The notes beneath the pieces were generated by a model. The model ran no database searches, was not told where the DNA came from, and saw only the letters and a list, made by a program, of their open reading frames with translations. From positions 248,001 through 312,000 of the forward strand of contig NZ_JAVDUV010000002.1 in NCBI RefSeq assembly GCF_031456545.1: 64,000 bases of DNA, read 5' to 3'. Below are positions 1-64,000 of this stretch, in pieces. A program made the translations under genes and the position numbers. The DNA comes from Agromyces sp. 3263. Its GTDB lineage: Bacteria > Actinomycetota > Actinomycetes > Actinomycetales > Microbacteriaceae. The stretch's first letter is position 1. Each line of letters opens with the position of its first letter.

Positions 1-366
1 GTGGTGGGCGGCATGGCCAAGCTGCCCCTCCTTCCCGTGCCGGGCGGCCTCCGCTTCGAGCCCGTGGACGTCGGCGACGTCGCCGCGCGCCTCACTGAGA
101 TCGCCCTCGGCCGGCCGTCGGGGCGTGTGGCCGACCTGGCCGGACCCGAGGTGCTGGACATCCCGCAGCTCGCCGCCGCACTCGTCGAAGCCAGGGGCGG
201 ACGGATGCGTCGTCGACTGCCGATCCGGATGCCGGGGGCCGTCGGCCGCGCCTACCGTGGCGGCGCCAACCTCGCGGGCGCCGACGCGCAGCGCGGCAGC
301 GTCACGTGGCGTGAGTTCCTCACCGCCCAGGGCTCGACGCCCCGGCAGGCGACGACCTCGCGCTGA
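1..366 (+). CDS. NAD(P)-binding (NmrA-like/atypical SDR) protein, C-terminal part
   Basis: This is the 3' end of a gene cut by the window edge; about 121 codons are visible and the true start lies upstream. The visible part has the layout of the C-terminal half of NmrA/YbjT-type NAD(P)-binding proteins: a segment FEPVDVGDVAARLTEIAL (the usual 'valid for the whole cluster' helix that follows the active-site region), then a GRVADLAGPEVLDIPQLA stretch, typical of proteins that remodel sugar- or quinone-related substrates or act as redox sensors. The Rossmann glycine motif and catalytic residues are outside the window, so substrate and activity cannot be judged. It ends 15 bp before the stop of the convergent downstream gene. 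Confidence 0.6.
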   Translation: MVGGMAKLPLLPVPGGLRFEPVDVGDVAARLTEIALGRPSGRVADLAGPEVLDIPQLAAALVEARGGRMRRRLPIRMPGAVGRAYRGGANLAGADAQRGSVTWREFLTAQGSTPRQATTSR

Positions 367-381
367 GCGCAGCCGCGGCCG

Positions 382-1146
382 TCATTCTGCGCGGTGCGCC
401 GGTGCGACGACGAGCGCATCAACGGCCTCGTGGCCGCGGAGTTCTCGCATGCGCTCGACCACCGCGTCGACGACGGTCGGGCCGAGCGCACGGCACACGA
501 TGCTGTTCGCGTTGATGGCCTCGAGCCCGCCGGCGCGGATGCGGATGACCTCCCAGCCCACCTCGGCGAGCGCCTCGTCCTTCTCCACGTCGGAGCCCTG
601 CTTCAGGCCGCTGTGAGCCCGTCGGGAGCGCCCCGGGTCGTCGTACTCGATCGCGATGCGCAGCTGCGGCACGAGGATGTCGGGCCAGACCTCCTGGCGT
701 CCGTAGAACGTGCGCGCGATGCGGACCGCGTTGACGCCGTGGTGGAGGCGGATGCGTTCGGCCAGCAGCACCCGGAGCCGCTGCTCGGTCTGCGACGTGC
801 GTGTGCGCAGGCCCGGATTCATGTAGGCCACCCCGGCCTCCCGAACCGAGCTCGGGCCGGCCGCGTTGGTGCCGCACTTCGGGCATCCGGGTCCGGTGAG
901 GACCTCGCGCACCGAGGCCGTGTAGCGATCGTGGCCTCGAGCGCACCGCCAGTCGTATGCGGCGCCCACCCTCGTCTCGTGGGCGAGAGCGCGTCGTTGG
1001 GCCGGAGCGACCCGGCCGAGGAGCTCGCCGCGGCTGCGATGCGTCTCGTGGATGAGCATGCAGAGCGGGCACACGCGGCCGAGCCGCACGGCGCCCGGAT
1101 CGTCGACGCCGGCGCCGTGCCCGCACCGGAAGCTCACCGCGACCAT
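382..1146 (-). CDS. Zinc-ribbon protein with PD-(D/E)XK-like nuclease domain
   Basis: A 254-residue protein of no named family that I recognise. The N-terminal third carries several putative metal-binding pairs: FRCGHG and RVCPLC near the start, then WRCARGHD and GCPKCG, consistent with two zinc ribbons. The C-terminal part looks like a PD-(D/E)XK fold: a Glu in TSQTEQRLRVLLAE, an Asp in VWPDILVP, then IAIEYDD, followed by KDEALAEVGWEVIRIR, the order seen in Vsr-like and other small endonuclease-like domains. The ATG at 1146 is chosen because it directly precedes the first zinc-ribbon strand. It diverges from the DNA polymerase gene, about 108 bp away. A role in DNA binding or cleavage is inference from the fold-like pattern only. 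Confidence 0.6.
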   Translation of the reverse strand: MVAVSFRCGHGAGVDDPGAVRLGRVCPLCMLIHETHRSRGELLGRVAPAQRRALAHETRVGAAYDWRCARGHDRYTASVREVLTGPGCPKCGTNAAGPSSVREAGVAYMNPGLRTRTSQTEQRLRVLLAERIRLHHGVNAVRIARTFYGRQEVWPDILVPQLRIAIEYDDPGRSRRAHSGLKQGSDVEKDEALAEVGWEVIRIRAGGLEAINANSIVCRALGPTVVDAVVERMRELRGHEAVDALVVAPAHRAE

Positions 1147-1254
1147 GCTCGCCCGTCTCGCCGTTCCATGGCTCCATGGTGACGGTCGCCGCCGACATCG
1201 GCGTGCGCGTGAGCGGGTCATGTCATCGGCGCCCACGAGAATGGGGAGGTGCAG

Positions 1255-3051
1255 GTGGTCGTCGCAGCGGGGGAGTCGGGTCGCGTCGTCCTCATCGACC
1301 CCGACCGTCCGTCGGAGCCGATCGCGGTCGGCGGCGACGAGCACCTGCCCGAGGTGATGCGTCGGCTCGAGGCCCAGCATCGTCCGCGCTGGGTGTGGGT
1401 CGACGCGCGTGCCTTCTATCCGGTGCTGCTCGATGCCGGGGTGCGAGTCGAGCGCTGCCACGACCTGCGGCTGTGCGCGGCGATCCTCGACCATGCGGTG
1501 GCGACTGAGCAGGCGAGGTCGAGCGGGCGATATCCCCGTCCCGACTGGGTGCCGGCCGGCCCCTCGGAGGCGGGGTCCGACGTGGGCGGCCAGCCACGCC
1601 CCTCGCCCGTGGGCGCCGCCCACAGCACGCTCTTCGACCTCGACGCCCTGAGTGGGCTCGACGCACCCACCGAGGCGGTCCCCGCGCCGCCTCGCGTCGC
1701 CCCGACCGGGCAGCCGGCAGCGCGGGCCGTCCTCGACGAGCTCGCGCGCCAGCTCGCCCTCGTCGAGGCGAGCGACGATCCGCGCGCCCTGCGCCTGTTG
1801 CTCGCAGCCGAGTCCGCCGGGGCCCTGATCGCCCTGGAGATGCGCGCGGCCGGGCTGCCGTGGAACCGCACGGTGCACGAGGGCGTCCTCGAGGCCGAAC
1901 TCGGTCCGCGGCCGTCCCAGGGGCGCAAGCCGGCGCGCATGGACGAGCTCGCCGCGCGGGTGCGGCTCGACCTGGAGGCCCCCGGACTGAACCTCGACTC
2001 CCAGGTCGACCTCCTGCGCGCCATCCGGGGCGCTGGCATCCAGGTCGACTCCACGTCGCGGTGGGAGTTGCGCGAGCACGACCACCCGGCGATCGAACCG
2101 CTCATCGACTACAAGAAGCTGGCACGGCTGCTGAGCGCGAACGGCTGGTCCTGGCTCGACGAGTGGATCGCCGACGGCCGGTTCCGCCCCGAGTACGTGC
2201 CGGGCGGCACCGCGACCGGACGGTGGGCGACCTCGGGCGGGGGAGCGCTGCAGCTGCCCAAGAACGTCCGCGCGGCGGTCGTCGCCGACCCCGGGTGGAC
2301 GCTCGTCGTCGCCGACGCCGCCCAGCTCGAGCCGAGGGTGCTCGCCGGAATGGCGCGCGACGAGTCGATGGCGACGGCCGGCCGGGGTCGCGACCTCTAT
2401 CGCGGCCTCGTCGACTCGGGCGTGGTGGCCACGCGTGACGAGGCGAAGATCGCGATCCTCGGTGCCATGTACGGCGCGACCACGGGCGACAGCGGTCGCC
2501 TGGTTCCGCGACTTGCGCGCGCGTTCCCACGCGCCATGCAGCTCGTCGACCGTGCGGCTCGCGACGGTGAGCGCGGTCGCTCCGTCAGCACGCTGCTCGG
2601 TCGATCCTCGCCGCTGCCGTCCGCGGACTGGCGGGCGGTGCAGGCTCGTGCGAGCCAGCCCGACGCGACCGCCGCCGACGAACGCCGTGCCCGATCCTCG
2701 GCCAGGGACTGGGGGCGCTTCACGCGCAACTTCGTGGTGCAGGGGAGCGCCGCCGAGTGGTCGCTGTGCTGGATGGCGGCGCTCCGCGGCCGCCTGGCGG
2801 AGCTCGGCGCACAGCCGCCGACCTCCGTGACGCGGGCCATCGCCTCCGGCCCCGTGTTCGAGCGGGCGCCGCACCTCGTGTACTTCCTGCACGACGAGAT
2901 CATCGTGCACACGCCTCGCGAGCTGGCCGACGAGGTCGCTGCAGCGGTGGAGACGGCCGCGAAGGGTGCCGGCCGGTTGCTGTTCGGCGACTTCCCGGTG
3001 GAGTTCCCCCTCGACCTCGCGGTCGTCGACAGTTACGCGTCAGCCGGCTGA
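1255..3051 (+). CDS. Stand-alone family A DNA polymerase (PolA-like)
   Basis: About 598 residues, resembling the actinobacterial proteins usually named bifunctional 3'-5' exonuclease/DNA polymerase, distinct from full-length Pol I (about 900 aa). The polymerase palm motifs are present: motif A as VVADAAQLEPRVLAGMA (about residue 353; canonical DYSQIELR is altered to DAAQLEPR), motif B as RDEAKIAILGAMYG, and motif C as FLHDEIIVH (about 547). No 5' nuclease domain exists and I do not see a convincing DxE exonuclease motif in the first 250 residues, so 3'-5' exonuclease activity is doubtful. Start: GTG 1255 sits 5 nt after GGGGAGG; GTG 1249 is the alternative but overlaps that site. Its end overlaps the convergent PadR gene by 19 bp. 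Probably a repair or bypass polymerase. Confidence 0.8.
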   Translation: MVVAAGESGRVVLIDPDRPSEPIAVGGDEHLPEVMRRLEAQHRPRWVWVDARAFYPVLLDAGVRVERCHDLRLCAAILDHAVATEQARSSGRYPRPDWVPAGPSEAGSDVGGQPRPSPVGAAHSTLFDLDALSGLDAPTEAVPAPPRVAPTGQPAARAVLDELARQLALVEASDDPRALRLLLAAESAGALIALEMRAAGLPWNRTVHEGVLEAELGPRPSQGRKPARMDELAARVRLDLEAPGLNLDSQVDLLRAIRGAGIQVDSTSRWELREHDHPAIEPLIDYKKLARLLSANGWSWLDEWIADGRFRPEYVPGGTATGRWATSGGGALQLPKNVRAAVVADPGWTLVVADAAQLEPRVLAGMARDESMATAGRGRDLYRGLVDSGVVATRDEAKIAILGAMYGATTGDSGRLVPRLARAFPRAMQLVDRAARDGERGRSVSTLLGRSSPLPSADWRAVQARASQPDATAADERRARSSARDWGRFTRNFVVQGSAAEWSLCWMAALRGRLAELGAQPPTSVTRAIASGPVFERAPHLVYFLHDEIIVHTPRELADEVAAAVETAAKGAGRLLFGDFPVEFPLDLAVVDSYASAG

Positions 3052-3701
3052 GGCTCGGAGCGACGGGGCTCGGGCACGTCCTCGGCCGGCCCTCCGGGTC
3101 GCCGGCCGCGCTTCGGTCGATCGGTGCTCGGGGCGAAGGGCAGCCGCGTCGTGCCGGCGAGCGAGGCGAGCCAGGCGAGTGCCGCCTCAGTGCGGTGCAG
3201 TTCAGCGGATGCCGCGAGCCGGCCGAGTGCGGCCTCGGCTCGCCGTGCAGCCGACCCGTCCTCGCCGCTCGCCTCATGGTCGGCGTCCGAGCCGTCGGCC
3301 GTGGCCGCAGCCGCCGCGGATGCCGCGAGCCGGCGTTGCGCCCACCTCTCGCGCTCCGCCGACACGACGGCCGCCGCATCGCACCCTGGAAGCGACCACG
3401 CCACGAGCACCCGGTCGACGGTCTCGTCCCATGGGTCCCCGCCTGAGGCATCCGCCCCACCGAGCCAGGCCGTCGCCGCACCCTCGCCCGCTACGGTGAG
3501 CCGATGCAGCGGCAGGCCGTCGCTCGTCGATCCGGCCGACTCGATGAGCCCCTGCTTGGTGAGCCGTTCGAGCGTCGCGTACGTCTGGCCGACGTTCACC
3601 ACCCGACGGCCGCCGGTGCGGGCCGGGAGCCCGCCGTGCAGCTGGAAGCCGTACGCGGGTCCGGCGGTGAGCAGTGCGAGCAGTGCATCGCGCACGGCCA
3701 T
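3033..3701 (-). CDS. PadR-family transcriptional regulator
   Basis: 222 residues. The N-terminal 75 residues form the PadR winged helix: VRDALLALLTAGPAYGFQLHG followed by a wing region with VNVGQTYATLERLTKQGLIES. The rest is the variable C-terminal helical domain, here about 140 residues with an Ala/Ser-rich stretch and the usual long helix around AERERWAQRR. PadR proteins are typically ligand-responsive repressors, often of themselves and of a neighbouring transporter; no transporter is adjacent here, so the target is unknown. A GGGAGG ribosome site precedes the ATG. The gene is convergent with the polymerase gene and their ends overlap. Confidence 0.85.
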   Translation of the reverse strand: MAVRDALLALLTAGPAYGFQLHGGLPARTGGRRVVNVGQTYATLERLTKQGLIESAGSTSDGLPLHRLTVAGEGAATAWLGGADASGGDPWDETVDRVLVAWSLPGCDAAAVVSAERERWAQRRLAASAAAAATADGSDADHEASGEDGSAARRAEAALGRLAASAELHRTEAALAWLASLAGTTRLPFAPSTDRPKRGRRPGGPAEDVPEPRRSEPQPADA

Positions 3702-3827
3702 GGAGTGCCTCCCTGAGGGATGAGAAACGCTTCACCGAGCATAGTGTTCCGGGCAGCCACCCCGTCGGCGGCGCTCCGGACCGCGCGGAGCCTTGTCCTG
3801 CGCGGGATTCCACGGCATAATCGGCCC

Positions 3828-3884
3828 ATGACGGCTCGCCGTCCACAATCGAACACTCGCCATCCGGCGGTTCCGAGGTCGTAG
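3828..3884 (+). CDS. Possible leaderless 18-codon upstream ORF
   Basis: A -10-like hexamer CATAAT at 3816-3821 lies 6 nt before ATG 3828, the spacing used by the leaderless genes in this window. From that ATG an 18-codon frame (MTARRPQSNTRHPAVPRS, Arg-rich) runs to TAG 3882-3884, 31 nt ahead of the DUF3145 gene. Either it is a translated leader peptide for that gene or the promoter simply gives an 88-nt 5' UTR with a chance ORF. Evidence is position and spacing only. Confidence 0.3.
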   Translation: MTARRPQSNTRHPAVPRS

Positions 3885-3915
3885 GGGAAGACGCACCTCG
3901 AGAACGGAGACGGAG

Positions 3916-4437
3916 ATGGCGGAGAAGGTCACGCGGGCTCAGCGCGCCGCGCGAGGCGTGCTGTTCGTGCACTCCTCGCCGCGGGCGCTCTGCCCGCATG
4001 TGGAGTGGGCTGCAGGTCGTGCGCTCGGCACGGCGGTGAACTTCGACTGGTCGGAGCAGCCGGTCTATCGCGGGCTCATGCGCGCCGAGTTCTACTGGGA
4101 GGGCGAAGCCGGAAGCGGCGCCAAGCTCGCCTCAGCGCTTCGCGGCTGGGAGCAGTTGCGCTTCGAGGTGAGCGAGGATCCGACCCCGGGTTCCGACGGT
4201 GCCCGGTGGATGCACACGCCCGAGCTCGGCGTGTACTTCGCGCAGACCGACACCGCGGGCAACACCGTCATCCCCGAGGATCGCATCCGCTACGCAATGG
4301 AGGTGGCCGGGCACGACACCGTCGAGCTGCACCGCGAGCTCAGGCTGGCGCTCGGACAGGCCTGGGACGACGAGCTCGAACCCTTCCGCCACGCGAGTGA
4401 CTTCGCCCCGGTCGTCTGGTTGCACCAGGTGGGCTGA
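3916..4437 (+). CDS. DUF3145 family protein
   Basis: 173 residues, full length for DUF3145, a conserved actinobacterial family of unknown function. Recognisable are the N-terminal GVLFVHSSPRALCPHVEWA, the NFDWSEQP stretch and the C-terminal ELRLALGQAWDDELEPFRHA. No signal peptide, membrane segment or obvious catalytic motif. A GGAGACGGAG ribosome site precedes ATG 3916. It lies next to the fatty acid synthesis operon (convergent with fabF), a neighbourhood I also expect in other actinobacteria such as Streptomyces, so a link to lipid metabolism is possible but unproven. A promoter-like CATAAT lies about 95 bp upstream. Confidence 0.85.
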   Translation: MAEKVTRAQRAARGVLFVHSSPRALCPHVEWAAGRALGTAVNFDWSEQPVYRGLMRAEFYWEGEAGSGAKLASALRGWEQLRFEVSEDPTPGSDGARWMHTPELGVYFAQTDTAGNTVIPEDRIRYAMEVAGHDTVELHRELRLALGQAWDDELEPFRHASDFAPVVWLHQVG

Positions 4438-4521
4438 GGCGGCGCGGTCCGCGGGTGGCGTGACGCGAGGTCGGATGTCCCATTCCCGGCGTCGAGTGGA
4501 GCGAAACCCGCGGACCATGAC

Positions 4522-4560
4522 GAGAAGACCCCGGCGCCGAAGGGCGACCGGGGTCTTCTC
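4522..4560. terminator. Bidirectional hairpin terminator between DUF3145 and fabF
   Basis: Perfect 13-bp stem GAGAAGACCCCGG (4522-4534) / CCGGGGTCTTCTC (4548-4560) with a 13-nt loop, placed between two convergent genes. There is no clear U-tract on either strand, common for high-GC actinobacterial terminators. Confidence 0.8.
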
Positions 4561-4587
4561 ATGAGGCTCGCGCCCCGCGACATCCGC

Positions 4588-5823
4588 TCAGGCGGTGCGG
4601 AAGGCCGCGACCGCGTTGTGGCCGCCGAAGCCGAACGAGTTCGAGATCGCGACGACCTCGCCGTCGCCCAGCGCACGCGGCGACGTGACGACGTCGAGCG
4701 GGATCTCAGGGTCCTGCTCGGTCAGGTTGATCGTGGGTGGCGCGGTGCGCTCGTGCAGGGCGAGCACCGTGAAGAGCGCCTCGATCGCGCCGGCACCGCC
4801 GAGGAGGTGCCCGGTGGAAGCCTTGGTCGCCGTCACGGCGATGCCGTCGAGCGCGTCGCCGAAGACGCGACGGAGCGCGTTGTACTCGGCGATGTCCCCG
4901 ACCGGCGTGCTCGTGGCGTGGGCATTGATGTGCCGCACGTCGGCAAGGGACGCCCCGGCGCCCTCGATGGCCGCCTTCATCGCCCGCGCCGCCGCCGACC
5001 CCTCGGGGTCGGGGGCGGTGATGTGGTACGCGTCGCTCGTGACGGCGCCACCGAGCAGCTCGGCGTAGATGCGCGCGCCGCGGGCCTTGGCGTGCTCCTC
5101 GGTCTCGACGACGAGCGCCGCGGCGCCCTCGCCCAGCACGAAGCCGTCGCGCCCGAGGTCGTACGGCCGCGAGGCGATGGCCGGCTCGTCGTTGCGGCGC
5201 GACAGCGCCTGCATCGACGCGAAGGCGGCGATGGGCAGCGGGTGGATCGCGGCTTCCGAGCCGCCGGCGATCACGACATCGGCGAGCCCGGCCTGCAGGT
5301 GGTCGTAGGCGTTCACGAGGGCCTCGGTGCTCGACGCGCACGCCGAGACGACCGTGCGGATGCCGGCGCGCGCGTGCAGGTCCATGCCGATCGCGGCGCC
5401 CGGGCCGTTCGGCATGAGCATGGGCACGGTCATGGGGAGCACGCGACGCGGGCCGCGCTCGCGCAGCGTGTCCCAGGCGTCGAGCAGGGTCCAGACCCCG
5501 CCGATGCCCGTCGACCAGTCGACGGCGAGTCGCTCGGGGGCGACCTCGGGAGCGCCCGCGTCCGCCCAGGCCTCACGGCCGGCGATGAGGGCGAACTGGC
5601 TCGAGGGGTCGAGGCGCTTGAGCTCGTGGCGCTCGAGCACGTCGGACGACGGGACCTTGGCGGTCGCCGCGAAGGTCACTGGCAGTTCGAGCTCGGCGAC
5701 CCATTCCTGCTCGAGGGTGCGCGCACCGGACTCGCCCGCGAGCAGGGAGTTCCAGCTGTCGCGCGCGGTGCCGCCGAGCGGCGAGGTCGCGCCGATGCCG
5801 GTGATCACGATCTTCTTGGTCAT
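4588..5823 (-). CDS. fabF: 3-oxoacyl-ACP synthase II (KAS II)
   Basis: 411 residues, normal length. It condenses malonyl-ACP with a growing acyl-ACP in the cytosolic type II fatty acid synthase. The Cys-His-His triad is visible: nucleophile in SACASSTEAL (about C162), HINAHATSTPVGD, and TKASTGHLLGGAGAIEA. The C-terminal ISNSFGFGGHNA is the family's closing signature. Last gene of fabD-fabH-acpP-fabF, 84 bp after acpP, and followed by a strong terminator. GGAG lies 10 nt before ATG 5823. Confidence 0.97.
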   Translation of the reverse strand: MTKKIVITGIGATSPLGGTARDSWNSLLAGESGARTLEQEWVAELELPVTFAATAKVPSSDVLERHELKRLDPSSQFALIAGREAWADAGAPEVAPERLAVDWSTGIGGVWTLLDAWDTLRERGPRRVLPMTVPMLMPNGPGAAIGMDLHARAGIRTVVSACASSTEALVNAYDHLQAGLADVVIAGGSEAAIHPLPIAAFASMQALSRRNDEPAIASRPYDLGRDGFVLGEGAAALVVETEEHAKARGARIYAELLGGAVTSDAYHITAPDPEGSAAARAMKAAIEGAGASLADVRHINAHATSTPVGDIAEYNALRRVFGDALDGIAVTATKASTGHLLGGAGAIEALFTVLALHERTAPPTINLTEQDPEIPLDVVTSPRALGDGEVVAISNSFGFGGHNAVAAFRTA

Positions 5824-5907
5824 AACGAAAGCACTCCGTGGATTGGAGGGAACAGGCTGCGTGATCGGGCGGACGGCACGAGTGCGTGTCGCCCGCCCGA
5901 GCAGCGA

Positions 5908-6156
5908 CTAGGCCTGGGCCTTGACGATGAAGTCGACGGCGTCGCCGACGGTCTTCAGGTTCTTCACCTCTTCATCGGGGATCTTGACGTCGAACTTCTC
6001 CTCGGCGTTGACGACGATCGTCATCATCGAGATCGAGTCGATGTCGAGGTCATCCGTGAACGACTTGTCCAGCTCAACCGTGTCGGTCGCAATGCCGGTC
6101 TCGTCGTTGATGAGCTCGGCCAGGCCGGCAAGCACTTCTTCGGTGGACAATGCCAT
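5908..6156 (-). CDS. acpP: Acyl carrier protein
   Basis: 82 residues, acidic. Carries growing acyl chains on a 4'-phosphopantetheine attached to Ser41 in DDLDIDSISMM (usual E. coli motif DSLD; Ile replaces Leu after the serine). Helix II/III residues EEKFDVKIPDEEVKNLKTVGDA match the partner-binding surface. It sits between fabH and fabF as expected and has a strong AAGGAG site before the ATG, fitting its need for high expression. Confidence 0.97.
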   Translation of the reverse strand: MALSTEEVLAGLAELINDETGIATDTVELDKSFTDDLDIDSISMMTIVVNAEEKFDVKIPDEEVKNLKTVGDAVDFIVKAQA

Positions 6157-6222
6157 TGGTTCTTCTCCTTGAGGGTGTCTCGTTTGACCGAGAGACAGTC
6201 TAGATGGACAGTGATCGGTGGT

Positions 6223-7227
6223 TCAGGGCAGAACCACCACTTGGGCGCCGAACACGAGGCCGGCGCCGAAGCCGATCTGGAGGGCGAGGCCCCCCGAGAG
6301 TTCCGGATGCTCCGCGAGCAGCCGGTGGGTCGCGAGCGGGATCGACGCCGCCGAGGTGTTGCCGGTCGTCGCGATGTCACGGGCGATCACGACGGACTCG
6401 GGCAGCTTCAGCTGCTTCGCGAACTCGTCGATGATGCGCATGTTCGCCTGGTGGGGGATGAAGGCGGCGAGGTCCGCGCTCGTCACGCCTGCGGCATCCA
6501 GTGCCTGCTTGGCGACCTTGGCCATGTCCCACACGGCCCAGCGGAAGACGGTCTGGCCCTCCTGGCGGAGGGTCGGCCACTCGGCGGCGCCATCACGGAA
6601 GTCGGTGAGGGTGCCGTTCATGCCCACGGCGCCGGCCTTGGAGCCGTCGGAGCCCCAGATCGTGCGGGCGATGCCGGGGAAGTCGCTCGGACCGATGACC
6701 ACCGCGCCCGCCCCGTCGCCGAGGAGGAACGAGATGGAGCGATCGGTGGGATCCACGACGTCCGAGAGCTTCTCGGCGCCGATCACGAGTGCGTAATGCG
6801 CGACCCCCGTGCGGATCAGGGCATCGGCCTGGGCCACGGCGTAGGCGTATCCGGCGCACGCGGCGTTCGTGTCGTACGCAGCGGCGGGGTTCGAGCCCAC
6901 CCGGTCGGCGACGACCGCGGCCATCGACGGCGTCTGCTGCACGTTCGAGATGGTGGCGATGATGACGAGGTCGATGAGCTCGGGCGCGACGCCCGACTTG
7001 GCGATGGCCTCCGTCGCGGCATCCGTCGCCAGGTCGAGGGCCGACACGTCGGCACCGGCGCGCGTGCGCGTGATGATGCCGGTGCGCTGCTGGATCCACT
7101 CGTCGGATGAGTTGATCGGTCCGACCAGGTCGTCGTTGGGGACGGCGTTCTCGCCGCGCGCGGCGCCCACCGCGTAGATCCGGGTGTAGGCGGGTCCGTG
7201 CGACTGCTGCAGCGTGGGTTTCGTCAT
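6223..7227 (-). CDS. fabH: 3-oxoacyl-ACP synthase III (KAS III)
   Basis: 334 residues. Starts fatty acid synthesis by condensing a short acyl-CoA primer with malonyl-ACP. The catalytic Cys is in AACAGYAYAV (about C124), the His in FIPHQANMRIID, and the Asn in TTGNTSAASIPLA. In Microbacteriaceae this enzyme is expected to prefer branched primers because anteiso/iso fatty acids dominate; that preference is family knowledge, not visible here. It begins 25 bp after fabD and precedes acpP. Confidence 0.96.
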   Translation of the reverse strand: MTKPTLQQSHGPAYTRIYAVGAARGENAVPNDDLVGPINSSDEWIQQRTGIITRTRAGADVSALDLATDAATEAIAKSGVAPELIDLVIIATISNVQQTPSMAAVVADRVGSNPAAAYDTNAACAGYAYAVAQADALIRTGVAHYALVIGAEKLSDVVDPTDRSISFLLGDGAGAVVIGPSDFPGIARTIWGSDGSKAGAVGMNGTLTDFRDGAAEWPTLRQEGQTVFRWAVWDMAKVAKQALDAAGVTSADLAAFIPHQANMRIIDEFAKQLKLPESVVIARDIATTGNTSAASIPLATHRLLAEHPELSGGLALQIGFGAGLVFGAQVVVLP

Positions 7228-7252
7228 GCTCGGCTTTCTCTTCGCGCCCGGT

Positions 7253-8173
7253 TCAGGCGGCCTGCTCGATGAGCTCGATCGCGGCCGGGAGGTCGTCGGG
7301 CGTCTTCACGGCGACCGTCGGCACGCCCTTGAGCCCGCGCTTGGCGAGGCCGACGAGGGCGCCGGCGGGTGCGACCTCGATGAGGCCGGTGATCCCCGCG
7401 TCGGCGAACGACTCCATGCAGAGGTCCCAGCGCACCGGCGAGGAGACCTGGCCCACCAGGAGGTCGACGAACGCCGAGCCCGAGGTGACGACGCTGCCGT
7501 CGCGGTTGGTCCAGAGGGTGATCCCGGGGTCGGAGACGTCGTGGTCGGCTGCGACCGCCGCGAGGCGCTCGACGGCCGGACGCATGTAGCGGGTGTGGAA
7601 GGCTCCGGCGACCTGCAGGGGGATGACCCGCGCGCCCGCGGGCGGCTCGGCCTTGAGCTGCTCGAGGGCGTCGAGCGCACCCGCGACGACGATCTGGCCG
7701 CCGCCGTTGTAGTTCGCCGGTTCGAGACCGAGCTCGTCGAGCCGCGCGATCAGTGCCGACTCGTCGCCACCCAGGACGGCGCTCATGCCGGTCGGCGCCA
7801 GGGCTGCGGCATCCGCCATCGCCCGGCCGCGCTCGGCGACGAAGTGCATGGCGTCGGCGTCGGCGAGCACTCCGGCGCCCGCGGCGGCCGTGATCTCGCC
7901 GACGGAGTGCCCGGCGATGCCGCCGATGCGCTCCCTGCGTCCGTCGGCGAGCAGGTGCTCGAGCGTCAGGAGGCCGGCGGCGACGATGAGTGGCTGCGCG
8001 ATGGCCGTGTCGCGGATGGTGTCGGCGTCGCTCTGGGTGCCGTGGGTCGCCAGGTCGACGCCGGCTGCCTCCGAGTACCCGGCGAGGCGTTCCGCGGAAG
8101 CGGAGTCGGCCAGCCAGGGCGCGAGGAAACCGGGGGTCTGCGAGCCCTGTCCAGGGCAGACGACGACGATCAC
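7253..8173 (-). CDS. fabD: Malonyl-CoA:ACP transacylase
   Basis: 306 residues when started at GTG 8173, giving the canonical N-terminus VIVVVCPGQGSQTPGF. Transfers malonyl from CoA to ACP. The active-site Ser is in GGIAGHSVGEITAAAGAG; the catalytic His lies in the AGAFHTRYM segment. The start is further supported by a -10-like CAGACT (8181-8186) exactly 7 nt upstream, suggesting a leaderless transcript. An upstream in-frame ATG at 8257 would add 28 residues with no similarity to the family and was not used. First gene of the fab operon, 113 bp after the FasR-like gene. Confidence 0.95.
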   Translation of the reverse strand: MIVVVCPGQGSQTPGFLAPWLADSASAERLAGYSEAAGVDLATHGTQSDADTIRDTAIAQPLIVAAGLLTLEHLLADGRRERIGGIAGHSVGEITAAAGAGVLADADAMHFVAERGRAMADAAALAPTGMSAVLGGDESALIARLDELGLEPANYNGGGQIVVAGALDALEQLKAEPPAGARVIPLQVAGAFHTRYMRPAVERLAAVAADHDVSDPGITLWTNRDGSVVTSGSAFVDLLVGQVSSPVRWDLCMESFADAGITGLIEVAPAGALVGLAKRGLKGVPTVAVKTPDDLPAAIELIEQAA

Positions 8174-8286
8174 GCTCTCTAGTCTGTCAAGGTCGCGTGG
8201 TGCGGGTGTGTGACGATGCCACAAGCTCTCGTCGAAAGCCTTGTGCGTGGCCGACATGCGGCGCCGCGTGGCGGTGCTCGAAAGGG

Positions 8287-9498
8287 TCAGCTCGGGCGGC
8301 GTCGAGGCTGGTGCTCGTGGTCGCTCATGGAGCCGATGATGAGGGCCGACTGCAGGATCAGCGCTTCGCGCGCTCCGGTCGCGTCCCACCCGATCACGTC
8401 GGACACGCGCTTCAGGCGGTACCGCACCGTGTTCGGGTGCACGAACAGCTCACGGGCCGTGGCTTCGAGCGACCGGCCGTTGTCGAGGTAGCTCCAGAGC
8501 GTGGTGAGGAGCTCGGTCGAGTGGGCCTGCAACGGGCGATAGATGCGGTGCACCAGGGTCGCGCGGGCGAGCGGGTCGCCGGCGAGCGCACGCTCGGGCA
8601 GCAGGTCGTCGGCGTGCACCGGCCGCGGCGCGTGCCGCCACGACCTCGCCACGGCGAAGCCCGCGAGCGCCGCCTTCGCACTCTTCGACGCGTCGACCAG
8701 GTTCGGCACCTCATGCCCGAGAACGAGGTGCCCCGGCCCGAAGTGCGGCTCCAGTTGGGTCGCGATCTCCATGAAGGTGAGTGCGGCCGACGTGCCGATG
8801 GTCTCCTCCGGCTCGGATCCGAGCGGGTCGGAGCGCCCGATCACGAGCACGAGCCGGTTGCCCTGCACGCCGATGAGCACGTCGGCGTGCATGTGCCGGG
8901 CGGCGCGGCGCACGTGGTCGACGTCGAGCTGCTTCGGCGCCGTGCCCACGAGCACCGCGACCTCGCCGTGCCCGTGCCAGCCGAGCGCCGCGATGCGGCT
9001 CGGCAGCTCGTCGTCGTACTCGCCCGACAGGATCGAGTCGACGACGAGCGCCTCGAGACGCGCGTCCCACAGCCCGCGCGCCTCGGCCGCCCGGGCGTAA
9101 ACGTCGGCGGCGGCGAAGGCGATCTCGCGCGAGTACAGGAGGATCGCCTCGCGGAGCGGCTCGCTGCCGTCCTTCACGCGGTCCTCGACGACCTCGACGG
9201 TGACCCGGATGAGCTGCAACGTCTGCTGCAGGCTCACCGAGCGGAGCAGCTCACGGGGAGCGGCGCCGAAGACGTCGGCGGCGATCCACGGGGTCGAGCG
9301 AGGGTCGTCGAACCAGGAGATGAACGAGGAGATGCCCGCCTGGGCGACGAGGCCCACGGCCGACCTGCGGCTCGGGGGCATGTCGCCGTACCACGGCAGC
9401 GTGTCCTCGAGGCGCTTCAGCGTCTGGGTGGCGAGCTCGCCCGCGATGGTCCGCAACCACGCGAGCGTCTCCGCCTTCGTCTTGGGCTTCGTCGCCAC
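8287..9498 (-). CDS. fasR: PucR-type regulator, FasR-like activator of fatty acid synthesis
   Basis: 403 residues. The C-terminus is the PucR helix-turn-helix: NGRSLEATARELFVHPNTVRYRLKR with VSDVIGWD. The middle has a GGDEF-like/PucR central region (GEVAVLVGTAPKQLDV through VIGRSDPLG) and the N-terminus is helical. In Streptomyces the regulator FasR lies directly upstream of fabD-fabH-acpP-fabF and activates it; position and domain layout match here, so the same role is inferred. It starts with GTG 9498, 11 bp after aceE, so it is probably cotranscribed with the PDH E1 gene, which would tie fatty acid synthesis to acetyl-CoA supply. Confidence 0.85.
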   Translation of the reverse strand: MATKPKTKAETLAWLRTIAGELATQTLKRLEDTLPWYGDMPPSRRSAVGLVAQAGISSFISWFDDPRSTPWIAADVFGAAPRELLRSVSLQQTLQLIRVTVEVVEDRVKDGSEPLREAILLYSREIAFAAADVYARAAEARGLWDARLEALVVDSILSGEYDDELPSRIAALGWHGHGEVAVLVGTAPKQLDVDHVRRAARHMHADVLIGVQGNRLVLVIGRSDPLGSEPEETIGTSAALTFMEIATQLEPHFGPGHLVLGHEVPNLVDASKSAKAALAGFAVARSWRHAPRPVHADDLLPERALAGDPLARATLVHRIYRPLQAHSTELLTTLWSYLDNGRSLEATARELFVHPNTVRYRLKRVSDVIGWDATGAREALILQSALIIGSMSDHEHQPRRRPS

Positions 9499-9509
9499 CT
9501 CGTCGCCCG

Positions 9510-12236
9510 CTAGCTCTCGCCGCCGGCCGATCCGGTGGTGCCGGCGTTCACGTCGTGGAGCCGGTACTTCGCGATGGCCTGCGCCGGGAGGGAGCGGTCG
9601 ACCTCCCCGCGATCCGCGAGCAGTTCGAGCGTGCGCACCACGACGGACGGGCCGTCGATCGTGAAGAAGCGGCGCGCCGCCGGGCGGGTGTCCGAGAAGC
9701 CGAACCCATCGGCGCCGAGCGTGGCGTAGTCACCGGGCACGTACGCGCGGATCTGATCGGGCACCGCGTGCATGTAGTCGGACACCGCGACGAACGGGCC
9801 CTGCACGCCCGAGAGCTTCTGCGTCAGGTAGGCCGAGCGGCGCTCGGCATCCGGGTTCAGGAAGTTGTGCTCGTCGGCGGCGAGGCCGTCACGACGGAGC
9901 TCCGTCCAGCTGGTGACCGACCACACGTCGGCCGACACGCCCCAGTCGTTCGCGAGCAGCTCCTGCGCCTCGACGATCCACGGCACGGCCACGCCCGAGG
10001 CGAGCAGCTGCGCCTTGGGGCCCTGCACCGTCGACTCCGAGAGGCGGTGGATGCCGCGGACGATGCCCTCGACGTCGGTGCCCTCGGGCTCGGCGGGCTG
10101 CACGATCGGCTCGTTGTAGACCGTGAGGTAGTACATGACGTTGGGGTCGGGGTGGGTGCCGCCGTACATCCGGTCGAGCCCCGCCCGCACGATGTGGCCG
10201 ATCTCGTAGCCGTAGGCCGGGTCGTACGAAACGACGGCCGGGTTCGTGGAGGCGAGGAGCAGCGAGTGCCCGTCGGCATGCTGGAGGCCCTCGCCGGTGA
10301 GCGTGGTGCGACCCGCCGTCGCGCCGATCATGAAGCCGCGCGCCATCTGGTCGCCCGCCGCCCAGATCGCGTCACCGGTGCGCTGGAAGCCGAACATCGA
10401 GTAGAAGACGTAGATCGGGATCAGCGGCTCGCCCTGCGTCGAGTACGACGTGCCGACGTTGGTGAACGCGGCGAGCGCGCCCGCCTCGTTGATGCCGACG
10501 TGCACGATCTGGCCCTGCGGGCTCTCCTTGTAGGCGAGCAGCAGTTCGCGGTCGACCGAGGTGTAGTGCTGGCCGTTCGGGTTGTAGATCTTGGCGTTCG
10601 GGAAGAACGCGTCCATGCCGAACGTGCGGGCCTCGTCGGGGATGATCGGGACGATGCGGTTGCCGAAGTCCTTCGCCCGCATGAGGTCCTTCAGGAGCCG
10701 GACGAACGCCATGGTCGTGGCGATCTCCTGCGTGCCCGAGCCCTTCTTCGCGATCGCGTAGGCCGAGTCGTCGGGCAGCGTGATCGCGGTGTGGTTCGTG
10801 CGGCGCTCGGGCAGGTAGCCCCCGAGCTCGCGACGGCGCTCGTGGAGGTACCGGATCGCCTCGTCCTGCTCGCCCGGGTGGTAGTACGGCGGCAGGTAGG
10901 GGTTCTCCTCGAGCTGCGCGTCGCTGATGGGGATGCGCATCGCGTCGCGGAAGGTCTTGAGGTTGTCGAGCGTCATCTTCTTCATCTGGTGGGTCGCGTT
11001 GCGGCCCTCGAAGCTCGGACCGAGGCCGTAGCCCTTGATGGTCTTGGCGAGGATGACGGTGGGCTGGCCCTTGTGCTCGGTCGCGGCCTTGAACGCGGCG
11101 TACACCTTGCGGTAGTCGTGGCCGCCGCGCTTCAGGTTCCAGATCTGCTCGTCGGAGAGGTCCTTCACCAGCTCGAGCGCACGCGGATCGCGCCCGAAGA
11201 AGTTCTCGCGCACGTAGGCGCCGGACTCGGCCTTGTAGGTCTGGTAGTCGCCGTCGGGCGTGACGTTCATGAGGTTGCGGAGGGCGCCGTCGTGGTCGCG
11301 CGCGAGCAGGTCGTCCCACTCGCGGCCCCAGACCACCTTGATGACGTTCCAGCCGGCGCCGCGGAAGAAGCTCTCGAGCTCCTGGATGATCTTGCCGTTG
11401 CCGCGCACCGGGCCGTCGAGTCGCTGGAGGTTGCAGTTGATGACGAACGTCAGGTTGTCGAGGCCCTCGTTCGCGGCGACCTGCAGCTGCCCGCGGCTCT
11501 CGACCTCGTCCATCTCGCCGTCGCCGAGGAATGCCCAGACGTGCTGGTCGGAGGCGTCCTTGATGCCGCGGTTGGTGAGGTACTTGTTGAGCTGCGCCTG
11601 ATAGATCGCGTTGATGGGGCCGAGGCCCATCGACACGGTCGGGAACTGCCAGAAGTCGGGCATGAGGCGCGGGTGCGGGTACGACGAGAGGCCGTTGGGC
11701 GCGTGCGACTTCTCCTGCCGGAAGCCGTCGAGCTGGTCGGCGGTGAGCCGGCCCTCGAGGAACGCGCGGGCATACGTGCCGGGGGAGGCGTGCCCCTGGA
11801 TGAAGATCTGGTCGCCGCCACCGGGGTGGTCCTGGCCGCGGAAGAAGTGGTTGAAGCCCACCTCGTAGAGCGCGGCGGACGACGCGTACGTCGAGATGTG
11901 GCCACCGACGGCGATGCCGGGCCGCTGCGCGCGGTGCACGAGCATGGCGGCGTTCCAGCGGATCCACGCGCGATAGCGGCGCTCGACCTCCTCGTCGCCC
12001 GGGAACTCGGGCTCGTTCTCGGGGGCGATCGTGTTGAGGTAGTCGGTCGTCGGGACCATCGGCACGCCGAGGTGCAGCTCCTTCGAGCGCTTCAGCAGGC
12101 TGAGCATGATCTCGCGCGCCCGCTGGTGCCCCTTCTCCGCGACGAGTGCGTCGAGGGATTCAGCCCATTCGAAGGTCTCCTCGGGATCGGAGTCCATCGC
12201 CTCGACCGAGTAGGGGTCCTGGTCGTTGACAGTCAC
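9510..12236 (-). CDS. aceE: Pyruvate dehydrogenase E1 component, homodimeric
   Basis: 908 residues, the single-chain E1 used by actinobacteria and proteobacteria. It decarboxylates pyruvate with thiamine diphosphate and acetylates the lipoyl group of E2. The ThDP-binding region is visible around [13 protein letters not shown] (GDG) with the following [20 protein letters not shown]; the C-terminal [15 protein letters not shown] segment and GASYST-like region are also present. GTG start 12236 is preceded by AGAGAGG at 6 nt. E2 (sucB) and E3 (lpd) are encoded about 18 kb away in this window; lipoylation is served by lipB-lipA. Confidence 0.96.
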
Positions 12237-12407
12237 ACTCGACCTCTCTCTTCAGCAGATCATGCCTGCGGTGTGGGGGCGTGCGCACGACGGAGGGACC
12301 GGATCACGGTCGCGTGGCACCACGCCATCCTAGTGATTCTATGCCCCGTGCGTCGGGGCTAGGCTGGGCGCCGTCGAAGCCGCATGAACCCCGGGAGCCA
12401 GACGACG

Positions 12408-12863
12408 ATGATCCTCCAGCCCGGCACGGCCGCCCCCGACTTCTCGCTCCGCAACCAGTTCGGGCAAGCGGTGTCCCTCTCGGCGTTCCGGGGTACCACC
12501 CCGGTGACGCTCGTGTTCTTCCCGCTCGCCTTCTCGCGGACCTGCCAGGGCGAACTCTGCGAGCTCCGCGACCACCCCGAGCTGTTCCGCACCGCCGGGA
12601 CGGAGCTCCTGGGCATCTCGGTCGACTCGAAGCACGCCCTCCGCGCCTGGGCGGAGGAGCAGTCCTACGACTTCCCGCTCCTCTCGGACTTCTGGCCGCA
12701 CGGCGAGGTGGCACGGTCGTACGGTGTGTTCCTCGACGAACCCGGCTACGCCGCGCGAGCGACGTTCGTGATCGGCGTCGACGGCGTCATCCGTGCGAGC
12801 TTCGCCACCGGACCGGGGGAGCCCCGGTCGCTCGAGCAGTACCGCGTGGCGCTCGGAGCCTGA
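12408..12863 (+). CDS. ahpE: AhpE-like peroxiredoxin with a C-x4-C motif
   Basis: 151 residues from ATG 12408 (GGGAG 10 nt upstream); ATG 12384 would add 8 residues. The core LVFFPLAFSRTCQGELC, PLLSDFWPHGEVARSYGVF and closing acidic region match mycobacterial AhpE, a one-cysteine peroxiredoxin reducing peroxides and peroxynitrite. Unlike AhpE, a second Cys lies five residues after the peroxidatic Cys (TCQGELC), the C-x4-C spacing of PrxQ/BCP two-Cys enzymes, so an intramolecular disulfide mechanism is possible. A -10-like TAGGCT lies at 12360-12365. Cytosolic; no reductase gene is adjacent. Confidence 0.88.
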   Translation: MILQPGTAAPDFSLRNQFGQAVSLSAFRGTTPVTLVFFPLAFSRTCQGELCELRDHPELFRTAGTELLGISVDSKHALRAWAEEQSYDFPLLSDFWPHGEVARSYGVFLDEPGYAARATFVIGVDGVIRASFATGPGEPRSLEQYRVALGA

Positions 12864-12900
12864 TGCGACGGGCCTGACGCGACGGAGCCCGCGATACGAC

Positions 12901-12930
12901 GGTGAGCGGATGCCGCGGCATCCGCTCACC
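12901..12930. terminator. Perfect 30-bp palindrome between convergent genes
   Basis: Arms GGTGAGCGGATGCC (12901-12914) and GGCATCCGCTCACC (12917-12930) around GC form an uninterrupted 30-bp palindrome, overlapping the last 5 bp of the downstream minus-strand gene. It contains both orientations of the octamer CGGATGCC that is over-represented in this window. Likely a bidirectional terminator; no U-tract. Confidence 0.6.
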
Positions 12931-13633
12931 CGCCGGTGTCGAGGATTCCCACCGAGCGGGCGATGACGAGTGCGAGGATCACGAACCCGCCGAAGGCCTG
13001 CAGCCCCATGAGCAGCTTGACGCGTTGCGAGAGCGGCATCGCGTCGCTCGCGCTGAACGCCATCGAGTTCGACAGCGACGTGTAGAAGTAGTCGACGAAC
13101 CGCGGCGTCCAGTCGAGCACGGCGGCGGATCCGGCGGCCACCTCGGCGATCGCGTCGTGGTCCTCGTCCTGCGAGAAGCGGAAGTCGGCGGCGGGCAGCT
13201 CGGTGCGCGCCCACGTGGTGCGCACCACGGGCCCGCCACGGTCGACCTCCCAGTACAGCAGCGCGAACCCGATCACGTTCGCCACCCAGACCTGGAGCGC
13301 CGCGAGGAGGAGACCGGGCGCATCGTGCCGGCCGCTGATGAGCTTGAAGACGAGCAGCACGAGCGCCACCTGGTTGGCGAGCACCAGCAGCAGCGCGAGC
13401 GAAACCGACAGCGCCCGGGTCCAGCTGGTCTCGCGCGTCAGCCGGTGCGGGTTCACGATGATGAGCGGCACGAGGAGCGCCAGGCCGGCTCCGACCACGA
13501 CGAAGCGCAGCGGACCGATGAGCTCGTTCGGGAGGAACGCGTACAGCGCCAGGGCGGCGAGCAGCGCTCCCACCGCCGGCCACCGATGCTCGGGCGGTGC
13601 CGTGCGGCTCGGATGCTGCGTCCCGGGCTCCAT
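12926..13633 (-). CDS. DUF1345-like membrane protein
   Basis: 235 residues with about five to six predicted membrane segments: LLAALALYAFLP, LRFVVVGAGLALLVPLIIV, ALSVSLALLLVLANQVALVLLVFKLI, LLLAALQVWVANVIGFALLYWEV and a final QAFGGFVILALVIARSVGIL. The soluble loop after YWEVDRGGP and the segment FVDYFYTSLSNSMAFSASDAMPLSQR are typical of a broad actinobacterial family of unknown function; the TS-x-S-x-x-x-F-S layout before the last helices recalls the pore region of two-helix potassium channels, but I see no TVGYG filter. A TAGACT hexamer (13641-13646) 7 nt before ATG 13633 suggests a leaderless transcript. Confidence 0.75.
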   Translation of the reverse strand: MEPGTQHPSRTAPPEHRWPAVGALLAALALYAFLPNELIGPLRFVVVGAGLALLVPLIIVNPHRLTRETSWTRALSVSLALLLVLANQVALVLLVFKLISGRHDAPGLLLAALQVWVANVIGFALLYWEVDRGGPVVRTTWARTELPAADFRFSQDEDHDAIAEVAAGSAAVLDWTPRFVDYFYTSLSNSMAFSASDAMPLSQRVKLLMGLQAFGGFVILALVIARSVGILDTGG

Positions 13634-13708
13634 GGGCGTGAGTCTAGGGACGCTCCGCTACCATGGGCATGCGCCGCGCGGCGTGTGCCGCCAGGCGGCC
13701 GCGCGTGC

Positions 13709-13781
13709 GGGCCTTTAGCTCAGTTGGTAGAGCGCCACGTTTACACCGTGGATGTCGTCGGTTCGAGCCCGGCAGGGCCCA
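13709..13781 (+). tRNA. tRNA-Val (anticodon TAC)
   Basis: Full cloverleaf by eye: acceptor GGGCCTT/AGGGCCC (one G-U pair), D arm GCTC/GAGC with loop AGTTGGTA, anticodon stem CCACG/CGTGG with loop TTTACAC (TAC at 13742-13744), variable ATGTC, T arm GTCGG-TTCGAGC-CCGGC, discriminator A at 13781. The following bases are CCG, so the CCA end is not fully encoded. A TACCAT hexamer at 13659-13664 is a plausible promoter -10. It reads GUA codons, rare in this GC-rich genome. Confidence 0.97.
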
Positions 13782-13828
13782 CCGCCGACTCGGCCCCCGC
13801 CTCCGGTGCGGGGGATAGGCTGGGGCGC

Positions 13829-14647
13829 GTGCCAGCCGTTCTCGCCGAGGTCCTGACGACGATCGATCGACTCTGGCCGCTCGGCGGCGCCGAGCCGTGG
13901 GACGCGCCGGGGCTCGTCACGGGCGATCCCGACGCTCCGGTCGACCGCGTCCTGCTCGCGGTCGACGCCGTCGCCGCCACGATCGACGAGGCCGTCGACG
14001 CCGAGGCCGACCTCCTCATCGCCCACCACCCGCTGCTCCTCCGCGGGGTCACGAGCATCGCGGAGGACCGCTACAAGGGCGCGCTCCTCGCACGGCTCAT
14101 CCGCGCCGACTGCGCGCTGGTCGCGGCCCACACGAACGCCGATGTCGTCGAGCAGGGCACCTCCGCCGTGCTCGCGGCACGACTCGGGCTCGTGGACGTG
14201 CGGCCCATCGTGCCGGGCGCCGACCCGTCGACCGGACTCGGCCGCATCGGACGCCTTCCCGAGCCGACGACGCTGGGCCGGCTCGCCAGGCTCCTCGCCG
14301 AGCTGCTGCCGCCGACGGCGACGGGGGTCCGCGCCGCTGGAGGCTTCGACGACCGCGTCGAGACCGTGGCGCTCTGCGGCGGCGCCGGCGACTCGCTGCT
14401 CGGCGACCCCGTCGTCCGTGGTGCCGACGTCTACATCACCGCCGACCTGCGTCACCACCCGGCCTCCGAGGCTCGTGAGCAGGCGCTGCTCGCCGGCGGC
14501 CCCGCGCTCCTCGACGTCTCGCACTGGGCCAGCGAATGGCTCTGGCTCGATGCGGCGGCCGCCCAGCTGCGCGAGGCGCACCCGCAGCTCGACGTGCGCG
14601 TGAGCGAACTCCGCACCGACCCCTGGGACTTCCAGGTCGTGCAATGA
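13829..14647 (+). CDS. NIF3-like (DUF34/YbgI) dinuclear metal-centre protein
   Basis: 272 residues. The family forms a ring-shaped hexamer with a two-metal site; its reaction is not firmly known, with links to GTP cyclohydrolase I-like chemistry and metal handling. Metal-ligand signatures are visible: LIAHHPLLLRG (paired His), VAAHTNADV (His and Asp), and near the C-terminus LLDVSHWASEWLW. The GTG start follows a TAGGCT hexamer (13816-13821) by 7 nt, so it is probably leaderless. The next gene (zinc-ribbon coiled-coil protein) starts 37 bp later; this pair is a common actinobacterial neighbourhood. Confidence 0.9.
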   Translation: MPAVLAEVLTTIDRLWPLGGAEPWDAPGLVTGDPDAPVDRVLLAVDAVAATIDEAVDAEADLLIAHHPLLLRGVTSIAEDRYKGALLARLIRADCALVAAHTNADVVEQGTSAVLAARLGLVDVRPIVPGADPSTGLGRIGRLPEPTTLGRLARLLAELLPPTATGVRAAGGFDDRVETVALCGGAGDSLLGDPVVRGADVYITADLRHHPASEAREQALLAGGPALLDVSHWASEWLWLDAAAAQLREAHPQLDVRVSELRTDPWDFQVVQ

Positions 14648-14684
14648 TGACCACTTCCACTCCGTCCCCCACGAGGAGCACCAC

Positions 14685-15422
14685 GTGAAGGCCAGCCCAG
14701 CCGACCAGCAGGAACTGCTGCGACTCCAGTCCCTCGACACCCGTCTCCAGCAGCTCGCCCATCGGCTGGGATCGCTGCCCCAGGCCGCGCCGCTCGCCGA
14801 GCTCGCCAAGCGCGACACCGCCGTCCGCGGCACGCGCGCCGAGGCCGTCGGCGGGCTCGAGGACGCACGTGCCGAGCTGAAGCGGCTCGAGTCGGACGTG
14901 CAGGTCGTCGAGGCGCGCATCGCCCGCGACGGCGACCGGCTGCAGCACACGTCCTCGACGAAGGATGTCGCGGCGCTCGAGTCCGAGCTCGCGTCACTCG
15001 CCAAGCGCCTCTCCGACCTCGAGGACCAGGAGCTCGTCGTCATGGAGAAGGTGGAGACCGCCGAGGCCGTGGTCGCCGGCATCGACGAGGAACGCGCGTC
15101 GATCGCGGCCGAGGCGGCGGTGCTCGAAGGCCGGCGCGACGACGCCGCCGCGGGATTCGCCGCGGAACGCGACGCCACCGAGCGCGACCGCGCCGTCGTC
15201 GCCGGGAGCATCCCCGCCGACCTGCTCGCCTTCTACGAGCAGCGACGCACCCGCGGAGGCGGCGTGGGCGCCGCGCTGCTCAGCCAGCGCACCTGCAACG
15301 GCTGCACCATCACCCTCACCGGCTCCGATCTGGAGAAGGTGCGCCGCTCGGCTCCCGACGACGTCGTGCAGTGCCCCGAGTGCGACCGCATCCTGGTCCG
15401 CACCGACGAGTCCGGTCTCTGA
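14685..15422 (+). CDS. Coiled-coil protein with C4 zinc ribbon (DUF164/CT398-like)
   Basis: 245 residues. Residues about 5-170 are a long heptad-rich coiled coil (repeated RLQQL, LKRLESDV, SELASLAKRLSDLEDQEL), and the C-terminus carries a C4 zinc ribbon: TCNGCTITL and, 24 residues on, CPECDRIL. This layout is that of the CT398/FlgZ-like family, whose members act as chaperone- or adaptor-like proteins; the actinobacterial members have no assigned role. GAGGAG precedes GTG 14685 by 6 nt. It lies between the NIF3-like gene and rnpB. Confidence 0.88.
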   Translation: MKASPADQQELLRLQSLDTRLQQLAHRLGSLPQAAPLAELAKRDTAVRGTRAEAVGGLEDARAELKRLESDVQVVEARIARDGDRLQHTSSTKDVAALESELASLAKRLSDLEDQELVVMEKVETAEAVVAGIDEERASIAAEAAVLEGRRDDAAAGFAAERDATERDRAVVAGSIPADLLAFYEQRRTRGGGVGAALLSQRTCNGCTITLTGSDLEKVRRSAPDDVVQCPECDRILVRTDESGL

Positions 15423-15452
15423 TCGGGGGTCGCGGCCTGTAGCCTGAAGGGG

Positions 15453-15837
<385 letters not shown>

Positions 15838-16590
15838 CTACCGGATCGCGAGCGCCGCGGCGCCCAGGATGCCCGCGTTGTTGCGGTGCACGGCCGGCAC
15901 GATCGGCGCGGTGAGCTTCAGCAGCGGCAGGAAGTGCTCGTGGTGCTTCGACACGCCCCCGCCGACCACGAAGAGGTCGGGCGAGAAGATGAACTCGAGG
16001 TGCGAGTAGTAGCGCTGGAGGCGCTTCGCCCACTTCTCCCAGCTGAGCGACTCGCGCTCCATCGCGGAGTACGCCGCTCGGCTCTCGGCATCGTGGCCGT
16101 CGAGCTCGAGGTGGCCGAGCTCCGAGTTGGGCACGAGCACGCCGTCGTTGATGAGCGCCGAGCCGATGCCGGTGCCGAGGGTCGTGAGGATGACGAGCCC
16201 CTCGACGCCGACCGCGGCGCCGTACCGGGATTCGGCGTAGCCGGCGGCATCCGCGTCGTTGATGAAGTGGATGTCGCGGCCGAGCGCCTTCTCGAACATC
16301 TCCTCGGCCGGCAGCCCGATCCACTCGCGGGAGATGTTCGCCGCCGAGAGGGTGCGCCCGCCTTTGACGACCGCGGGGAAGCAGACGCCGAGCGGCAGCT
16401 TCGTGCCGGTGCGCTGGTCGATCCCCGTGACGAGCTCCTCCGTCGCGGCGAGGATGTCGGCCGGACGGCCGCCCTCGGGCGTTCGCACCTTCACGCGATC
16501 CGTGACGAGCTCTCCGGTGCCGAGGTCGATGACCGCCCCCTTGATGCCCGTGCCGCCGATGTCGATCCCGATCGCGTGGTCCGTCGCCAT
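15838..16590 (-). CDS. ppgK: Polyphosphate glucokinase
   Basis: 250 residues, ROK-family fold typical of actinobacterial polyphosphate/ATP glucokinases. Phosphorylates glucose using inorganic polyphosphate (and usually ATP). Visible: phosphate-1 loop AIGIDIGGTGIKGAVID, substrate motif FINDADAAGYAE, phosphate-2 region LTTLGTGIGSALI, and the ELGHLELDG stretch. The family's polyphosphate preference is known from mycobacterial and Arthrobacter enzymes. A TAGTCT hexamer (minus strand, 16597-16602) is 6 nt before ATG 16590, suggesting a leaderless transcript. Convergent with rnpB. Confidence 0.93.
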   Translation of the reverse strand: MATDHAIGIDIGGTGIKGAVIDLGTGELVTDRVKVRTPEGGRPADILAATEELVTGIDQRTGTKLPLGVCFPAVVKGGRTLSAANISREWIGLPAEEMFEKALGRDIHFINDADAAGYAESRYGAAVGVEGLVILTTLGTGIGSALINDGVLVPNSELGHLELDGHDAESRAAYSAMERESLSWEKWAKRLQRYYSHLEFIFSPDLFVVGGGVSKHHEHFLPLLKLTAPIVPAVHRNNAGILGAAALAIR

Positions 16591-16624
16591 GCGGCCAGAC
16601 TATCGCGCGGCCCACGGCCGACGT

Positions 16625-17488
16625 TCAGGGGAGTGTCAGGATGTCGGCGCCGCGGTCGGTCACCACGAGCGTGTGCTCGAACTGGGCCGTGAGGGCGCGA
16701 TCGCGGGTGACCACGGTCCAGTCGTCGTCCCAGAGGTCCCAGTCGGTCGTCCCGAGCGTGAGCATCGGCTCGATCGTGAAGACCATGCCCGGCTCCATCA
16801 CCGTGTCGAACTCGGGCGCGTCGTAGTGGGGGATGATGAGCCCGGTATGGAACGCGCGCCCGACGCCGTGGCCCGTGTAGTCGCGCACGACGCCGTAGCC
16901 GAATCGCTTGGCGTACGCCTCGATCGCTCGGCCGATCACGTTCACCTGCCGGCCGGGGGCGACGGCGCGGATGCCGCGGGCGAGCGCTTCGCGCGTGCGC
17001 TCGACGAGCAGCGTCGCCTCCTCCGTCGCATGCCCGACGAGGAACGTGTGGTTGAGGTCGCCGTGGTAGCCGTCGAGGTAGGCGGTGACGTCGAGGTTCA
17101 CGAGGTCGCCGTCGTCGAGCACGGTGTCGTCGGGGATGCCGTGGCAGATCACCTCGTTCACCGACGTGCACGACGACTTGGGATAGCCGCGGTAGCCGAG
17201 CGTCGACGGGTAGGCGCCGTGCGCGACGACGTAGTCGTGTGCGATGCGGTCGAGCTCGTCGGTCGTCACCCCGGGTCGGATGGCCGCCGCCGCCGCCTCG
17301 ATCGCCCCGGCGGCGATGCGGCCGGCCGCACGGATCCGCTCGACCTCCTCGGGCGTGTACCAGTCGCCGGCGGCGTTCGGAGCGGGTGCGCGCCGGCCCA
17401 CGTACTCGGGCCGGACGACGGACTCGGGCACGGTTCGGATCGGCGAACGGAGGCCGGGGATCAGGTGGCCGGAGGCGTCCTTGGGCAT
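16625..17488 (-). CDS. map: Methionine aminopeptidase, type I
   Basis: 287 residues; removes N-terminal methionine from nascent proteins. The five metal ligands are recognisable: the two Asp in [18 protein letters not shown], His in [11 protein letters not shown], Glu in FTIEPML and Glu in AQFEHTLVV. The N-terminal 40 residues before [13 protein letters not shown] form the extension seen in mycobacterial MetAP1c. The ATG at 17488 lies only 6 nt after TAGGCT (minus strand 17495-17500), so the transcript is probably leaderless and its promoter overlaps the start codon of the divergent gene. Confidence 0.95.
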
Positions 17489-17502
17489 AGGATCAGCCTA
17501 TG
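17486..17502. promoter_or_regulatory. Divergent promoter element carrying two -10 hexamers and two start codons
   Basis: CATAGGATCAGCCTATG is a near-perfect inverted repeat. On the plus strand it reads TAGGAT, 6 nt, ATG (17500); on the minus strand TAGGCT, 6 nt, ATG (17488). The whole intergenic region is 11 bp. Both genes would start transcription at or next to their start codons, and each -10 overlaps the other gene's start. Confidence 0.7.
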
Positions 17503-17685
17503 GCCGAGGATGTCGAGCACCAGTTCTGGTACAACATGCACACGGGCGAGGTCGAGCAGGGCTTCCAGTCGCCGGCGGTCGATCGCGTGGGGCCGTTCGA
17601 GACCCGCGCCGAAGCCGAGCGGGCGCTCGAGATCCTGCGTGCGAACAGCGCGAAGTGGGCCGAGGAAGAGGCCGAGGACCGCTGA
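17500..17685 (+). CDS. Small SPOR-like domain protein
   Basis: 61 residues, acidic. The body FWYNMHTGEVEQGFQSPAVDRVGPFETRAEAERALEIL resembles the small actinobacterial proteins annotated as SPOR-domain: a tyrosine-rich strand, a proline-glycine turn and an AEAERAL helix. True SPOR domains bind denuded peptidoglycan, but this protein has no signal or membrane segment, so it would be cytosolic and that function is doubtful. TAGGAT lies 6 nt before the ATG (leaderless). Confidence 0.75.
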   Translation: MAEDVEHQFWYNMHTGEVEQGFQSPAVDRVGPFETRAEAERALEILRANSAKWAEEEAEDR

Positions 17686-17687
17686 TC

Positions 17688-17704
17688 CTCTTCGCGCCGA
17701 AGAG
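17688..17704. terminator. Short hairpin after the SPOR-like gene
   Basis: CTCTTCG/CGAAGAG with a 3-nt loop between the convergent SPOR-like and panB genes. Only 7 bp, so a weak candidate. Confidence 0.4.
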
Positions 17705-17733
17705 TTGGCCGGCAGGCCGTGAGAGCGCAGCCG

Positions 17734-18621
17734 CTACTCGTAGCTGTGCTCGGCGTCGGGGTAGCTCCCCGACTCCACGTCTGCCCGCCACGCCTTCGCC
17801 GCACCGCTCAGGATGCCCGACAGGTCGGCGTACTGCTTCACGAACTTCGGCACGCGCCCGATCGTGAGCCCGGCCCAGTCGGTCCAGACGAGGAGCTGGC
17901 CGTCGGTGTGCGGGCCGGCACCCACGCTGATCGTGGGGATGTCGAGCAGCTCGGTGACCTGACGTGCCGCATCGGCCGGCACCATCTCGAGCACGACCGC
18001 GAACGCCCCGGCGTCCTGCACGGCCCTGGCATCGGCGAGCAACTGCTTGACGCCCTCGCCGCGGCCCTGGATGACGTGCCCGCCGAGGCCGTGCTCGCTC
18101 TGCGGTGTGTAGCCGATGTGCGCCATGACGGGGATGCCGGCGCCGACGATGCGCCGGATCTGCTTGTGGCTGCGTTCGCCGCCCTCGAGCTTCACGGCGT
18201 GGGCGCCGGTCTCCTTCATGAAGCGCACGGCGGTGTGCAGCGCCTCCTCGGGTCCGTTCTCGTAGGAGCCGAACGGCATGTCGGCGACGACGAACGCGCG
18301 CCTCACCGCGCCGGCGACGGCGCGCGTGAGGGGGATGAGGTCGTCGACCTTCACCGGCAGTGTGGTCTCGTAGCCGAAGACGTTGTTGCCGGCCGAGTCG
18401 CCGACGAGCAGGAAGTCGATGCCCGCCTCGTCGAAGATGCGCGCGGTGAGCATGTCGTAGCTGGTCAGGCCGGTGATCTTGATGCCGTCGCGCTTCGCGT
18501 TCTGGAAGTGGCGGGTGCGCACCCGCTTGGGGCCTCCGGATGCCGCGCCGCCGCCGTACGGGTTCGTCTCCACGTTCGCCGTGCTGTCGGAAGGAGTGTC
18601 GTTGACGGGCTGCTCTGACAT
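17734..18621 (-). CDS. panB: Ketopantoate hydroxymethyltransferase
   Basis: 295 residues from ATG 18621. Transfers a hydroxymethyl group from methylene-tetrahydrofolate to alpha-ketoisovalerate, first step of pantothenate (CoA) synthesis. Family markers: ITGLTSYDMLTARIFDEAG, LLVGDSAGNNVFGYETTLP (Asp ligand for Mg), VADMPFGSY, AVKLEGGE, PVMAHIGYTPQS. A roughly 40-residue Gly/Ser/Pro-rich N-terminal tail precedes the barrel, longer than in E. coli. CAGACT lies 6 nt before the ATG, compatible with a leaderless start. panC and panD are not in the window. Confidence 0.94.
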   Translation of the reverse strand: MSEQPVNDTPSDSTANVETNPYGGGAASGGPKRVRTRHFQNAKRDGIKITGLTSYDMLTARIFDEAGIDFLLVGDSAGNNVFGYETTLPVKVDDLIPLTRAVAGAVRRAFVVADMPFGSYENGPEEALHTAVRFMKETGAHAVKLEGGERSHKQIRRIVGAGIPVMAHIGYTPQSEHGLGGHVIQGRGEGVKQLLADARAVQDAGAFAVVLEMVPADAARQVTELLDIPTISVGAGPHTDGQLLVWTDWAGLTIGRVPKFVKQYADLSGILSGAAKAWRADVESGSYPDAEHSYE

Positions 18622-18708
18622 GTCGCCAGTCTGGCACACGCGGCATCCGCGCCCGGCGCTCCGCCGGCCGTTCTGCCGCTACCCTGAGAGGTGCGAGAGA
18701 GGGTGTGG

Positions 18709-20046
18709 ATGGATAAGCAGCGCGACTTCGTTCTCCGGACCATCGAGGAACGAGGAGTCAAGTTCGTCAGGCTCTGGTTCACCGACGTGGTCGGAACCCT
18801 GAAGTCGGTGGCGATCGCCCCGGCCGAGGTCGAGGGGGCGTTCACCGAGGGCATCGGGTTCGACGGATCCGCGATCGAGGGGCTGAGCCGCACGTTCGAG
18901 TCCGACCTGCTCGCCTACCCCGACCCGACGACGTTCCAGACGCTTCCGTGGCGCGGCGACATCGACCCCACGGGGCGCATGTTCTGCGACATCACGACGC
19001 CTGACGGCGAGCCGGCCGTCGCCGACCCGCGCAATGTGCTCAAGCGCACGTTGGCCCGCGCGGCCGATCGTGGCTTCACGTTCTACACCCACCCCGAGAT
19101 CGAGTTCTACCTGCTGCGTTCGTCGAAGTACGGCGAGGAGGGGCCCGTCCCCGTGGACTCGGCCGGATACTTCGACAACGTGCCCGGTGGTACCGCGCAC
19201 GACTTCCGGCGACGCAGCGTGCGGATGCTCGAGGACCTGGGCATCTCGGTGGAGTTCAGCCACCACGAGGCCGGCCCGGGGCAGAACGAGATCGACCTGC
19301 GGTACGCCGACGCGCTCACCACCGCCGACAACATCATGACGTTCCGCACGGTGATCAAGGAGGTGGCGATCGAGCAGGGCGTGTACGCGACCTTCATGCC
19401 GAAGCCGTTCTCGCAGTATCCCGGCAGCGGCATGCACACCCACCTGTCCCTCTTCGAGGGCGATGCGAACGCCTTCTACGAGGCCGGGTCGCAGTACCAG
19501 CTCTCCAAGATCGGGCGCCAGTTCATCGCGGGCCTCCTGCGCCATGCCAACGAGATCTCCGCCGTCACCAACCAGTTCGTCAATTCGTACAAGCGCCTGT
19601 GGGGCGGCGACGAGGCGCCGAGCTTCATCTGCTGGGGCCACAACAACCGCTCCGCGCTCGTGCGTGTGCCGCTGTACAAGCCCAACAAGGGGCAGAGCGC
19701 GCGCGTCGAGTACCGGGCGATCGACTCGGCGGCGAACCCCTACCTCGCGTTCTCGCTGCTGCTCGCCGCGGGCATGAAGGGCATCGAGGAGGGCTACGAC
19801 CTCCCGCCCGAGGCGGAGGACGACGTCTGGGCCCTCACCGACAGCGAGCGACGTGCCCTCGGGTACCACCCGCTGCCGGCGAGCCTCGACCACGCCATCG
19901 AGTACATGGAGGAGTCCGAGCTCGTCGCCGAGACGCTCGGCGAGCAGGTGTTCAACTACGTGCTCGCGAACAAGCGCTCGGAGTGGCGCGACTACCGCTC
20001 GCAGGTGACGACCTTCGAGCTGCAGCGCAACCTCGAGATCCTCTGA
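18709..20046 (+). CDS. glnA2: Glutamine synthetase GlnA2 (type I-alpha, not adenylylated)
   Basis: 445 residues from ATG 18709, matching mycobacterial GlnA2 which starts MDRQKEFVL. Catalytic and metal motifs are clear: GIGFDGSAIEGL, FYTHPEIEFYL, SHHEAGPGQNEID, GSGMHTHLSLF, NRSALVRVP. The adenylylation loop (xNLYxLPxEE) is replaced by DLPPEAEDDVWALT without a tyrosine, so GlnE should not control it. An AGAGAGGG site precedes the ATG; a TACCCT hexamer at 18680-18685 would give a transcript starting near 18691. Upstream GTG 18691 is in frame but less likely. Followed 11 bp later by glnE. Confidence 0.93.
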   Translation: MDKQRDFVLRTIEERGVKFVRLWFTDVVGTLKSVAIAPAEVEGAFTEGIGFDGSAIEGLSRTFESDLLAYPDPTTFQTLPWRGDIDPTGRMFCDITTPDGEPAVADPRNVLKRTLARAADRGFTFYTHPEIEFYLLRSSKYGEEGPVPVDSAGYFDNVPGGTAHDFRRRSVRMLEDLGISVEFSHHEAGPGQNEIDLRYADALTTADNIMTFRTVIKEVAIEQGVYATFMPKPFSQYPGSGMHTHLSLFEGDANAFYEAGSQYQLSKIGRQFIAGLLRHANEISAVTNQFVNSYKRLWGGDEAPSFICWGHNNRSALVRVPLYKPNKGQSARVEYRAIDSAANPYLAFSLLLAAGMKGIEEGYDLPPEAEDDVWALTDSERRALGYHPLPASLDHAIEYMEESELVAETLGEQVFNYVLANKRSEWRDYRSQVTTFELQRNLEIL

Positions 20047-20057
20047 CCCGCGACCGG

Positions 20058-23000
20058 ATGTCACGCCAGGCCCCGACCCTCGGTCGACTCGCGCGGGCGG
20101 GCTTCGACGACCTCGACTCGGCGGCGGCCGGCCTCGAGGCCCTCGCCACCGCGACGGGCGTCGACGAGGAGCGCCTGCTCGCCGCGTTCGCCCACGCTGG
20201 TGACCCCGACGAGGCGCTGGTCGCGGTCGCACGGCTGCGGGAGCGCGCGCCGCATGAGGTGGCCGTCGTGCTCGAACAGGACGCCTCGGCCGAGCGCCTG
20301 GCCCGACTGCTCGGCGCATCGCGGGGGTTCGCGGACTTCCTGATGCGTCATCCGGGCGAGGCGGGACTGCTGCAGCAGGTGCCCATGCCGCCGCCGGCGA
20401 CCGCGGAAGCGCGCGAGTCGCTCCTCGCGGCGCTCGACGACGTCGATGCTCCGCCGGCGGGCTACCTCGACGCCGCGGCATCCGCCCTGCGCGTCCGCTA
20501 CCGACGGCTGCTGGCGGGCATCGCCGTGTGGGATCTCAGCCGGGCCGACGCGGTGGAGGCCGTCGATGTCGTGGCATCCGGCCTCGCGGACCTGGCGGGC
20601 GCGACCCTCGACGCGGCGATCGTGGCCGCACGGCGTGCGATCGCCCGAGCGGATGGCGCCCCGGCTGCGCCCGGCACGTTCCCGGCCGCGGAGGTGGACG
20701 CCACCCGGCTCGCCGTCATCGGCATGGGCAAGGCCGGCGCGCGCGAGCTCAACTACGTGAGCGACGTCGACGTGATCTACGTGGCCGACTCCGCCGACGA
20801 GGAGGTCGTGTCGACGCCGCGCGCGCTCGACATCGCCACGCGCATCGCCATGATCGCGATGCGGGTCATCGCCGAGCCCGGCATCGAACCGCCGCTGTGG
20901 GAGGTGGACCCGAACCTGCGGCCCGAGGGCAAGGACGGCGCGCTCGTCCGCACACTCGACTCGCACCTGCAGTACTACGACCGCTGGGCGAAGAGCTGGG
21001 AGTTCCAGGCCCTCCTGAAGGCGCGACCGCTGGCCGGCGACGCCGAGCTCGGTGCCCGGTACGCCGCCGGCGTGGCGCCGAAGGTGTGGTCCAGTTCGGG
21101 CCGGGAGGGGTTCGTCGAGTCGGTGCAGCGCATGCGCGAACGCGTCACCGAGCACATCCCAGCCGGCGAGGTCGACGTCCAGCTGAAGCTCGGGCCGGGC
21201 GGGCTGCGCGACATCGAGTTCACCGTGCAGCTCCTCCAGCTGGTGCACGGGGCGACCGATGCCGACATCCATCAGGCCGGCACCCTGCCGGCGCTCGCGG
21301 CGCTGGCCGACGGGGGATACGTCGGACGCGAGGAGGCGGCGGAGTTCTCGCGCGACTACCGCATCCTCCGGGTCCTCGAGCACCGCCTGCAGCTGCAGCG
21401 CCTGCGGCGCACGCACCTCATGCCGCGCGGCGCCGCCGAGCTCCGCGCCCTCGCACGGTCGTCGGGCCTCGGGCGTGACGACCACGACCTGTCGGCGCTC
21501 TGGCAGTCCACGCGGCAGCGCGTGCGGGGCCTCCACGAACGCCTGTTCTACCGGCCGCTGCTGTCGGCGGTCGCGGCGTTGCCCGCGAGCGGGCTCGAGC
21601 TGACCAGCGAGCAGGCCGCGGCCCGACTCGCGGCGATCGGATTCCGCGATCCCCGCGGCGCGCTGGCGCACATCGGTGCGCTGACCGCGGGGGTGTCCCG
21701 CCGCGCCACCATCCAGCGGCACCTCATGCCGGTGCTGATCTCCTGGTTCGCGGAGGGCGCTGATCCCGACTACGGCCTGCTCGCCTTCCGGCGTCTGAGC
21801 GAGACGCTCGGCACGACGCACTGGTACCTGCGCCTCCTGCGTGACTCGTCGGATGCCGCGCTGAGGCTCACGCGAGTGCTGTCAGGGTCGCGCTTCGCCG
21901 GCGAGCTCCTCGAACGCACGCCCGAGGCGGTCGCCTGGCTCGAGGACGTCGACGAGCTGCGGCCGCGATCCCTCGCCGCCCTCGACGACGAGAAGCGCGC
22001 GGTGCTCGGCCGGCATGTCGACGCCGCGGCCGCCGCGAAGGTGTTCCGCGCCATCCGCCGCCGGGAGGTGCTGCGACTGGCCCTCTCGGCGATCCTCGAC
22101 GTGTGCACCGTCCAGGAGCTCGGTCACGGGCTCTCGGATGTCACGGAGAGCCACATCTCGGCGACGCTCACGGCCATTCGCGGCGTCGAGCCCGACGGCA
22201 TCGAGTTCGCCGTGATCGGCATGGGACGGTTCGGCGGGCGCGAGCTCGGCATCGGATCCGACGCCGACATCGTGTACGTGTTCCGGCCGACGGATGCCGC
22301 GGCCGAGGCCGCGCAGGCGCGGGCGCTGCGCATCGTCGCCGACCTCGTGCGACTGACCGAGGACGCCAGACTGCCGTTCGAGCTCGACGCCGACCTGCGC
22401 CCCGAAGGACGCAACGGCGTCGTCGCCCGCTCCCTCGACGCCTACCGGGCGTACTACGCCCGGTGGTCGCTCACCTGGGAGGCGCAGGCACTGCTGCGCG
22501 CCCGTCCGGTGGCAGGCGACACCGCGCTCCTCCACGACTTCATGGAACTCGCCGACACGGTGCGCTACCCCGAGCACCTCACCGAGCAGGACGTGCGCGA
22601 GGTGAAGCGCATCAAGGCCCGCGTCGAGAACGAACGGCTGCCCCAGGGCGCCGACCCGCGACGCCACCTCAAGCTCGGACGCGGATCGCTGTCCGACGTG
22701 GAGTGGTTCGTGCAGCTCGTGCAGCTCGAGCACGGCGCGGCGGAGCCGTCGCTCCGCACCCCGTCGACGCTCGACGCGTTGGCCGCCGCCGTGGAGCACG
22801 GACACATCCCGGCCGGCGACGCGCGCACGTTGCGTGCGGCATGGGTCTTCGCGTCGCGTGCGCGGTCATCGCTGACGCTGTGGCTCGACCGCACGACCGA
22901 CGTGCTGCCGGTGGAGCGATCGCAGCTCGAGGGCGTGGCGCGCATCATGGGCTACCCGCCCGGCTCGGCCACCCGGCTCGAGGACGACTACCTGCAGGTC

Positions 23001-23075
23001 ACCCGCCGCGCCCGTGCGGTGTTCGAGCGCGGGTTCTACGGCCTGGAGACGCGTCGCGAGCCCAGCACGGGCTGA
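20058..23075 (+). CDS. glnE: Bifunctional glutamine synthetase adenylyltransferase/adenylyl-removing enzyme
   Basis: 1005 residues. Controls GlnA1 by adding or removing AMP on its tyrosine. Two nucleotidyltransferase domains are visible: the first around residue 222 with GMGKAGARELNYVSDVDVIYV, the second near 721 with GMGRFGGRELGIGSDADIVYVF, each with the paired Asp metal ligands. Between and after them are the helical regulatory regions, including LKLGPGGLRDIEFTVQLLQL and its twin LKLGRGSLSDVEWFVQLVQL. It starts 11 bp after glnA2, so they are very likely cotranscribed. Confidence 0.95.
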   Translation: MSRQAPTLGRLARAGFDDLDSAAAGLEALATATGVDEERLLAAFAHAGDPDEALVAVARLRERAPHEVAVVLEQDASAERLARLLGASRGFADFLMRHPGEAGLLQQVPMPPPATAEARESLLAALDDVDAPPAGYLDAAASALRVRYRRLLAGIAVWDLSRADAVEAVDVVASGLADLAGATLDAAIVAARRAIARADGAPAAPGTFPAAEVDATRLAVIGMGKAGARELNYVSDVDVIYVADSADEEVVSTPRALDIATRIAMIAMRVIAEPGIEPPLWEVDPNLRPEGKDGALVRTLDSHLQYYDRWAKSWEFQALLKARPLAGDAELGARYAAGVAPKVWSSSGREGFVESVQRMRERVTEHIPAGEVDVQLKLGPGGLRDIEFTVQLLQLVHGATDADIHQAGTLPALAALADGGYVGREEAAEFSRDYRILRVLEHRLQLQRLRRTHLMPRGAAELRALARSSGLGRDDHDLSALWQSTRQRVRGLHERLFYRPLLSAVAALPASGLELTSEQAAARLAAIGFRDPRGALAHIGALTAGVSRRATIQRHLMPVLISWFAEGADPDYGLLAFRRLSETLGTTHWYLRLLRDSSDAALRLTRVLSGSRFAGELLERTPEAVAWLEDVDELRPRSLAALDDEKRAVLGRHVDAAAAAKVFRAIRRREVLRLALSAILDVCTVQELGHGLSDVTESHISATLTAIRGVEPDGIEFAVIGMGRFGGRELGIGSDADIVYVFRPTDAAAEAAQARALRIVADLVRLTEDARLPFELDADLRPEGRNGVVARSLDAYRAYYARWSLTWEAQALLRARPVAGDTALLHDFMELADTVRYPEHLTEQDVREVKRIKARVENERLPQGADPRRHLKLGRGSLSDVEWFVQLVQLEHGAAEPSLRTPSTLDALAAAVEHGHIPAGDARTLRAAWVFASRARSSLTLWLDRTTDVLPVERSQLEGVARIMGYPPGSATRLEDDYLQVTRRARAVFERGFYGLETRREPSTG

Positions 23076-23140
23076 GGCGGCGTCGAACGGCGCTCGGCCA
23101 GGGTCGCCCATCGCTCATCGTCGCCGGATCACCCAACGGC

Positions 23141-23178
23141 CGAAGGGCCCGCATCGCCGAAGCGATGCGGGCCCTTCG
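23141..23178. terminator. Bidirectional terminator between glnE and glnA1
   Basis: Perfect 16-bp stem CGAAGGGCCCGCATCG / CGATGCGGGCCCTTCG with a CCGAAG loop between two convergent genes. Confidence 0.9.
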
Positions 23179-23196
23179 TGGGAGTGCAGGGGCGGA

Positions 23197-24621
23197 TCAG
23201 ACGCCGTAGTACAGCTCGAACTCGAACGGGTGCGGACGCTGGGCCAGGGGCTTCAGCTCCTTCTCGCGCTTGTAGTCGATCCAGGTCTCGATGAGCTCCT
23301 TGGTGAACACGCCGCCCTCGAGGAGGAAGTCGTGGTCGGCCTCGAGCGCGTCGAGCACGGCGTCGAGCGAGCCCGGCACCTGGGGGATCGTCTTGGCCTC
23401 CTCGGGCGGGAGCTCGTAGAGGTCCTTGTCGACCGGCTCGTGCGGCTCGATGCGGTTCTTGATGCCGTCGAGGCCGGCCATGAGCTGGGCGGCGAACGCG
23501 AGGTAGGGGTTGCCCGAGGCATCCGGAGCGCGGAACTCGATGCGCTTGGCCTTGGGGTTCGTGCCGGTGATCGGGATGCGGATGGCCGCCGAGCGGTTGC
23601 CCGCCGAGTAGACCAGGTTGACCGGTGCCTCGAAGCCGGGCACCAGGCGGTGGTACGAGTTCACCGTCGGGTTCGTGAAGGCGAGCAGCGCGGGCGCGTG
23701 GCGGAGGATGCCGCCGATGTACCAGCGTGCGAGGTCGGACAGACCGCCGTAGCCGGCCTCGTCGTAGAACAGCGGCTTGCCGTCGTTCCACAGCGACTGG
23801 TGGGTGTGCATGCCCGAGCCGTTGTCGCCGAAGAGCGGCTTCGGCATGAACGTGGCCGTCTTGCCCCACTCGTTGGCCGTGTTCTTGACGATGTACTTGA
23901 ACTTCAGGATGTCGTCGGCGGCGTGCACCATCGTGTCGAAGCGGTAGTTGATCTCGGCCTGGCCGCCGGTGCCGACCTCGTGGTGGGCGCGCTCCAGGAT
24001 CAGGCCCGCCTCGATGAGCTTCAGCGAGATGTCGTCGCGCAGGTCCGCCTGCTTGTCGACCGGCGAGACGGGGAAGTAGCCGCCCTTGTAGGGGGTCTTG
24101 TTGCCGAGGTTGCCGCCCTCCTCGACACGGCCCGAGTTCCACGCGCCCTCCTCGGAGTCGACCGAGTAGAAGCTCGCGTTCTGCTTCACCTCGTAGCGCA
24201 CGTCGTCGAAGATGTAGAACTCCGCCTCGGGTGCGAAGTACGCGGTGTCGGCGATGCCGGTCGAGGCGAGGTACTTCTCGGCCTTCTTCGCGACCTGGCG
24301 CGGGTCCTTCGCGTAGATCTCGCCGTTGCGGGGGTTGTAGATGTCGAAGACCATGACGAGCGTGCGCTCGGCGCGGAACGGGTCGACGTAGGCCGTCGAG
24401 ACATCCGGGATCAGCTGCATGTCCGACTCGTGGATCGACGCGAAGCCGCGGATCGAGGAACCGTCGAACAGCTGGCCGACCGTGAAGAACTCCTCGTCGA
24501 CGGTCGACGCCGGGATGTTGAAGTGCTGCTGCACGCCCGGGAGGTCGGTGAAGCGGATGTCGAGGAACTTGACATCCGTCTCCTTGATGAACGTGAGCAC
24601 TTCGGACGAATCACTGAACAT
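23197..24621 (-). CDS. glnA: Glutamine synthetase GlnA1 (type I-beta)
   Basis: 474 residues; makes glutamine from glutamate and ammonia with ATP. Signatures: [59 protein letters not shown] and the adenylylation site [10 protein letters not shown] (Tyr is the AMP acceptor for GlnE). ATG 24621 gives the usual [14 protein letters not shown] start. A four-half-site GlnR-type operator lies at 24697-24734 and a TAGCGT hexamer at 24681-24686 is a candidate -10 just downstream of it, so nitrogen-responsive control by GlnR is inferred. Expression is probably from a leader of about 50 nt. Confidence 0.97.
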
Positions 24622-24696
24622 GTGACGGAATCTCCAAGAGGGGCGGGGTGGGACCGGACGGACGTGCACAGCCGCTAGCGACGCTATCGAGTCGCG

Positions 24697-24734
24697 GTTT
24701 CCCTGCCATGACGCCGATGTTTCCGCCATGTTAC
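24697..24734 (-). promoter_or_regulatory. GlnR-type operator upstream of glnA1
   Basis: Read on the minus strand, towards glnA1: GTAAC-n6-GAAAC-n6-GTCAT-n6-GAAAC, with every spacer exactly 6 nt. This matches the actinobacterial GlnR consensus of alternating gTnAC and GaAAC half-sites; only the last base of the third site deviates (GTCAT for GTnAC). It ends about 10 bp before a candidate -10 for glnA1, and its other edge is 17 bp from the -10 of the divergent RDD gene. Confidence 0.85.
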
Positions 24735-24762
24735 GCGCATGGCCGGTCGGTAGACTCGGGGG

Positions 24763-25197
24763 ATGCCTGACCCCAGCCCCCGCACCTTCGGCGAGCTCGA
24801 GCCCAGCAGGTGGCCGGGGGAGCGGCTCGGCCTTCCCGACACGGGCCGCGGCTCGGTCGGCCGCGTCGGTCGTCGCCTCGGCGCGATCGCCATCGACTGG
24901 GGCCTGGCGCTGCTGATCGCGTTGCTCTTCGCCCCGTACAGCTCGCTCACCCACTCGTGGGTGACCCTCGTCATCTTCGCGATCATGCAGGTCGTGTTCA
25001 TCCCGACCATCGGCGGTAGCATCGGCCACCGTCTCACGGGCATGCGGGTGGTGCCGCTCACCGGTGGCTGGGTCGGCGTCCGTCGGCCGATCGTGCGCAC
25101 GCTCCTGCTGGTGCTGGTCGTGCCCGCGCTCGTCTGGGACTCGGACCAGCGCGGCTTCCACGACAAGGTCGCCGGCACGGTGTTGATCCGGGTGTGA
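24763..25197 (+). CDS. RDD-family membrane protein
   Basis: 144 residues with about three membrane segments: [39 protein letters not shown], and [14 protein letters not shown]. The RDD signature is seen as [10 protein letters not shown] (Arg and Asp) and, near the end, [15 protein letters not shown]. The family is uncharacterised in most bacteria. It is leaderless by inspection: TAGACT (24751-24756), 6 nt, ATG. It diverges from glnA1 and converges on DUF4191, a usual actinobacterial arrangement. Confidence 0.88.
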
Positions 25198-25243
25198 CGA
25201 GGTCGATCGGGTGTGGCGGAGTCGAGCAGCGGTGACGGTGACG

Positions 25244-25292
25244 GCCGTTCGCCCATGGGACGGCGAACGGCATCCGCCGATCGACGGATGCC
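25244..25292. terminator. Two overlapping hairpins between convergent RDD and DUF4191 genes
   Basis: Hairpin 1: GCCGTTCGCC (25244-25253) / GGCGAACGGC (25262-25271). Hairpin 2: GGCATCCG (25269-25276) / CGGATGCC (25285-25292) with an 8-nt loop. They share 3 bases, so only one can form fully at a time. No U-tract; presumed bidirectional terminator. Confidence 0.5.
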
Positions 25293-25310
25293 GCGTGCTG
25301 CCGACCCGGG

Positions 25311-26024
25311 TCAGCGCATCTTGCCGCGCTGCGGGCGCGCCTTCATCGGGTCGATGCCCTTCGGAATGGGAAGCGCCGTCTGCAGCGAGTTCAAGCGGTT
25401 CGACACCGCGAGCACCTCGGGCTTGGTGAGCGTGCGCTTCGCCTTGCGCAGCGTCGCAGGCAGGCGGTAGAGCTCGATCGAGCCGTCGTCGTGGCCGACG
25501 GAGATGAGCGTGACGGGCACGTTCGGCAGGATCCGCGTGACCTTGCGCTGCTCTTCGTCGAGCATGCGCTTGGTGCGCGTGACCGGGCCCTCGCTGATGA
25601 GCGCGACACCGCCGCGACCGACGGCGCGATACACGGCGTCCTGCGTCTTGCCGTTCACGGCGATCGGCATCTCGTTGCCGACCCATCCGCCCCGCAGGCC
25701 GCTGCGGAGCACCGCGCCGACGGCGCCCGGCTGTCCGTCGATCTGCGCGTACGCGGCACGCTCGGCGCGACGGCCGAGGATGACGAGCGCGAGGAGGAGA
25801 CCGGCGAGCACACCGGCGACGATCCACAGGGCGATCGTGAACCCGTTGCCCTCGCCGAGCCAGAGCGCGAGTCCGAGGCCGATCAGCACGGGGACGAGGA
25901 ATCCGAGCAGCATGAGCCATTGCGCGCTCGAGTCGTAGCGGCGGGTCATCTGGAAGACCTGCCACATCTGCTTCATGCGACCCGGCTCCTTCGGAGCGGA
26001 GCCCTTGTCCTTGGTGCGTGCCAT
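25311..26024 (-). CDS. DUF4191 membrane protein
   Basis: 237 residues. After a Lys-rich N-terminus comes a two-helix membrane hairpin ([20 protein letters not shown] and [21 protein letters not shown]), then a cytosolic domain with [18 protein letters not shown] and [19 protein letters not shown]4191 is an uncharacterised actinobacterial family regularly found beside lipA. A TATCCT hexamer (minus strand 26032-26037) is 7 nt before ATG 26024, favouring that start over GTG 26030. It follows lipA by 86 bp on the same strand. Confidence 0.88.
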
Positions 26025-26110
26025 GGTCACAAGGATACCGGCGGCGGACGCCGCCCCCGACCGTGTTCTCGATGGGCGGAGGCGACGTCTGGGCGCCGGG
26101 TTCTGCCGGT

Positions 26111-27100
26111 CTAGCCGACCGCCTGGGCGAAGCCGAGCGAGGCGTCCGCGAGGTGGGCGAGCTCGGCCGGCAGGGCGCGGCCCTTCGCGTGCATCGACTG
26201 CGCCCAGAGGCGCCCGGCGCGGTACGACGAGCGAACGAGCGGACCGGCGAGGACGCCGAGGAAGCCGATCTCCTCGGCCTCATCCTTCAGCTCCACGAAT
26301 TCCTCAGGGCGCACCCAACGATCGACGGGGAGGTGGCGAGGGCTCGGCCGCAGGTATTGCGTGATGGTGATGATGTCGGTGCCGGCGTCGTGCAGGTCGT
26401 GGAGGGCCTGCGACACCTCGGCCCGCTCCTCGCCCATCCCGAGGATCAGGTTCGACTTCGTGATGAGGCCGGCGTCGCGGCCCTGGGTGATCACGTCGAG
26501 CGAGCGCTCGTAACGGAACGCGGGCCGGATCCGCTTGAAGATGCGCGGGACCGTCTCGACGTTGTGGGCGAACACCTCGGGCCCGGCGGAGAACACCTCG
26601 GCGAGGTGCACGGGGTTGCCCGAGAAGTCGGGCACGAGGATCTCCACCCCGGTGCCCGGCGACTGCCGGTGGATCTCCCGGATCGTCTCCGCGTAGAGCC
26701 AGGCGCCCTCGTCGGGAAGGTCGTCGCGAGCGACGCCCGTCACCGTGGAGTAGCGCAGCTGCATCCGCACCACCGACTCGGCGACGCGTCGCGGCTCGTC
26801 CACGTCGTAGTCGGCGGGCTTGCCGGTGTCGATCTGGCAGAAGTCGCATCTCCGCGTGCACTGCGAGCCGCCGATGAGGAAGGTGGCCTCGCGGTCCTCC
26901 CAGCACTCGTAGATGTTGGGGCAGCCGGCCTCCTGGCAGACCGTGTGCAGCTCCTCGCTCTTCACGAGGCTCTGCAACTGCCGGTACTCGGGGCCCATCT
27001 TGGCGCGGGTCTTGATCCACTCTGGCTTTCGCTCGATCGGCGTCTGGGCGTTTCGGACCTCGAGGCGCAGCATCCGGCGCCCATCGGGTGCAGTGCTCAT
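26111..27100 (-). CDS. lipA: Lipoyl synthase
   Basis: 329 residues; radical SAM enzyme inserting two sulfurs into protein-bound octanoyl groups. Both iron-sulfur cluster motifs are visible: the auxiliary cluster C-x4-C-x5-C in [15 protein letters not shown], and the radical [11 protein letters not shown]. The C-terminal RSSYRA supplies the Ser ligand. Its ATG overlaps the stop of lipB by 4 nt (ATGA), so the two are translationally coupled. Substrates in this window are the E2 protein SucB. Confidence 0.97.
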
Positions 27101-27735
27101 GCGGCGACCGCCGCGGCCTCGGCGAGGAACCGCCGCGTGATCGGTTCGACGAGGTCCTCGGGCACGACCCGGTGTCCGACCTCGCGGGTGATGGTCGTCA
27201 CTCCGGCGTCCCGGATGCCGCAGGCCACGATCTTCTCGTAGGGCTCCAGCGAGTTCGAGCAGTTCAGCGCGAACCCGTGCATCGTCACGCCGTCGGCGAC
27301 ACGGATGCCGATGGCGGCGATCTTGTTCTCGCGGCCGGGTTCACCGACCCAGACTCCCGACCGTCCCTCGACGCGACGTCCGCCGACGCCGAGGTCGGCC
27401 AGGACGTCGATGAGGATGCCCTCGAGACGGCGGACGTAGCCGACCACGTCGATCGGCTCGGCCAGGTGGAGGATCGGATACCCCACCAGCTGGCCGGGGC
27501 CATGCCACGTGATCTTGCCGCCGCGGTCGACGTCGATGACGGGGGTGCCGTCGGTCGGTCGTTCCTCGGGAGCGGTGCGCTTCCCGGCGGTGTAGACGGA
27601 GGGGTGCTCCAGGAGGATGACGGTGTCGGGGCGTTCGCCCCTGACGACCGCGCGATGGACGGCGCGCTGAAGGTCGAGACCCTCGATGTACGGCACGGAG
27701 TTGGCGCTTAGCCCCGCGACGACGAAGTCGAGCAT
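27097..27735 (-). CDS. lipB: Octanoyltransferase
   Basis: 212 residues from ATG 27735. Moves octanoyl from ACP onto lipoyl domains; ACP is made in the fab operon earlier in the window. Signatures: [51 protein letters not shown] (catalytic Lys in KIAAIG), [11 protein letters not shown] (catalytic Cys). Start supported by TAGACT (minus strand 27743-27748) 7 nt upstream: a leaderless transcript. A longer in-frame reading upstream has no family similarity. Confidence 0.96.
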
Positions 27736-27878
27736 GTCGTCCAGTCTAGGTGCGCGGATGCCGCGGGCGGCCCTCGACCGCGGATCGACTCGTCCTCGCC
27801 AGACCGGGATCGGGATCGGCAACTTCCAAGCCGGGGTGGAGGCCGCCACGCGCCCGCCGGAAGCGACACGATGCCCGT

Positions 27879-29477
27879 ATGAGCCGCACGCGCCGATCCG
27901 TCCCCGTGCCGACCGAGCCACAGCCGATGCAGGCCTCCGACCCGGTCGAGGGTCGCCTGGTCGGCTACCGGATCGTGCGGCGCATCGCATCCGGATCGCG
28001 TGCCGACATCTACCTGGCCGCGGCCGAGTCGGCTGCACTCCACGACTCCGCACTGGCCGAAACGGCGGGATCGGCGACCGGCTCTGCCCCTGCTGCGCAC
28101 GACCCCGTCGAGGCGGGGCGAACGACGGCGGTGCTCGTCGCGCTGCGGGTCTACGAGGCCGGCACGGCAGACGACTCGATCGCCGCGGAGATCGAGGCGA
28201 TGTCGGCGGATGCCACGGGCACCCTGCCCTCGCTCATCGACGTCGCGAACCTCGAAGACGGCCGGTGCTGCCTCGTGGTCGAGCGGCTGGGCGGCCGCAC
28301 GTTGGCACGGGTGCTCGCCGAGCGACGGCTCAGTCCAGGTGAGGCGGTCACGATCCTCGCGCCGCTCGTCGTGGCCGTCGGCGAGCTGGCACGCGTCGGA
28401 TTCGTGCACGACCGCCTTTCGACGACCGATGTCGTCCTCGACGACGACGGAAGACCCCGCCTGCTCGGGCTCGGCGCGTTGCGACGCCTTCCGGGTCCCG
28501 GCGAGGCGCGTTCCGCCCTGCAGCGTGCCGGCCACGAGGCGCTCGCCGAGCTGATCGACGAGGTCGGGTCGGTCGTGTCACCGCGCGATGCCCTCGAGGA
28601 CGTGTCCCGGTACCTCCGCGGTCGGCTGGCCGTTCGCCCCTTCGAACCCTGCGACGGCGAGGTCGAACGGCGCCTGTTCACGTCGGCCGCGCCCGAACCG
28701 GTACGAGGGTTCACGCCGCGTGTCACTCCGCGAGCGGCGCCGGCGCGGGCGATCCCACCGGTTGCCGCCGAAGCGGTACCCACGCCTTCACCGGACCCGG
28801 GCGGGAAGCCGCGCTTCGGGATGGGCCTCAGACGCGTGCTCGCGCTGGTGCACGGCCCCGACGACCTCGTCGAGCAGCTCGCGGAGGCGGCGGACCTCCG
28901 CCCGGCAGGTCCGCTTCGCGCGCGGATCACCAGCGCGATCGGCCGTCGGCGTGGCGCGCTCGTCGTCGGCGGCCTGGTCGGAGGGGGTGCCCTCGTGCTG
29001 CTGCTCACGATGGTGCCTCAGGCACCACCCGATGGGCACGATCAGGCGGTGGCAGCGGAGCCGGACGCCACCGCGCATGTGGATGCGACCGGAGCGGGTC
29101 CCGGCGAACCCTTGTCATCGGGCGGCACGAGCGGCGCCGCAGAGCCCGAGACCGACGCGGAGGCGGATCCCCTCGCGGCGGCGCGCTGGCTGCTCGATCG
29201 GCGGGCGTCCTGCTTCGAGATGCTCGACCTCGGGTGCCTTGACGCCGTCGACCAGCCGGGCTCTGCCATCGGGCTGTCCGACCGTGATGCCATTGCGCTC
29301 GCCCGAGACGGGGCAGACCACCATGTCCCGCGCTTCGACCCCACGTCGATCGTCCTCACCGCAGATCTGGGTGGAGCGGTCCTGGTGCAGGCGGAGACCG
29401 TGGCGGAACGCGAACCGGCCTCGCTCCTCATGGTGAGGGGCGAGGCCGGATGGCGCTTGCGCGACGTCTTCGACTAG
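27879..29477 (+). CDS. Membrane-anchored protein-kinase-like protein (probable pseudokinase)
   Basis: 532 residues. Residues about 30-210 follow the bacterial Ser/Thr kinase layout ([18 protein letters not shown] as glycine loop; ALRVYEAG as strand 3), but key residues are gone: Arg replaces the strand-3 Lys, the HRD region reads [16 protein letters not shown] (about residue 176) with no catalytic HRD and no Asn, and the DFG position is LLGLG. After a Pro-rich linker comes one membrane helix (about 359-380, [21 protein letters not shown]) and a roughly 150-residue outer domain with two Cys ([17 protein letters not shown]) that could pair. It reads as a transmembrane sensor or scaffold with a non-catalytic kinase fold. 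Its stop overlaps the sucB stop by 4 bp. Confidence 0.75.
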
Positions 29478-31096
29478 ATCCCGAGGTCGGCCTCGAAGGC
29501 CCCCTCTTCCAGTCGTTCCTTGACCGCCGTCAGGAAGCGGGCCGCGTCGGCGCCGTCGATGATGCGGTGGTCGTACGAGAGCGCCAGGTACACCATCGAG
29601 CGGATGGCGATCGCGTCCTCGCCGTCCTGCTTCACGACGACCGGGCGCTTCACGACGATGCCCGTGCCGAGGATCGCGGACTGCGGCAGGAACACGACCG
29701 GCGTGTCGAACAGCGCGCCGCGGGATCCGGTGTTGGTCAGCGTGAAGGTGCCGCCCGAGAGCTCGTCGGGCTTGAGCTGGTTGTTGCGGGTGCGGTCGGC
29801 CAGGTCGGCGATCTGCGCAGCCAGCGCGGCGATGTCGAGATCGCCCGCGTTCCGGATGACCGGCGTCAGCAGTCCACGCTCGGTGTCGACCGCGATGCTC
29901 ATGTTCTCGGTCGGCGGGTAGACGATGCTGTCACCGTCGACCGTCGAGTTCACGATCGGGTAGGCACGGAGCGCCTCGGCTGCTGCCAGCGCGAAGAACG
30001 GCAGGAACGAGAGCTTGTTGCCGGTCTTCGCGAGGAAGTCGCCCTTCACGCGGTCCCGGAGACGAGCGACACGCGTCACATCGACCTCGACGACGGTGGT
30101 GAGCTGTGCCGTGGACGTCATCGAGACCACGGCCCGCTCTGCGACGACCTTGCGGAGGCGCGTCATCGGCACGGTCGTCCCGCGGAGGGGCGACGTCTCG
30201 AGCGGCGTACGGGCAGGTGCCGCCGCGGGGGCGGGAGCGGTTGCGGGCGCCTGGGCTGAGATGACGTCCTGCTTGCGGATGCGTCCGCCCACACCGGTAC
30301 CGGTCACGCTCGAGAGGTCCACGCCCTGCTCGTTCGCGAGCTTTCGCACGATGGGGGTCACGTAGCCGCTCGGGCCGGCGTGCGCTCCGCCGGTGGCGGC
30401 GGGAGCCGCCGGTGCCTCGGCTGCCGGGGCGGGAGCCGCCTGCGGCGCCGGTGCGGCCTCGGCTGCCGGGGCGGGAACCGCCTGTGGCGCCGGTGCGGCC
30501 TCGGGAGCCGGAGCAGCGGGAGCGGCCTGCGGGGCAGGTGCCGGCGCGGCGGGTGCGGCCTCCGGTGCCGGAGCAGCGGGTGCGGCCTGGGGAGCCGGCG
30601 CAGCGGGAGCCGGCTGCGGGGCAGGCGCGGCCTCCGGTGCGGGGGCGGCCTGCGGCGCGGTGGCCGGGGCCGCCGGGGGAGCCTGAGGCGCCGCCGGTGC
30701 CGGGGCAGCCTGAGGTGCCGGTGCGGCCTCGGGCGCCGGCGCGGCGGGTGCGGCCTCAGGCGCCGGTGCAGCCTCAGGTGCCGGTGCAGCGGGCGCTGCC
30801 TCCGGCGCGGGGGCCGCTTCGGGTGCCGGCGCGGCCTCGGCGGGCGCCGCAGCTGCGGAGCCGTCGCCGATGGTCACGAGGGCCGTGCCGACCTCGACCG
30901 TCTCGTCCTCCTGGACGAGGATCGCCTCGATCACGCCGGCGACCGGCGATGGGATCTCGGTGTCGACCTTGTCGGTCGACACTTCGAGCAGCGGCTCGTC
31001 GACCTCCACACGGTCGCCGACGTTCTTCAGCCAGCGGGTGACCGTGCCCTCCGTGACACTCTCACCGAGTGCCGGGAGGCTGACGGATTCGCTCAT
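29474..31096 (-). CDS. sucB: Dihydrolipoamide acyltransferase (E2 of PDH/OGDH)
   Basis: 540 residues. One lipoyl domain (residues 1-76, lipoyl Lys in [12 protein letters not shown]), a very long Ala-Pro-Glu linker (about 78-235), a peripheral subunit-binding domain ([20 protein letters not shown]), and the catalytic core ending with [16 protein letters not shown], whose His and Asp are the CAT-type catalytic residues. In actinobacteria such an E2 can serve the PDH (with AceE) as well as OGDH. Only one lipoyl domain is present, where mycobacterial DlaT has two. AAGGAG precedes ATG 31096. lpd lies 66 bp upstream on the same strand. Confidence 0.93.
30391..30865. repeat. Ala-Pro-rich coding repeat in the sucB linker
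   Basis: About 475 bp of imperfect tandem units, mostly 15-27 bp, encoding [13 protein letters not shown] repeats (and AAPAPQ variants) between the lipoyl and binding domains of SucB. Units differ at third positions, so the array is diverged rather than freshly duplicated. Confidence 0.85.
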
Positions 31097-31162
31097 GCGC
31101 TTGTCTCCTTCACAGCGTGTGACGCTATCTAGCTTATTGCAGTCGTGTTTCCGGGGTCGGGC

Positions 31163-32536
31163 TCAGAGCGCGTGCAGCGGCTTGCCGGCGAGCTTGAGGA
31201 ACGCCTCGCCGAGTGCCTCGTTCTGCGTCGGGTGCGCGTGGATGAACGGGGCGATGTCCTCGGGGTACGCCTCCCAGTTCACCGCGAGCTGCGCCTCGCC
31301 GATCAGTTCACCCACGCGGGCGCCGATCATGTGCACGCCGACCACGGGGCCGTCGTTCACGCGGACCACCTTGATGGAGCCGCTGGTCTCGAGGATGTGG
31401 CTCTTGCCATTGCCCGCGAGGTTGTACTCGTACGCCGAGACCTGGTCTGCGCCGAACTTCTCGGCAGCGCGCGCCTCGGTGTAGCCGATCGACGCGACCT
31501 CGGGCTCGCAGTACGTGACCTTGGGGATGTTCACGTCCTCGACGACGATCGGGTTCAGGCCCGCGATCTCCTCGGCGACGAAGATGCCCTGCTGGAAGCC
31601 GCGGTGCGCGAGCTGCAGGCCCGGAACGATGTCGCCCACGGCGTACACGCCGGGGATGTTGGTCGCGAGGCGCTCATTCGTGATGACGAATCCGCGATCC
31701 ATCGTGACGCCGACCTCGTCGTAGCCGAGGCCCTGGGTCACGGGTCCACGCCCGACGGCCACGAGCAGCAGCTCAGCCTCGACGGTGTCGCCGTTCTCGA
31801 GGGTCACGACGACGCCGTCGTCGTGCTGGGTGACGCCCTGGAAGCGGACGCCGAGCTTGTACTCGATGCCGCGCTTGCGGAAGGCGCGCTCGAGCTGCTT
31901 CGAGACCGACTCCTCCTCGTTCGGGACGAGGTGGGGGAGCGCCTCGATGATCGTGACGTCGGCGCCGAAGGACTTCCAGACGCTGGCGAACTCCACGCCG
32001 ATGACGCCGCCACCGAGCACGGCCACCTTGCGGGGCACGAAGTCGAGCTCGAGCGCCTGCTCGCTCGTGATGACGCGGCCGCTGATCTCGAGGCCGGGAA
32101 GCGAGCGGGAGTACGAACCGGTCGCGAGGATGACGTTCTTGCCGACGATGCGGTCGTCGCCGACCTGCACCGCGTTGGGGGCGACCAGGCGGCCCTCGCC
32201 CTCGACCACGGTGATGCCGCGCGCCTTGACGAGCCCCTGCAGGCCCTTGAACTTGCTGGCGACGATGCTCTCGCGGTACTGCGTGACCGCGGGCACGTCG
32301 ATGCCCTCGAACGTGGAACGGACGCCGAACCTCGCCGACTCCCGCGAGCTGTCCGCGACCTCGGCCGCGTGCAGCAGCGCCTTGGTCGGGATGCACCCGC
32401 GGTGCAGGCACGTGCCACCCAGCTTGTCCTTCTCGATCAAGCCGACGGTGAAGCCCAGCTCGACGGCACGCAGCGCCGCCGCGTACCCTCCGCTGCCGCC
32501 ACCGAGGATGACAATGTCAAAGTTCTGCTCGGACAA
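31163..32536 (-). CDS. lpd: Dihydrolipoamide dehydrogenase (E3)
   Basis: 457 residues from TTG 32536, giving SEQNFDIVILGGGSGGYAA. Reoxidises dihydrolipoyl groups using FAD and NAD+. Visible: FAD-binding GGGSGGYAA, redox pair GGTCLHRGCIPTK (about C43/C48), NAD-binding VAVLGGGVIGVEFA, second FAD motif GVYAVGDIV, and the C-terminal active-site HAHPTQNEALGEA (His-Glu). The TTG is supported by GGGAGA 6 nt upstream. It follows pepA by 98 bp and precedes sucB, so E3 and E2 are probably cotranscribed. Confidence 0.95.
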   Translation of the reverse strand: MSEQNFDIVILGGGSGGYAAALRAVELGFTVGLIEKDKLGGTCLHRGCIPTKALLHAAEVADSSRESARFGVRSTFEGIDVPAVTQYRESIVASKFKGLQGLVKARGITVVEGEGRLVAPNAVQVGDDRIVGKNVILATGSYSRSLPGLEISGRVITSEQALELDFVPRKVAVLGGGVIGVEFASVWKSFGADVTIIEALPHLVPNEEESVSKQLERAFRKRGIEYKLGVRFQGVTQHDDGVVVTLENGDTVEAELLLVAVGRGPVTQGLGYDEVGVTMDRGFVITNERLATNIPGVYAVGDIVPGLQLAHRGFQQGIFVAEEIAGLNPIVVEDVNIPKVTYCEPEVASIGYTEARAAEKFGADQVSAYEYNLAGNGKSHILETSGSIKVVRVNDGPVVGVHMIGARVGELIGEAQLAVNWEAYPEDIAPFIHAHPTQNEALGEAFLKLAGKPLHAL

Positions 32537-32634
32537 CCGCAATCTCCCTTGCGCAATTGATCTGCGACACGGACTGCCGCCGTTGATGATCGGGGGCAGG
32601 GTGCTCGGGCGACGTTCTCGCCCATATGACCTTA

Positions 32635-34107
32635 CTACCCGGCGGAGAGGTCCTCGCCCAGCCGGACGAGGGTGCGCACGGCCACTCCGGTGGCCCCCGA
32701 TCCCGTGTATCCCCACGCCGCGCCGGAGTTGTTCGACGGGCCCGCGATGTCGAGGTGAGCCCACGGGATCCGCTCGTCCGAGCCGTCGCGGGTGCCCACG
32801 AACTCGCGCAGGAACACGCCCGCCAGCAGCATGCCGGGCACCGTGACCCCGAGCTTCGTGTTCGCGAGGTCCGCGACATCGGACTTGAGCAGGGGGAGCA
32901 GGTCGGCCGGGAGCGGCATCGGCCAGGTCGCCTCGCCCACGGCGTCGGCTGCGGCCCGCACGTCGGCCACGAGGCCGTCGTCACCCATCAGTCCGGTGAT
33001 GCGATGGCCCAACGCGACGACCTGCGCTCCGGTCAGCGTCGCGACGTCGATGATGGCGTCGGGCTGCTCTGCGGTCGCCGCGACGAGCCCGTCGGCGAGG
33101 ACGAGCCGGCCCTCGGCATCGGTGTTCAGCACCTCGACCGTGGTGCCCCCGTGCATGCGGAGCACGTCGTTGGGGCGCACCGCTGTTCCGGACGGCAGGT
33201 TCTCCGCGAGGCAGAGCCATCCCGTGACGCGGATGGGCACCTGCAGCTCGGCGAGGGCGACGACGGCCGAGAGGACGGCGGCCGCTCCGGCCATGTCGGT
33301 CTTCATGCCGACCATCGAGGCCATCGGCTTCAGCGACAGGCCACCGGAGTCGAAGGTGATGCCCTTGCCGACCAGGGCCAGGTGCATGGATGCCCCGTCG
33401 GGCGCGTAGTCGAGTCGGACGAGCCGCGGCCCGCGGCTGGAGCCGAGCCCGACCCCGAGGATGCCGCCGAAGCCGCCTTCGGCGAGCGCCTCCTCGTCCC
33501 AGACCTTCGCCGAGACCCCGGCAGCGCTCGCGGCCTCGACCGCCAGCTCGGCGAGGCGCTCGGGGAACAGGTCGGCGGGTGACGCGTTGACGAGGTCCTT
33601 CGTGCGTGCGACGCCGGCCGTGACGGCCCGGACGCGGTCCACGCCGATCGCGGTCTCGTCGAGGTCCGAGTGCAGGATGATGCGCTCGATCGGCGCCTTC
33701 GCCGTCGACTTGTACTCGGAGTAGGCGTAGGCGCCGAGGGCTGCGCCCTCGAGGGCCGCGGCGGCGAGTTCGGGGTCCTCCATCGGGATCGCGATGGCGA
33801 TGGACGTGACACCGGAGAGCTGGCGTACGGCGCTGCCGATCGCGAGGCGGTACGCCGCGGCATCCGCTGCACCGCCCGTGCCGGCCACGGCCACCATGCG
33901 GGGGCCGTCGCCGTTGCCCGGAAGTCGCGTGAACTCCTCGGCGGTGCCCTTCGCGCCGACGGCGGCGAGCGCCGCGGGCACCCACTCGTAGCCCGGGACC
34001 GCCATGAGCTCGGCGCCGTCGCTGCCGCTCATCGCGGCGAGGATCACGACGTCCGCGTCGGAACCGAGGGCGGGGGAGGCGGAGACGGAGAGCGAGGGAA
34101 CGGTCAT
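32635..34107 (-). CDS. pepA: Leucyl aminopeptidase (M17)
   Basis: 490 residues; cytosolic hexameric dimetal peptidase removing N-terminal residues. The M17 metal-binding core is present: GKGITFDSGGLSLKP (Lys and Asp), MKTDMAGAAAVL, and the signature NTDAEGRLVLADGL. A TACGAT hexamer (minus strand 34115-34120) 7 nt before ATG 34107 suggests leaderless transcription, diverging from the PAC2 gene 88 bp away. Confidence 0.95.
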   Translation of the reverse strand: MTVPSLSVSASPALGSDADVVILAAMSGSDGAELMAVPGYEWVPAALAAVGAKGTAEEFTRLPGNGDGPRMVAVAGTGGAADAAAYRLAIGSAVRQLSGVTSIAIAIPMEDPELAAAALEGAALGAYAYSEYKSTAKAPIERIILHSDLDETAIGVDRVRAVTAGVARTKDLVNASPADLFPERLAELAVEAASAAGVSAKVWDEEALAEGGFGGILGVGLGSSRGPRLVRLDYAPDGASMHLALVGKGITFDSGGLSLKPMASMVGMKTDMAGAAAVLSAVVALAELQVPIRVTGWLCLAENLPSGTAVRPNDVLRMHGGTTVEVLNTDAEGRLVLADGLVAATAEQPDAIIDVATLTGAQVVALGHRITGLMGDDGLVADVRAAADAVGEATWPMPLPADLLPLLKSDVADLANTKLGVTVPGMLLAGVFLREFVGTRDGSDERIPWAHLDIAGPSNNSGAAWGYTGSGATGVAVRTLVRLGEDLSAG

Positions 34108-34195
34108 GCAGGCGATCGTACGTGTTCGCTCTCGGCATCATTCCACCGGTCCGCGAACGGGAGGGGGTCCCGAACGGCGTCAGTAGGCTGGATGC

Positions 34196-35122
34196 ATGCG
34201 CGATCCCCGGTCACTCTACGAGCTGAATCCGGACGTCCAGGTCCCACCCGGGCTGCCACTCGTGGCGGGCCTCACCGGATTCGCCGACGCCGGCTCCGCG
34301 GTCGCGCAGACCAGCGACTACCTGCTGTCGACGCTCGACACCACCGTCGTGGCCACCTTCGAGGCCGACGAGCTGCTCGACTACCGTGCGCGCCGTCCGA
34401 TCATCCTGTTCCAAGGCGACCACCTCGCCGACTACCGGCCGCCCCGACTCAGCCTCGACCTCGCGCGTGACGAGATCGGGCAGGAGTTCCTGATGCTCAC
34501 GGGCTACGAGCCCGACTTCCAGTGGGAGCGGTTCGGTGCGGCCCTGCTCGGCCTCATCGACGACCTGCAGGTCTCCTCGACGACGTGGATCAACTCCATC
34601 CCCATGCCCGTGCCGCACACCCGGCCCATCGGCATGACGGTCAGCGGCAACCGCGCCGACCTCATCGAGGCCATGTCGATCTGGCGGCCGACCACCGAGG
34701 TTCCCTCGAATGCGCTGCACCTCGTCGAGTACCGGCTGCAGGAACAGGGGCACCCGACCACCGGTTTCGTGCTCCTGGTGCCGCACTACCTGAGCGACGC
34801 GGAGTATCCGACGGCCGCCGTGGCGGCACTCGAGGCCATCAGCGCCTCGACCGGTCGGATCTTCCCCACCGATGCGCTGCGCGAACAGGGCCGCGACTTC
34901 GTCGCCCGTATCGACGAGCAGGTGGCCGAGAACGGCGAGCTCGCCAAGCTCGTCGGCACACTGGAGCAGCGCCACGACTCCTACATGGAGGGGACCTCGC
35001 TCCGTTCACCGCTCACCGACGAGGACGGCGAGCTGCCGTCGGCCGACGAGCTGGCGGCCGAGCTGGAGAAGTTCCTCGCCTACCGCCGCACCCGGGACGA
35101 CGACACGCCCCTCGGCGGGTGA
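34196..35122 (+). CDS. PAC2-family protein
   Basis: 308 residues. The PAC2 fold is recognised by PLVAGLTGFADAGSAVAQTSDYLL, the ELLDYRARRPIILF strand and WINSIPMPVPHTRP. Related eukaryotic proteins are proteasome assembly chaperones; bacterial members are uncharacterised and may pair with ATP-grasp enzymes. The C-terminal 50 residues are acidic and probably disordered before KFLAYRRTRDD. TAGGCT (34184-34189), 6 nt, ATG: a textbook leaderless start in this window. Confidence 0.88.
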   Translation: MRDPRSLYELNPDVQVPPGLPLVAGLTGFADAGSAVAQTSDYLLSTLDTTVVATFEADELLDYRARRPIILFQGDHLADYRPPRLSLDLARDEIGQEFLMLTGYEPDFQWERFGAALLGLIDDLQVSSTTWINSIPMPVPHTRPIGMTVSGNRADLIEAMSIWRPTTEVPSNALHLVEYRLQEQGHPTTGFVLLVPHYLSDAEYPTAAVAALEAISASTGRIFPTDALREQGRDFVARIDEQVAENGELAKLVGTLEQRHDSYMEGTSLRSPLTDEDGELPSADELAAELEKFLAYRRTRDDDTPLGG

Positions 35123-35439
35123 CCTCGACCGATCGGGGAGGGCCTGCCGGGGCCGTCGTTCGGCGTTCACGATCGGTCGAAGCGCCCGGCCAACCGGGAA
35201 TTCCCGTTGCCATCCGCGCGTTGCACACTGTGGGCGAGGAGCGGGCGGAGCGACGTCCGGCCGACCCCGAGTCTGTATAATGGAGTCAGGACCCGTTCTG
35301 GTCTGCTGGCGCAGTTCACGTGCGCCGACGAAGCAGACTTGACATGGGTCCTCATAGTGTCCGAAAACGACCGGGCCGACAGCACGAGCCGAGCGCCCGA
35401 GAGGGCACGCGCCGGGCAACGGTAGGAGAGGTTCAACCA
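35123..35439 (+). promoter_or_regulatory. Upstream region and 5' leader of rpoD
   Basis: A 317-bp stretch without a gene. It holds a perfect consensus -10 TATAAT at 35276-35281, the only one I see in an intergenic region here, with no good -35 at 17 bp and no exact TGn extension. The start would be near 35288, giving a leader of about 150 nt that begins with the nested hairpin described separately and ends with AGGAGAGG before ATG 35440. In-frame ATG 35344 exists but lacks a ribosome site. Confidence 0.7.
35288..35352 (+). ncRNA. Structured 5' leader element of rpoD mRNA
   Basis: Three nested stems: AGGACCC (35288-35294) / GGGTCCT (35346-35352); GTCTGC (35301-35306) / GCAGAC (35333-35338); GGCGCA (35308-35313) / TGCGCC (35321-35326) with loop GTTCACG. 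The outer stem begins at the predicted first transcribed base, so the mRNA would carry a 65-nt structured 5' end. No riboswitch class is recognised. Confidence 0.5.
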
Positions 35440-36819
35440 ATGGCAACGACGAAGGCTGCGACGTCGGCGAAGAGCGAGGCGGACAAGCCCGCTGCGCGCA
35501 CGACGGCTGCGAAGTCGACCGCCGCGAAGACCGCCGCGACGGCCACCAAGGCCTCCGCGGCGAAGGCCGGCACGAAGGCGGTCACCCCAGCGACGAAGAC
35601 GCCGCGCACCAGCACGGCCAAGACCGCCGCCAAGCCGCGCACCAAGGCCAAGGCCGGCGCGACGGGCGACGATGAGGACGAGGTCGAGCCCGGCGAGCTC
35701 GAAGAGGTCGAGGTCGACGCCGAGGTCGAGGTCGAGGTCGACACGGCGGCGGTCGTCGAGGCCCCCGAGACGGATGCCGACACCGACACCGACGACGACG
35801 AGGCGAAGCCCGTCGCGGTCGAGCCGCACCCGACGGGCGCGCTGGTGCTGCGCGCCGTCGACGACGAGGACGAGGTGCCGGTCTACTCGAGCGCGATCAC
35901 CGGTGCGACAGCGGACCCGGTCAAGGACTACCTGAAGCAGATCGGCAAGGTCGCGCTCCTGAACGCGGCCGAAGAGGTCGAACTCGCAATGCGCATCGAG
36001 GCGGGCCTGTTCGCCGAGGAGAAGCTGTCTCACATGAGCGACGCCGAGAAGCGCTCCCAGCTCGGTCGTGAGTTGCAGTGGGTCGCGAAGGACGGGCAGC
36101 GCGCGAAGAGCCACCTGCTGGGCGCGAACCTGCGCCTCGTGGTCTCGCTCGCCAAGCGCTACACCGGTCGCGGCATGCAGTTCCTCGACCTGATCCAGGA
36201 GGGAAACCTGGGCCTGATCCGTGCGGTCGAGAAGTTCGACTACACCAAGGGCTTCAAGTTCTCCACGTACGCGACGTGGTGGATCCGCCAGGCGATCACC
36301 CGCGCCATGGCCGACCAGGCTCGCACCATCCGCATCCCGGTGCACATGGTCGAGGTCATCAACAAGCTCGCCCGCGTGCAGCGGCAGATGCTGCAGGACC
36401 TGGGTCGCGAGCCCACGCCCGAGGAGCTGAGCCGCGAGCTCGACATGACCCCCGAGAAGGTCATCGAGGTGCAGAAGTACGGCCGCGAGCCCATCTCGCT
36501 GCACACGCCCCTGGGCGAGGACGGCGACAGCGAGTTCGGCGACCTCATCGAGGACACCGAGGCGGTCGTGCCCGCGGACGCGGTCGGCTTCACGATGCTG
36601 CAGAAGCAGCTGGAGTCGCTGCTCGACTCGCTGAGCGAGCGTGAGGCGGGCGTGATCCGCATGCGCTTCGGCCTCGGCGACGGCATGCCGAAGACCCTCG
36701 ACCAGATCGGCGACACCTTCGGCGTGACCCGTGAGCGGATCCGCCAGATCGAGTCGAAGACGATGGCGAAGCTGCGCCACCCGTCGCGGTCGCAGTCGCT
36801 CCGCGACTACCTCGAGTAG
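35440..36819 (+). CDS. rpoD: Primary RNA polymerase sigma factor (SigA/HrdB)
   Basis: 459 residues. N-terminal 95 residues are Lys/Ala/Thr-rich repeats then an acidic stretch, as in actinobacterial HrdB/SigA. Core regions are intact: 1.2 ([16 protein letters not shown]), 2 ([53 protein letters not shown], recognising the -10), 3 ([15 protein letters not shown]) and 4 ([19 protein letters not shown], recognising the -35). Start ATG 35440 has AGGAGAGG upstream. murT follows after 7 bp. Confidence 0.97.
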
Positions 36820-36826
36820 GACCCAG

Positions 36827-38083
36827 GTGCGCTACGCGCCGGCGATCCTCGTCGGCAGGCTCACCCGATTCGCCGCCCGGCTGCGCAAGCCGGGCGGCGG
36901 TTCGGCTGTTCCGGGACTCGTCGTCAACCGCCTCGCGCCCGGGTACCTGACCCGCACGCTGTCCGGCTTCCCGCAGGGACTCGTCGTGGTCTCCGGCTCG
37001 AGCGGCAAGTCGACCACCACGAAGATGCTCGTGGCGATCCTCCGCGCCCACGGCATCGACGTGTTCACAAACCCGTCCACCGCGAACATCAGCCAGGGGC
37101 TCACCTCCGCATTGCTCGAACGGGCGGACTGGCAGGGCCGAGTGCCGGGCGAGGTCGCCGTGCTCGAGATGGACGAGGGCCACGGCGCCCTCGTCATGCA
37201 GGGCGTCGATGCCCGGGTGGTCGCGCTCACCAACGTGATGGTCGACCAGATCGACCGCTTCCACGATTCCGAGATGGTGGCCGGGATGCTCGAGCGCATC
37301 GCCGCGCGAGCGCACGAGGCGATCGTGGTGAACGCGGACGACGCCTACCTCGAGCGGCTGGCGGCAAAGGCCGGGCCCGGCGTGGCGGTGCGGCGGTTCG
37401 GGGTGTCCGCCGACGTCCTCGCGCGCTCGCCTCGCGGCCTCGGGTACACCGAGACCACGGGCGGGCGCCTCGGTTCGAGCGACGGAGTGGTCGTGGCCTC
37501 GGTCGACGGGGCGGCCGCGGTGCTGCGCGACGGCGAGGCATCCGTCGAGATCACGCTGCCCGCGAGGGGCACGCACTACGCGGTCGACGCGGCCGCGGCC
37601 TACGCCACGGCACAGGCCGTGCTGGGGGAGCGGTTCGCCGCCTCCACGGCAGCCGACGCCCTGAGCGCCATTCCCGCGGTGTTCGGCCGCGGCGAGCGGG
37701 TGACCGTGCGCGGTCACGAGGTCGAGTTCGTGCTGGTGCAGAACCCCGCGAGCTACCAGCTGAACGTGGACAGCATCGAACCGGGCACCGAGCAGATCCT
37801 CTTCGCGATCGGGTCCGACGTGCGTGACCCGTCCTATCTCTGGCCGACGGATGCCTCGTCGCTCGGCCGTGTCTCCATCGTCAGCGGCTCGAAGGCCGCC
37901 GAGGCGGCGCTGATGCTCGCGTACGACGGCGTCGCCATCGACCGGGTGGAGCCCGACCTCGGACAAGCCCTGGACGACTTCCTCGCCGCGCCGGAGCCCG
38001 GCTCCGGCGTGAAGACCATCGTGTTCTCCGCCGACGCCATGCGCCGGACACGCGCCCACCTCGGACTCACGGGAGCGGAATGA
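36827..38083 (+). CDS. murT: MurT-like Mur ligase without the zinc ribbon
   Basis: 418 residues from GTG 36827, AGGA overlapping the rpoD stop. In other bacteria MurT with GatD amidates the alpha-carboxyl of D-Glu in lipid II. Visible: P-loop SGSSGKSTTTKML, VLEMDEGHGALV, TNVMVDQIDRFHD, VNADDAYLERLAA, VLVQNPASYQLN, and DVRDPSYLW where MurT has its catalytic-triad Asp region. The four-Cys zinc ribbon normally inserted in the middle domain is missing; the protein contains no cysteine at all. Stop overlaps the gatD start (ATGA), as for a two-subunit complex. The altered sites suggest a changed reaction. Confidence 0.85.
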   Translation: MRYAPAILVGRLTRFAARLRKPGGGSAVPGLVVNRLAPGYLTRTLSGFPQGLVVVSGSSGKSTTTKMLVAILRAHGIDVFTNPSTANISQGLTSALLERADWQGRVPGEVAVLEMDEGHGALVMQGVDARVVALTNVMVDQIDRFHDSEMVAGMLERIAARAHEAIVVNADDAYLERLAAKAGPGVAVRRFGVSADVLARSPRGLGYTETTGGRLGSSDGVVVASVDGAAAVLRDGEASVEITLPARGTHYAVDAAAAYATAQAVLGERFAASTAADALSAIPAVFGRGERVTVRGHEVEFVLVQNPASYQLNVDSIEPGTEQILFAIGSDVRDPSYLWPTDASSLGRVSIVSGSKAAEAALMLAYDGVAIDRVEPDLGQALDDFLAAPEPGSGVKTIVFSADAMRRTRAHLGLTGAE

Positions 38084-38826
38084 CCACCCTGAACATCGTG
38101 TCGCTCCTGCCCTCGCTGATGAACACGAACGGCGATGCCGAGAATGCGACGGTGCTCCAGCGGCGCGCGGAATGGGCCGGCCTCGAGGCGTGTGTCATCG
38201 CCGTCGACTCGCCCGCCGACCTGCCGGGTCGGGTGGACGCGGTCGTGATCGGCTCGGGAAGCGACGCCTCGCTCGAGGCGGTCCGGTCGAAGCTGCTCAC
38301 GATCCACGACGAGTTGCGCACGTGGGGCACCGACGGAATCCCGATCCTCTCGGTCGGCACCGGGTGGGAGCTGCTGAGCTGGGGGATCGAGCGCCGCGAC
38401 GGCTCGACCGTCGAGGGCCTCGGCATCCTCCCGGGGCGTGCCGTGCCCCGCGACGGCCGGGCCACCGGCGATGTCGTCGTCGCGTCGCCGCGGTTCGGGC
38501 TGCTCGTCGGGTTCGAGAACCATGCCCGAGACTACGTCGGCGCCGAGGGCTCGCCGCTCGGGCGCCTCCGCTCGGGCACCGGCAACGGCCGCGGCTCGGG
38601 CCAGGAGGGCGTCGTGATGGGCGCGGTCATCGGCACGCACCTGCACGGTCCCGTGCTGGCGAAGAACCCGGAGTTCGCCGATCACCTGCTCGCGTCGATG
38701 GCGGAGCGGGCCGGGCTCGAGTACGTGGCCGGGCCTGCGGCAGCTGTCGCCGACGCGTACGCGGCTGTTGCGCGCGAGACGCAGCTCGCGGCCGTCGGCG
38801 CCGCGGCATCCGTCACCGAGGCCTGA
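38080..38826 (+). CDS. gatD: GatD-like glutaminase subunit lacking the catalytic cysteine
   Basis: 248 residues, CobQ/CobB-type class I glutamine amidotransferase fold. The usual GICGGYQxLG nucleophile elbow is ILSVGTGWELLSWG here: position 93, aligned with S. aureus GatD Cys94, is Gly. The only Cys (C38) is far away. The catalytic His is kept in GTHLHGPVLAKNP (H187/H189). Such a protein should not hydrolyse glutamine, so it may channel another amine donor or act structurally for MurT. In group-B peptidoglycan of Microbacteriaceae the D-Glu alpha-carboxyl is used for the cross-link instead of amidation, which fits; this link is inference. Confidence 0.85.
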   Translation: MTTLNIVSLLPSLMNTNGDAENATVLQRRAEWAGLEACVIAVDSPADLPGRVDAVVIGSGSDASLEAVRSKLLTIHDELRTWGTDGIPILSVGTGWELLSWGIERRDGSTVEGLGILPGRAVPRDGRATGDVVVASPRFGLLVGFENHARDYVGAEGSPLGRLRSGTGNGRGSGQEGVVMGAVIGTHLHGPVLAKNPEFADHLLASMAERAGLEYVAGPAAAVADAYAAVARETQLAAVGAAASVTEA

Positions 38827-38861
38827 CCCGGCGACCCGCGACCGACCACCGACCCGAAATG

Positions 38862-38895
38862 CACGAACGCCCCGGCCGAGGCCGGGGCGTTCGTG
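38862..38895. terminator. Bidirectional terminator between gatD and DUF7455
   Basis: Perfect 15-bp stem CACGAACGCCCCGGC (38862-38876) / GCCGGGGCGTTCGTG (38881-38895), loop CGAG, between convergent genes. Confidence 0.9.
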
Positions 38896-38909
38896 TCTGA
38901 TCGGTGGGC

Positions 38910-39146
38910 TCAGTCGCGGCCGTCGACGAGGAGCTTGCTCGACTCGTCGTGCCAGCTGTGCGCGATCTGCGAGAGCTTCTCCTGGTGCTTGCGGCCGTGG
39001 TGGGCGCAGAACAGCAGCTCGCCGCTAGCGACGACGACCCGGATGTAGGCCTGGGCGCCGCACGCGTCACAGCGGTCGAGCGCGGTGAGCTCATATGGGG
39101 TGTCGAGTTCGTCGACCGCACCGGTGGTGTCGGTGTAGTTCGTCAT
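38910..39146 (-). CDS. DUF7455 small zinc-ribbon protein
   Basis: 78 residues. Cys pairs RCDACGAQA and LLFCAHHGRKH form a probable zinc site. The family is a small conserved actinobacterial protein of unknown role, commonly near the sigma factor/topoisomerase IV genes. ATG 39146 is preceded by a very strong AGGAGGAG site, so it is well expressed. A longer reading frame upstream was not used because of that site. Confidence 0.85.
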   Translation of the reverse strand: MTNYTDTTGAVDELDTPYELTALDRCDACGAQAYIRVVVASGELLFCAHHGRKHQEKLSQIAHSWHDESSKLLVDGRD

Positions 39147-39292
39147 GGCTCCTCCTCCTGGCTCACGCTCGATGCTTCCGTTCCTCAATGAAAGCACGCC
39201 CGCGGCGGTCCACCGCCCGTTGAGCCGGGCATTTCGCTCAGCGCGTAGCGCCTCGCACGCGGTGTCGTCGACCGTCAGTAGGCTTGTGCGAC

Positions 39293-41371
<2,079 letters not shown>

Positions 41372-41384
41372 GTGCCCATCGAGG

Positions 41385-42719
41385 TCAGCCCCGGCTCGGC
41401 CGGATGTTCTGGTTGAGGTGGAAGGCGTTGCCCGGGTCGTACCGGTCCTTGACCGCCGTGAGCCTGGCCAGCTTGTGCTCGGTGTAGGCCCGCCGGAGCC
41501 CGGCGGCTCCATCGTCGCCGAGCACGTTGACATAGGCGCCGCTGGCATAGTCGTCGAGCGCCGCGGCGTAGCGGCGAGCGGCCGACATCCGTGCCTCGTC
41601 CTCGGCCGGGTCGCTCCAGCGCGACGCCGCGACGAATTCGAAGGCGGTGTCGCGCCTGGCGAACGCCGTGTCGGCGTCGGGCACGTCGGCGATCGCCCCG
41701 CCGTACGCCTGCAGGCTCACGTTCGGGAGGTCGGGCCCCTCACGGGTGAGAAGGGCATCGATCGCCTCGTCGCCCAGTGCGCTGAAGTAGTGGCCCTTCC
41801 AGTACCGGCGCCACGCGTGGCCCTTCTCGTCGTCCTCGCGGGTCTGCAGTTCGAGGTACGTCATCGGGATGATGGTCTCCTGCACAGGCTCGGCGTCGCG
41901 GGCGAGCTCGTCGCGGAGCGCCGAGATGATCGCGTCACCCTCGGCCGGGTCCCCGACCCAGACCAGACCGAGTGCGACCACCTGGCCGACGATCGTCACG
42001 GTGAAGGTGGCCCGCCGTGGCGCCGCGCCGCTCAGGTCACGCCAGCGGCGCATCGGGACGCCGGCTTCGGCGGCCGCGAAGTGGAACTCGGCGGCGATGG
42101 CGTGCCCCGTCTCGGGATGCAGTGCGAACTCGAAGTCCGTGACGACACCGAAGTTGCCGCCTCCACCGCGCAGTGCCCAGAACAGGTCGGGACGCTCCTC
42201 GGCACTCGTGTGCACGACCTCGCCATCGGCGGTGACCATCTCGAACGAGACCACGTTGTCGCACGTGAGGCCGTGCTCCCGTGCCAGCCAGCCCATCCCG
42301 CCGCCGAGGGTGAGGCCGCCGACGCCCGTGTGCGAGACGTTCCCCGCTGTGGTGGCGAGGCCGTGCGCCTGCGCCGCGCGGTCGAGCGCGCCGAGCAAGG
42401 CGCCGCCCTGCACGCGTGCGCGCCGGGACGCCGGGTCGACCGCGACCGCTCCCATCGGTCGCAGGTCGATCATGAGACCGTCATCCGGCACGGCGTGACC
42501 GACGATGCCGTGGCCGCCGCAGCGGATGCCGAGGTCGAGGTCGTGCGCCCGCGCGAACCGCACGGCATCGGCGACATCCCCGGCGCCTGCGCACTGCACC
42601 ACGTATCGCGGCGTGCGATCGATCATCGCATTCCATACGGTGCGCGCCCCGTCGTAGCCAGGATCTCCCGGCTCGAGCACCCGGCCGTCGATCGTCGATC
42701 CGAGCGTTGTCCGCGTCAT
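41385..42719 (-). CDS. FAD-binding oxidoreductase (berberine-bridge-like)
   Basis: 444 residues from ATG 42719 (GGAGGGG upstream). PCMH-type FAD domain with GIRCGGHGIVGHA, where the His may bind FAD covalently; the region NVSHTGVGGLTLGGGMGW has no Cys, so the second (cysteinyl) bond of bicovalent enzymes is absent. The C-terminal berberine-like domain ends DRYDPGNAFHLNQNIRP. Relatives oxidise sugars or natural products; substrate unknown. It sits between parE and parC, which is not a functional neighbourhood, and ends 13 bp from the parE stop. A later insertion at this locus is possible, but I see no transfer signature in its codon use. Confidence 0.9.
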   Translation of the reverse strand: MTRTTLGSTIDGRVLEPGDPGYDGARTVWNAMIDRTPRYVVQCAGAGDVADAVRFARAHDLDLGIRCGGHGIVGHAVPDDGLMIDLRPMGAVAVDPASRRARVQGGALLGALDRAAQAHGLATTAGNVSHTGVGGLTLGGGMGWLAREHGLTCDNVVSFEMVTADGEVVHTSAEERPDLFWALRGGGGNFGVVTDFEFALHPETGHAIAAEFHFAAAEAGVPMRRWRDLSGAAPRRATFTVTIVGQVVALGLVWVGDPAEGDAIISALRDELARDAEPVQETIIPMTYLELQTREDDEKGHAWRRYWKGHYFSALGDEAIDALLTREGPDLPNVSLQAYGGAIADVPDADTAFARRDTAFEFVAASRWSDPAEDEARMSAARRYAAALDDYASGAYVNVLGDDGAAGLRRAYTEHKLARLTAVKDRYDPGNAFHLNQNIRPSRG

Positions 42720-42849
42720 CGCGCCCCCTCCATACGGCTGGGCGGTCGACGGCCGTCGGTCGTGTCGTCGCAGCCACGCCCGAATATGCCGCGGCGTGGG
42801 TCGGGCGTCAAGGTCGGGCGGCCTCAGCAGCGCAGGCCGACCGCCGGTC

Positions 42850-45324
42850 TCAGCCGATGCGGGCGCCGATCGCGGCGACGACGGCTTCGAGCGGCTGACC
42901 CGACCCGTCGCGCTTCGCCCCGCCGTCGGGCAGCTGCCGGGCCGACCCGTCGGCGCCGACCGCCAGCGCGGGGGAGCGGCCCACCCAGGCCAGGTGCAAC
43001 GCATCCTCGCCCTTCAGGAACCGCTGGGCACGCACGCCCCCGGTGGCCCGCCCCTTGGGCGGGAATTCCGCGAACGAACTCACCTTCGCCGAGCCCGGGT
43101 CGGTGCCGAGCAGCGTCTCGTTGCTCGCGGCCACCGTCACCACGACTGCATCGTCGGCCGCGTCGGCGGGAATGCTCGTGAAATGGACGACGTGGGAGCC
43201 GGCGGCGAGGTTGATGCCCGCCATGCCGCCGGCGGGGCAGCCCTGCGGACGCACGCTGGATGCCGGGAACCGCAGCAGCTGAGCATCGGATGCCACGAAC
43301 ACGAGCTCGTCGGACTCGTCGCCCTGGACCGCACCGACGACCTCGTCGCCGGCCTTCAGGCCGATGACCTCGAACTCGGGCTTGTTGGGGTACGCGCCCG
43401 TGGAGACCCGCTTCACGACCCCCTGCTTGGTGCCGAGGGCGATCGAGCGATCGCCGTCGAGCGAGACGAGTGCGAGCACCTTCTCGTCGCGGTTCGGCAG
43501 CGCGAGGTAGTCACCGACCCGGACACCGGCGCCGAGCTGCACGGAGGTCGGCGGCAGCATCGGCAGGTCGACGGGCGTGAACCGGATGAGGCGGCCGAGG
43601 CTGGTGACGGCCCCGATCTCGGCCCGGCTGCTGGTGTCGATGGTCGATCGGATCGCGTCGTGCTTGCTGCGGCGGGCGGGCGGCGTGATGGTCGGCGGCC
43701 CGTCGGGACCGTCGGGCAGGTCGACCCGCGCGATGCGCCCGGTGGCGCTGAGGAACACGCGGCACGGGACGTCCGCCACCTCGAGCACGGCGGCCTGTCG
43801 CTTGGCGGCCGCCCCGGCGATGCTCGGACGGGCGTCGGTGAGCAGGGTGCGCCGCGGCGTGCCATAACGCTCGGCGACCTCGGCGAGCTCGTCGGACACG
43901 AGGGCTTCGATGCGATGACGGCTCGCCAGCAGCTCCTCGAGCTGGGCGATCTCGGCGCGCAGCTTGTCGCGTTCGGCTTCGAGCTCGATCCGCGAGAACT
44001 TGGTGAGCCGGCGCAGCTGCAGCTCGAGGATGTACTCGGCCTGCACGTGGCTGAGGTCGAACACCTCCATCAGGCGGGCGCGTGCCGCCGCGGTGTCGTC
44101 GCTCGACCGGATGACCTGGATGACCTCGTCGATGTCGAGGATGGCGATGAGCAGGCCGTCGACCAGGTGCAGGCGTTCGCGCCGGCGGGCGAGGCGGTAC
44201 TGCGACCGACGCGTGACGACCGAGATGCGGTGCGCCACGTACACCTGCAGCAGCTCGCGAAGCCCGAGGGTCTGCGGTCCGCCGTCGACGAGGGCGACGT
44301 TGTTGATGTTGAAGGAGTCTTCCAGCGGGGTGAGCCGGTAGAGCTGCTCGAGCACGGCGTCGGGACTGAAGCCGGTCTTGATCCCGATGACGAGCCGGAG
44401 CCCGTTGGTGCGGTCGGTGAGGTCGGTGACGTCCGAGATGCCGCTGATCTTCTTGGCGTTGACGCCGTCCTTGATCTTCTCGATGACCTTCTCGGGACCG
44501 ACGAGGTAGGGCAGTTCGGTGACGACGAGCCCGGTCTTGCGCGCGGTGATGTTCTCGACCCGCACCTTGGCCCGGGTCTTGAACGCGCCGCGGCCGGTGG
44601 CGTAGGCGTCCTTGATGCCGGCGAGGCCGACGATCGTGCCGCCGGTGGGAAGGTCGGGGCCGGGCACGAACTCCATGAGCTCGTCGAGCGTGGCATTCGG
44701 GTGTGCGATGAGGTGCCGGGCCGCCCCGACCACCTCGATGAGGTTGTGCGGCGCCATGTTGGTGGCCATGCCCACGGCGATGCCGCTGGCTCCGTTGACG
44801 AGCAGGTTCGGGTAGGCCGCCGGCAGCACCTCGGGCTGGGTCAGCTGGTTGTCGTAGTTCGGCACGAAGTCCACGACGTCCTCGTCGAGGCCCTCGGTCA
44901 TCGCCAGGGCGGGGGCGTCGAGCCGTGCCTCGGTGTATCGCGGCGCCGCCGGACCGTCGTCGAGTGAGCCGAAGTTGCCGTGGCCGTCGATGAGCGGCAC
45001 GCGGAGCGTGAACGCCTGCGCCATGCGGACGAGCGCGTCGTAGATGGCCGTGTCGCCGTGCGGATGCAGCTTGCCCATGACCTCGCCGACGACCCGCGCC
45101 GACTTCACGTGCCCTCGATCGGGCCTGAGCCCCATCTCGACCATCTGGTAGAGGATGCGTCGCTGCACGGGCTTCAGCCCGTCGCGTGCGTCGGGCAGTG
45201 CCCTCGAGTAGATGACCGAATAGGCGTACTCGAGGAACGAGCCCTGCATCTCGGTGGCGACGTCGACGTCTTCGATGCGTTCGACGATCGGTTCGTCTGC
45301 GGGCGGGTTCTTGGCTCGGGTCAT
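42850..45324 (-). CDS. parC: Topoisomerase IV/gyrase-type subunit A (ParC)
   Basis: 824 residues from ATG 45324. DNA-cleavage subunit: catalytic Tyr in APRYTEARL; quinolone-determining helix [17 protein letters not shown] has Thr where E. coli GyrA has Ser83 and Asp at the 87 position. The C-terminal beta-propeller carries [12 protein letters not shown], a degenerate GyrA box, arguing for topoisomerase IV rather than gyrase. Partner of ParE; a second set (gyrA/gyrB) is expected near oriC outside this window. Divergent from the phosphatase-like gene by 78 bp. Confidence 0.9.
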
Positions 45325-45402
45325 CCGTGGTCTCTGCGGCAGGCGTGCTGGGGGCACGCGGCGAACGAGGAGCGCGCCCTGGCCTGTGCCAGACTGGGCG
45401 CG

Positions 45403-46554
45403 ATGCCTGCCATGCTACCGGTGCCCGCCGTCACAGCTCCGCGGCTTGCCGGGGTGCTCGCCAGTTCGATCGCGAGCCTGGCGGGGGAGGCGAACGAGTT
45501 CGCGCTCCCCGCGGCATCCGGAGCCGTCGTGGTGCTCATCGACGGGCTCGGCGCGGCCAACATCCAGGCCAGGGCCGGGCACGCCCGCTTCCTGGCGGGG
45601 CGGATGTCGCGGCGCGACGTCATCCGCACGGTGGTGCCGTCCACGACCGCCGCGGCGATCGCGAGCTTCACCACCGGCCGGATGCCGGGCGAGCACGGGC
45701 TCGTGGGCTACCGGGTGCTCGACGCCGCCCACGATCGCCTCGTCAACCAGCTGAGTGGCTGGGACGCCGGCATGGTCCCCGAGACCTGGCAGCGCTCGGC
45801 GACCCGCTTCGAGGAGGCCGCAGGGCGCGGCATCCGGAGCTTCGCCGTCGGCGCGGCCCGTTACGCCGACTCGGGCTTCACCAGGGCCGTGCTGCGCGGA
45901 GCGGAGTACCGGGCGGCCGCGACGATCGCCGACCGGTTCGCCGAGGCGCGCACGCTGCTCGAGGGGGATGCGGGTGCGCTCGTCTACCTCTACGTTCCCG
46001 AACTCGACCAGGCGGCCCATGCGCACGGCTGGGAGTCGGACCGCTGGCTCGGCATCCTCGAGCAGCTCGACGCCGAGCTGTCCGCCTTCGAGCGACGGAT
46101 GCCGCGTGGCACGGGCCTGCTCGTCACCGCCGACCACGGCGTGATCGACGTGCCAGCCCACCGGCACGTGTTCATCGACGCGAAGCCCGGGCTCGTCGAC
46201 GGCGTGCGACACGTCGGCGGTGAGCCCCGGTTCCTCTCGCTCTACCTCGAGCCCGGCCTCGACGCTGCGGCTCGCGCGGAGCTCGTCGACCGGTGGCGTG
46301 CCGCCGAGGAGCATCGCGCGTGGGTCGTCACGCGTGAGGAGGCGATCGCCGCGGGCATGTACGGCGACGTCGCCGACGAGGTGCGGCCCCGCATCGGCGA
46401 CCTGCTCGTGATCGCCCGGGCGGGCATCGCGTACTACGACCGGCGGGAATCGAATCGGCAGGCGGAGTCGATGATCGGCCAGCACGGCTCGCTCAGCGAC
46501 GAGGAGACCCGGGTGCCGCTGATCAGGGCCGGAGCGTACGCGCGAGCGGACTGA
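45403..46554 (+). CDS. Alkaline phosphatase-fold phosphodiesterase/nucleotide pyrophosphatase-like protein
   Basis: 383 residues from ATG 45403. Metal-binding motifs of the type I phosphodiesterase family: [32 protein letters not shown] (Thr nucleophile), [26 protein letters not shown]. No signal peptide is evident after the first Met ([18 protein letters not shown] is only mildly hydrophobic), so it is probably cytosolic. Substrate unknown. CAGACT (45390-45395) 7 nt before the ATG suggests a leaderless transcript. This gene next to parC and DUF3043 is a common actinobacterial block. Confidence 0.88.
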
Positions 46555-46590
46555 GCCGTGTGGCCGTTCGCGAACGTGTGCGCATTCGCG

Positions 46591-47175
46591 TCAGGACGGG
46601 TACTGCCCGCGCTTGACCTGCGGCTTCGGAAGCCGCAGCGGACGAAGCTGCAGCGCACGCATCGCCGCGTACCAGCGCACGCGCTCCGCCTTGTCCGCGC
46701 CGAACTTGGCTTGCACCTTGCGCGTGACGACGTATCCGAGGATCACGACGTCGACGACGGCGATGAGGAAGAACGCCCAGAGCGCGAGGATGCCGATGGT
46801 CTGCACCTGGGCGCTCGGGATCAGCGTCAGGAGGATCACGAGGAACATCACCGGGATGAGCACCTCGCCGATGCTGAACCGGGCGTCGACGTAGTCGCGC
46901 ACGAACTTCTTCTGCGGTCCGCGGTCGCGTGCGGGCAGGTAGCGGTCGTCGCCGAGGGCCATGCCGACCCGGGCGCGCTCGCGCGCCTCGGACTGCTGGG
47001 CGCGGGCCTGCTTCGCCGCTTCCTTGCGGTCGTTGGGGACGAGCGGTCGCTTGCGTGCGGCCTCCTGCTCGGCGCGGCTCGGCGTGGGCGCACCCTTGCC
47101 GGCCTTCACCCGGGCCTGGGTCTCTTCGAGCGTCTCGACGCTCGGCTGGTCGCTGCTGTTCGGTTGCTTTGCCAC
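46591..47175 (-). CDS. DUF3043 membrane protein
   Basis: 194 residues from GTG 47175 (GAGGA site). A charged N-terminal half (Lys/Arg-rich, RKRPLVPNDRKEAAKQARAQQ) is followed by two membrane helices (IGEVLIPVMFLVILLTLIPSAQ and GILALWAFFLIAVVDVVILGYVV) and a basic C-terminus ending QVKRGQYPS. Actinobacterial family of unknown function. Its promoter -10, TAATCT on the minus strand (47202-47207), overlaps the -10 of the divergent dipeptidase gene. Confidence 0.88.
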   Translation of the reverse strand: MAKQPNSSDQPSVETLEETQARVKAGKGAPTPSRAEQEAARKRPLVPNDRKEAAKQARAQQSEARERARVGMALGDDRYLPARDRGPQKKFVRDYVDARFSIGEVLIPVMFLVILLTLIPSAQVQTIGILALWAFFLIAVVDVVILGYVVTRKVQAKFGADKAERVRWYAAMRALQLRPLRLPKPQVKRGQYPS

Positions 47176-47199
47176 GGGAGTCCTCGGTTCGGTTGCCCT

Positions 47200-47212
47200 T
47201 AAGATTACCGGC
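47200..47212. promoter_or_regulatory. Shared bidirectional -10 element
   Basis: TAAGATTA at 47200-47207 reads TAAGAT forward and TAATCT in reverse. Forward: 7 nt to ATG 47213 (leaderless dipeptidase gene). Reverse: a short leader with GAGGA before GTG 47175 (DUF3043). Confidence 0.6.
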
Positions 47213-48640
47213 ATGACCGACCCCCGACTCACCGAATCCGACGTCGTTCCCGCCCCCGAGACGTCCGAGGCCATCCGCGCGGCCGTGGACGCCGGATTCC
47301 CGGCCGCCGTCGCCGACCTCGCCGGCCTGGTCCGCATCCCATCCGTGTCGTGGCCGGCGTTCGACGCGGCCCACGTGGCCGAGAGCGCCGAGGCGGTCGC
47401 AGCACTCCTGCGCGGCACCGGCGTCTTCGACCTGGTCGAGGTGCGCCGGGCGGCGGTCGAGGACGGATCCGAGCTCGGCCAGCCGGCGGTTGTCGCCAGC
47501 CGTCCGGCGCGCAACGGCCGGCCCACCGTGCTCCTCTACGCCCACCACGACGTGCAACCTCCCGGCAAGGACGAGGACTGGGAGACCCCTCCGTTCGAGC
47601 CCACGCAGCGGGGCGATCGCCTGCACGGACGCGGCGCGGCCGACGACAAGGCGGGCGTGATGGCCCATGTCGGCGCCATCCGCGCGTTCGCCGAGGCATC
47701 CGGCGACTTCGATCTCGGCATCGCCGTGTTCGTCGAGGGCGAGGAGGAGTGGGCGTCGCGGTCGTTCGCGAACTTCCTCCGCGAGAACCGCGATCTCCTC
47801 AGCGCCGATGCCATCATCGTGGCCGACTCCGGCAACTGGGACCTCGAGACGCCCGCGATCACGGTCGCGCTCAGGGGCGCCGTCGCATTCAACGTGCGCT
47901 TCGACACCCTCGACCACGCGTCGCACTCCGGCATGTACGGGGGAGCGGTGCCCGACGCCATGCTCGCGGCCATCCGCACCCTCGACACCCTCTGGGCCCC
48001 CGACGGGTCGGTGGCCGTGGCGGGCGTCCGCAGCGCCGACCTCGAGACGCCTGCGTACGACGAGGACCAACTGCGCCGCGAGACCGGACTGCTCGACGGC
48101 GTCTCACCGATCGGCCACGGCACGATCCTGTCGCGCATCTGGGCGCAGCCGGCGGTCACGATCACGGGCATCGATGCCCCGGATGTCGCGAACGCCTCCA
48201 ACACGCTGGTCCCGGGAGTGCGCGTGCGCGTCAGCGCGCGCATCGCTCCCGGTCAGGACGCCGACGAGGCGTTCGAGGCGATTCGTACGCACCTCGAGGC
48301 GAATGCCCCGTTCGGCGCGCGCCTCACCTTCGAGGACGTCGACACGGGGCAACCGTTCCTCGTCGACACGAGCGGCTGGGCGGTCGCCGAGACGCGGGCG
48401 GCGATGGCCGCGGGCTGGGGTCGCGAGCCGGTCGAGATCGGCGTAGGGGGCTCGATCCCGTTCATCGCCGAGCTCGTCGAGGAGTTCCCCGGAGCGCAGA
48501 TCCTCGTGACCGGCGTCGAGGATCCCGACTCCCGCGCCCACAGCCCCAACGAGTCGCTGCACCTCGGGGTGTTCAAGCGCGCCCTGCTCAGCGAGGCGCT
48601 GTTCCTCGCGCGCCTCGAGGACCGGACCACGACTTCCTGA
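47213..48640 (+). CDS. M20 family metallopeptidase (dipeptidase)
   Basis: 475 residues from ATG 47213. Zinc ligands in order: LLYAHHDVQPPG (His), RGAADDKAG (bridging Asp), VEGEEEWAS (catalytic Glu pair), VADSGNWDL (Asp), and a late His in RAHSPNESLHLG. The dimerisation domain lies around residues 215-330 with DHASHSGMYGGAVPDA. Cytosolic; cleaves short peptides. Next gene is erpA, 79 bp on. Confidence 0.92.
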   Translation: MTDPRLTESDVVPAPETSEAIRAAVDAGFPAAVADLAGLVRIPSVSWPAFDAAHVAESAEAVAALLRGTGVFDLVEVRRAAVEDGSELGQPAVVASRPARNGRPTVLLYAHHDVQPPGKDEDWETPPFEPTQRGDRLHGRGAADDKAGVMAHVGAIRAFAEASGDFDLGIAVFVEGEEEWASRSFANFLRENRDLLSADAIIVADSGNWDLETPAITVALRGAVAFNVRFDTLDHASHSGMYGGAVPDAMLAAIRTLDTLWAPDGSVAVAGVRSADLETPAYDEDQLRRETGLLDGVSPIGHGTILSRIWAQPAVTITGIDAPDVANASNTLVPGVRVRVSARIAPGQDADEAFEAIRTHLEANAPFGARLTFEDVDTGQPFLVDTSGWAVAETRAAMAAGWGREPVEIGVGGSIPFIAELVEEFPGAQILVTGVEDPDSRAHSPNESLHLGVFKRALLSEALFLARLEDRTTTS

Positions 48641-48719
48641 GCAAAGACCGGACGCGCACTCCGGTTCCGCGGTTACCATTGAGGAAGGTTCCCGCGTTTC
48701 CGACGCACCGAGGAGAGAC

Positions 48720-49070
48720 ATGAGCGACACGATCACCGAGACCGCGCACGGCGTGAAGCTGAGCGACCCCGCCGCCGACAAGGTGCGCAGCCTCCTCGAG
48801 CAGGAGGGACGCGATGACCTGCGCCTCCGCGTCGCGGTGCAGCCCGGCGGTTGCTCCGGCCTCATCTACCAGCTGTACTTCGACGAGCGTCTCCTCGACG
48901 GCGACGCGGTGGTCGATTACTCGGGCGTCGAGGTCGTGGTGGACAAGATGAGCGTGCCCTACCTCGACGGGGCCTCCATCGACTTCGAGGACACCATCCA
49001 GAAGCAGGGCTTCACGATCGACAACCCCAACGCCCAGGGCAGCTGCGCGTGCGGGGACTCGTTCCACTGA
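48720..49070 (+). CDS. erpA: Iron-sulfur cluster insertion protein (HesB/IscA type)
   Basis: 116 residues. Delivers Fe-S clusters to target proteins. The three conserved Cys are in PGGCSGLIYQL and QGSCACGDSFH. GAGGAGAGAC precedes ATG 48720, and TACCAT at about 48675-48680 is a possible -10. Fe-S users in this window include LipA and the Rieske protein QcrA. Followed by a canonical terminator. Confidence 0.95.
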   Translation: MSDTITETAHGVKLSDPAADKVRSLLEQEGRDDLRLRVAVQPGGCSGLIYQLYFDERLLDGDAVVDYSGVEVVVDKMSVPYLDGASIDFEDTIQKQGFTIDNPNAQGSCACGDSFH

Positions 49071-49088
49071 GCGCAGCCCGTCACACTC

Positions 49089-49126
49089 CGAAGGGAGGTC
49101 GCCGAGGCGGCCTCCCTTCGTTTTTT
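49089..49126 (+). terminator. Intrinsic terminator after erpA
   Basis: CGAAGGGAGGTCGCC / GGCGGCCTCCCTTCG (one T-G pair), loop GAG, then six T at 49121-49126. The clearest rho-independent terminator of the window. Confidence 0.95.
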
Positions 49127-49205
49127 CCGCCGATCGAGATGGGAATCCGCGTCGCGACGTGCTCGATCGGAGCCCCGCGTGCACACCCGGGCAGCAGGTT
49201 CGGAG

Positions 49206-49211
49206 TAGGCT
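49206..49211 (+). promoter_or_regulatory. -10 element of the ctaC-ctaD-ctaF operon
   Basis: TAGGCT 58 bp before the ctaC GTG; a start near 49218 would give a leader of about 50 nt with a GAAAGG ribosome site. No clear -35. Confidence 0.5.
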
Positions 49212-49269
49212 AGGTCTTGATCACCGCGCTTCGCTGAGAAGCGCCTTCGAGTCTCCCGAAAGGTCACCG

Positions 49270-50172
49270 GTGCGCCACAATCGCCGTCTCCGATGGGCTG
49301 CAATCCCGATCGCAGCGTCGCTCAGCCTCGTCCTCGCAGGATGCACCGAGGCGCAGCTGAACGGATTCCTCCCGGGATTCGAAGCCGGTCAGCCGCCGGT
49401 CACGAACCACACCGAGCTCGTGTCGGGCCTCTGGGTCACGTCATGGATCGTGCTGCTCGTCGTCGGCGTCATCACCTGGGGCCTCACCATCTGGGCGGTC
49501 ATCGCCTATCGCCGCCGCAAGGGCCAGACCGGACTCCCGGTCCAGCTGCGCTACAACATGCCGATCGAGGTGTTCTACACGATCGTGCCGCTGATCCTCG
49601 TGCTCGGCTTCTTCGCCTTCACGGCGCGCGACCAGGCGATCATCGAGCAGCGCTTCGCGGAGGACGACATCGACGTCAAGGTCGAGGTCATCGCCAAGCA
49701 GTGGGCGTGGGACTTCAACTACGTCAACGAAGACGTGTACTCGCCCGGCATCCAGGGCCAGCTCTCCGACGAGGGTGCGAAGGGCTCGCTCGTGCAGTCC
49801 GAACTGCCCACGCTCTACCTGCCCGTCGGCAAGAACGTCGAGATCGAGCTCCAGTCGCGCGACGTGATCCACTCGTTCTGGGTCGTGGACTTCCTCTACA
49901 AGAAGGACATGTTCCCGGGCAAGACGAACTACATGTCATTCGTCCCCGAGCGTGAGGGCACGTACGAGGGCAAGTGCGCGGAGCTCTGCGGCGAGTACCA
50001 CTCGCTCATGCTCTTCAACGTCGAGGTCGTCTCCGAGTCCGAGTATGAGCAGTACATCGAGTCGCTGCGCGACCTCGGCCAGGAGGGTCAGCTCTCCGAC
50101 GAGTACGACCGCAACCAGAACCTGCCCGGCACGGGCACGCCCAAGCTGCAAGAGGAGACCCAGTCCGAATGA
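49270..50172 (+). CDS. ctaC: Cytochrome c oxidase subunit II
   Basis: 300 residues from GTG 49270. Lipoprotein signal peptide with lipobox SLVLAGC, then two membrane helices ([23 protein letters not shown] and [18 protein letters not shown]) and the outer CuA domain. CuA ligands: [10 protein letters not shown] (His) and [12 protein letters not shown] (two Cys, Glu, His, Met). CuA takes electrons from QcrC in the bc1-aa3 supercomplex. The last codons overlap ctaD (ATGA). Confidence 0.96.
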
Positions 50173-51905
50173 GCACCACGACCGCACCGGCTCGCCCTCA
50201 GTCGAGCAGCCTGCCGTTCGGCGCTTCGAAGGTCGAACGCAAGGGCAACATCCTCGTTCGGTGGATCACCTCCACCGACCACAAGGTCATCGGGTACCTG
50301 TACCTGATCACCGCGTTCATCTACTTCTGCATCGGCGGCGTGATGGCGCTCATCATCCGCGCGCAGCTCTTCGAGCCCGGCCTCGAGATCGTCCAGACCC
50401 GCGAGCAGTACAACCAGCTGTTCACGATGCACGGCACGATCATGCTGCTCATGTTCGCGACGCCGCTCTTCGCCGGGTTCGCGAACGTGCTCATGCCGCT
50501 GCAGATCGGCGCGCCCGACGTCGCGTTCCCGCGCCTCAACGCCTTCGCGTACTGGCTGTTCAACTTCGGCTCGCTCATGGCGGTCGCCGGCTTCTTCACG
50601 CCGCAGGGCGCCGCCTCGTTCGGGTGGTTCGCCTACCAACCGCTCGCGTCGACGACGTTCTCGCCAGGCATCGGCGGCAATCTGTGGATGCTGGGTCTCG
50701 GCCTCTCGGGCTTCGGCACCATCCTCGGCGCCGTGAACTTCATCACCACGATCATCACCATGCGCGCGCCCGGCATGACCATGTTCCGCATGCCGATCTT
50801 CACGTGGAACACACTCGTCACCTCGATCCTCGTGCTGATGGCCTTCCCGGTGCTCGCCGCCGCGATCCTGGCGGCCGGCGCCGACCGGGTCTTCGACGCC
50901 CACATCTACGATCCGGCCAACGGCGGCGTCATCCTGTGGCAGCACCTGTTCTGGTTCTTCGGGCACCCAGAGGTGTACATCATCGCGCTGCCGTTCTTCG
51001 GCATCGTGTCGGAGATCTTCCCGGTGTTCAGCCGCAAGCCGATCTTCGGCTACAAGACCCTCATCTACGCGACGATCGCGATCGCTGCGCTGTCGGTCAC
51101 GGTCTGGGCCCACCACATGTACGTCACCGGCTCCGTGCTGCTGCCGTTCTTCGCACTGATGACCATGCTCATCGCGGTGCCCACCGGCGTGAAGATCTTC
51201 AACTGGATCGGCACCATGTGGCGTGGTTCGATCACCTTCGAGACGCCGCTCGTGTGGTCGATCGGGTTCCTGATCACCTTCGTGTTCGGTGGACTGACCG
51301 GCGTCATCCTCGCATCGCCGCCGCTCGACTTCGCCGTCTCCGACACCTACTTCGTCGTCGCCCACTTCCACTACGTCGTGTTCGGCACCGTGGTGTTCGC
51401 GATGTTCGCCGGCTTCTACTTCTGGTGGCCGAAGTGGACCGGCAAGATGCTCAACGAGACGCTGGGCAAGTGGCACTTCTGGCTGCTGTTCATCGGCTTC
51501 CACACCACGTTCCTCATCCAGCACTGGCTGGGCGTCGTGGCCATGCCTCGCCGGTACTACTCGTACCTCCCCGAGGACAACATCACCTGGATGAACCAGC
51601 TGTCGACCATCGGCGCCGGCATCCTGGCCGTCTCGATGATCCCGTTCTTCCTCAACGTGTACCTCACCGCACGTCGCGCGCCGAAGGTCACCGTGAACGA
51701 CCCGTGGGGCTACGGCCGCTCGCTCGAGTGGGCCACGAGCTGCCCGCCGCCGCGCCACAACTTCACGTCCATCCCGCGCATCCGCTCCGAGGCACCCGCG
51801 TTCGACCTGAACCACCCCGAAGCCGGGATCCCTGTGGGCATCGGTCCGGCGAAGGACGCACCTGAAGCACCGGTCTACGACGCAGCGACGAAGGAAGTCA
51901 AGTAA
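50169..51905 (+). CDS. ctaD: Cytochrome c oxidase subunit I (aa3)
   Basis: 578 residues, 12 membrane helices. Holds haem a, haem a3 and CuB. Ligands: [15 protein letters not shown] (haem a His), [10 protein letters not shown] (CuB His cross-linked to Tyr), WAHHMYVTG (CuB His pair), and [15 protein letters not shown] (haem a3 and a His). Reduces O2 to water while pumping protons. ATG overlaps the ctaC stop; ctaF follows at once. Confidence 0.97.
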
Positions 51906-52328
51906 ATGCGCGCGAACGCCATTCTGTTCTGGATCCTGGCGGGCTTCTTCGCCTTCTCGGCGATCCTCTACAGCGTCTGGACCAGCATCGACGGCAACGA
52001 CCCCGGTGTGGAGTGGGCGGGAACCGTCGCGTTGTCGCTCACGACCGTCCTGGCCGCCTTCATCGCGTTCTACCTCGGACGGGTGCACAAGGCGCAGGGG
52101 GCTGAGCTTCCCGAGGACCGTCTCGATGCCAACATCGACGACGGCGACCCCGAGCTGGGCTTCTTCAGCCCGTGGAGCTGGTGGCCCATGGTGCTCGCGG
52201 CCGGTGCGGCCCTCGGCTTCCTCGGTCTCGCCATCGGATTCTGGATCGCATTCATCGCCGTGCCGATCGTGGTGATCGCCCTGGTGGGTTGGGTCTTCGA
52301 GTACTACCGCGGTAACTTCGCGCGCTGA
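51906..52328 (+). CDS. ctaF: Cytochrome c oxidase subunit 4 (actinobacterial)
   Basis: 140 residues, four membrane helices (IFWILAGFFAFSAILYSVW-like first; GTVALSLTTVLAAFIAFYL; VLAAGAALGFLGLAIGFWI; AVPIVVIALVGWVFEYY). Small accessory subunit of the actinobacterial aa3 oxidase. Starts immediately after the ctaD stop and closes the operon before a terminator. Confidence 0.93.
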   Translation: MRANAILFWILAGFFAFSAILYSVWTSIDGNDPGVEWAGTVALSLTTVLAAFIAFYLGRVHKAQGAELPEDRLDANIDDGDPELGFFSPWSWWPMVLAAGAALGFLGLAIGFWIAFIAVPIVVIALVGWVFEYYRGNFAR

Positions 52329-52348
52329 GTCCAGCTCCGCACGTCTCT

Positions 52349-52378
52349 GAAGCCCCGGCGCCAAGGCGCCGGGGCTTC
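52349..52378. terminator. Bidirectional terminator after ctaF
   Basis: GAAGCCCCGGCGCC (52349-52362) / GGCGCCGGGGCTTC (52365-52378), perfect 14-bp stem around AA, between convergent genes. Confidence 0.9.
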
Positions 52379-52400
52379 GCGCATGCCCTCTCGCCGGACG

Positions 52401-53063
52401 TCAGCCCCGCACGGCACCGAGGACGCACCAGGCCGCACCACGATGGCGGTAGGTGGGTTCGAGGCCGTGGGAACGGACGACGTCGACCATGAGGTGAGGC
52501 GAATGCACATAGCCGCGGTAGCTCCGCCCCGATACCCGGACCATGAGGTTGCCGATGGCCACCGTCGCTCGCGTCAGGACGGTGCGCGGCGGATACGAGA
52601 AGACGATCGTTCTGCGCGCACGATCTGCCGCTGCACCCAGCAACCGCTGGACGTCCGGATAGCAGCACACCACACGATGCAGTACCACCACATCGGCTCG
52701 CTCGACGGCTTCGGGCGACGCGGCGAGATCGATGCCGAGGATGCGGTCGACTCGGCCGCCCACTCCGGCCTCCTCGATCAACCGGGCCGCCTCAGCCTCG
52801 TATGCGGCGGACAGCTCGAGATTCGTCGTGTGGGCGGCGCCGCGGGCGAGGAGTTCCAGTTGCACCTCGCCGACACCCCCACCCACCTCGAGCACCGTTC
52901 GGCCGCTCAGTCCGGTGCCGGTAGAGGCGAGGAACTCGACGAGCTGCCGCTCACTGGGCGTGAGGCCGTTCCGACGGTACCGACGCGCCCGCTTCTCGGC
53001 GAATCTCGCATCGAAGACCGCATCATAGCCACTCGGGTCGGTCGGACCGCAGCACTCGTCCAT
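52401..53063 (-). CDS. Class I SAM-dependent methyltransferase
   Basis: 220 residues. SAM-binding motif I VLEVGGGVGEVQLELL, motif near TNLELSAAYEAEA (acidic ribose-binding), and VVVLHRVVCCYPDVQRLL. The N-terminal CC pair (MDECC) and an RARRYRRNGLTPSERQL helix precede the fold. Substrate unknown. CATACT (minus strand 53070-53075) lies 6 nt before ATG 53063, a possible leaderless start. It follows the RlmA-like gene on the same strand, 74 bp away. Confidence 0.8.
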   Translation of the reverse strand: MDECCGPTDPSGYDAVFDARFAEKRARRYRRNGLTPSERQLVEFLASTGTGLSGRTVLEVGGGVGEVQLELLARGAAHTTNLELSAAYEAEAARLIEEAGVGGRVDRILGIDLAASPEAVERADVVVLHRVVCCYPDVQRLLGAAADRARRTIVFSYPPRTVLTRATVAIGNLMVRVSGRSYRGYVHSPHLMVDVVRSHGLEPTYRHRGAAWCVLGAVRG

Positions 53064-53137
53064 GGGAACAGTATGAGTCGATCGCTCGGTGTTGTCGCCG
53101 CCGCAACGCCATCACGATACCGTGCCTCCCGGACCAG

Positions 53138-53998
53138 TCAGCCGGTCGATGCGGTCGTGCGTCCGAAGACCAGGATATCGACCGAGATCGTGACATCGAT
53201 CGGCTGGTCGAGTCCAGCATCGGTCGTCGTCGACGTCGTCGCATGGCGAGCAGAGGGCCCCATGCCGACGAGGAGCCGACGCATGGGCGGATCGGTTCGA
53301 AGCGCGTACTCGATCGTCGTCGATACGGTCAGGCCGAGGCCATGGGGCGCGAACTGGTTCACCACCTGCTCGGCCTTACCGGCCGGCACGTCGAGCATCT
53401 GGCCGTCTCGTCGGAGTTCGGCGAGGTGACCGGGGCGCGGCACCACCACCACGAGGCGCCCATGGGGCGCGAGCACGCGTGCGAACTCGGCCGGGTTGCG
53501 CGGACCGAACACGTTGAGCGCGACGTCGACCACGCCGTCCCGGATCGGCAGCGGACTCCACAGGTCGAGGACGATGCCGGTTGCGTCGGGGGTCGACCGC
53601 AGGCTCATGCGAACGGCGTCGGGGGAGCGGTCGGCCAGGAGCAGACGTGCACTTGGAACCGAACGCGCGAGGGCACCAGAGTAGTAGCCGGTGCCGCAGG
53701 CGAGGTCGGCGATGCGCATCGAAGGGTCACTCGAGACCGTGGAATCGACCCGGCCGGCCTCGATCACCGCGTCGGAGATGGGGGAGTAGGCACCGCCGTC
53801 GAGCAACGAGGCCCGCGCCGCGAGCATCTCGCGGTCGTCACCGAGGGTTCTCGGCGCACGTGGAGGCAGGAGCGTCAAGTAGCCGTGCTTGGCGCGGTCG
53901 AAACGGTGGCCTGCAGTGCACCCGTAGACCCGTTCGTCCACGGCGGCGAGGTCACGGAAACAGTTCGGGCACCGGAGCCACGTCGAATCGATCGACAT
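53138..53998 (-). CDS. RlmA-like 23S rRNA (guanine-N1) methyltransferase
   Basis: 286 residues from ATG 53998. Starts with a zinc finger RCPNCFRDL...CTAGHRFDRAKHGYLTLLP, the hallmark of RlmA(I/II), which methylates G745/G748 of 23S rRNA. SAM site: RIADLACGTGYYSGAL and LLLADRSPDAV; DVALNVFGPRNPAEFARVL follows. In Gram-positives RlmA(II) (TlrB) modifies G748 and can confer resistance to tylosin; which form this is cannot be told from sequence. It is 34 bp after qcrB on the same strand, so may be cotranscribed. Confidence 0.85.
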   Translation of the reverse strand: MSIDSTWLRCPNCFRDLAAVDERVYGCTAGHRFDRAKHGYLTLLPPRAPRTLGDDREMLAARASLLDGGAYSPISDAVIEAGRVDSTVSSDPSMRIADLACGTGYYSGALARSVPSARLLLADRSPDAVRMSLRSTPDATGIVLDLWSPLPIRDGVVDVALNVFGPRNPAEFARVLAPHGRLVVVVPRPGHLAELRRDGQMLDVPAGKAEQVVNQFAPHGLGLTVSTTIEYALRTDPPMRRLLVGMGPSARHATTSTTTDAGLDQPIDVTISVDILVFGRTTASTG

Positions 53999-54032
53999 GG
54001 GCCCGGTGCCCGATTCCGTCTGAAGCCGTGAC

Positions 54033-55640
54033 TCAGTGATGCGTCGAGTGCGATGCCTCGAGCTCGCCCCGGGTGACCGGTGCGATGCGGTCCTCGAAGA
54101 ACCAACGCGACATACCCGCACGGAGCTTCTGGCCGACCGTGATCTTGCCACGCGCGTTCGGCCGCAGCATGAGCGGCTGGTACGCGTCGTAGCTCACGAG
54201 GCGCCAGCGGTCGTACTCGTCGAGCGGCTGGTGGACCTCGATGAACTCGCCACCGGGCAGCTTCACGATGCGGCCCGATTCGTACCCGTGGAGGACGATC
54301 TCGCGATCCTTCTTCTGCAACGCGATGCACACGCGCTTCGTGATGAAGTACGCGACGAACGGCCCGATGATCACGACGGCCTGGAGGGCGTGGATGACCC
54401 CCTCCATCGTCAGTGCGAAGTGCGTCGCGAGGATGTCCGAGCTCGCCGCGGCCCAGAGGCCGGCGTAGAACGTGACGCCGGCAGCGCCGATCGCGGTGCG
54501 AGTCGGGGCATTGCGGGGCCGGTCCGCGATGTGGTGCTCGCGCTTGTCGCCGGTGACCCAGGCCTCGATGAAGGGATAGGCCAGCACGAGGACGATGAAG
54601 ATGCCGATCGCGATGAGCGGGACGAGGATGTTGAACGACCAGGTGCGGTCGAGCCACACGAACTCCCAGCCCGGCGGGATGAGACGCAGCGCGCCGTCGG
54701 CGAAGCCGATGTACCAGTCGGGCTGGGTGCCCGCCGAAACCGGCGAGGGATCGTAGGGCCCGTAGCTCCAGATCGGGTTGATCGTGAACATCGAGGCGAT
54801 GAGCGCGAGCACGCCGAAGATGATGAAGAAGAATCCGCCGGCCTTCGCCGCATAGATCGGCAGGATGGGCGGGCCGACCGCGTTCTGCTGCGTCTTGCCG
54901 GGTGCGGCGTACTGCGTGTGCTTGTGCACGACGACGAAGACGAGGTGGATGGCGATGAGCGCGACGAGGATGGCCGGCAGCAGCAGGATGTGCAGCGTGT
55001 ACAGGCGTCCGACGATCGCCGTGCCGGGGAACTCGCCGCCGAAGAGCAGGAACGAGGTCCACGTTCCGATCACCGGGATGCCCTTGATCAGGCCGTCGAT
55101 GATCCGCAGGCCGTTGCCCGAGAGCAGGTCGTCGGGGAGGGAGTACCCGGTGAAGCCCTCGCCCATCGCGAGGATGAACATCGTGAAGCCGATCACCCAG
55201 TTGAGCTCGCGCGGCTTGCGGAACGCACCCGTGAAGAAGATGCGCAGCATGTGCAGGCCGATCGAGGCCACGAAGAGGAGCGCCGCCCAGTGGTGCATCT
55301 GGCGCACGAACAGGCCGCCGCGGATGTCGAACGAGATGTCGAGGGTCGACGCCATCGCCACCGACATCTCGACGCCCTTGAGCGGTACGTACGAGCCGTC
55401 GTACTGGACCTCGGCCATCGACGCCTGGAAGAAGAACGTCAGGAAGGTGCCGGTGATGAGGATGACGACGAAGCTGAAGAGCGCGACCTCGCCGAGGAGG
55501 AACGACCAGTGGTCGGGGAAGGCCTTGCGACCGAGCTCCTTGACGAAGCCGGCGAGGCTGGTGCGGTCGTTGACGTAGGTCGAGGCCGCAGCCGTGAACG
55601 ACCGCTTCTGCGTGTCGTCGCGAGAGGTGATGGTACTCAA
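54033..55640 (-). CDS. qcrB: Cytochrome bc1 subunit B (cytochrome b)
   Basis: 535 residues; extended actinobacterial cytochrome b with 8 or more helices. Haem b ligands appear in MHHWAALLFVASIGLHMLRIFF (first pair, read in parts) and LHILLLPAILVALIAIHLVF. The Qo motif PEWY is PDWY, as in other actinobacteria. TTG start (55640) overlaps the qcrA stop as TTGA. The roughly 120-residue cytosolic C-terminus is typical of this phylum and is the target region of Q203-type inhibitors' partner protein in mycobacteria. Confidence 0.95.
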   Translation of the reverse strand: MSTITSRDDTQKRSFTAAASTYVNDRTSLAGFVKELGRKAFPDHWSFLLGEVALFSFVVILITGTFLTFFFQASMAEVQYDGSYVPLKGVEMSVAMASTLDISFDIRGGLFVRQMHHWAALLFVASIGLHMLRIFFTGAFRKPRELNWVIGFTMFILAMGEGFTGYSLPDDLLSGNGLRIIDGLIKGIPVIGTWTSFLLFGGEFPGTAIVGRLYTLHILLLPAILVALIAIHLVFVVVHKHTQYAAPGKTQQNAVGPPILPIYAAKAGGFFFIIFGVLALIASMFTINPIWSYGPYDPSPVSAGTQPDWYIGFADGALRLIPPGWEFVWLDRTWSFNILVPLIAIGIFIVLVLAYPFIEAWVTGDKREHHIADRPRNAPTRTAIGAAGVTFYAGLWAAASSDILATHFALTMEGVIHALQAVVIIGPFVAYFITKRVCIALQKKDREIVLHGYESGRIVKLPGGEFIEVHQPLDEYDRWRLVSYDAYQPLMLRPNARGKITVGQKLRAGMSRWFFEDRIAPVTRGELEASHSTHH

Positions 55641-56713
55641 CTGCGCTCCCAGAAACTCGGGCCGACGGGTTCGTTGAAGTCGCTCTGGGCGATGAGGTAG
55701 CCCTCATCGTCGACGGCGATCGGAAGCTGCGGCAGCGGGCGCTTGGCGGGGCCGAAGATGACCTCGCAGTGGTTGGCCACGTCGAACTGCGACTGGTGGC
55801 ACGGGCACAGCAGGTGATGCGTGTGCTGCTCGTACAGGGCCACGGGGCATCCGACGTGCGTGCAGATCTTGGAGTAGGCGACGATGCCGTCGTACGACCA
55901 TGACTCCCGATCCGGCGCCTGGTTGAGCTCACTCGGCTCGAGGCGCATGAGGAGGACGGCCGCCTTGGCCTTCTCCTCCAGCTTTCCGTGCTCCAGCTCC
56001 GCCAGGCCCTCGGGGATGACGTGGAACGCGCTGCCGATCGTGATGTCGGCGGCCTTGATCGGCACGCCCGACGGGTCGAGCGTGAGACGCGTGCCCTTGG
56101 CCCACATGGTGTGGCTGAGCAGTTCGACGGGAAGCTGGTCTTGGGGTGCGAAGCCGCGGAAGAGCACGACCGCGGGCAGCGGGAACGCGATGAGCGCGCC
56201 GATGAGGCTGTTGCGGATCACCGATCGACGGGTGAAGCCGGACTCGCGGTCTGCATCGGTGAAGACCTTGACGGCGGCCGCCTGCGTCTCAGGGGAACCG
56301 CCGACCGGGTGCCGCTCATCGGCGAGCTCGACGTCGGCCATGATCGACTTGCCCCAGTGCACGATGCCGAAGCCGAGCCCCAGGAGGGCGAGCGTGGCAC
56401 CGAGGCCGATGAACATGTTGTTCAGTCGAACCGCGCCGACGTCGTTGGACTCGATGGGGAACAGCATGTAGGCCGCCACGGCCCAGACGCTGCCGACGAT
56501 CGACAGGTAGAAGAGCGTGTAGACCGTGCGGCTCGCACGCTTCTCGCGCGCCGGGTCCTCGTCGGTGACGCGCGGACGGTGCGGCGGGAAGCCGGGGTTC
56601 TGGAACCCGTCTGTGGTGACGATCGCGGTGCCCGGCGAAACGGCTGGTTCGTGCGCGGCGTGCGACGAGTCGGCAACGGCGAGATCAGCGCCGCTGTGGT
56701 CGTCCTGTGCCAT
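55637..56713 (-). CDS. qcrA: Rieske iron-sulfur protein
   Basis: 358 residues with three membrane helices (around TLFYLSIVGSVWAVAAYMLF, FIGLGATLALLGLGFGIVHW and SLIGALIAFPLPAVVLF; the last follows FTRRSVIRN, a twin-Arg-like site). The 2Fe-2S site: CTHVGCPVAL and CPCHQSQFD. AAGGAG precedes ATG 56713. Lies between qcrC (33 bp) and qcrB. Confidence 0.96.
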   Translation of the reverse strand: MAQDDHSGADLAVADSSHAAHEPAVSPGTAIVTTDGFQNPGFPPHRPRVTDEDPAREKRASRTVYTLFYLSIVGSVWAVAAYMLFPIESNDVGAVRLNNMFIGLGATLALLGLGFGIVHWGKSIMADVELADERHPVGGSPETQAAAVKVFTDADRESGFTRRSVIRNSLIGALIAFPLPAVVLFRGFAPQDQLPVELLSHTMWAKGTRLTLDPSGVPIKAADITIGSAFHVIPEGLAELEHGKLEEKAKAAVLLMRLEPSELNQAPDRESWSYDGIVAYSKICTHVGCPVALYEQHTHHLLCPCHQSQFDVANHCEVIFGPAKRPLPQLPIAVDDEGYLIAQSDFNEPVGPSFWERS

Positions 56714-56746
56714 GGTTCTCCTTCTTGAGGTATTCGGTGCCGGGCG

Positions 56747-57538
56747 CTAGTTGGATTTCGCCGTGATCCACACGGTGATCGCGACGATCGCGCCGAGACC
56801 GAAGATCCAGATGAACAGGCCCTCGGCGACCGGGCCGAGCGAGCCGAGCTCGAAGCCGCCGGGGGAGCGGTTGTCCTGCACGTACTTGAGGTAGGTGATG
56901 ACGTCGCGCTTGTCTTCCGGCGAGATGTTCAGGTCGTTGAAGACGGGCATGTTCTGGGGGCCGGTGACCATGGCCTCGTAGATGTGCACGCCCGAGACGT
57001 CGGTGAGCGGAGGAGCGAACTTGCCCTCGGTGAGCGCGCCGCCGGCGCCGGCCACGTTGTGGCACATCGCGCAGTTGATGCGGAACAGCTCGGCGCCGTT
57101 GGCCGCGTCGCCGCCGCCGTTGACGAGGTGATCGGCGGGGATGTCGGGGCCGGGGCCGAGCGACGCGACGTAGTAGGCGAGCTGCTTGACCTGCTCGTCC
57201 TCGAACTGCGGCGGCTTCTGCTGCGCCTGCGGACCCTGCATCTGCATCGGCATGCGGCCGGTGCCGACCTGGAAGTCGACCGCTGCCGCACCGACGCCGA
57301 TGAGGCTCGGCCCGGTGTTGGTGCCCTGTGCCTCGAGGCCGTGGCAGGTGGCGCAGTTGGCCTGGAAGAGCTTCTTGCCCTCTTCGATCGTCGCCTGCGA
57401 CGTCGGCTCGGCCTCGGCCTGGGCGGTGCCCGTGCTCAGCGCCGCGTACGCCCCGCCGGTGAAGACGAGTCCGAGCGCCAGCAGGGCGACGGTGGCGAGC
57501 GGGTGCCGGCGTCCGGTGCGTCGCTTCGAGCGGTTCAT
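56747..57538 (-). CDS. qcrC: Dihaem cytochrome c subunit
   Basis: 263 residues from ATG 57538 (AGGAAG 8 nt upstream; ATG 57562 is an alternative). Signal/anchor helix LATVALLALGLVFTGGAYAAL, two c-type haem sites NCATCHGLEAQG and NCAMCHNVAGAG, and a C-terminal membrane helix GLFIWIFGLGAIVAITVWI. Passes electrons from the Rieske centre to CtaC in the actinobacterial supercomplex without soluble cytochrome c. Follows ctaE. Confidence 0.95.
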   Translation of the reverse strand: MNRSKRRTGRRHPLATVALLALGLVFTGGAYAALSTGTAQAEAEPTSQATIEEGKKLFQANCATCHGLEAQGTNTGPSLIGVGAAAVDFQVGTGRMPMQMQGPQAQQKPPQFEDEQVKQLAYYVASLGPGPDIPADHLVNGGGDAANGAELFRINCAMCHNVAGAGGALTEGKFAPPLTDVSGVHIYEAMVTGPQNMPVFNDLNISPEDKRDVITYLKYVQDNRSPGGFELGSLGPVAEGLFIWIFGLGAIVAITVWITAKSN

Positions 57539-57587
57539 CAGTTTCTTCCTGTTCGCGGGCATGCTGTTCGTGAAGCTCCTGCTGTCT

Positions 57588-58217
57588 CTATTTGAGGACG
57601 TAGATGACGAGGAACAGGCCGATCCAGACGACATCGACGAAGTGCCAGTAGTAGGAGACGACGATCGCGCTGGTCGCCTCCTTGTGGCCGAAGTTCTTCA
57701 CGGCGAAGACGCGGCCGATGACGAGGAGGAACGCGATCAGGCCACCCGTGACGTGCAGGCCGTGGAAGCCGGTGGTGAGGTAGAACGCCGAGCCGTAGGA
57801 GTTCGAGTCGAGCGCGATTCCCTCGGAGACGAGCGTGGCGTACTCCCAGATCTGGCCGGCGACGAAGGTGGCGCCCATGGCATAGGTGAGGAAGAACCAC
57901 TCGACCATGCCCCACTGCGTCGGCTTCCAGCCGGTGGCATAGGGCTGCAGGCGCTCGGCGGCGAAGACGCCGAACTGGCACGTGAAGGAGGAGAGCACGA
58001 GGATGATCGTGTTCGTCAGCGCGAACGGGAAGTTGAGGCGATCGGCCTCGAAGTTCCACAGGTCGGGCGACGTCGACCGCAGCGTGAAGTAGATCGCGAA
58101 GAGCCCCGCGAAGAACATGACCTCGCTGCCGAGCCAGACGATCGTGCCCACCGCAACGGTGTTCGGTCGCTTGATCACGGGCGCGCTCGCCTGATAAGTG
58201 ATTGAGGTGCTCGTCAC
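57588..58217 (-). CDS. ctaE: Cytochrome c oxidase subunit III
   Basis: 209 residues from GTG 58217, five membrane helices, [21 protein letters not shown] first and [21 protein letters not shown] last; FHGLHVTGG is the subunit III His motif. First gene of ctaE-qcrC-qcrA-qcrB. CATAAT (minus strand 58225-58230) is 7 nt before the GTG, suggesting a leaderless transcript; an ATG at 58226 overlaps that hexamer and is therefore less likely. trpD diverges on the other side, a neighbourhood shared by other actinobacteria. Confidence 0.94.
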
Positions 58218-58281
58218 GCTCCCCATTATGGCTGAAATCAAGCGTGAGTTTTCGTCGACCTCGGCGTTCGTTTCGACGTCG

Positions 58282-58300
58282 AACGGTAAGGGAAACCTAA
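58282..58300. promoter_or_regulatory. Weak DtxR/IdeR-box-like sequence
   Basis: Minus strand TTAGGTTTCCCTTACCGTT matches 14 of 19 positions of the iron-box consensus TWAGGTTAGSCTAACCTWA, upstream of ctaE. Not overlapping its -10. Low confidence. Confidence 0.2.
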
Positions 58301-58356
58301 CTTCCGATGGGTTCATGCCGTGAATCCGCCCTGAACCCCCTCGCTAGGATCGAGCC

Positions 58357-59409
58357 ATGCCCGCCGAACAGACCTGGCCCTCCATCATCTCCGCGCTCCT
58401 CGACGGCGAGGACCTCAGCGTGTCGGATGCCGCGTGGTGCATGGAGCAGGTCATGACGGGCACCGCGACCCAGGCCCAACTCGCCGGCTTCCTGATCGCC
58501 CTCCGGGTCAAGGGGGAGACGGTCGACGAGATCGTCGGCTTCCGCGATGCCGTCCTCGAGCACGCCATCCCGCTGCCGGTCGACCCCATGGCCCTCGACA
58601 TCGTCGGCACGGGCGGCGACCGCTTCGGCACGGTCAACGTCTCGACGATGGCGTCCGTCGTCGCCGCGGCATCCGGAGTGCCCGTGATCAAGCACGGCAA
58701 CCGTGCGGCGAGCTCCTCGTCGGGCTCGTCCGACGTGCTCGCGGCGCTGGGCCTCGACCTCGCCCTCCCGGCGGAGCGCGTCGCCGAGGTGCTGGGGGAG
58801 GCGGGCATCACGTTCGCCTTCGCCGGCGCGTTCCACCCGGGCTTCAAGCACGCGGGGCCCGTGCGGGCCGAACTCGGCGTGCCCACGGTGTTCAACTTCC
58901 TCGGTCCGCTGTGCAATCCCGCACGCCCCGAGGCATCCGCCGTCGGAGTCGCCCACCTCGATCGGGTGCCGCTCATCGTGGGCGTGTTCCAGACCCGCGG
59001 CGCGACCGCGCTCGTCTTCCGAGGCGACGATGGGCTCGACGAGCTGACGACGACCGGCCACTCGCACATGTGGGAGGTCTCGCTCGGCACCGTGAAGGAG
59101 CACGACCTCGACCCGCGCGACCTCGGCATCCAGCGCGCGCGTATCGACCAGCTCGTCGGCGGCGATGCCGCGCACAATGCCGAGATCGTGCATCGGGTCC
59201 TCGCGGGGGAACGCGGACCCGTACGCGACATCGTCGTGCTGAACGCCGCGGCAGGTTTGGTGTCGTTCGCGCTCGCGAAGGACCCGACCGAGTTCCAGCG
59301 GGCGATCCTGGACCGCTTCCGCGACAAGATGGCAGTGGCCGAGGAGGCGATCGACAGCGGCGCGGCAGCGCGCAAGCTCGAGGAGTGGATCGCCGCCACG
59401 AGGCGCTGA
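58357..59409 (+). CDS. trpD: Anthranilate phosphoribosyltransferase
   Basis: 350 residues; second step of tryptophan synthesis, joining anthranilate to PRPP. Motifs: DIVGTGGDRFGTVNVST (PRPP loop), IKHGNRAASSSSGSSD, FHPGFKHAGPVR, FNFLGPLCNPARP. No other trp gene is in the window. TAGGAT (58345-58350) is 6 nt before the ATG: leaderless by inspection. Diverges from ctaE. Confidence 0.96.
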   Translation: MPAEQTWPSIISALLDGEDLSVSDAAWCMEQVMTGTATQAQLAGFLIALRVKGETVDEIVGFRDAVLEHAIPLPVDPMALDIVGTGGDRFGTVNVSTMASVVAAASGVPVIKHGNRAASSSSGSSDVLAALGLDLALPAERVAEVLGEAGITFAFAGAFHPGFKHAGPVRAELGVPTVFNFLGPLCNPARPEASAVGVAHLDRVPLIVGVFQTRGATALVFRGDDGLDELTTTGHSHMWEVSLGTVKEHDLDPRDLGIQRARIDQLVGGDAAHNAEIVHRVLAGERGPVRDIVVLNAAAGLVSFALAKDPTEFQRAILDRFRDKMAVAEEAIDSGAAARKLEEWIAATRR

Positions 59410-59467
59410 CTCCGCTGAACTCGGGCCAGCGTGATGCGAACCCGGCGTACGACAGCGGCCGGGCATG

Positions 59468-59500
59468 CGACAGGCCCCGCGGAGGTCGCGGGGCCTGTCG
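59468..59500. terminator. Bidirectional terminator between trpD and glpK
   Basis: CGACAGGCCCCGCG (59468-59481) / CGCGGGGCCTGTCG (59487-59500), loop GAGGT, between convergent genes. Confidence 0.9.
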
Positions 59501-59508
59501 TCAGGTGA

Positions 59509-61023
59509 TCAGCGCACGTCGTCGTCGACCCAGTCGAAGGTCTTCGTGACGGCCTTCTTCCAGAGCCGGATCTGACGGTCGCGCTCCTCGGCCTCCATCT
59601 TGGGCTCCCACCGGGAGTCCTCTTGCCAGTTCGCGCGGAGCTCGTCGAGGTCGGACCAGAACCCCACGGCCAGTCCCGCGGCGTACGCGGCGCCGAGGGC
59701 GGTCGTCTCGGCGACGACCGGACGCACGACCGGAACGCCCAGGATGTCGGCCTGGAACTGCATGAGCGTGTTGTTCGCGATCATGCCGCCGTCGACCTTC
59801 AGCTCGGTCAGGTCCACCCCGGAGTCGGCGTTGACGGCCTCGAGCACCTCGCGGGTCTGGAACGCCGTCGCCTCGAGCGCGGCCCGGGCGATGTGGCCCT
59901 TGTTCACGTAGCGGGTGAGTCCGACGAGTGCCCCGCGGGCATCCGAGCGCCAGTACGGCGCGAAGAGACCCGAGAACGCGGGCACGAAGTACGCGCCGCC
60001 GTTGTCCTCCACCGTCTTGGCGAGATCCTCCACCTCTGCCGCGCTCGAGATCAGGCCCAGGTTGTCGCGCAGCCATTGGATCAGCGATCCGGTCACGGCG
60101 ATCGACCCCTCGAGGGCATAGTGCGCCGGCCCGTCGCCGAGCTTGTAGCCCAGCGTGGTGAGCAGCCCGTTCTTCGAGTGCACGACCTCGGTGTCGGTGT
60201 TGAAGATGAGGAAGTTGCCGGTGCCGTAGGTGTTCTTCGACTCCCCGGCGTCGAACGCCGCCTGGCCGAACGTCGCGGCCTGCTGGTCGCCCAGGATGCC
60301 GGCGACGGGGACCTCGCGGAGGAGGCTCGACGGCTCGACGGTGCCGTAGACCTCGGACGACGACTTGATCGCCGGCATCATGGACTTCGGCACGCCGAAC
60401 GCGGCGAGGATGTCGTCGCGCCAGCTGAGCGTCTCGAGGTCCATGAACATCGTGCGACTGGCGTTGGTGACATCTGTGGCGTGCACGCCGCCGTCGACGC
60501 CGCCGGTGAGGTTCCAGAGCACCCAGCTGTCGGTGGTGCCGAAGAGCAGGTCGCCGGCCTCGGCCTTCTCGCGCGCGCCGTCGACGTTCTCGAGGATCCA
60601 GACGATCTTCGTGCCCGAGAAGTAGGTGGCGAGCGGCAGGCCGACATCCTGCTTGAACCGCTCGACCCCGCCGTCGGCGGCGAGGCGGTCGACGATGGGC
60701 TGGGTGCGGGTGTCCTGCCAGACGATGGCGTTGTAGACCGGCTGGCCGGTGTTCTTGTCCCACACCACGGCCGTCTCGCGCTGGTTGGTGATGCCCACGG
60801 CAGCGATGTCATGGCGGGTGAGGTCGGCCTTGCCGAGGGCCTGGCCGATCACCTCGCGCGTGTTGCGCCAGATCTCCAGCGGGTCGTGCTCGACCCACCC
60901 TGCCCTGGGGAAGATCTGCTCGTGCTCGAGCTGTCCGGTGGCGACGATCGACCCCTTCTTGTCGAAGATGATCGTGCGGGTGCTCGTCGTTCCCTGGTCG
61001 ATCGCCAGGATGTAGTCGGCCAT
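59509..61023 (-). CDS. glpK: Glycerol kinase
   Basis: 504 residues; phosphorylates glycerol to sn-glycerol 3-phosphate. FGGY motifs: [61 protein letters not shown] (ATP), and [28 protein letters not shown] precedes ATG 61023. Follows glpF by 107 bp, with a hairpin between. Confidence 0.97.
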
Positions 61024-61097
61024 GACTTCCTCTCAATTGTGCGGATGCCCCGAGGGCACGCATGCCGAGGGGGCCTGTTGCGTGCGAAAGACGGAGA

Positions 61098-61119
61098 GGC
61101 CGGCCCGTTCGGACCGGCC
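61098..61119. terminator. Hairpin between glpF and glpK
   Basis: GGCCGG-C-CCG-TT-CGG-A-CCGGCC (61098-61119; one mismatch) in the glpF-glpK gap; may attenuate glpK or stabilise the glpF message. Confidence 0.4.
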
Positions 61120-61130
61120 CCGCCGGATGG

Positions 61131-61904
61131 TCAGGTGATGATCGGCAGCAGCCAGAGCGCCGCCCAGCCGGCCAGGACGCCGCCGATGATCGGGCCCACG
61201 ACCGGAACCCACGAGTAGGACCAGTCGGAGGCGCCCTTGCCCCTGATGGGGAGGAACGCGTGGGCGAGCCGGGGCCCGAGGTCACGGGCCGGGTTGATCG
61301 CGTATCCGGTCGGGCCACCGAGCGAGACGCCGATGCCGACCACGAGGAGGGCGACCGGCAGCGCACCGAGCGAGGCGAGTCCGGAGGGATCGCCCTGTCG
61401 GCCGAAGCCGATCACGACGAAGACCAGGACGAACGTGCCGATGATCTCGGTGACCAGGTTCCATGCGTAGTTGCGGATGCCGGGGCCCGTCGAGAAGGTG
61501 CCGAGCTTGGGCGCCGGGTCGGGCTCCTCATCGAAGTGCTGCTTGTAGGCGAGCCAGACGATGACGGCACCGATGATGGCGCCGATCAGCTGGGCACCGA
61601 TGTAGGCGATGACGGAGAGGAAGTTGACCGGAACCGTGAGGTCGAGCGCGGCGTTGCCGAATTCGGTCGCACCGTTCGCGACGAGGCCCAGCGTCACTGC
61701 CGGGTTGATGTGCGCGCCGGAGGCGTAGGCGACGATCACGCCGGCGAAGACCGCGAAGCCCCAGCCGAACGTCACCATGAGGAACCCGCCGTTGAAGCCC
61801 TTCGTCTTCGCGAGGGCGACGTTGGCCACGACACCGCAGCCGAGGAGCACCAGCATCGCGGTGCCCACGAGTTCCGAGAGGAACAATATTCCGAGATTGT
61901 CCAC
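61131..61904 (-). CDS. glpF: Glycerol uptake facilitator (aquaglyceroporin)
   Basis: 257 residues from GTG 61904 (GGAAGG 5 nt upstream). Six-helix MIP fold with both NPA boxes: SGAHINPAVTLG and GYAINPARDLGPR; the Asp after the second NPAR marks glycerol facilitators rather than water channels. Passive glycerol entry feeding glpK. Upstream in-frame ATG 61970 would add 22 basic residues with no membrane character and lacks a ribosome site. Confidence 0.92.
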   Translation of the reverse strand: MDNLGILFLSELVGTAMLVLLGCGVVANVALAKTKGFNGGFLMVTFGWGFAVFAGVIVAYASGAHINPAVTLGLVANGATEFGNAALDLTVPVNFLSVIAYIGAQLIGAIIGAVIVWLAYKQHFDEEPDPAPKLGTFSTGPGIRNYAWNLVTEIIGTFVLVFVVIGFGRQGDPSGLASLGALPVALLVVGIGVSLGGPTGYAINPARDLGPRLAHAFLPIRGKGASDWSYSWVPVVGPIIGGVLAGWAALWLLPIIT

Positions 61905-62121
61905 GTCGACCTTCCATCCTTTTCGCTTGGCCCCGAGGGCTTCGCCCAGGGGCGGAACACTGCCCACCATACTCAGGCCATGCACCGCGCGGAATGGGCG
62001 CGCTGGATTTGCGGATGCTCCTACCACGGCGACCCCGAGGGGCGTAGGTTGAGTCGCGAGTGCTGCGTCGGCGCCGATGCACGGTCGCGTGGCGTGCGAC
62101 AGCCATGGTGAAGGGATGCTC

Positions 62122-63123
<1,002 letters not shown>

Positions 63124-63133
63124 GGAGGCATCC

Positions 63134-63781
63134 GTGGGTCTGGACAGCACCTGGGCGGTGGAGTGGGTCAGGCGAAGCGCCGAGGTCATCTCCGAGCATC
63201 GCGTCGAACTGCTCACGCTCGACCGCGAGATCGGCGACGGCGACCACGGGGAGAACATGGATCGCGGCTTCCAGGCGGTCCTGCCCAAACTCGACGACCT
63301 GCCCGCCGGCTCCACCCCGGGTGACGTCCTGAAGCTCGTCGCGACGACGCTCATCTCGACGGTCGGCGGGGCGGCTGGTCCGCTCTACGGCACCGCCTAC
63401 CTGAAGGGCGCCGTGGCGGCGGGCTCCGACGCGACGCTCGACGGTGCCGCCGTCGCCGCCGTCCTCGCGGCGGCCCGAGACGGGATCGTGCTCCGCGGCA
63501 AGGCGGAACCGGGCGACAAGACCATGATCGACGCCTGGACGCCTGCGGTCGACGCCGCGGAGTCGGCTGCGGGCAACGGCGCGGATGCCGCGGCCGTGTT
63601 CGCCGCCGCGGCCGAGGCCGCTGAGGCCGGTGCCGTCGCAACGGAGCCGCTCGTCGCCCGCAAGGGGCGTGCCAGCTACCTGGGGGAGCGTTCCGCCGGT
63701 CACCGCGATCCCGGGGCGCAGTCCACGGCGCTGCTGCTCAGGGCCGCCGCCGACACCGCGTCGACGGCCGCGGGAGCCTGA
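63134..63781 (+). CDS. dhaL: Dihydroxyacetone kinase subunit DhaL
   Basis: 215 residues; carries tightly bound ADP that is rephosphorylated by DhaM. Metal/ADP motif DREIGDGDHGENMDRG, then TVGGAAGPLYGTAYLKG and GDKTMIDAWTPA. The C-terminal RASYLGERSAGHRDPGAQST closes the domain. 10 bp after dhaK. Confidence 0.95.
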   Translation: MGLDSTWAVEWVRRSAEVISEHRVELLTLDREIGDGDHGENMDRGFQAVLPKLDDLPAGSTPGDVLKLVATTLISTVGGAAGPLYGTAYLKGAVAAGSDATLDGAAVAAVLAAARDGIVLRGKAEPGDKTMIDAWTPAVDAAESAAGNGADAAAVFAAAAEAAEAGAVATEPLVARKGRASYLGERSAGHRDPGAQSTALLLRAAADTASTAAGA

Positions 63782-63782
63782 G

Positions 63783-64000
63783 GTGGGGACACCCGGCAAG
63801 GTCGGCGTCGTCTTCGTCTCGCATTCCGCGCGCATCGCCGACGGCCTCGTCGAGCTCGCCCGCCAGATGGCCCCGAGCGCGGCACTCGTCGCCGCAGGCG
63901 GCACCGATGACGGACGCATCGGCACCAGCTTCGACCTCGTGAGCGCGGGCATCGGCGCAGCGGATGCCGGTGACGGCGTCGTCGTCCTGTGCGACCTGGG
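63783..64000 (+). CDS. dhaM: Dihydroxyacetone kinase phosphoryl donor DhaM, N-terminal part
   Basis: GTG 63783, one base after the dhaL stop, opens a frame that runs to the window end (72 codons). It encodes a PTS EIIA(Man)-like domain: KVGVVFVSHSARIADGLVELARQM, where the His after VS is the phosphorylation site. The rest lies outside. DhaM proteins link to EI/HPr by phosphotransfer. Confidence 0.88.
   Translation, partial: MGTPGKVGVVFVSHSARIADGLVELARQMAPSAALVAAGGTDDGRIGTSFDLVSAGIGAADAGDGVVVLCDL

Follow-up and report, generated by a model that had tools for sequence, protein, structure and literature searches.

The window, a 64,000-nucleotide stretch of the genome of the soil bacterium Agromyces sp. 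3263, encodes a MurT-GatD pair in which the Mur-ligase-type subunit has kept its catalytic residues and the glutaminase subunit lacks the nucleophilic Cys. Judging from sequence comparisons and gene neighbourhoods, this pair is probably a carboxylate-amine ligase that attaches an amino acid to D-Glu as part of the group-B peptidoglycan bridge, and it may build, rather than cap, the unusual cross-link of the Microbacteriaceae wall. The pair is a variant of MurT-GatD that falls outside the lipid II isoglutaminyl synthases, because a residue that defines these enzymes is missing. Taxonomists have relied on group-B peptidoglycan for decades, and neither a group-B bridge ligase nor a Cys-less GatD was named in the titles or abstract openings among the literature matches listed. 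A disarmed glutaminase next to an intact ligase, at a site that hosts several kinds of ligases, provides a short list of candidate genes for the group-B bond and, if the proposed function is true, illustrates a route by which an amidotransferase becomes an amino-acid ligase.

The murT-gatD locus and its products

On the forward strand of the window, rpoD is followed by murT and gatD, beyond which lie a gene on the reverse strand, whose product we take to be a DUF7455-type protein, and a parE-type gene (Table 1). The GTG start codon of murT is located 7 bases past the rpoD stop codon (36817-36819), and the junction between murT and gatD is an ATGA overlap. Further downstream, a gene resembling FAD-type oxidoreductases by eye occupies positions 41385-43004 of the reverse strand, between the parE-type and parC/gyrA-type genes.

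Table 1. Features of the murT-gatD locus, in positions of the window
Feature	Positions	Strand	Description
rpoD	35320-36819	+	Left anchor; start uncertain, gene name by eye
MurT	36827-38083	+	418 aa, 0 Cys, GTG start; Mur-ligase-type subunit with every tested catalytic residue in place
GatD	38080-38826	+	248 aa; glutaminase-fold subunit without nucleophilic Cys (pseudo-glutaminase)
Gly93 codon (GGC)	38356-38358	+	Replaces the catalytic Cys of GatD
His189 codon (CAC)	38644-38646	+	Catalytic His of GatD, kept
DUF7455-type small protein (presumed name)	38910-39197	-	Right anchor; query of the named-locus scan
parE/gyrB-type topoisomerase subunit	39284-41371	+	Right anchor; name by eye

In Pfam searches, MurT matched Mur_ligase_M (PF08245, 49.5 bits) and MurT_C (PF08353, 25.3 bits with a cut-off of 25), and GatD matched GATase_3 (PF07685, 59.2 bits). 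The scores against the corresponding NCBIfam equivalogs were far under the cut-offs (77.5 versus 800 bits for MurT and 84.3 versus 400 bits for GatD). Alignment with the S. aureus GatD placed Cys94 (TICGGYQFL) opposite Gly93 of the window protein (ILSVGTGWELL), with Asp, Arg and His189 retained. The AlphaFold models of the copies of both genes at locus L002 were confident (pLDDT of 95.5 for GatD and 93.9 for MurT). The best Foldseek match of the GatD model was the S. aureus GatD itself (6gs2_A; TM 0.89/0.91), and the best E-value for the MurT model was obtained with the S. aureus MurT, followed by MurF and MurE among the top matches. The alignment and the coordinates thus confirm what a sequence-only reading of this DNA had claimed, namely, that GatD has lost its nucleophile while keeping the catalytic His, and that the two genes overlap and closely follow rpoD. 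That reading also presupposed that no second, intact MurT-GatD is encoded in the same genome. A search of the window's genome for a second MurT or GatD found none, with one match each to PF08353, to GatD and to the MurT profile.

Adjacent, overlapping genes and the combination of a Mur-ligase fold with a CobB/CobQ-like GATase fold are shared by the window pair and the MurT-GatD of S. aureus, S. pneumoniae and S. pyogenes. The P-loop Lys, DE, DQxxR and the C-terminal Asp of the lipid II isoglutaminyl synthases are likewise present. In contrast to these enzymes, the window pair has neither the nucleophilic Cys nor the zinc-ribbon Cys residues, its oxyanion Gly motif is altered (GSG), and it resides at a fixed rpoD-parE locus. 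From MurC-F and related Mur ligases, the window MurT differs in having a GatD partner.

Cysteine loss in GatD across the Microbacteriaceae

GatD matches were found in 156 of the 199 Microbacteriaceae genomes sampled, and 114 GatD proteins of the family were read (the 30 best, 80 picked to spread genera and 4 fetched later). The catalytic Cys was missing from 99 of these (Gly in 70, Ala in 19, other residues in 10) and was kept in 15. By comparison, the Cys was present in all 34 GatDs read from nine further families within the order. A class-wide search yielded matches in 258 of 394 genomes, and among the 50 loci read (30 best and 20 picked), the 11 from Microbacteriaceae were Cys-less without exception; 37 of the 39 from elsewhere kept the Cys, and the other two (L291 and L315) were unreadable at this column. 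A few genomes are common to the order-level and class-wide sets. Thus, no Cys-less GatD was seen outside Microbacteriaceae in the order and class samples read, as expected from the sequence-only reading, which tied the loss of Cys to group-B walls. The other families of the order are generally regarded as having group-A walls.

The loss of Cys went along with a particular location. The end of rpoD was found in the locus of 92 of the 99 Cys-less GatDs compared to none of the 15 Cys-keepers; rpoD shares the strand in all 92 cases and is no more than 400 bases away from the MurT P-loop in 91. Of the seven remaining Cys-less loci, three are short (L019, L022 and L031), three are second copies located elsewhere (L055, L059 and L095), and one (L076) is at a contig end, yet has the DUF7455-type and parE genes. 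We also scanned for loci with the neighbouring DUF7455-type gene and analysed the best 80 of 543 relatives, a set of named loci that is therefore weighted toward the near kin of the window. MurT and GatD were present in 75 of these best 80, all of them Cys-less. Two others, from Agromyces seonyuensis and a Homoserinimonas MAG, carried an alternative cassette, and in the last three (two from Naasia and one from Amnibacterium) the gap was unmeasurable and a cassette gene was not found. Cys-less and Cys-keeping pairs occur together in four genomes (G054, G124, G163 and G066).

The sequence-only reading had further pointed to the Cys4 zinc ribbon of MurT, expecting that it would be lost together with the GatD Cys. 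The ribbon is indeed absent from the window MurT, which has no Cys at all, and the argument proved uninformative, because CxxC is also absent from MurT in 24 of the 34 Cys-keeping pairs from other families. Ribbon loss was therefore rejected as evidence; two CxxC motifs are present in MurT of 2 of the 99 Cys-less pairs. The ribbon is also reported not to be universal in the MurT family (PMC6085368).

In a phylogenetic tree of MurT with 117 rows, built from 150 MurTs after removal of 42 (mostly near-copies) and addition of 9 named ones, the loss of Cys corresponds to two events (branch support was SH-aLRT only). The first Cys-less clade consists of 83 rows and includes the window. The second comprises L111 and L147 (L148 shares the motif) and is nested among ribbon-bearing MurTs, a placement that is unsure because the branch is long. 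Both clades are located at rpoD-parE. The Cys-less GatD of L186 belongs to a locus outside this tree. The DQxDR motif varies between MurT subtypes; type 1 is found in Agromyces, Cryobacterium and Rathayibacter, and type 2 in most Leifsonia and in Clavibacter. We dropped the idea that the bridge diamino acid can be predicted from the MurT subtype alone, as the genera of both types are all known as diaminobutyrate (Dab) genera.

Ligases and racemase-fold genes in the rpoD-parE gap

MurT was scored as absent if the best E-value against the MurT profile, the background of which was given by other Mur ligases, was above 1e-30, with up to 8 candidates scored per genome. By this profile search, 37 of the 199 Microbacteriaceae genomes are devoid of MurT. 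CofE-like proteins (PF01996, at least 270 bits) were detected in 27 of these 37 genomes versus none of the 162 MurT-bearing ones (Fisher p 2e-25, for genomes that, being related, are not independent). The CofE-like gene was located behind rpoD in all 24 genomes checked and within 100 bases of it in 23. Accordingly, a member of the CofE, or F420-0:gamma-glutamyl ligase, family resides at the rpoD-parE locus in MurT-less relatives; CofE and MurT belong to different Pfam families. The cassette protein is distant from CofE itself (35.8 bits against the equivalog, with a cut-off of 180.65); the copy at L195 is the Microbacterium terrae protein. The CofE family consists of carboxylate-amine ligases, and a known member adds an amino acid. 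The exceptions to mutual exclusion are three weak CofE relatives encoded alongside MurT-like proteins. The cassette of L186 (G123) combines racemase-fold genes and a weak CofE relative with a MurT that bears the ribbon but has lost acidic residues, and with a GatD that has neither Cys nor His.

The exchange of the two ligases was traced on a tree of rpoD and parE from 76 loci, of which 56 have MurT, 17 CofE and 3 neither (the input drew on 27 of the 80 named loci, L150 and L049 were left out, and a few genomes are included twice). The best tree implied 11 switches between MurT and CofE, and 4-5 were counted if only well-supported branches were considered.

We extended twenty loci, selected for a missing or weak MurT, and relied on gene calls that were domain-checked or BLAST-matched. 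The gap contained CofE-like genes in 16 of these loci, ATP-grasp genes (PF14397) in 13, racemase-fold genes (PF01168/PF00842) in 14, murJ in 2 (L189 and L194) and a diaminobutyrate transaminase gene above the curated cut-off in 1; MurJ is the lipid II flippase family. Among the others, L201 holds MurT and a GatD remnant, L198 has an empty gap, and L200 contains unrelated genes. By eye, the gap content of L200, L351 and L353 (G049, G119 and G174) resembles an amino-acid ABC transporter, with no ligase. In L352 (G151), a MurE-like ligase (also by eye; about 498 aa) is encoded directly past rpoD and is possibly a further replacement.

The racemase-fold genes mostly come in pairs with a characteristic division of motifs. 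A motif search covered 61 loci that carry such genes, with a few genomes represented twice, and 50 of them showed one complementary pattern: one protein has the PLP-lysine motif without the VSYG tyrosine segment, and its partner shows the reverse (for example, L199, L195, L035 and L226). Alignments of the L199 pair to solved alanine racemases agree with this split. The PLP lysine and the catalytic tyrosine of alanine racemase meet across the dimer, so the two proteins may form one mixed active site and are possibly a heterodimeric racemase with a shared site. No racemase-fold gene was found at 54 named loci of type 1, the kind found in the window. The genome of the window has four PF01168 matches, one of them a strong match to alanine racemase, and a dat-family transaminase (459 bits versus a cut-off of 401.6).

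Not every genome has a ligase in the gap. MurT and a strong CofE-like ligase are both missing from ten of the 199 genomes; completeness is 98% or higher for 7 of these. We also picked 20 genomes in which MurT is either lacking or exclusively of the Cys-keeping or ribbon type; the gap was empty in 16 of them, with rpoD adjoining the DUF7455-type gene or parE directly. One of the empty-gap genomes, G014, encodes an intact Cys-keeping pair elsewhere, and the named relatives of its GatD are from Leucobacter. Because Leucobacter chironomi is reported to have a B-type wall (PMC4511665), the empty gap of G014 implies that the group-B bond has another maker there.

The content of the gap leads us to a broader proposal, in which our confidence is evenly divided: the rpoD-parE gap of Microbacteriaceae would be a cross-bridge cassette site for group-B peptidoglycan, its ligases being interchangeable. 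The ligase would be either MurT, at least two recruitments of which, each with a pseudo-glutaminase, are implied, or a CofE-like protein with an ATP-grasp protein, and this ligase and a two-protein racemase would together decide which amino acids link the strands.

Proposed function of the pair and alternative explanations

The cross-link of group-B walls is formed via the alpha-carboxyl of D-Glu. Mur ligases activate a carboxyl in an ATP-dependent manner, after which it is attacked by an amino acid or dipeptide. The group-B bond needs a carboxyl-activating ligase, and MurT is one that is already aimed at the relevant group, since the target of the characterised MurTs is reported to be the alpha-carboxyl of D-Glu (PMC3266927, PMC6085368). 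By analogy with MurT and the Mur ligases, the window MurT would use ATP to convert this carboxyl of the peptidoglycan precursor into an acyl phosphate. Instead of ammonia made by GatD, a free amino acid would then attack, for which diaminobutyrate is the likeliest candidate in this Agromyces, and its addition would start the interpeptide bridge of the group-B wall. GatD would act as a structural partner needed by MurT. This role is suggested by the C94G mutant of S. aureus GatD, which is reported to lose the use of glutamine and to keep NH3-dependent activity at pH 8.5, and by the reported inactivity of S. aureus MurT without GatD (PMC3266927); a natural Gly93 GatD could, therefore, allow MurT to remain active with a free amine as the substrate. 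In relatives, the same step would be carried out by the CofE-like ligase, often accompanied by the ATP-grasp protein, in place of MurT, and the racemase-fold pair often found in their gap could supply a D-amino acid. That a CofE-family protein takes the place of MurT and has racemase and Dab-transaminase partners argues for an amino acid as the amine.

The reported walls are group-B types, with B2gamma in Agromyces aureus (PMC5217419), B2beta, B2gamma or B1 in other genera (PMC7033078, PMC5945732) and, in Clavibacter, a D-Dab bridge that starts from D-Glu (PMC9603630); printed wall structures were matched to loci for Agromyces and Clavibacter only. The sequence-only reading had cast the pair as an amino-acid ligase that builds the group-B bridge. 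The genomic side of this claim stands, with Cys loss observed only in Microbacteriaceae among the samples read, an intact ligase, a fixed locus and, at the same site in relatives, other ligases, racemase-fold genes and, once, a Dab transaminase. What has to be given up is the pair as the sole builder of group-B walls. The pair is not present in every member of the family: CofE-like proteins are found instead in 27 of the 199 genomes, neither ligase in 10, and an empty gap in 16 of the 20 picked genomes, including the one matching Leucobacter. A Microbacterium carries the CofE-like cassette; the glycine of the Gly-D-Orn bridge of Microbacterium is given no weight here. The lack of racemase-fold genes at type-1 loci, the four genomes with both kinds of pair and the weak CofE relatives next to MurT-like proteins also weigh against the favoured reading.

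An alternative that we regard as unlikely is that the pair still makes D-isoglutamine, from free ammonia instead of glutamine, with GatD as a scaffold. The gap of the relatives speaks against ammonia, as it holds other ligase families, one with a known member that adds an amino acid, as well as racemase-fold genes and, once, a Dab transaminase; moreover, the group-B cross-link and amidation would compete for the alpha-carboxyl. The observations that favour this alternative are the NH3-dependent amidation by the C94G mutant at pH 8.5 and the amidated D-Glu muropeptides reported for Clavibacter michiganensis (PMC9603630), the locus of which is Cys-less, but the use of NH3 was not seen at pH 7.5 in S. 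aureus (PMC3266927).

Slightly less probable again is the addition of an amino acid or amine to a different carboxyl of the wall precursor, such as that of 3-hydroxyglutamate, the bridge diamino acid or a side branch. Such a variable decoration would fit with a locus that is empty or differently filled in some lineages and with the subtype difference at the DQxDR motif of MurT; yet, the activity of the characterised MurTs is directed at the alpha-carboxyl of D-Glu (PMC3266927, PMC6085368), and the group-B bridge requires exactly the bond at this position. Amino-acid addition to the alpha-carboxyl of D-Glu remains the reading that we favour.

The sequence-only reading had also held that the genes are not decaying, and this was borne out. 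In all 99 Cys-less pairs, MurT has Lys59, Asn85, Glu110, Asp112, Glu113 and Arg140 (S. pneumoniae numbering, with the residue roles from PMC6085368); Asp136 is present in 98 and Asp355 in 96. By contrast, the catalytic His of GatD, kept in the window, is gone in 31 of the 99 pairs, and the Cys, His, Asp and Arg of GatD are kept by all Cys-keepers, both the 15 from Microbacteriaceae and the 34 from other families. The ligase is therefore strictly constrained in the Cys-less pairs, and the glutaminase is not. The median dN/dS versus the window over 18 Agromyces loci was 0.31 for GatD, 0.19 for MurT, 0.08 for rpoD and 0.10 for parE; selection on GatD is relaxed but present. A degenerating amidotransferase, now dispensable for group-B walls and left as a relic, would be consistent with the faster evolution of GatD compared to MurT and with the lineage of L201, which has only a GatD remnant, but is highly improbable given that five MurT active-site residues are invariant in 99 of 99 pairs, that dN/dS is well below 1 for both genes and that the locus is kept across many genera. 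MurT is also kept in two small genomes, G081 (L149), where GatD was undetected, and G144 (L201), where the GatD remnant is 177 aa long.
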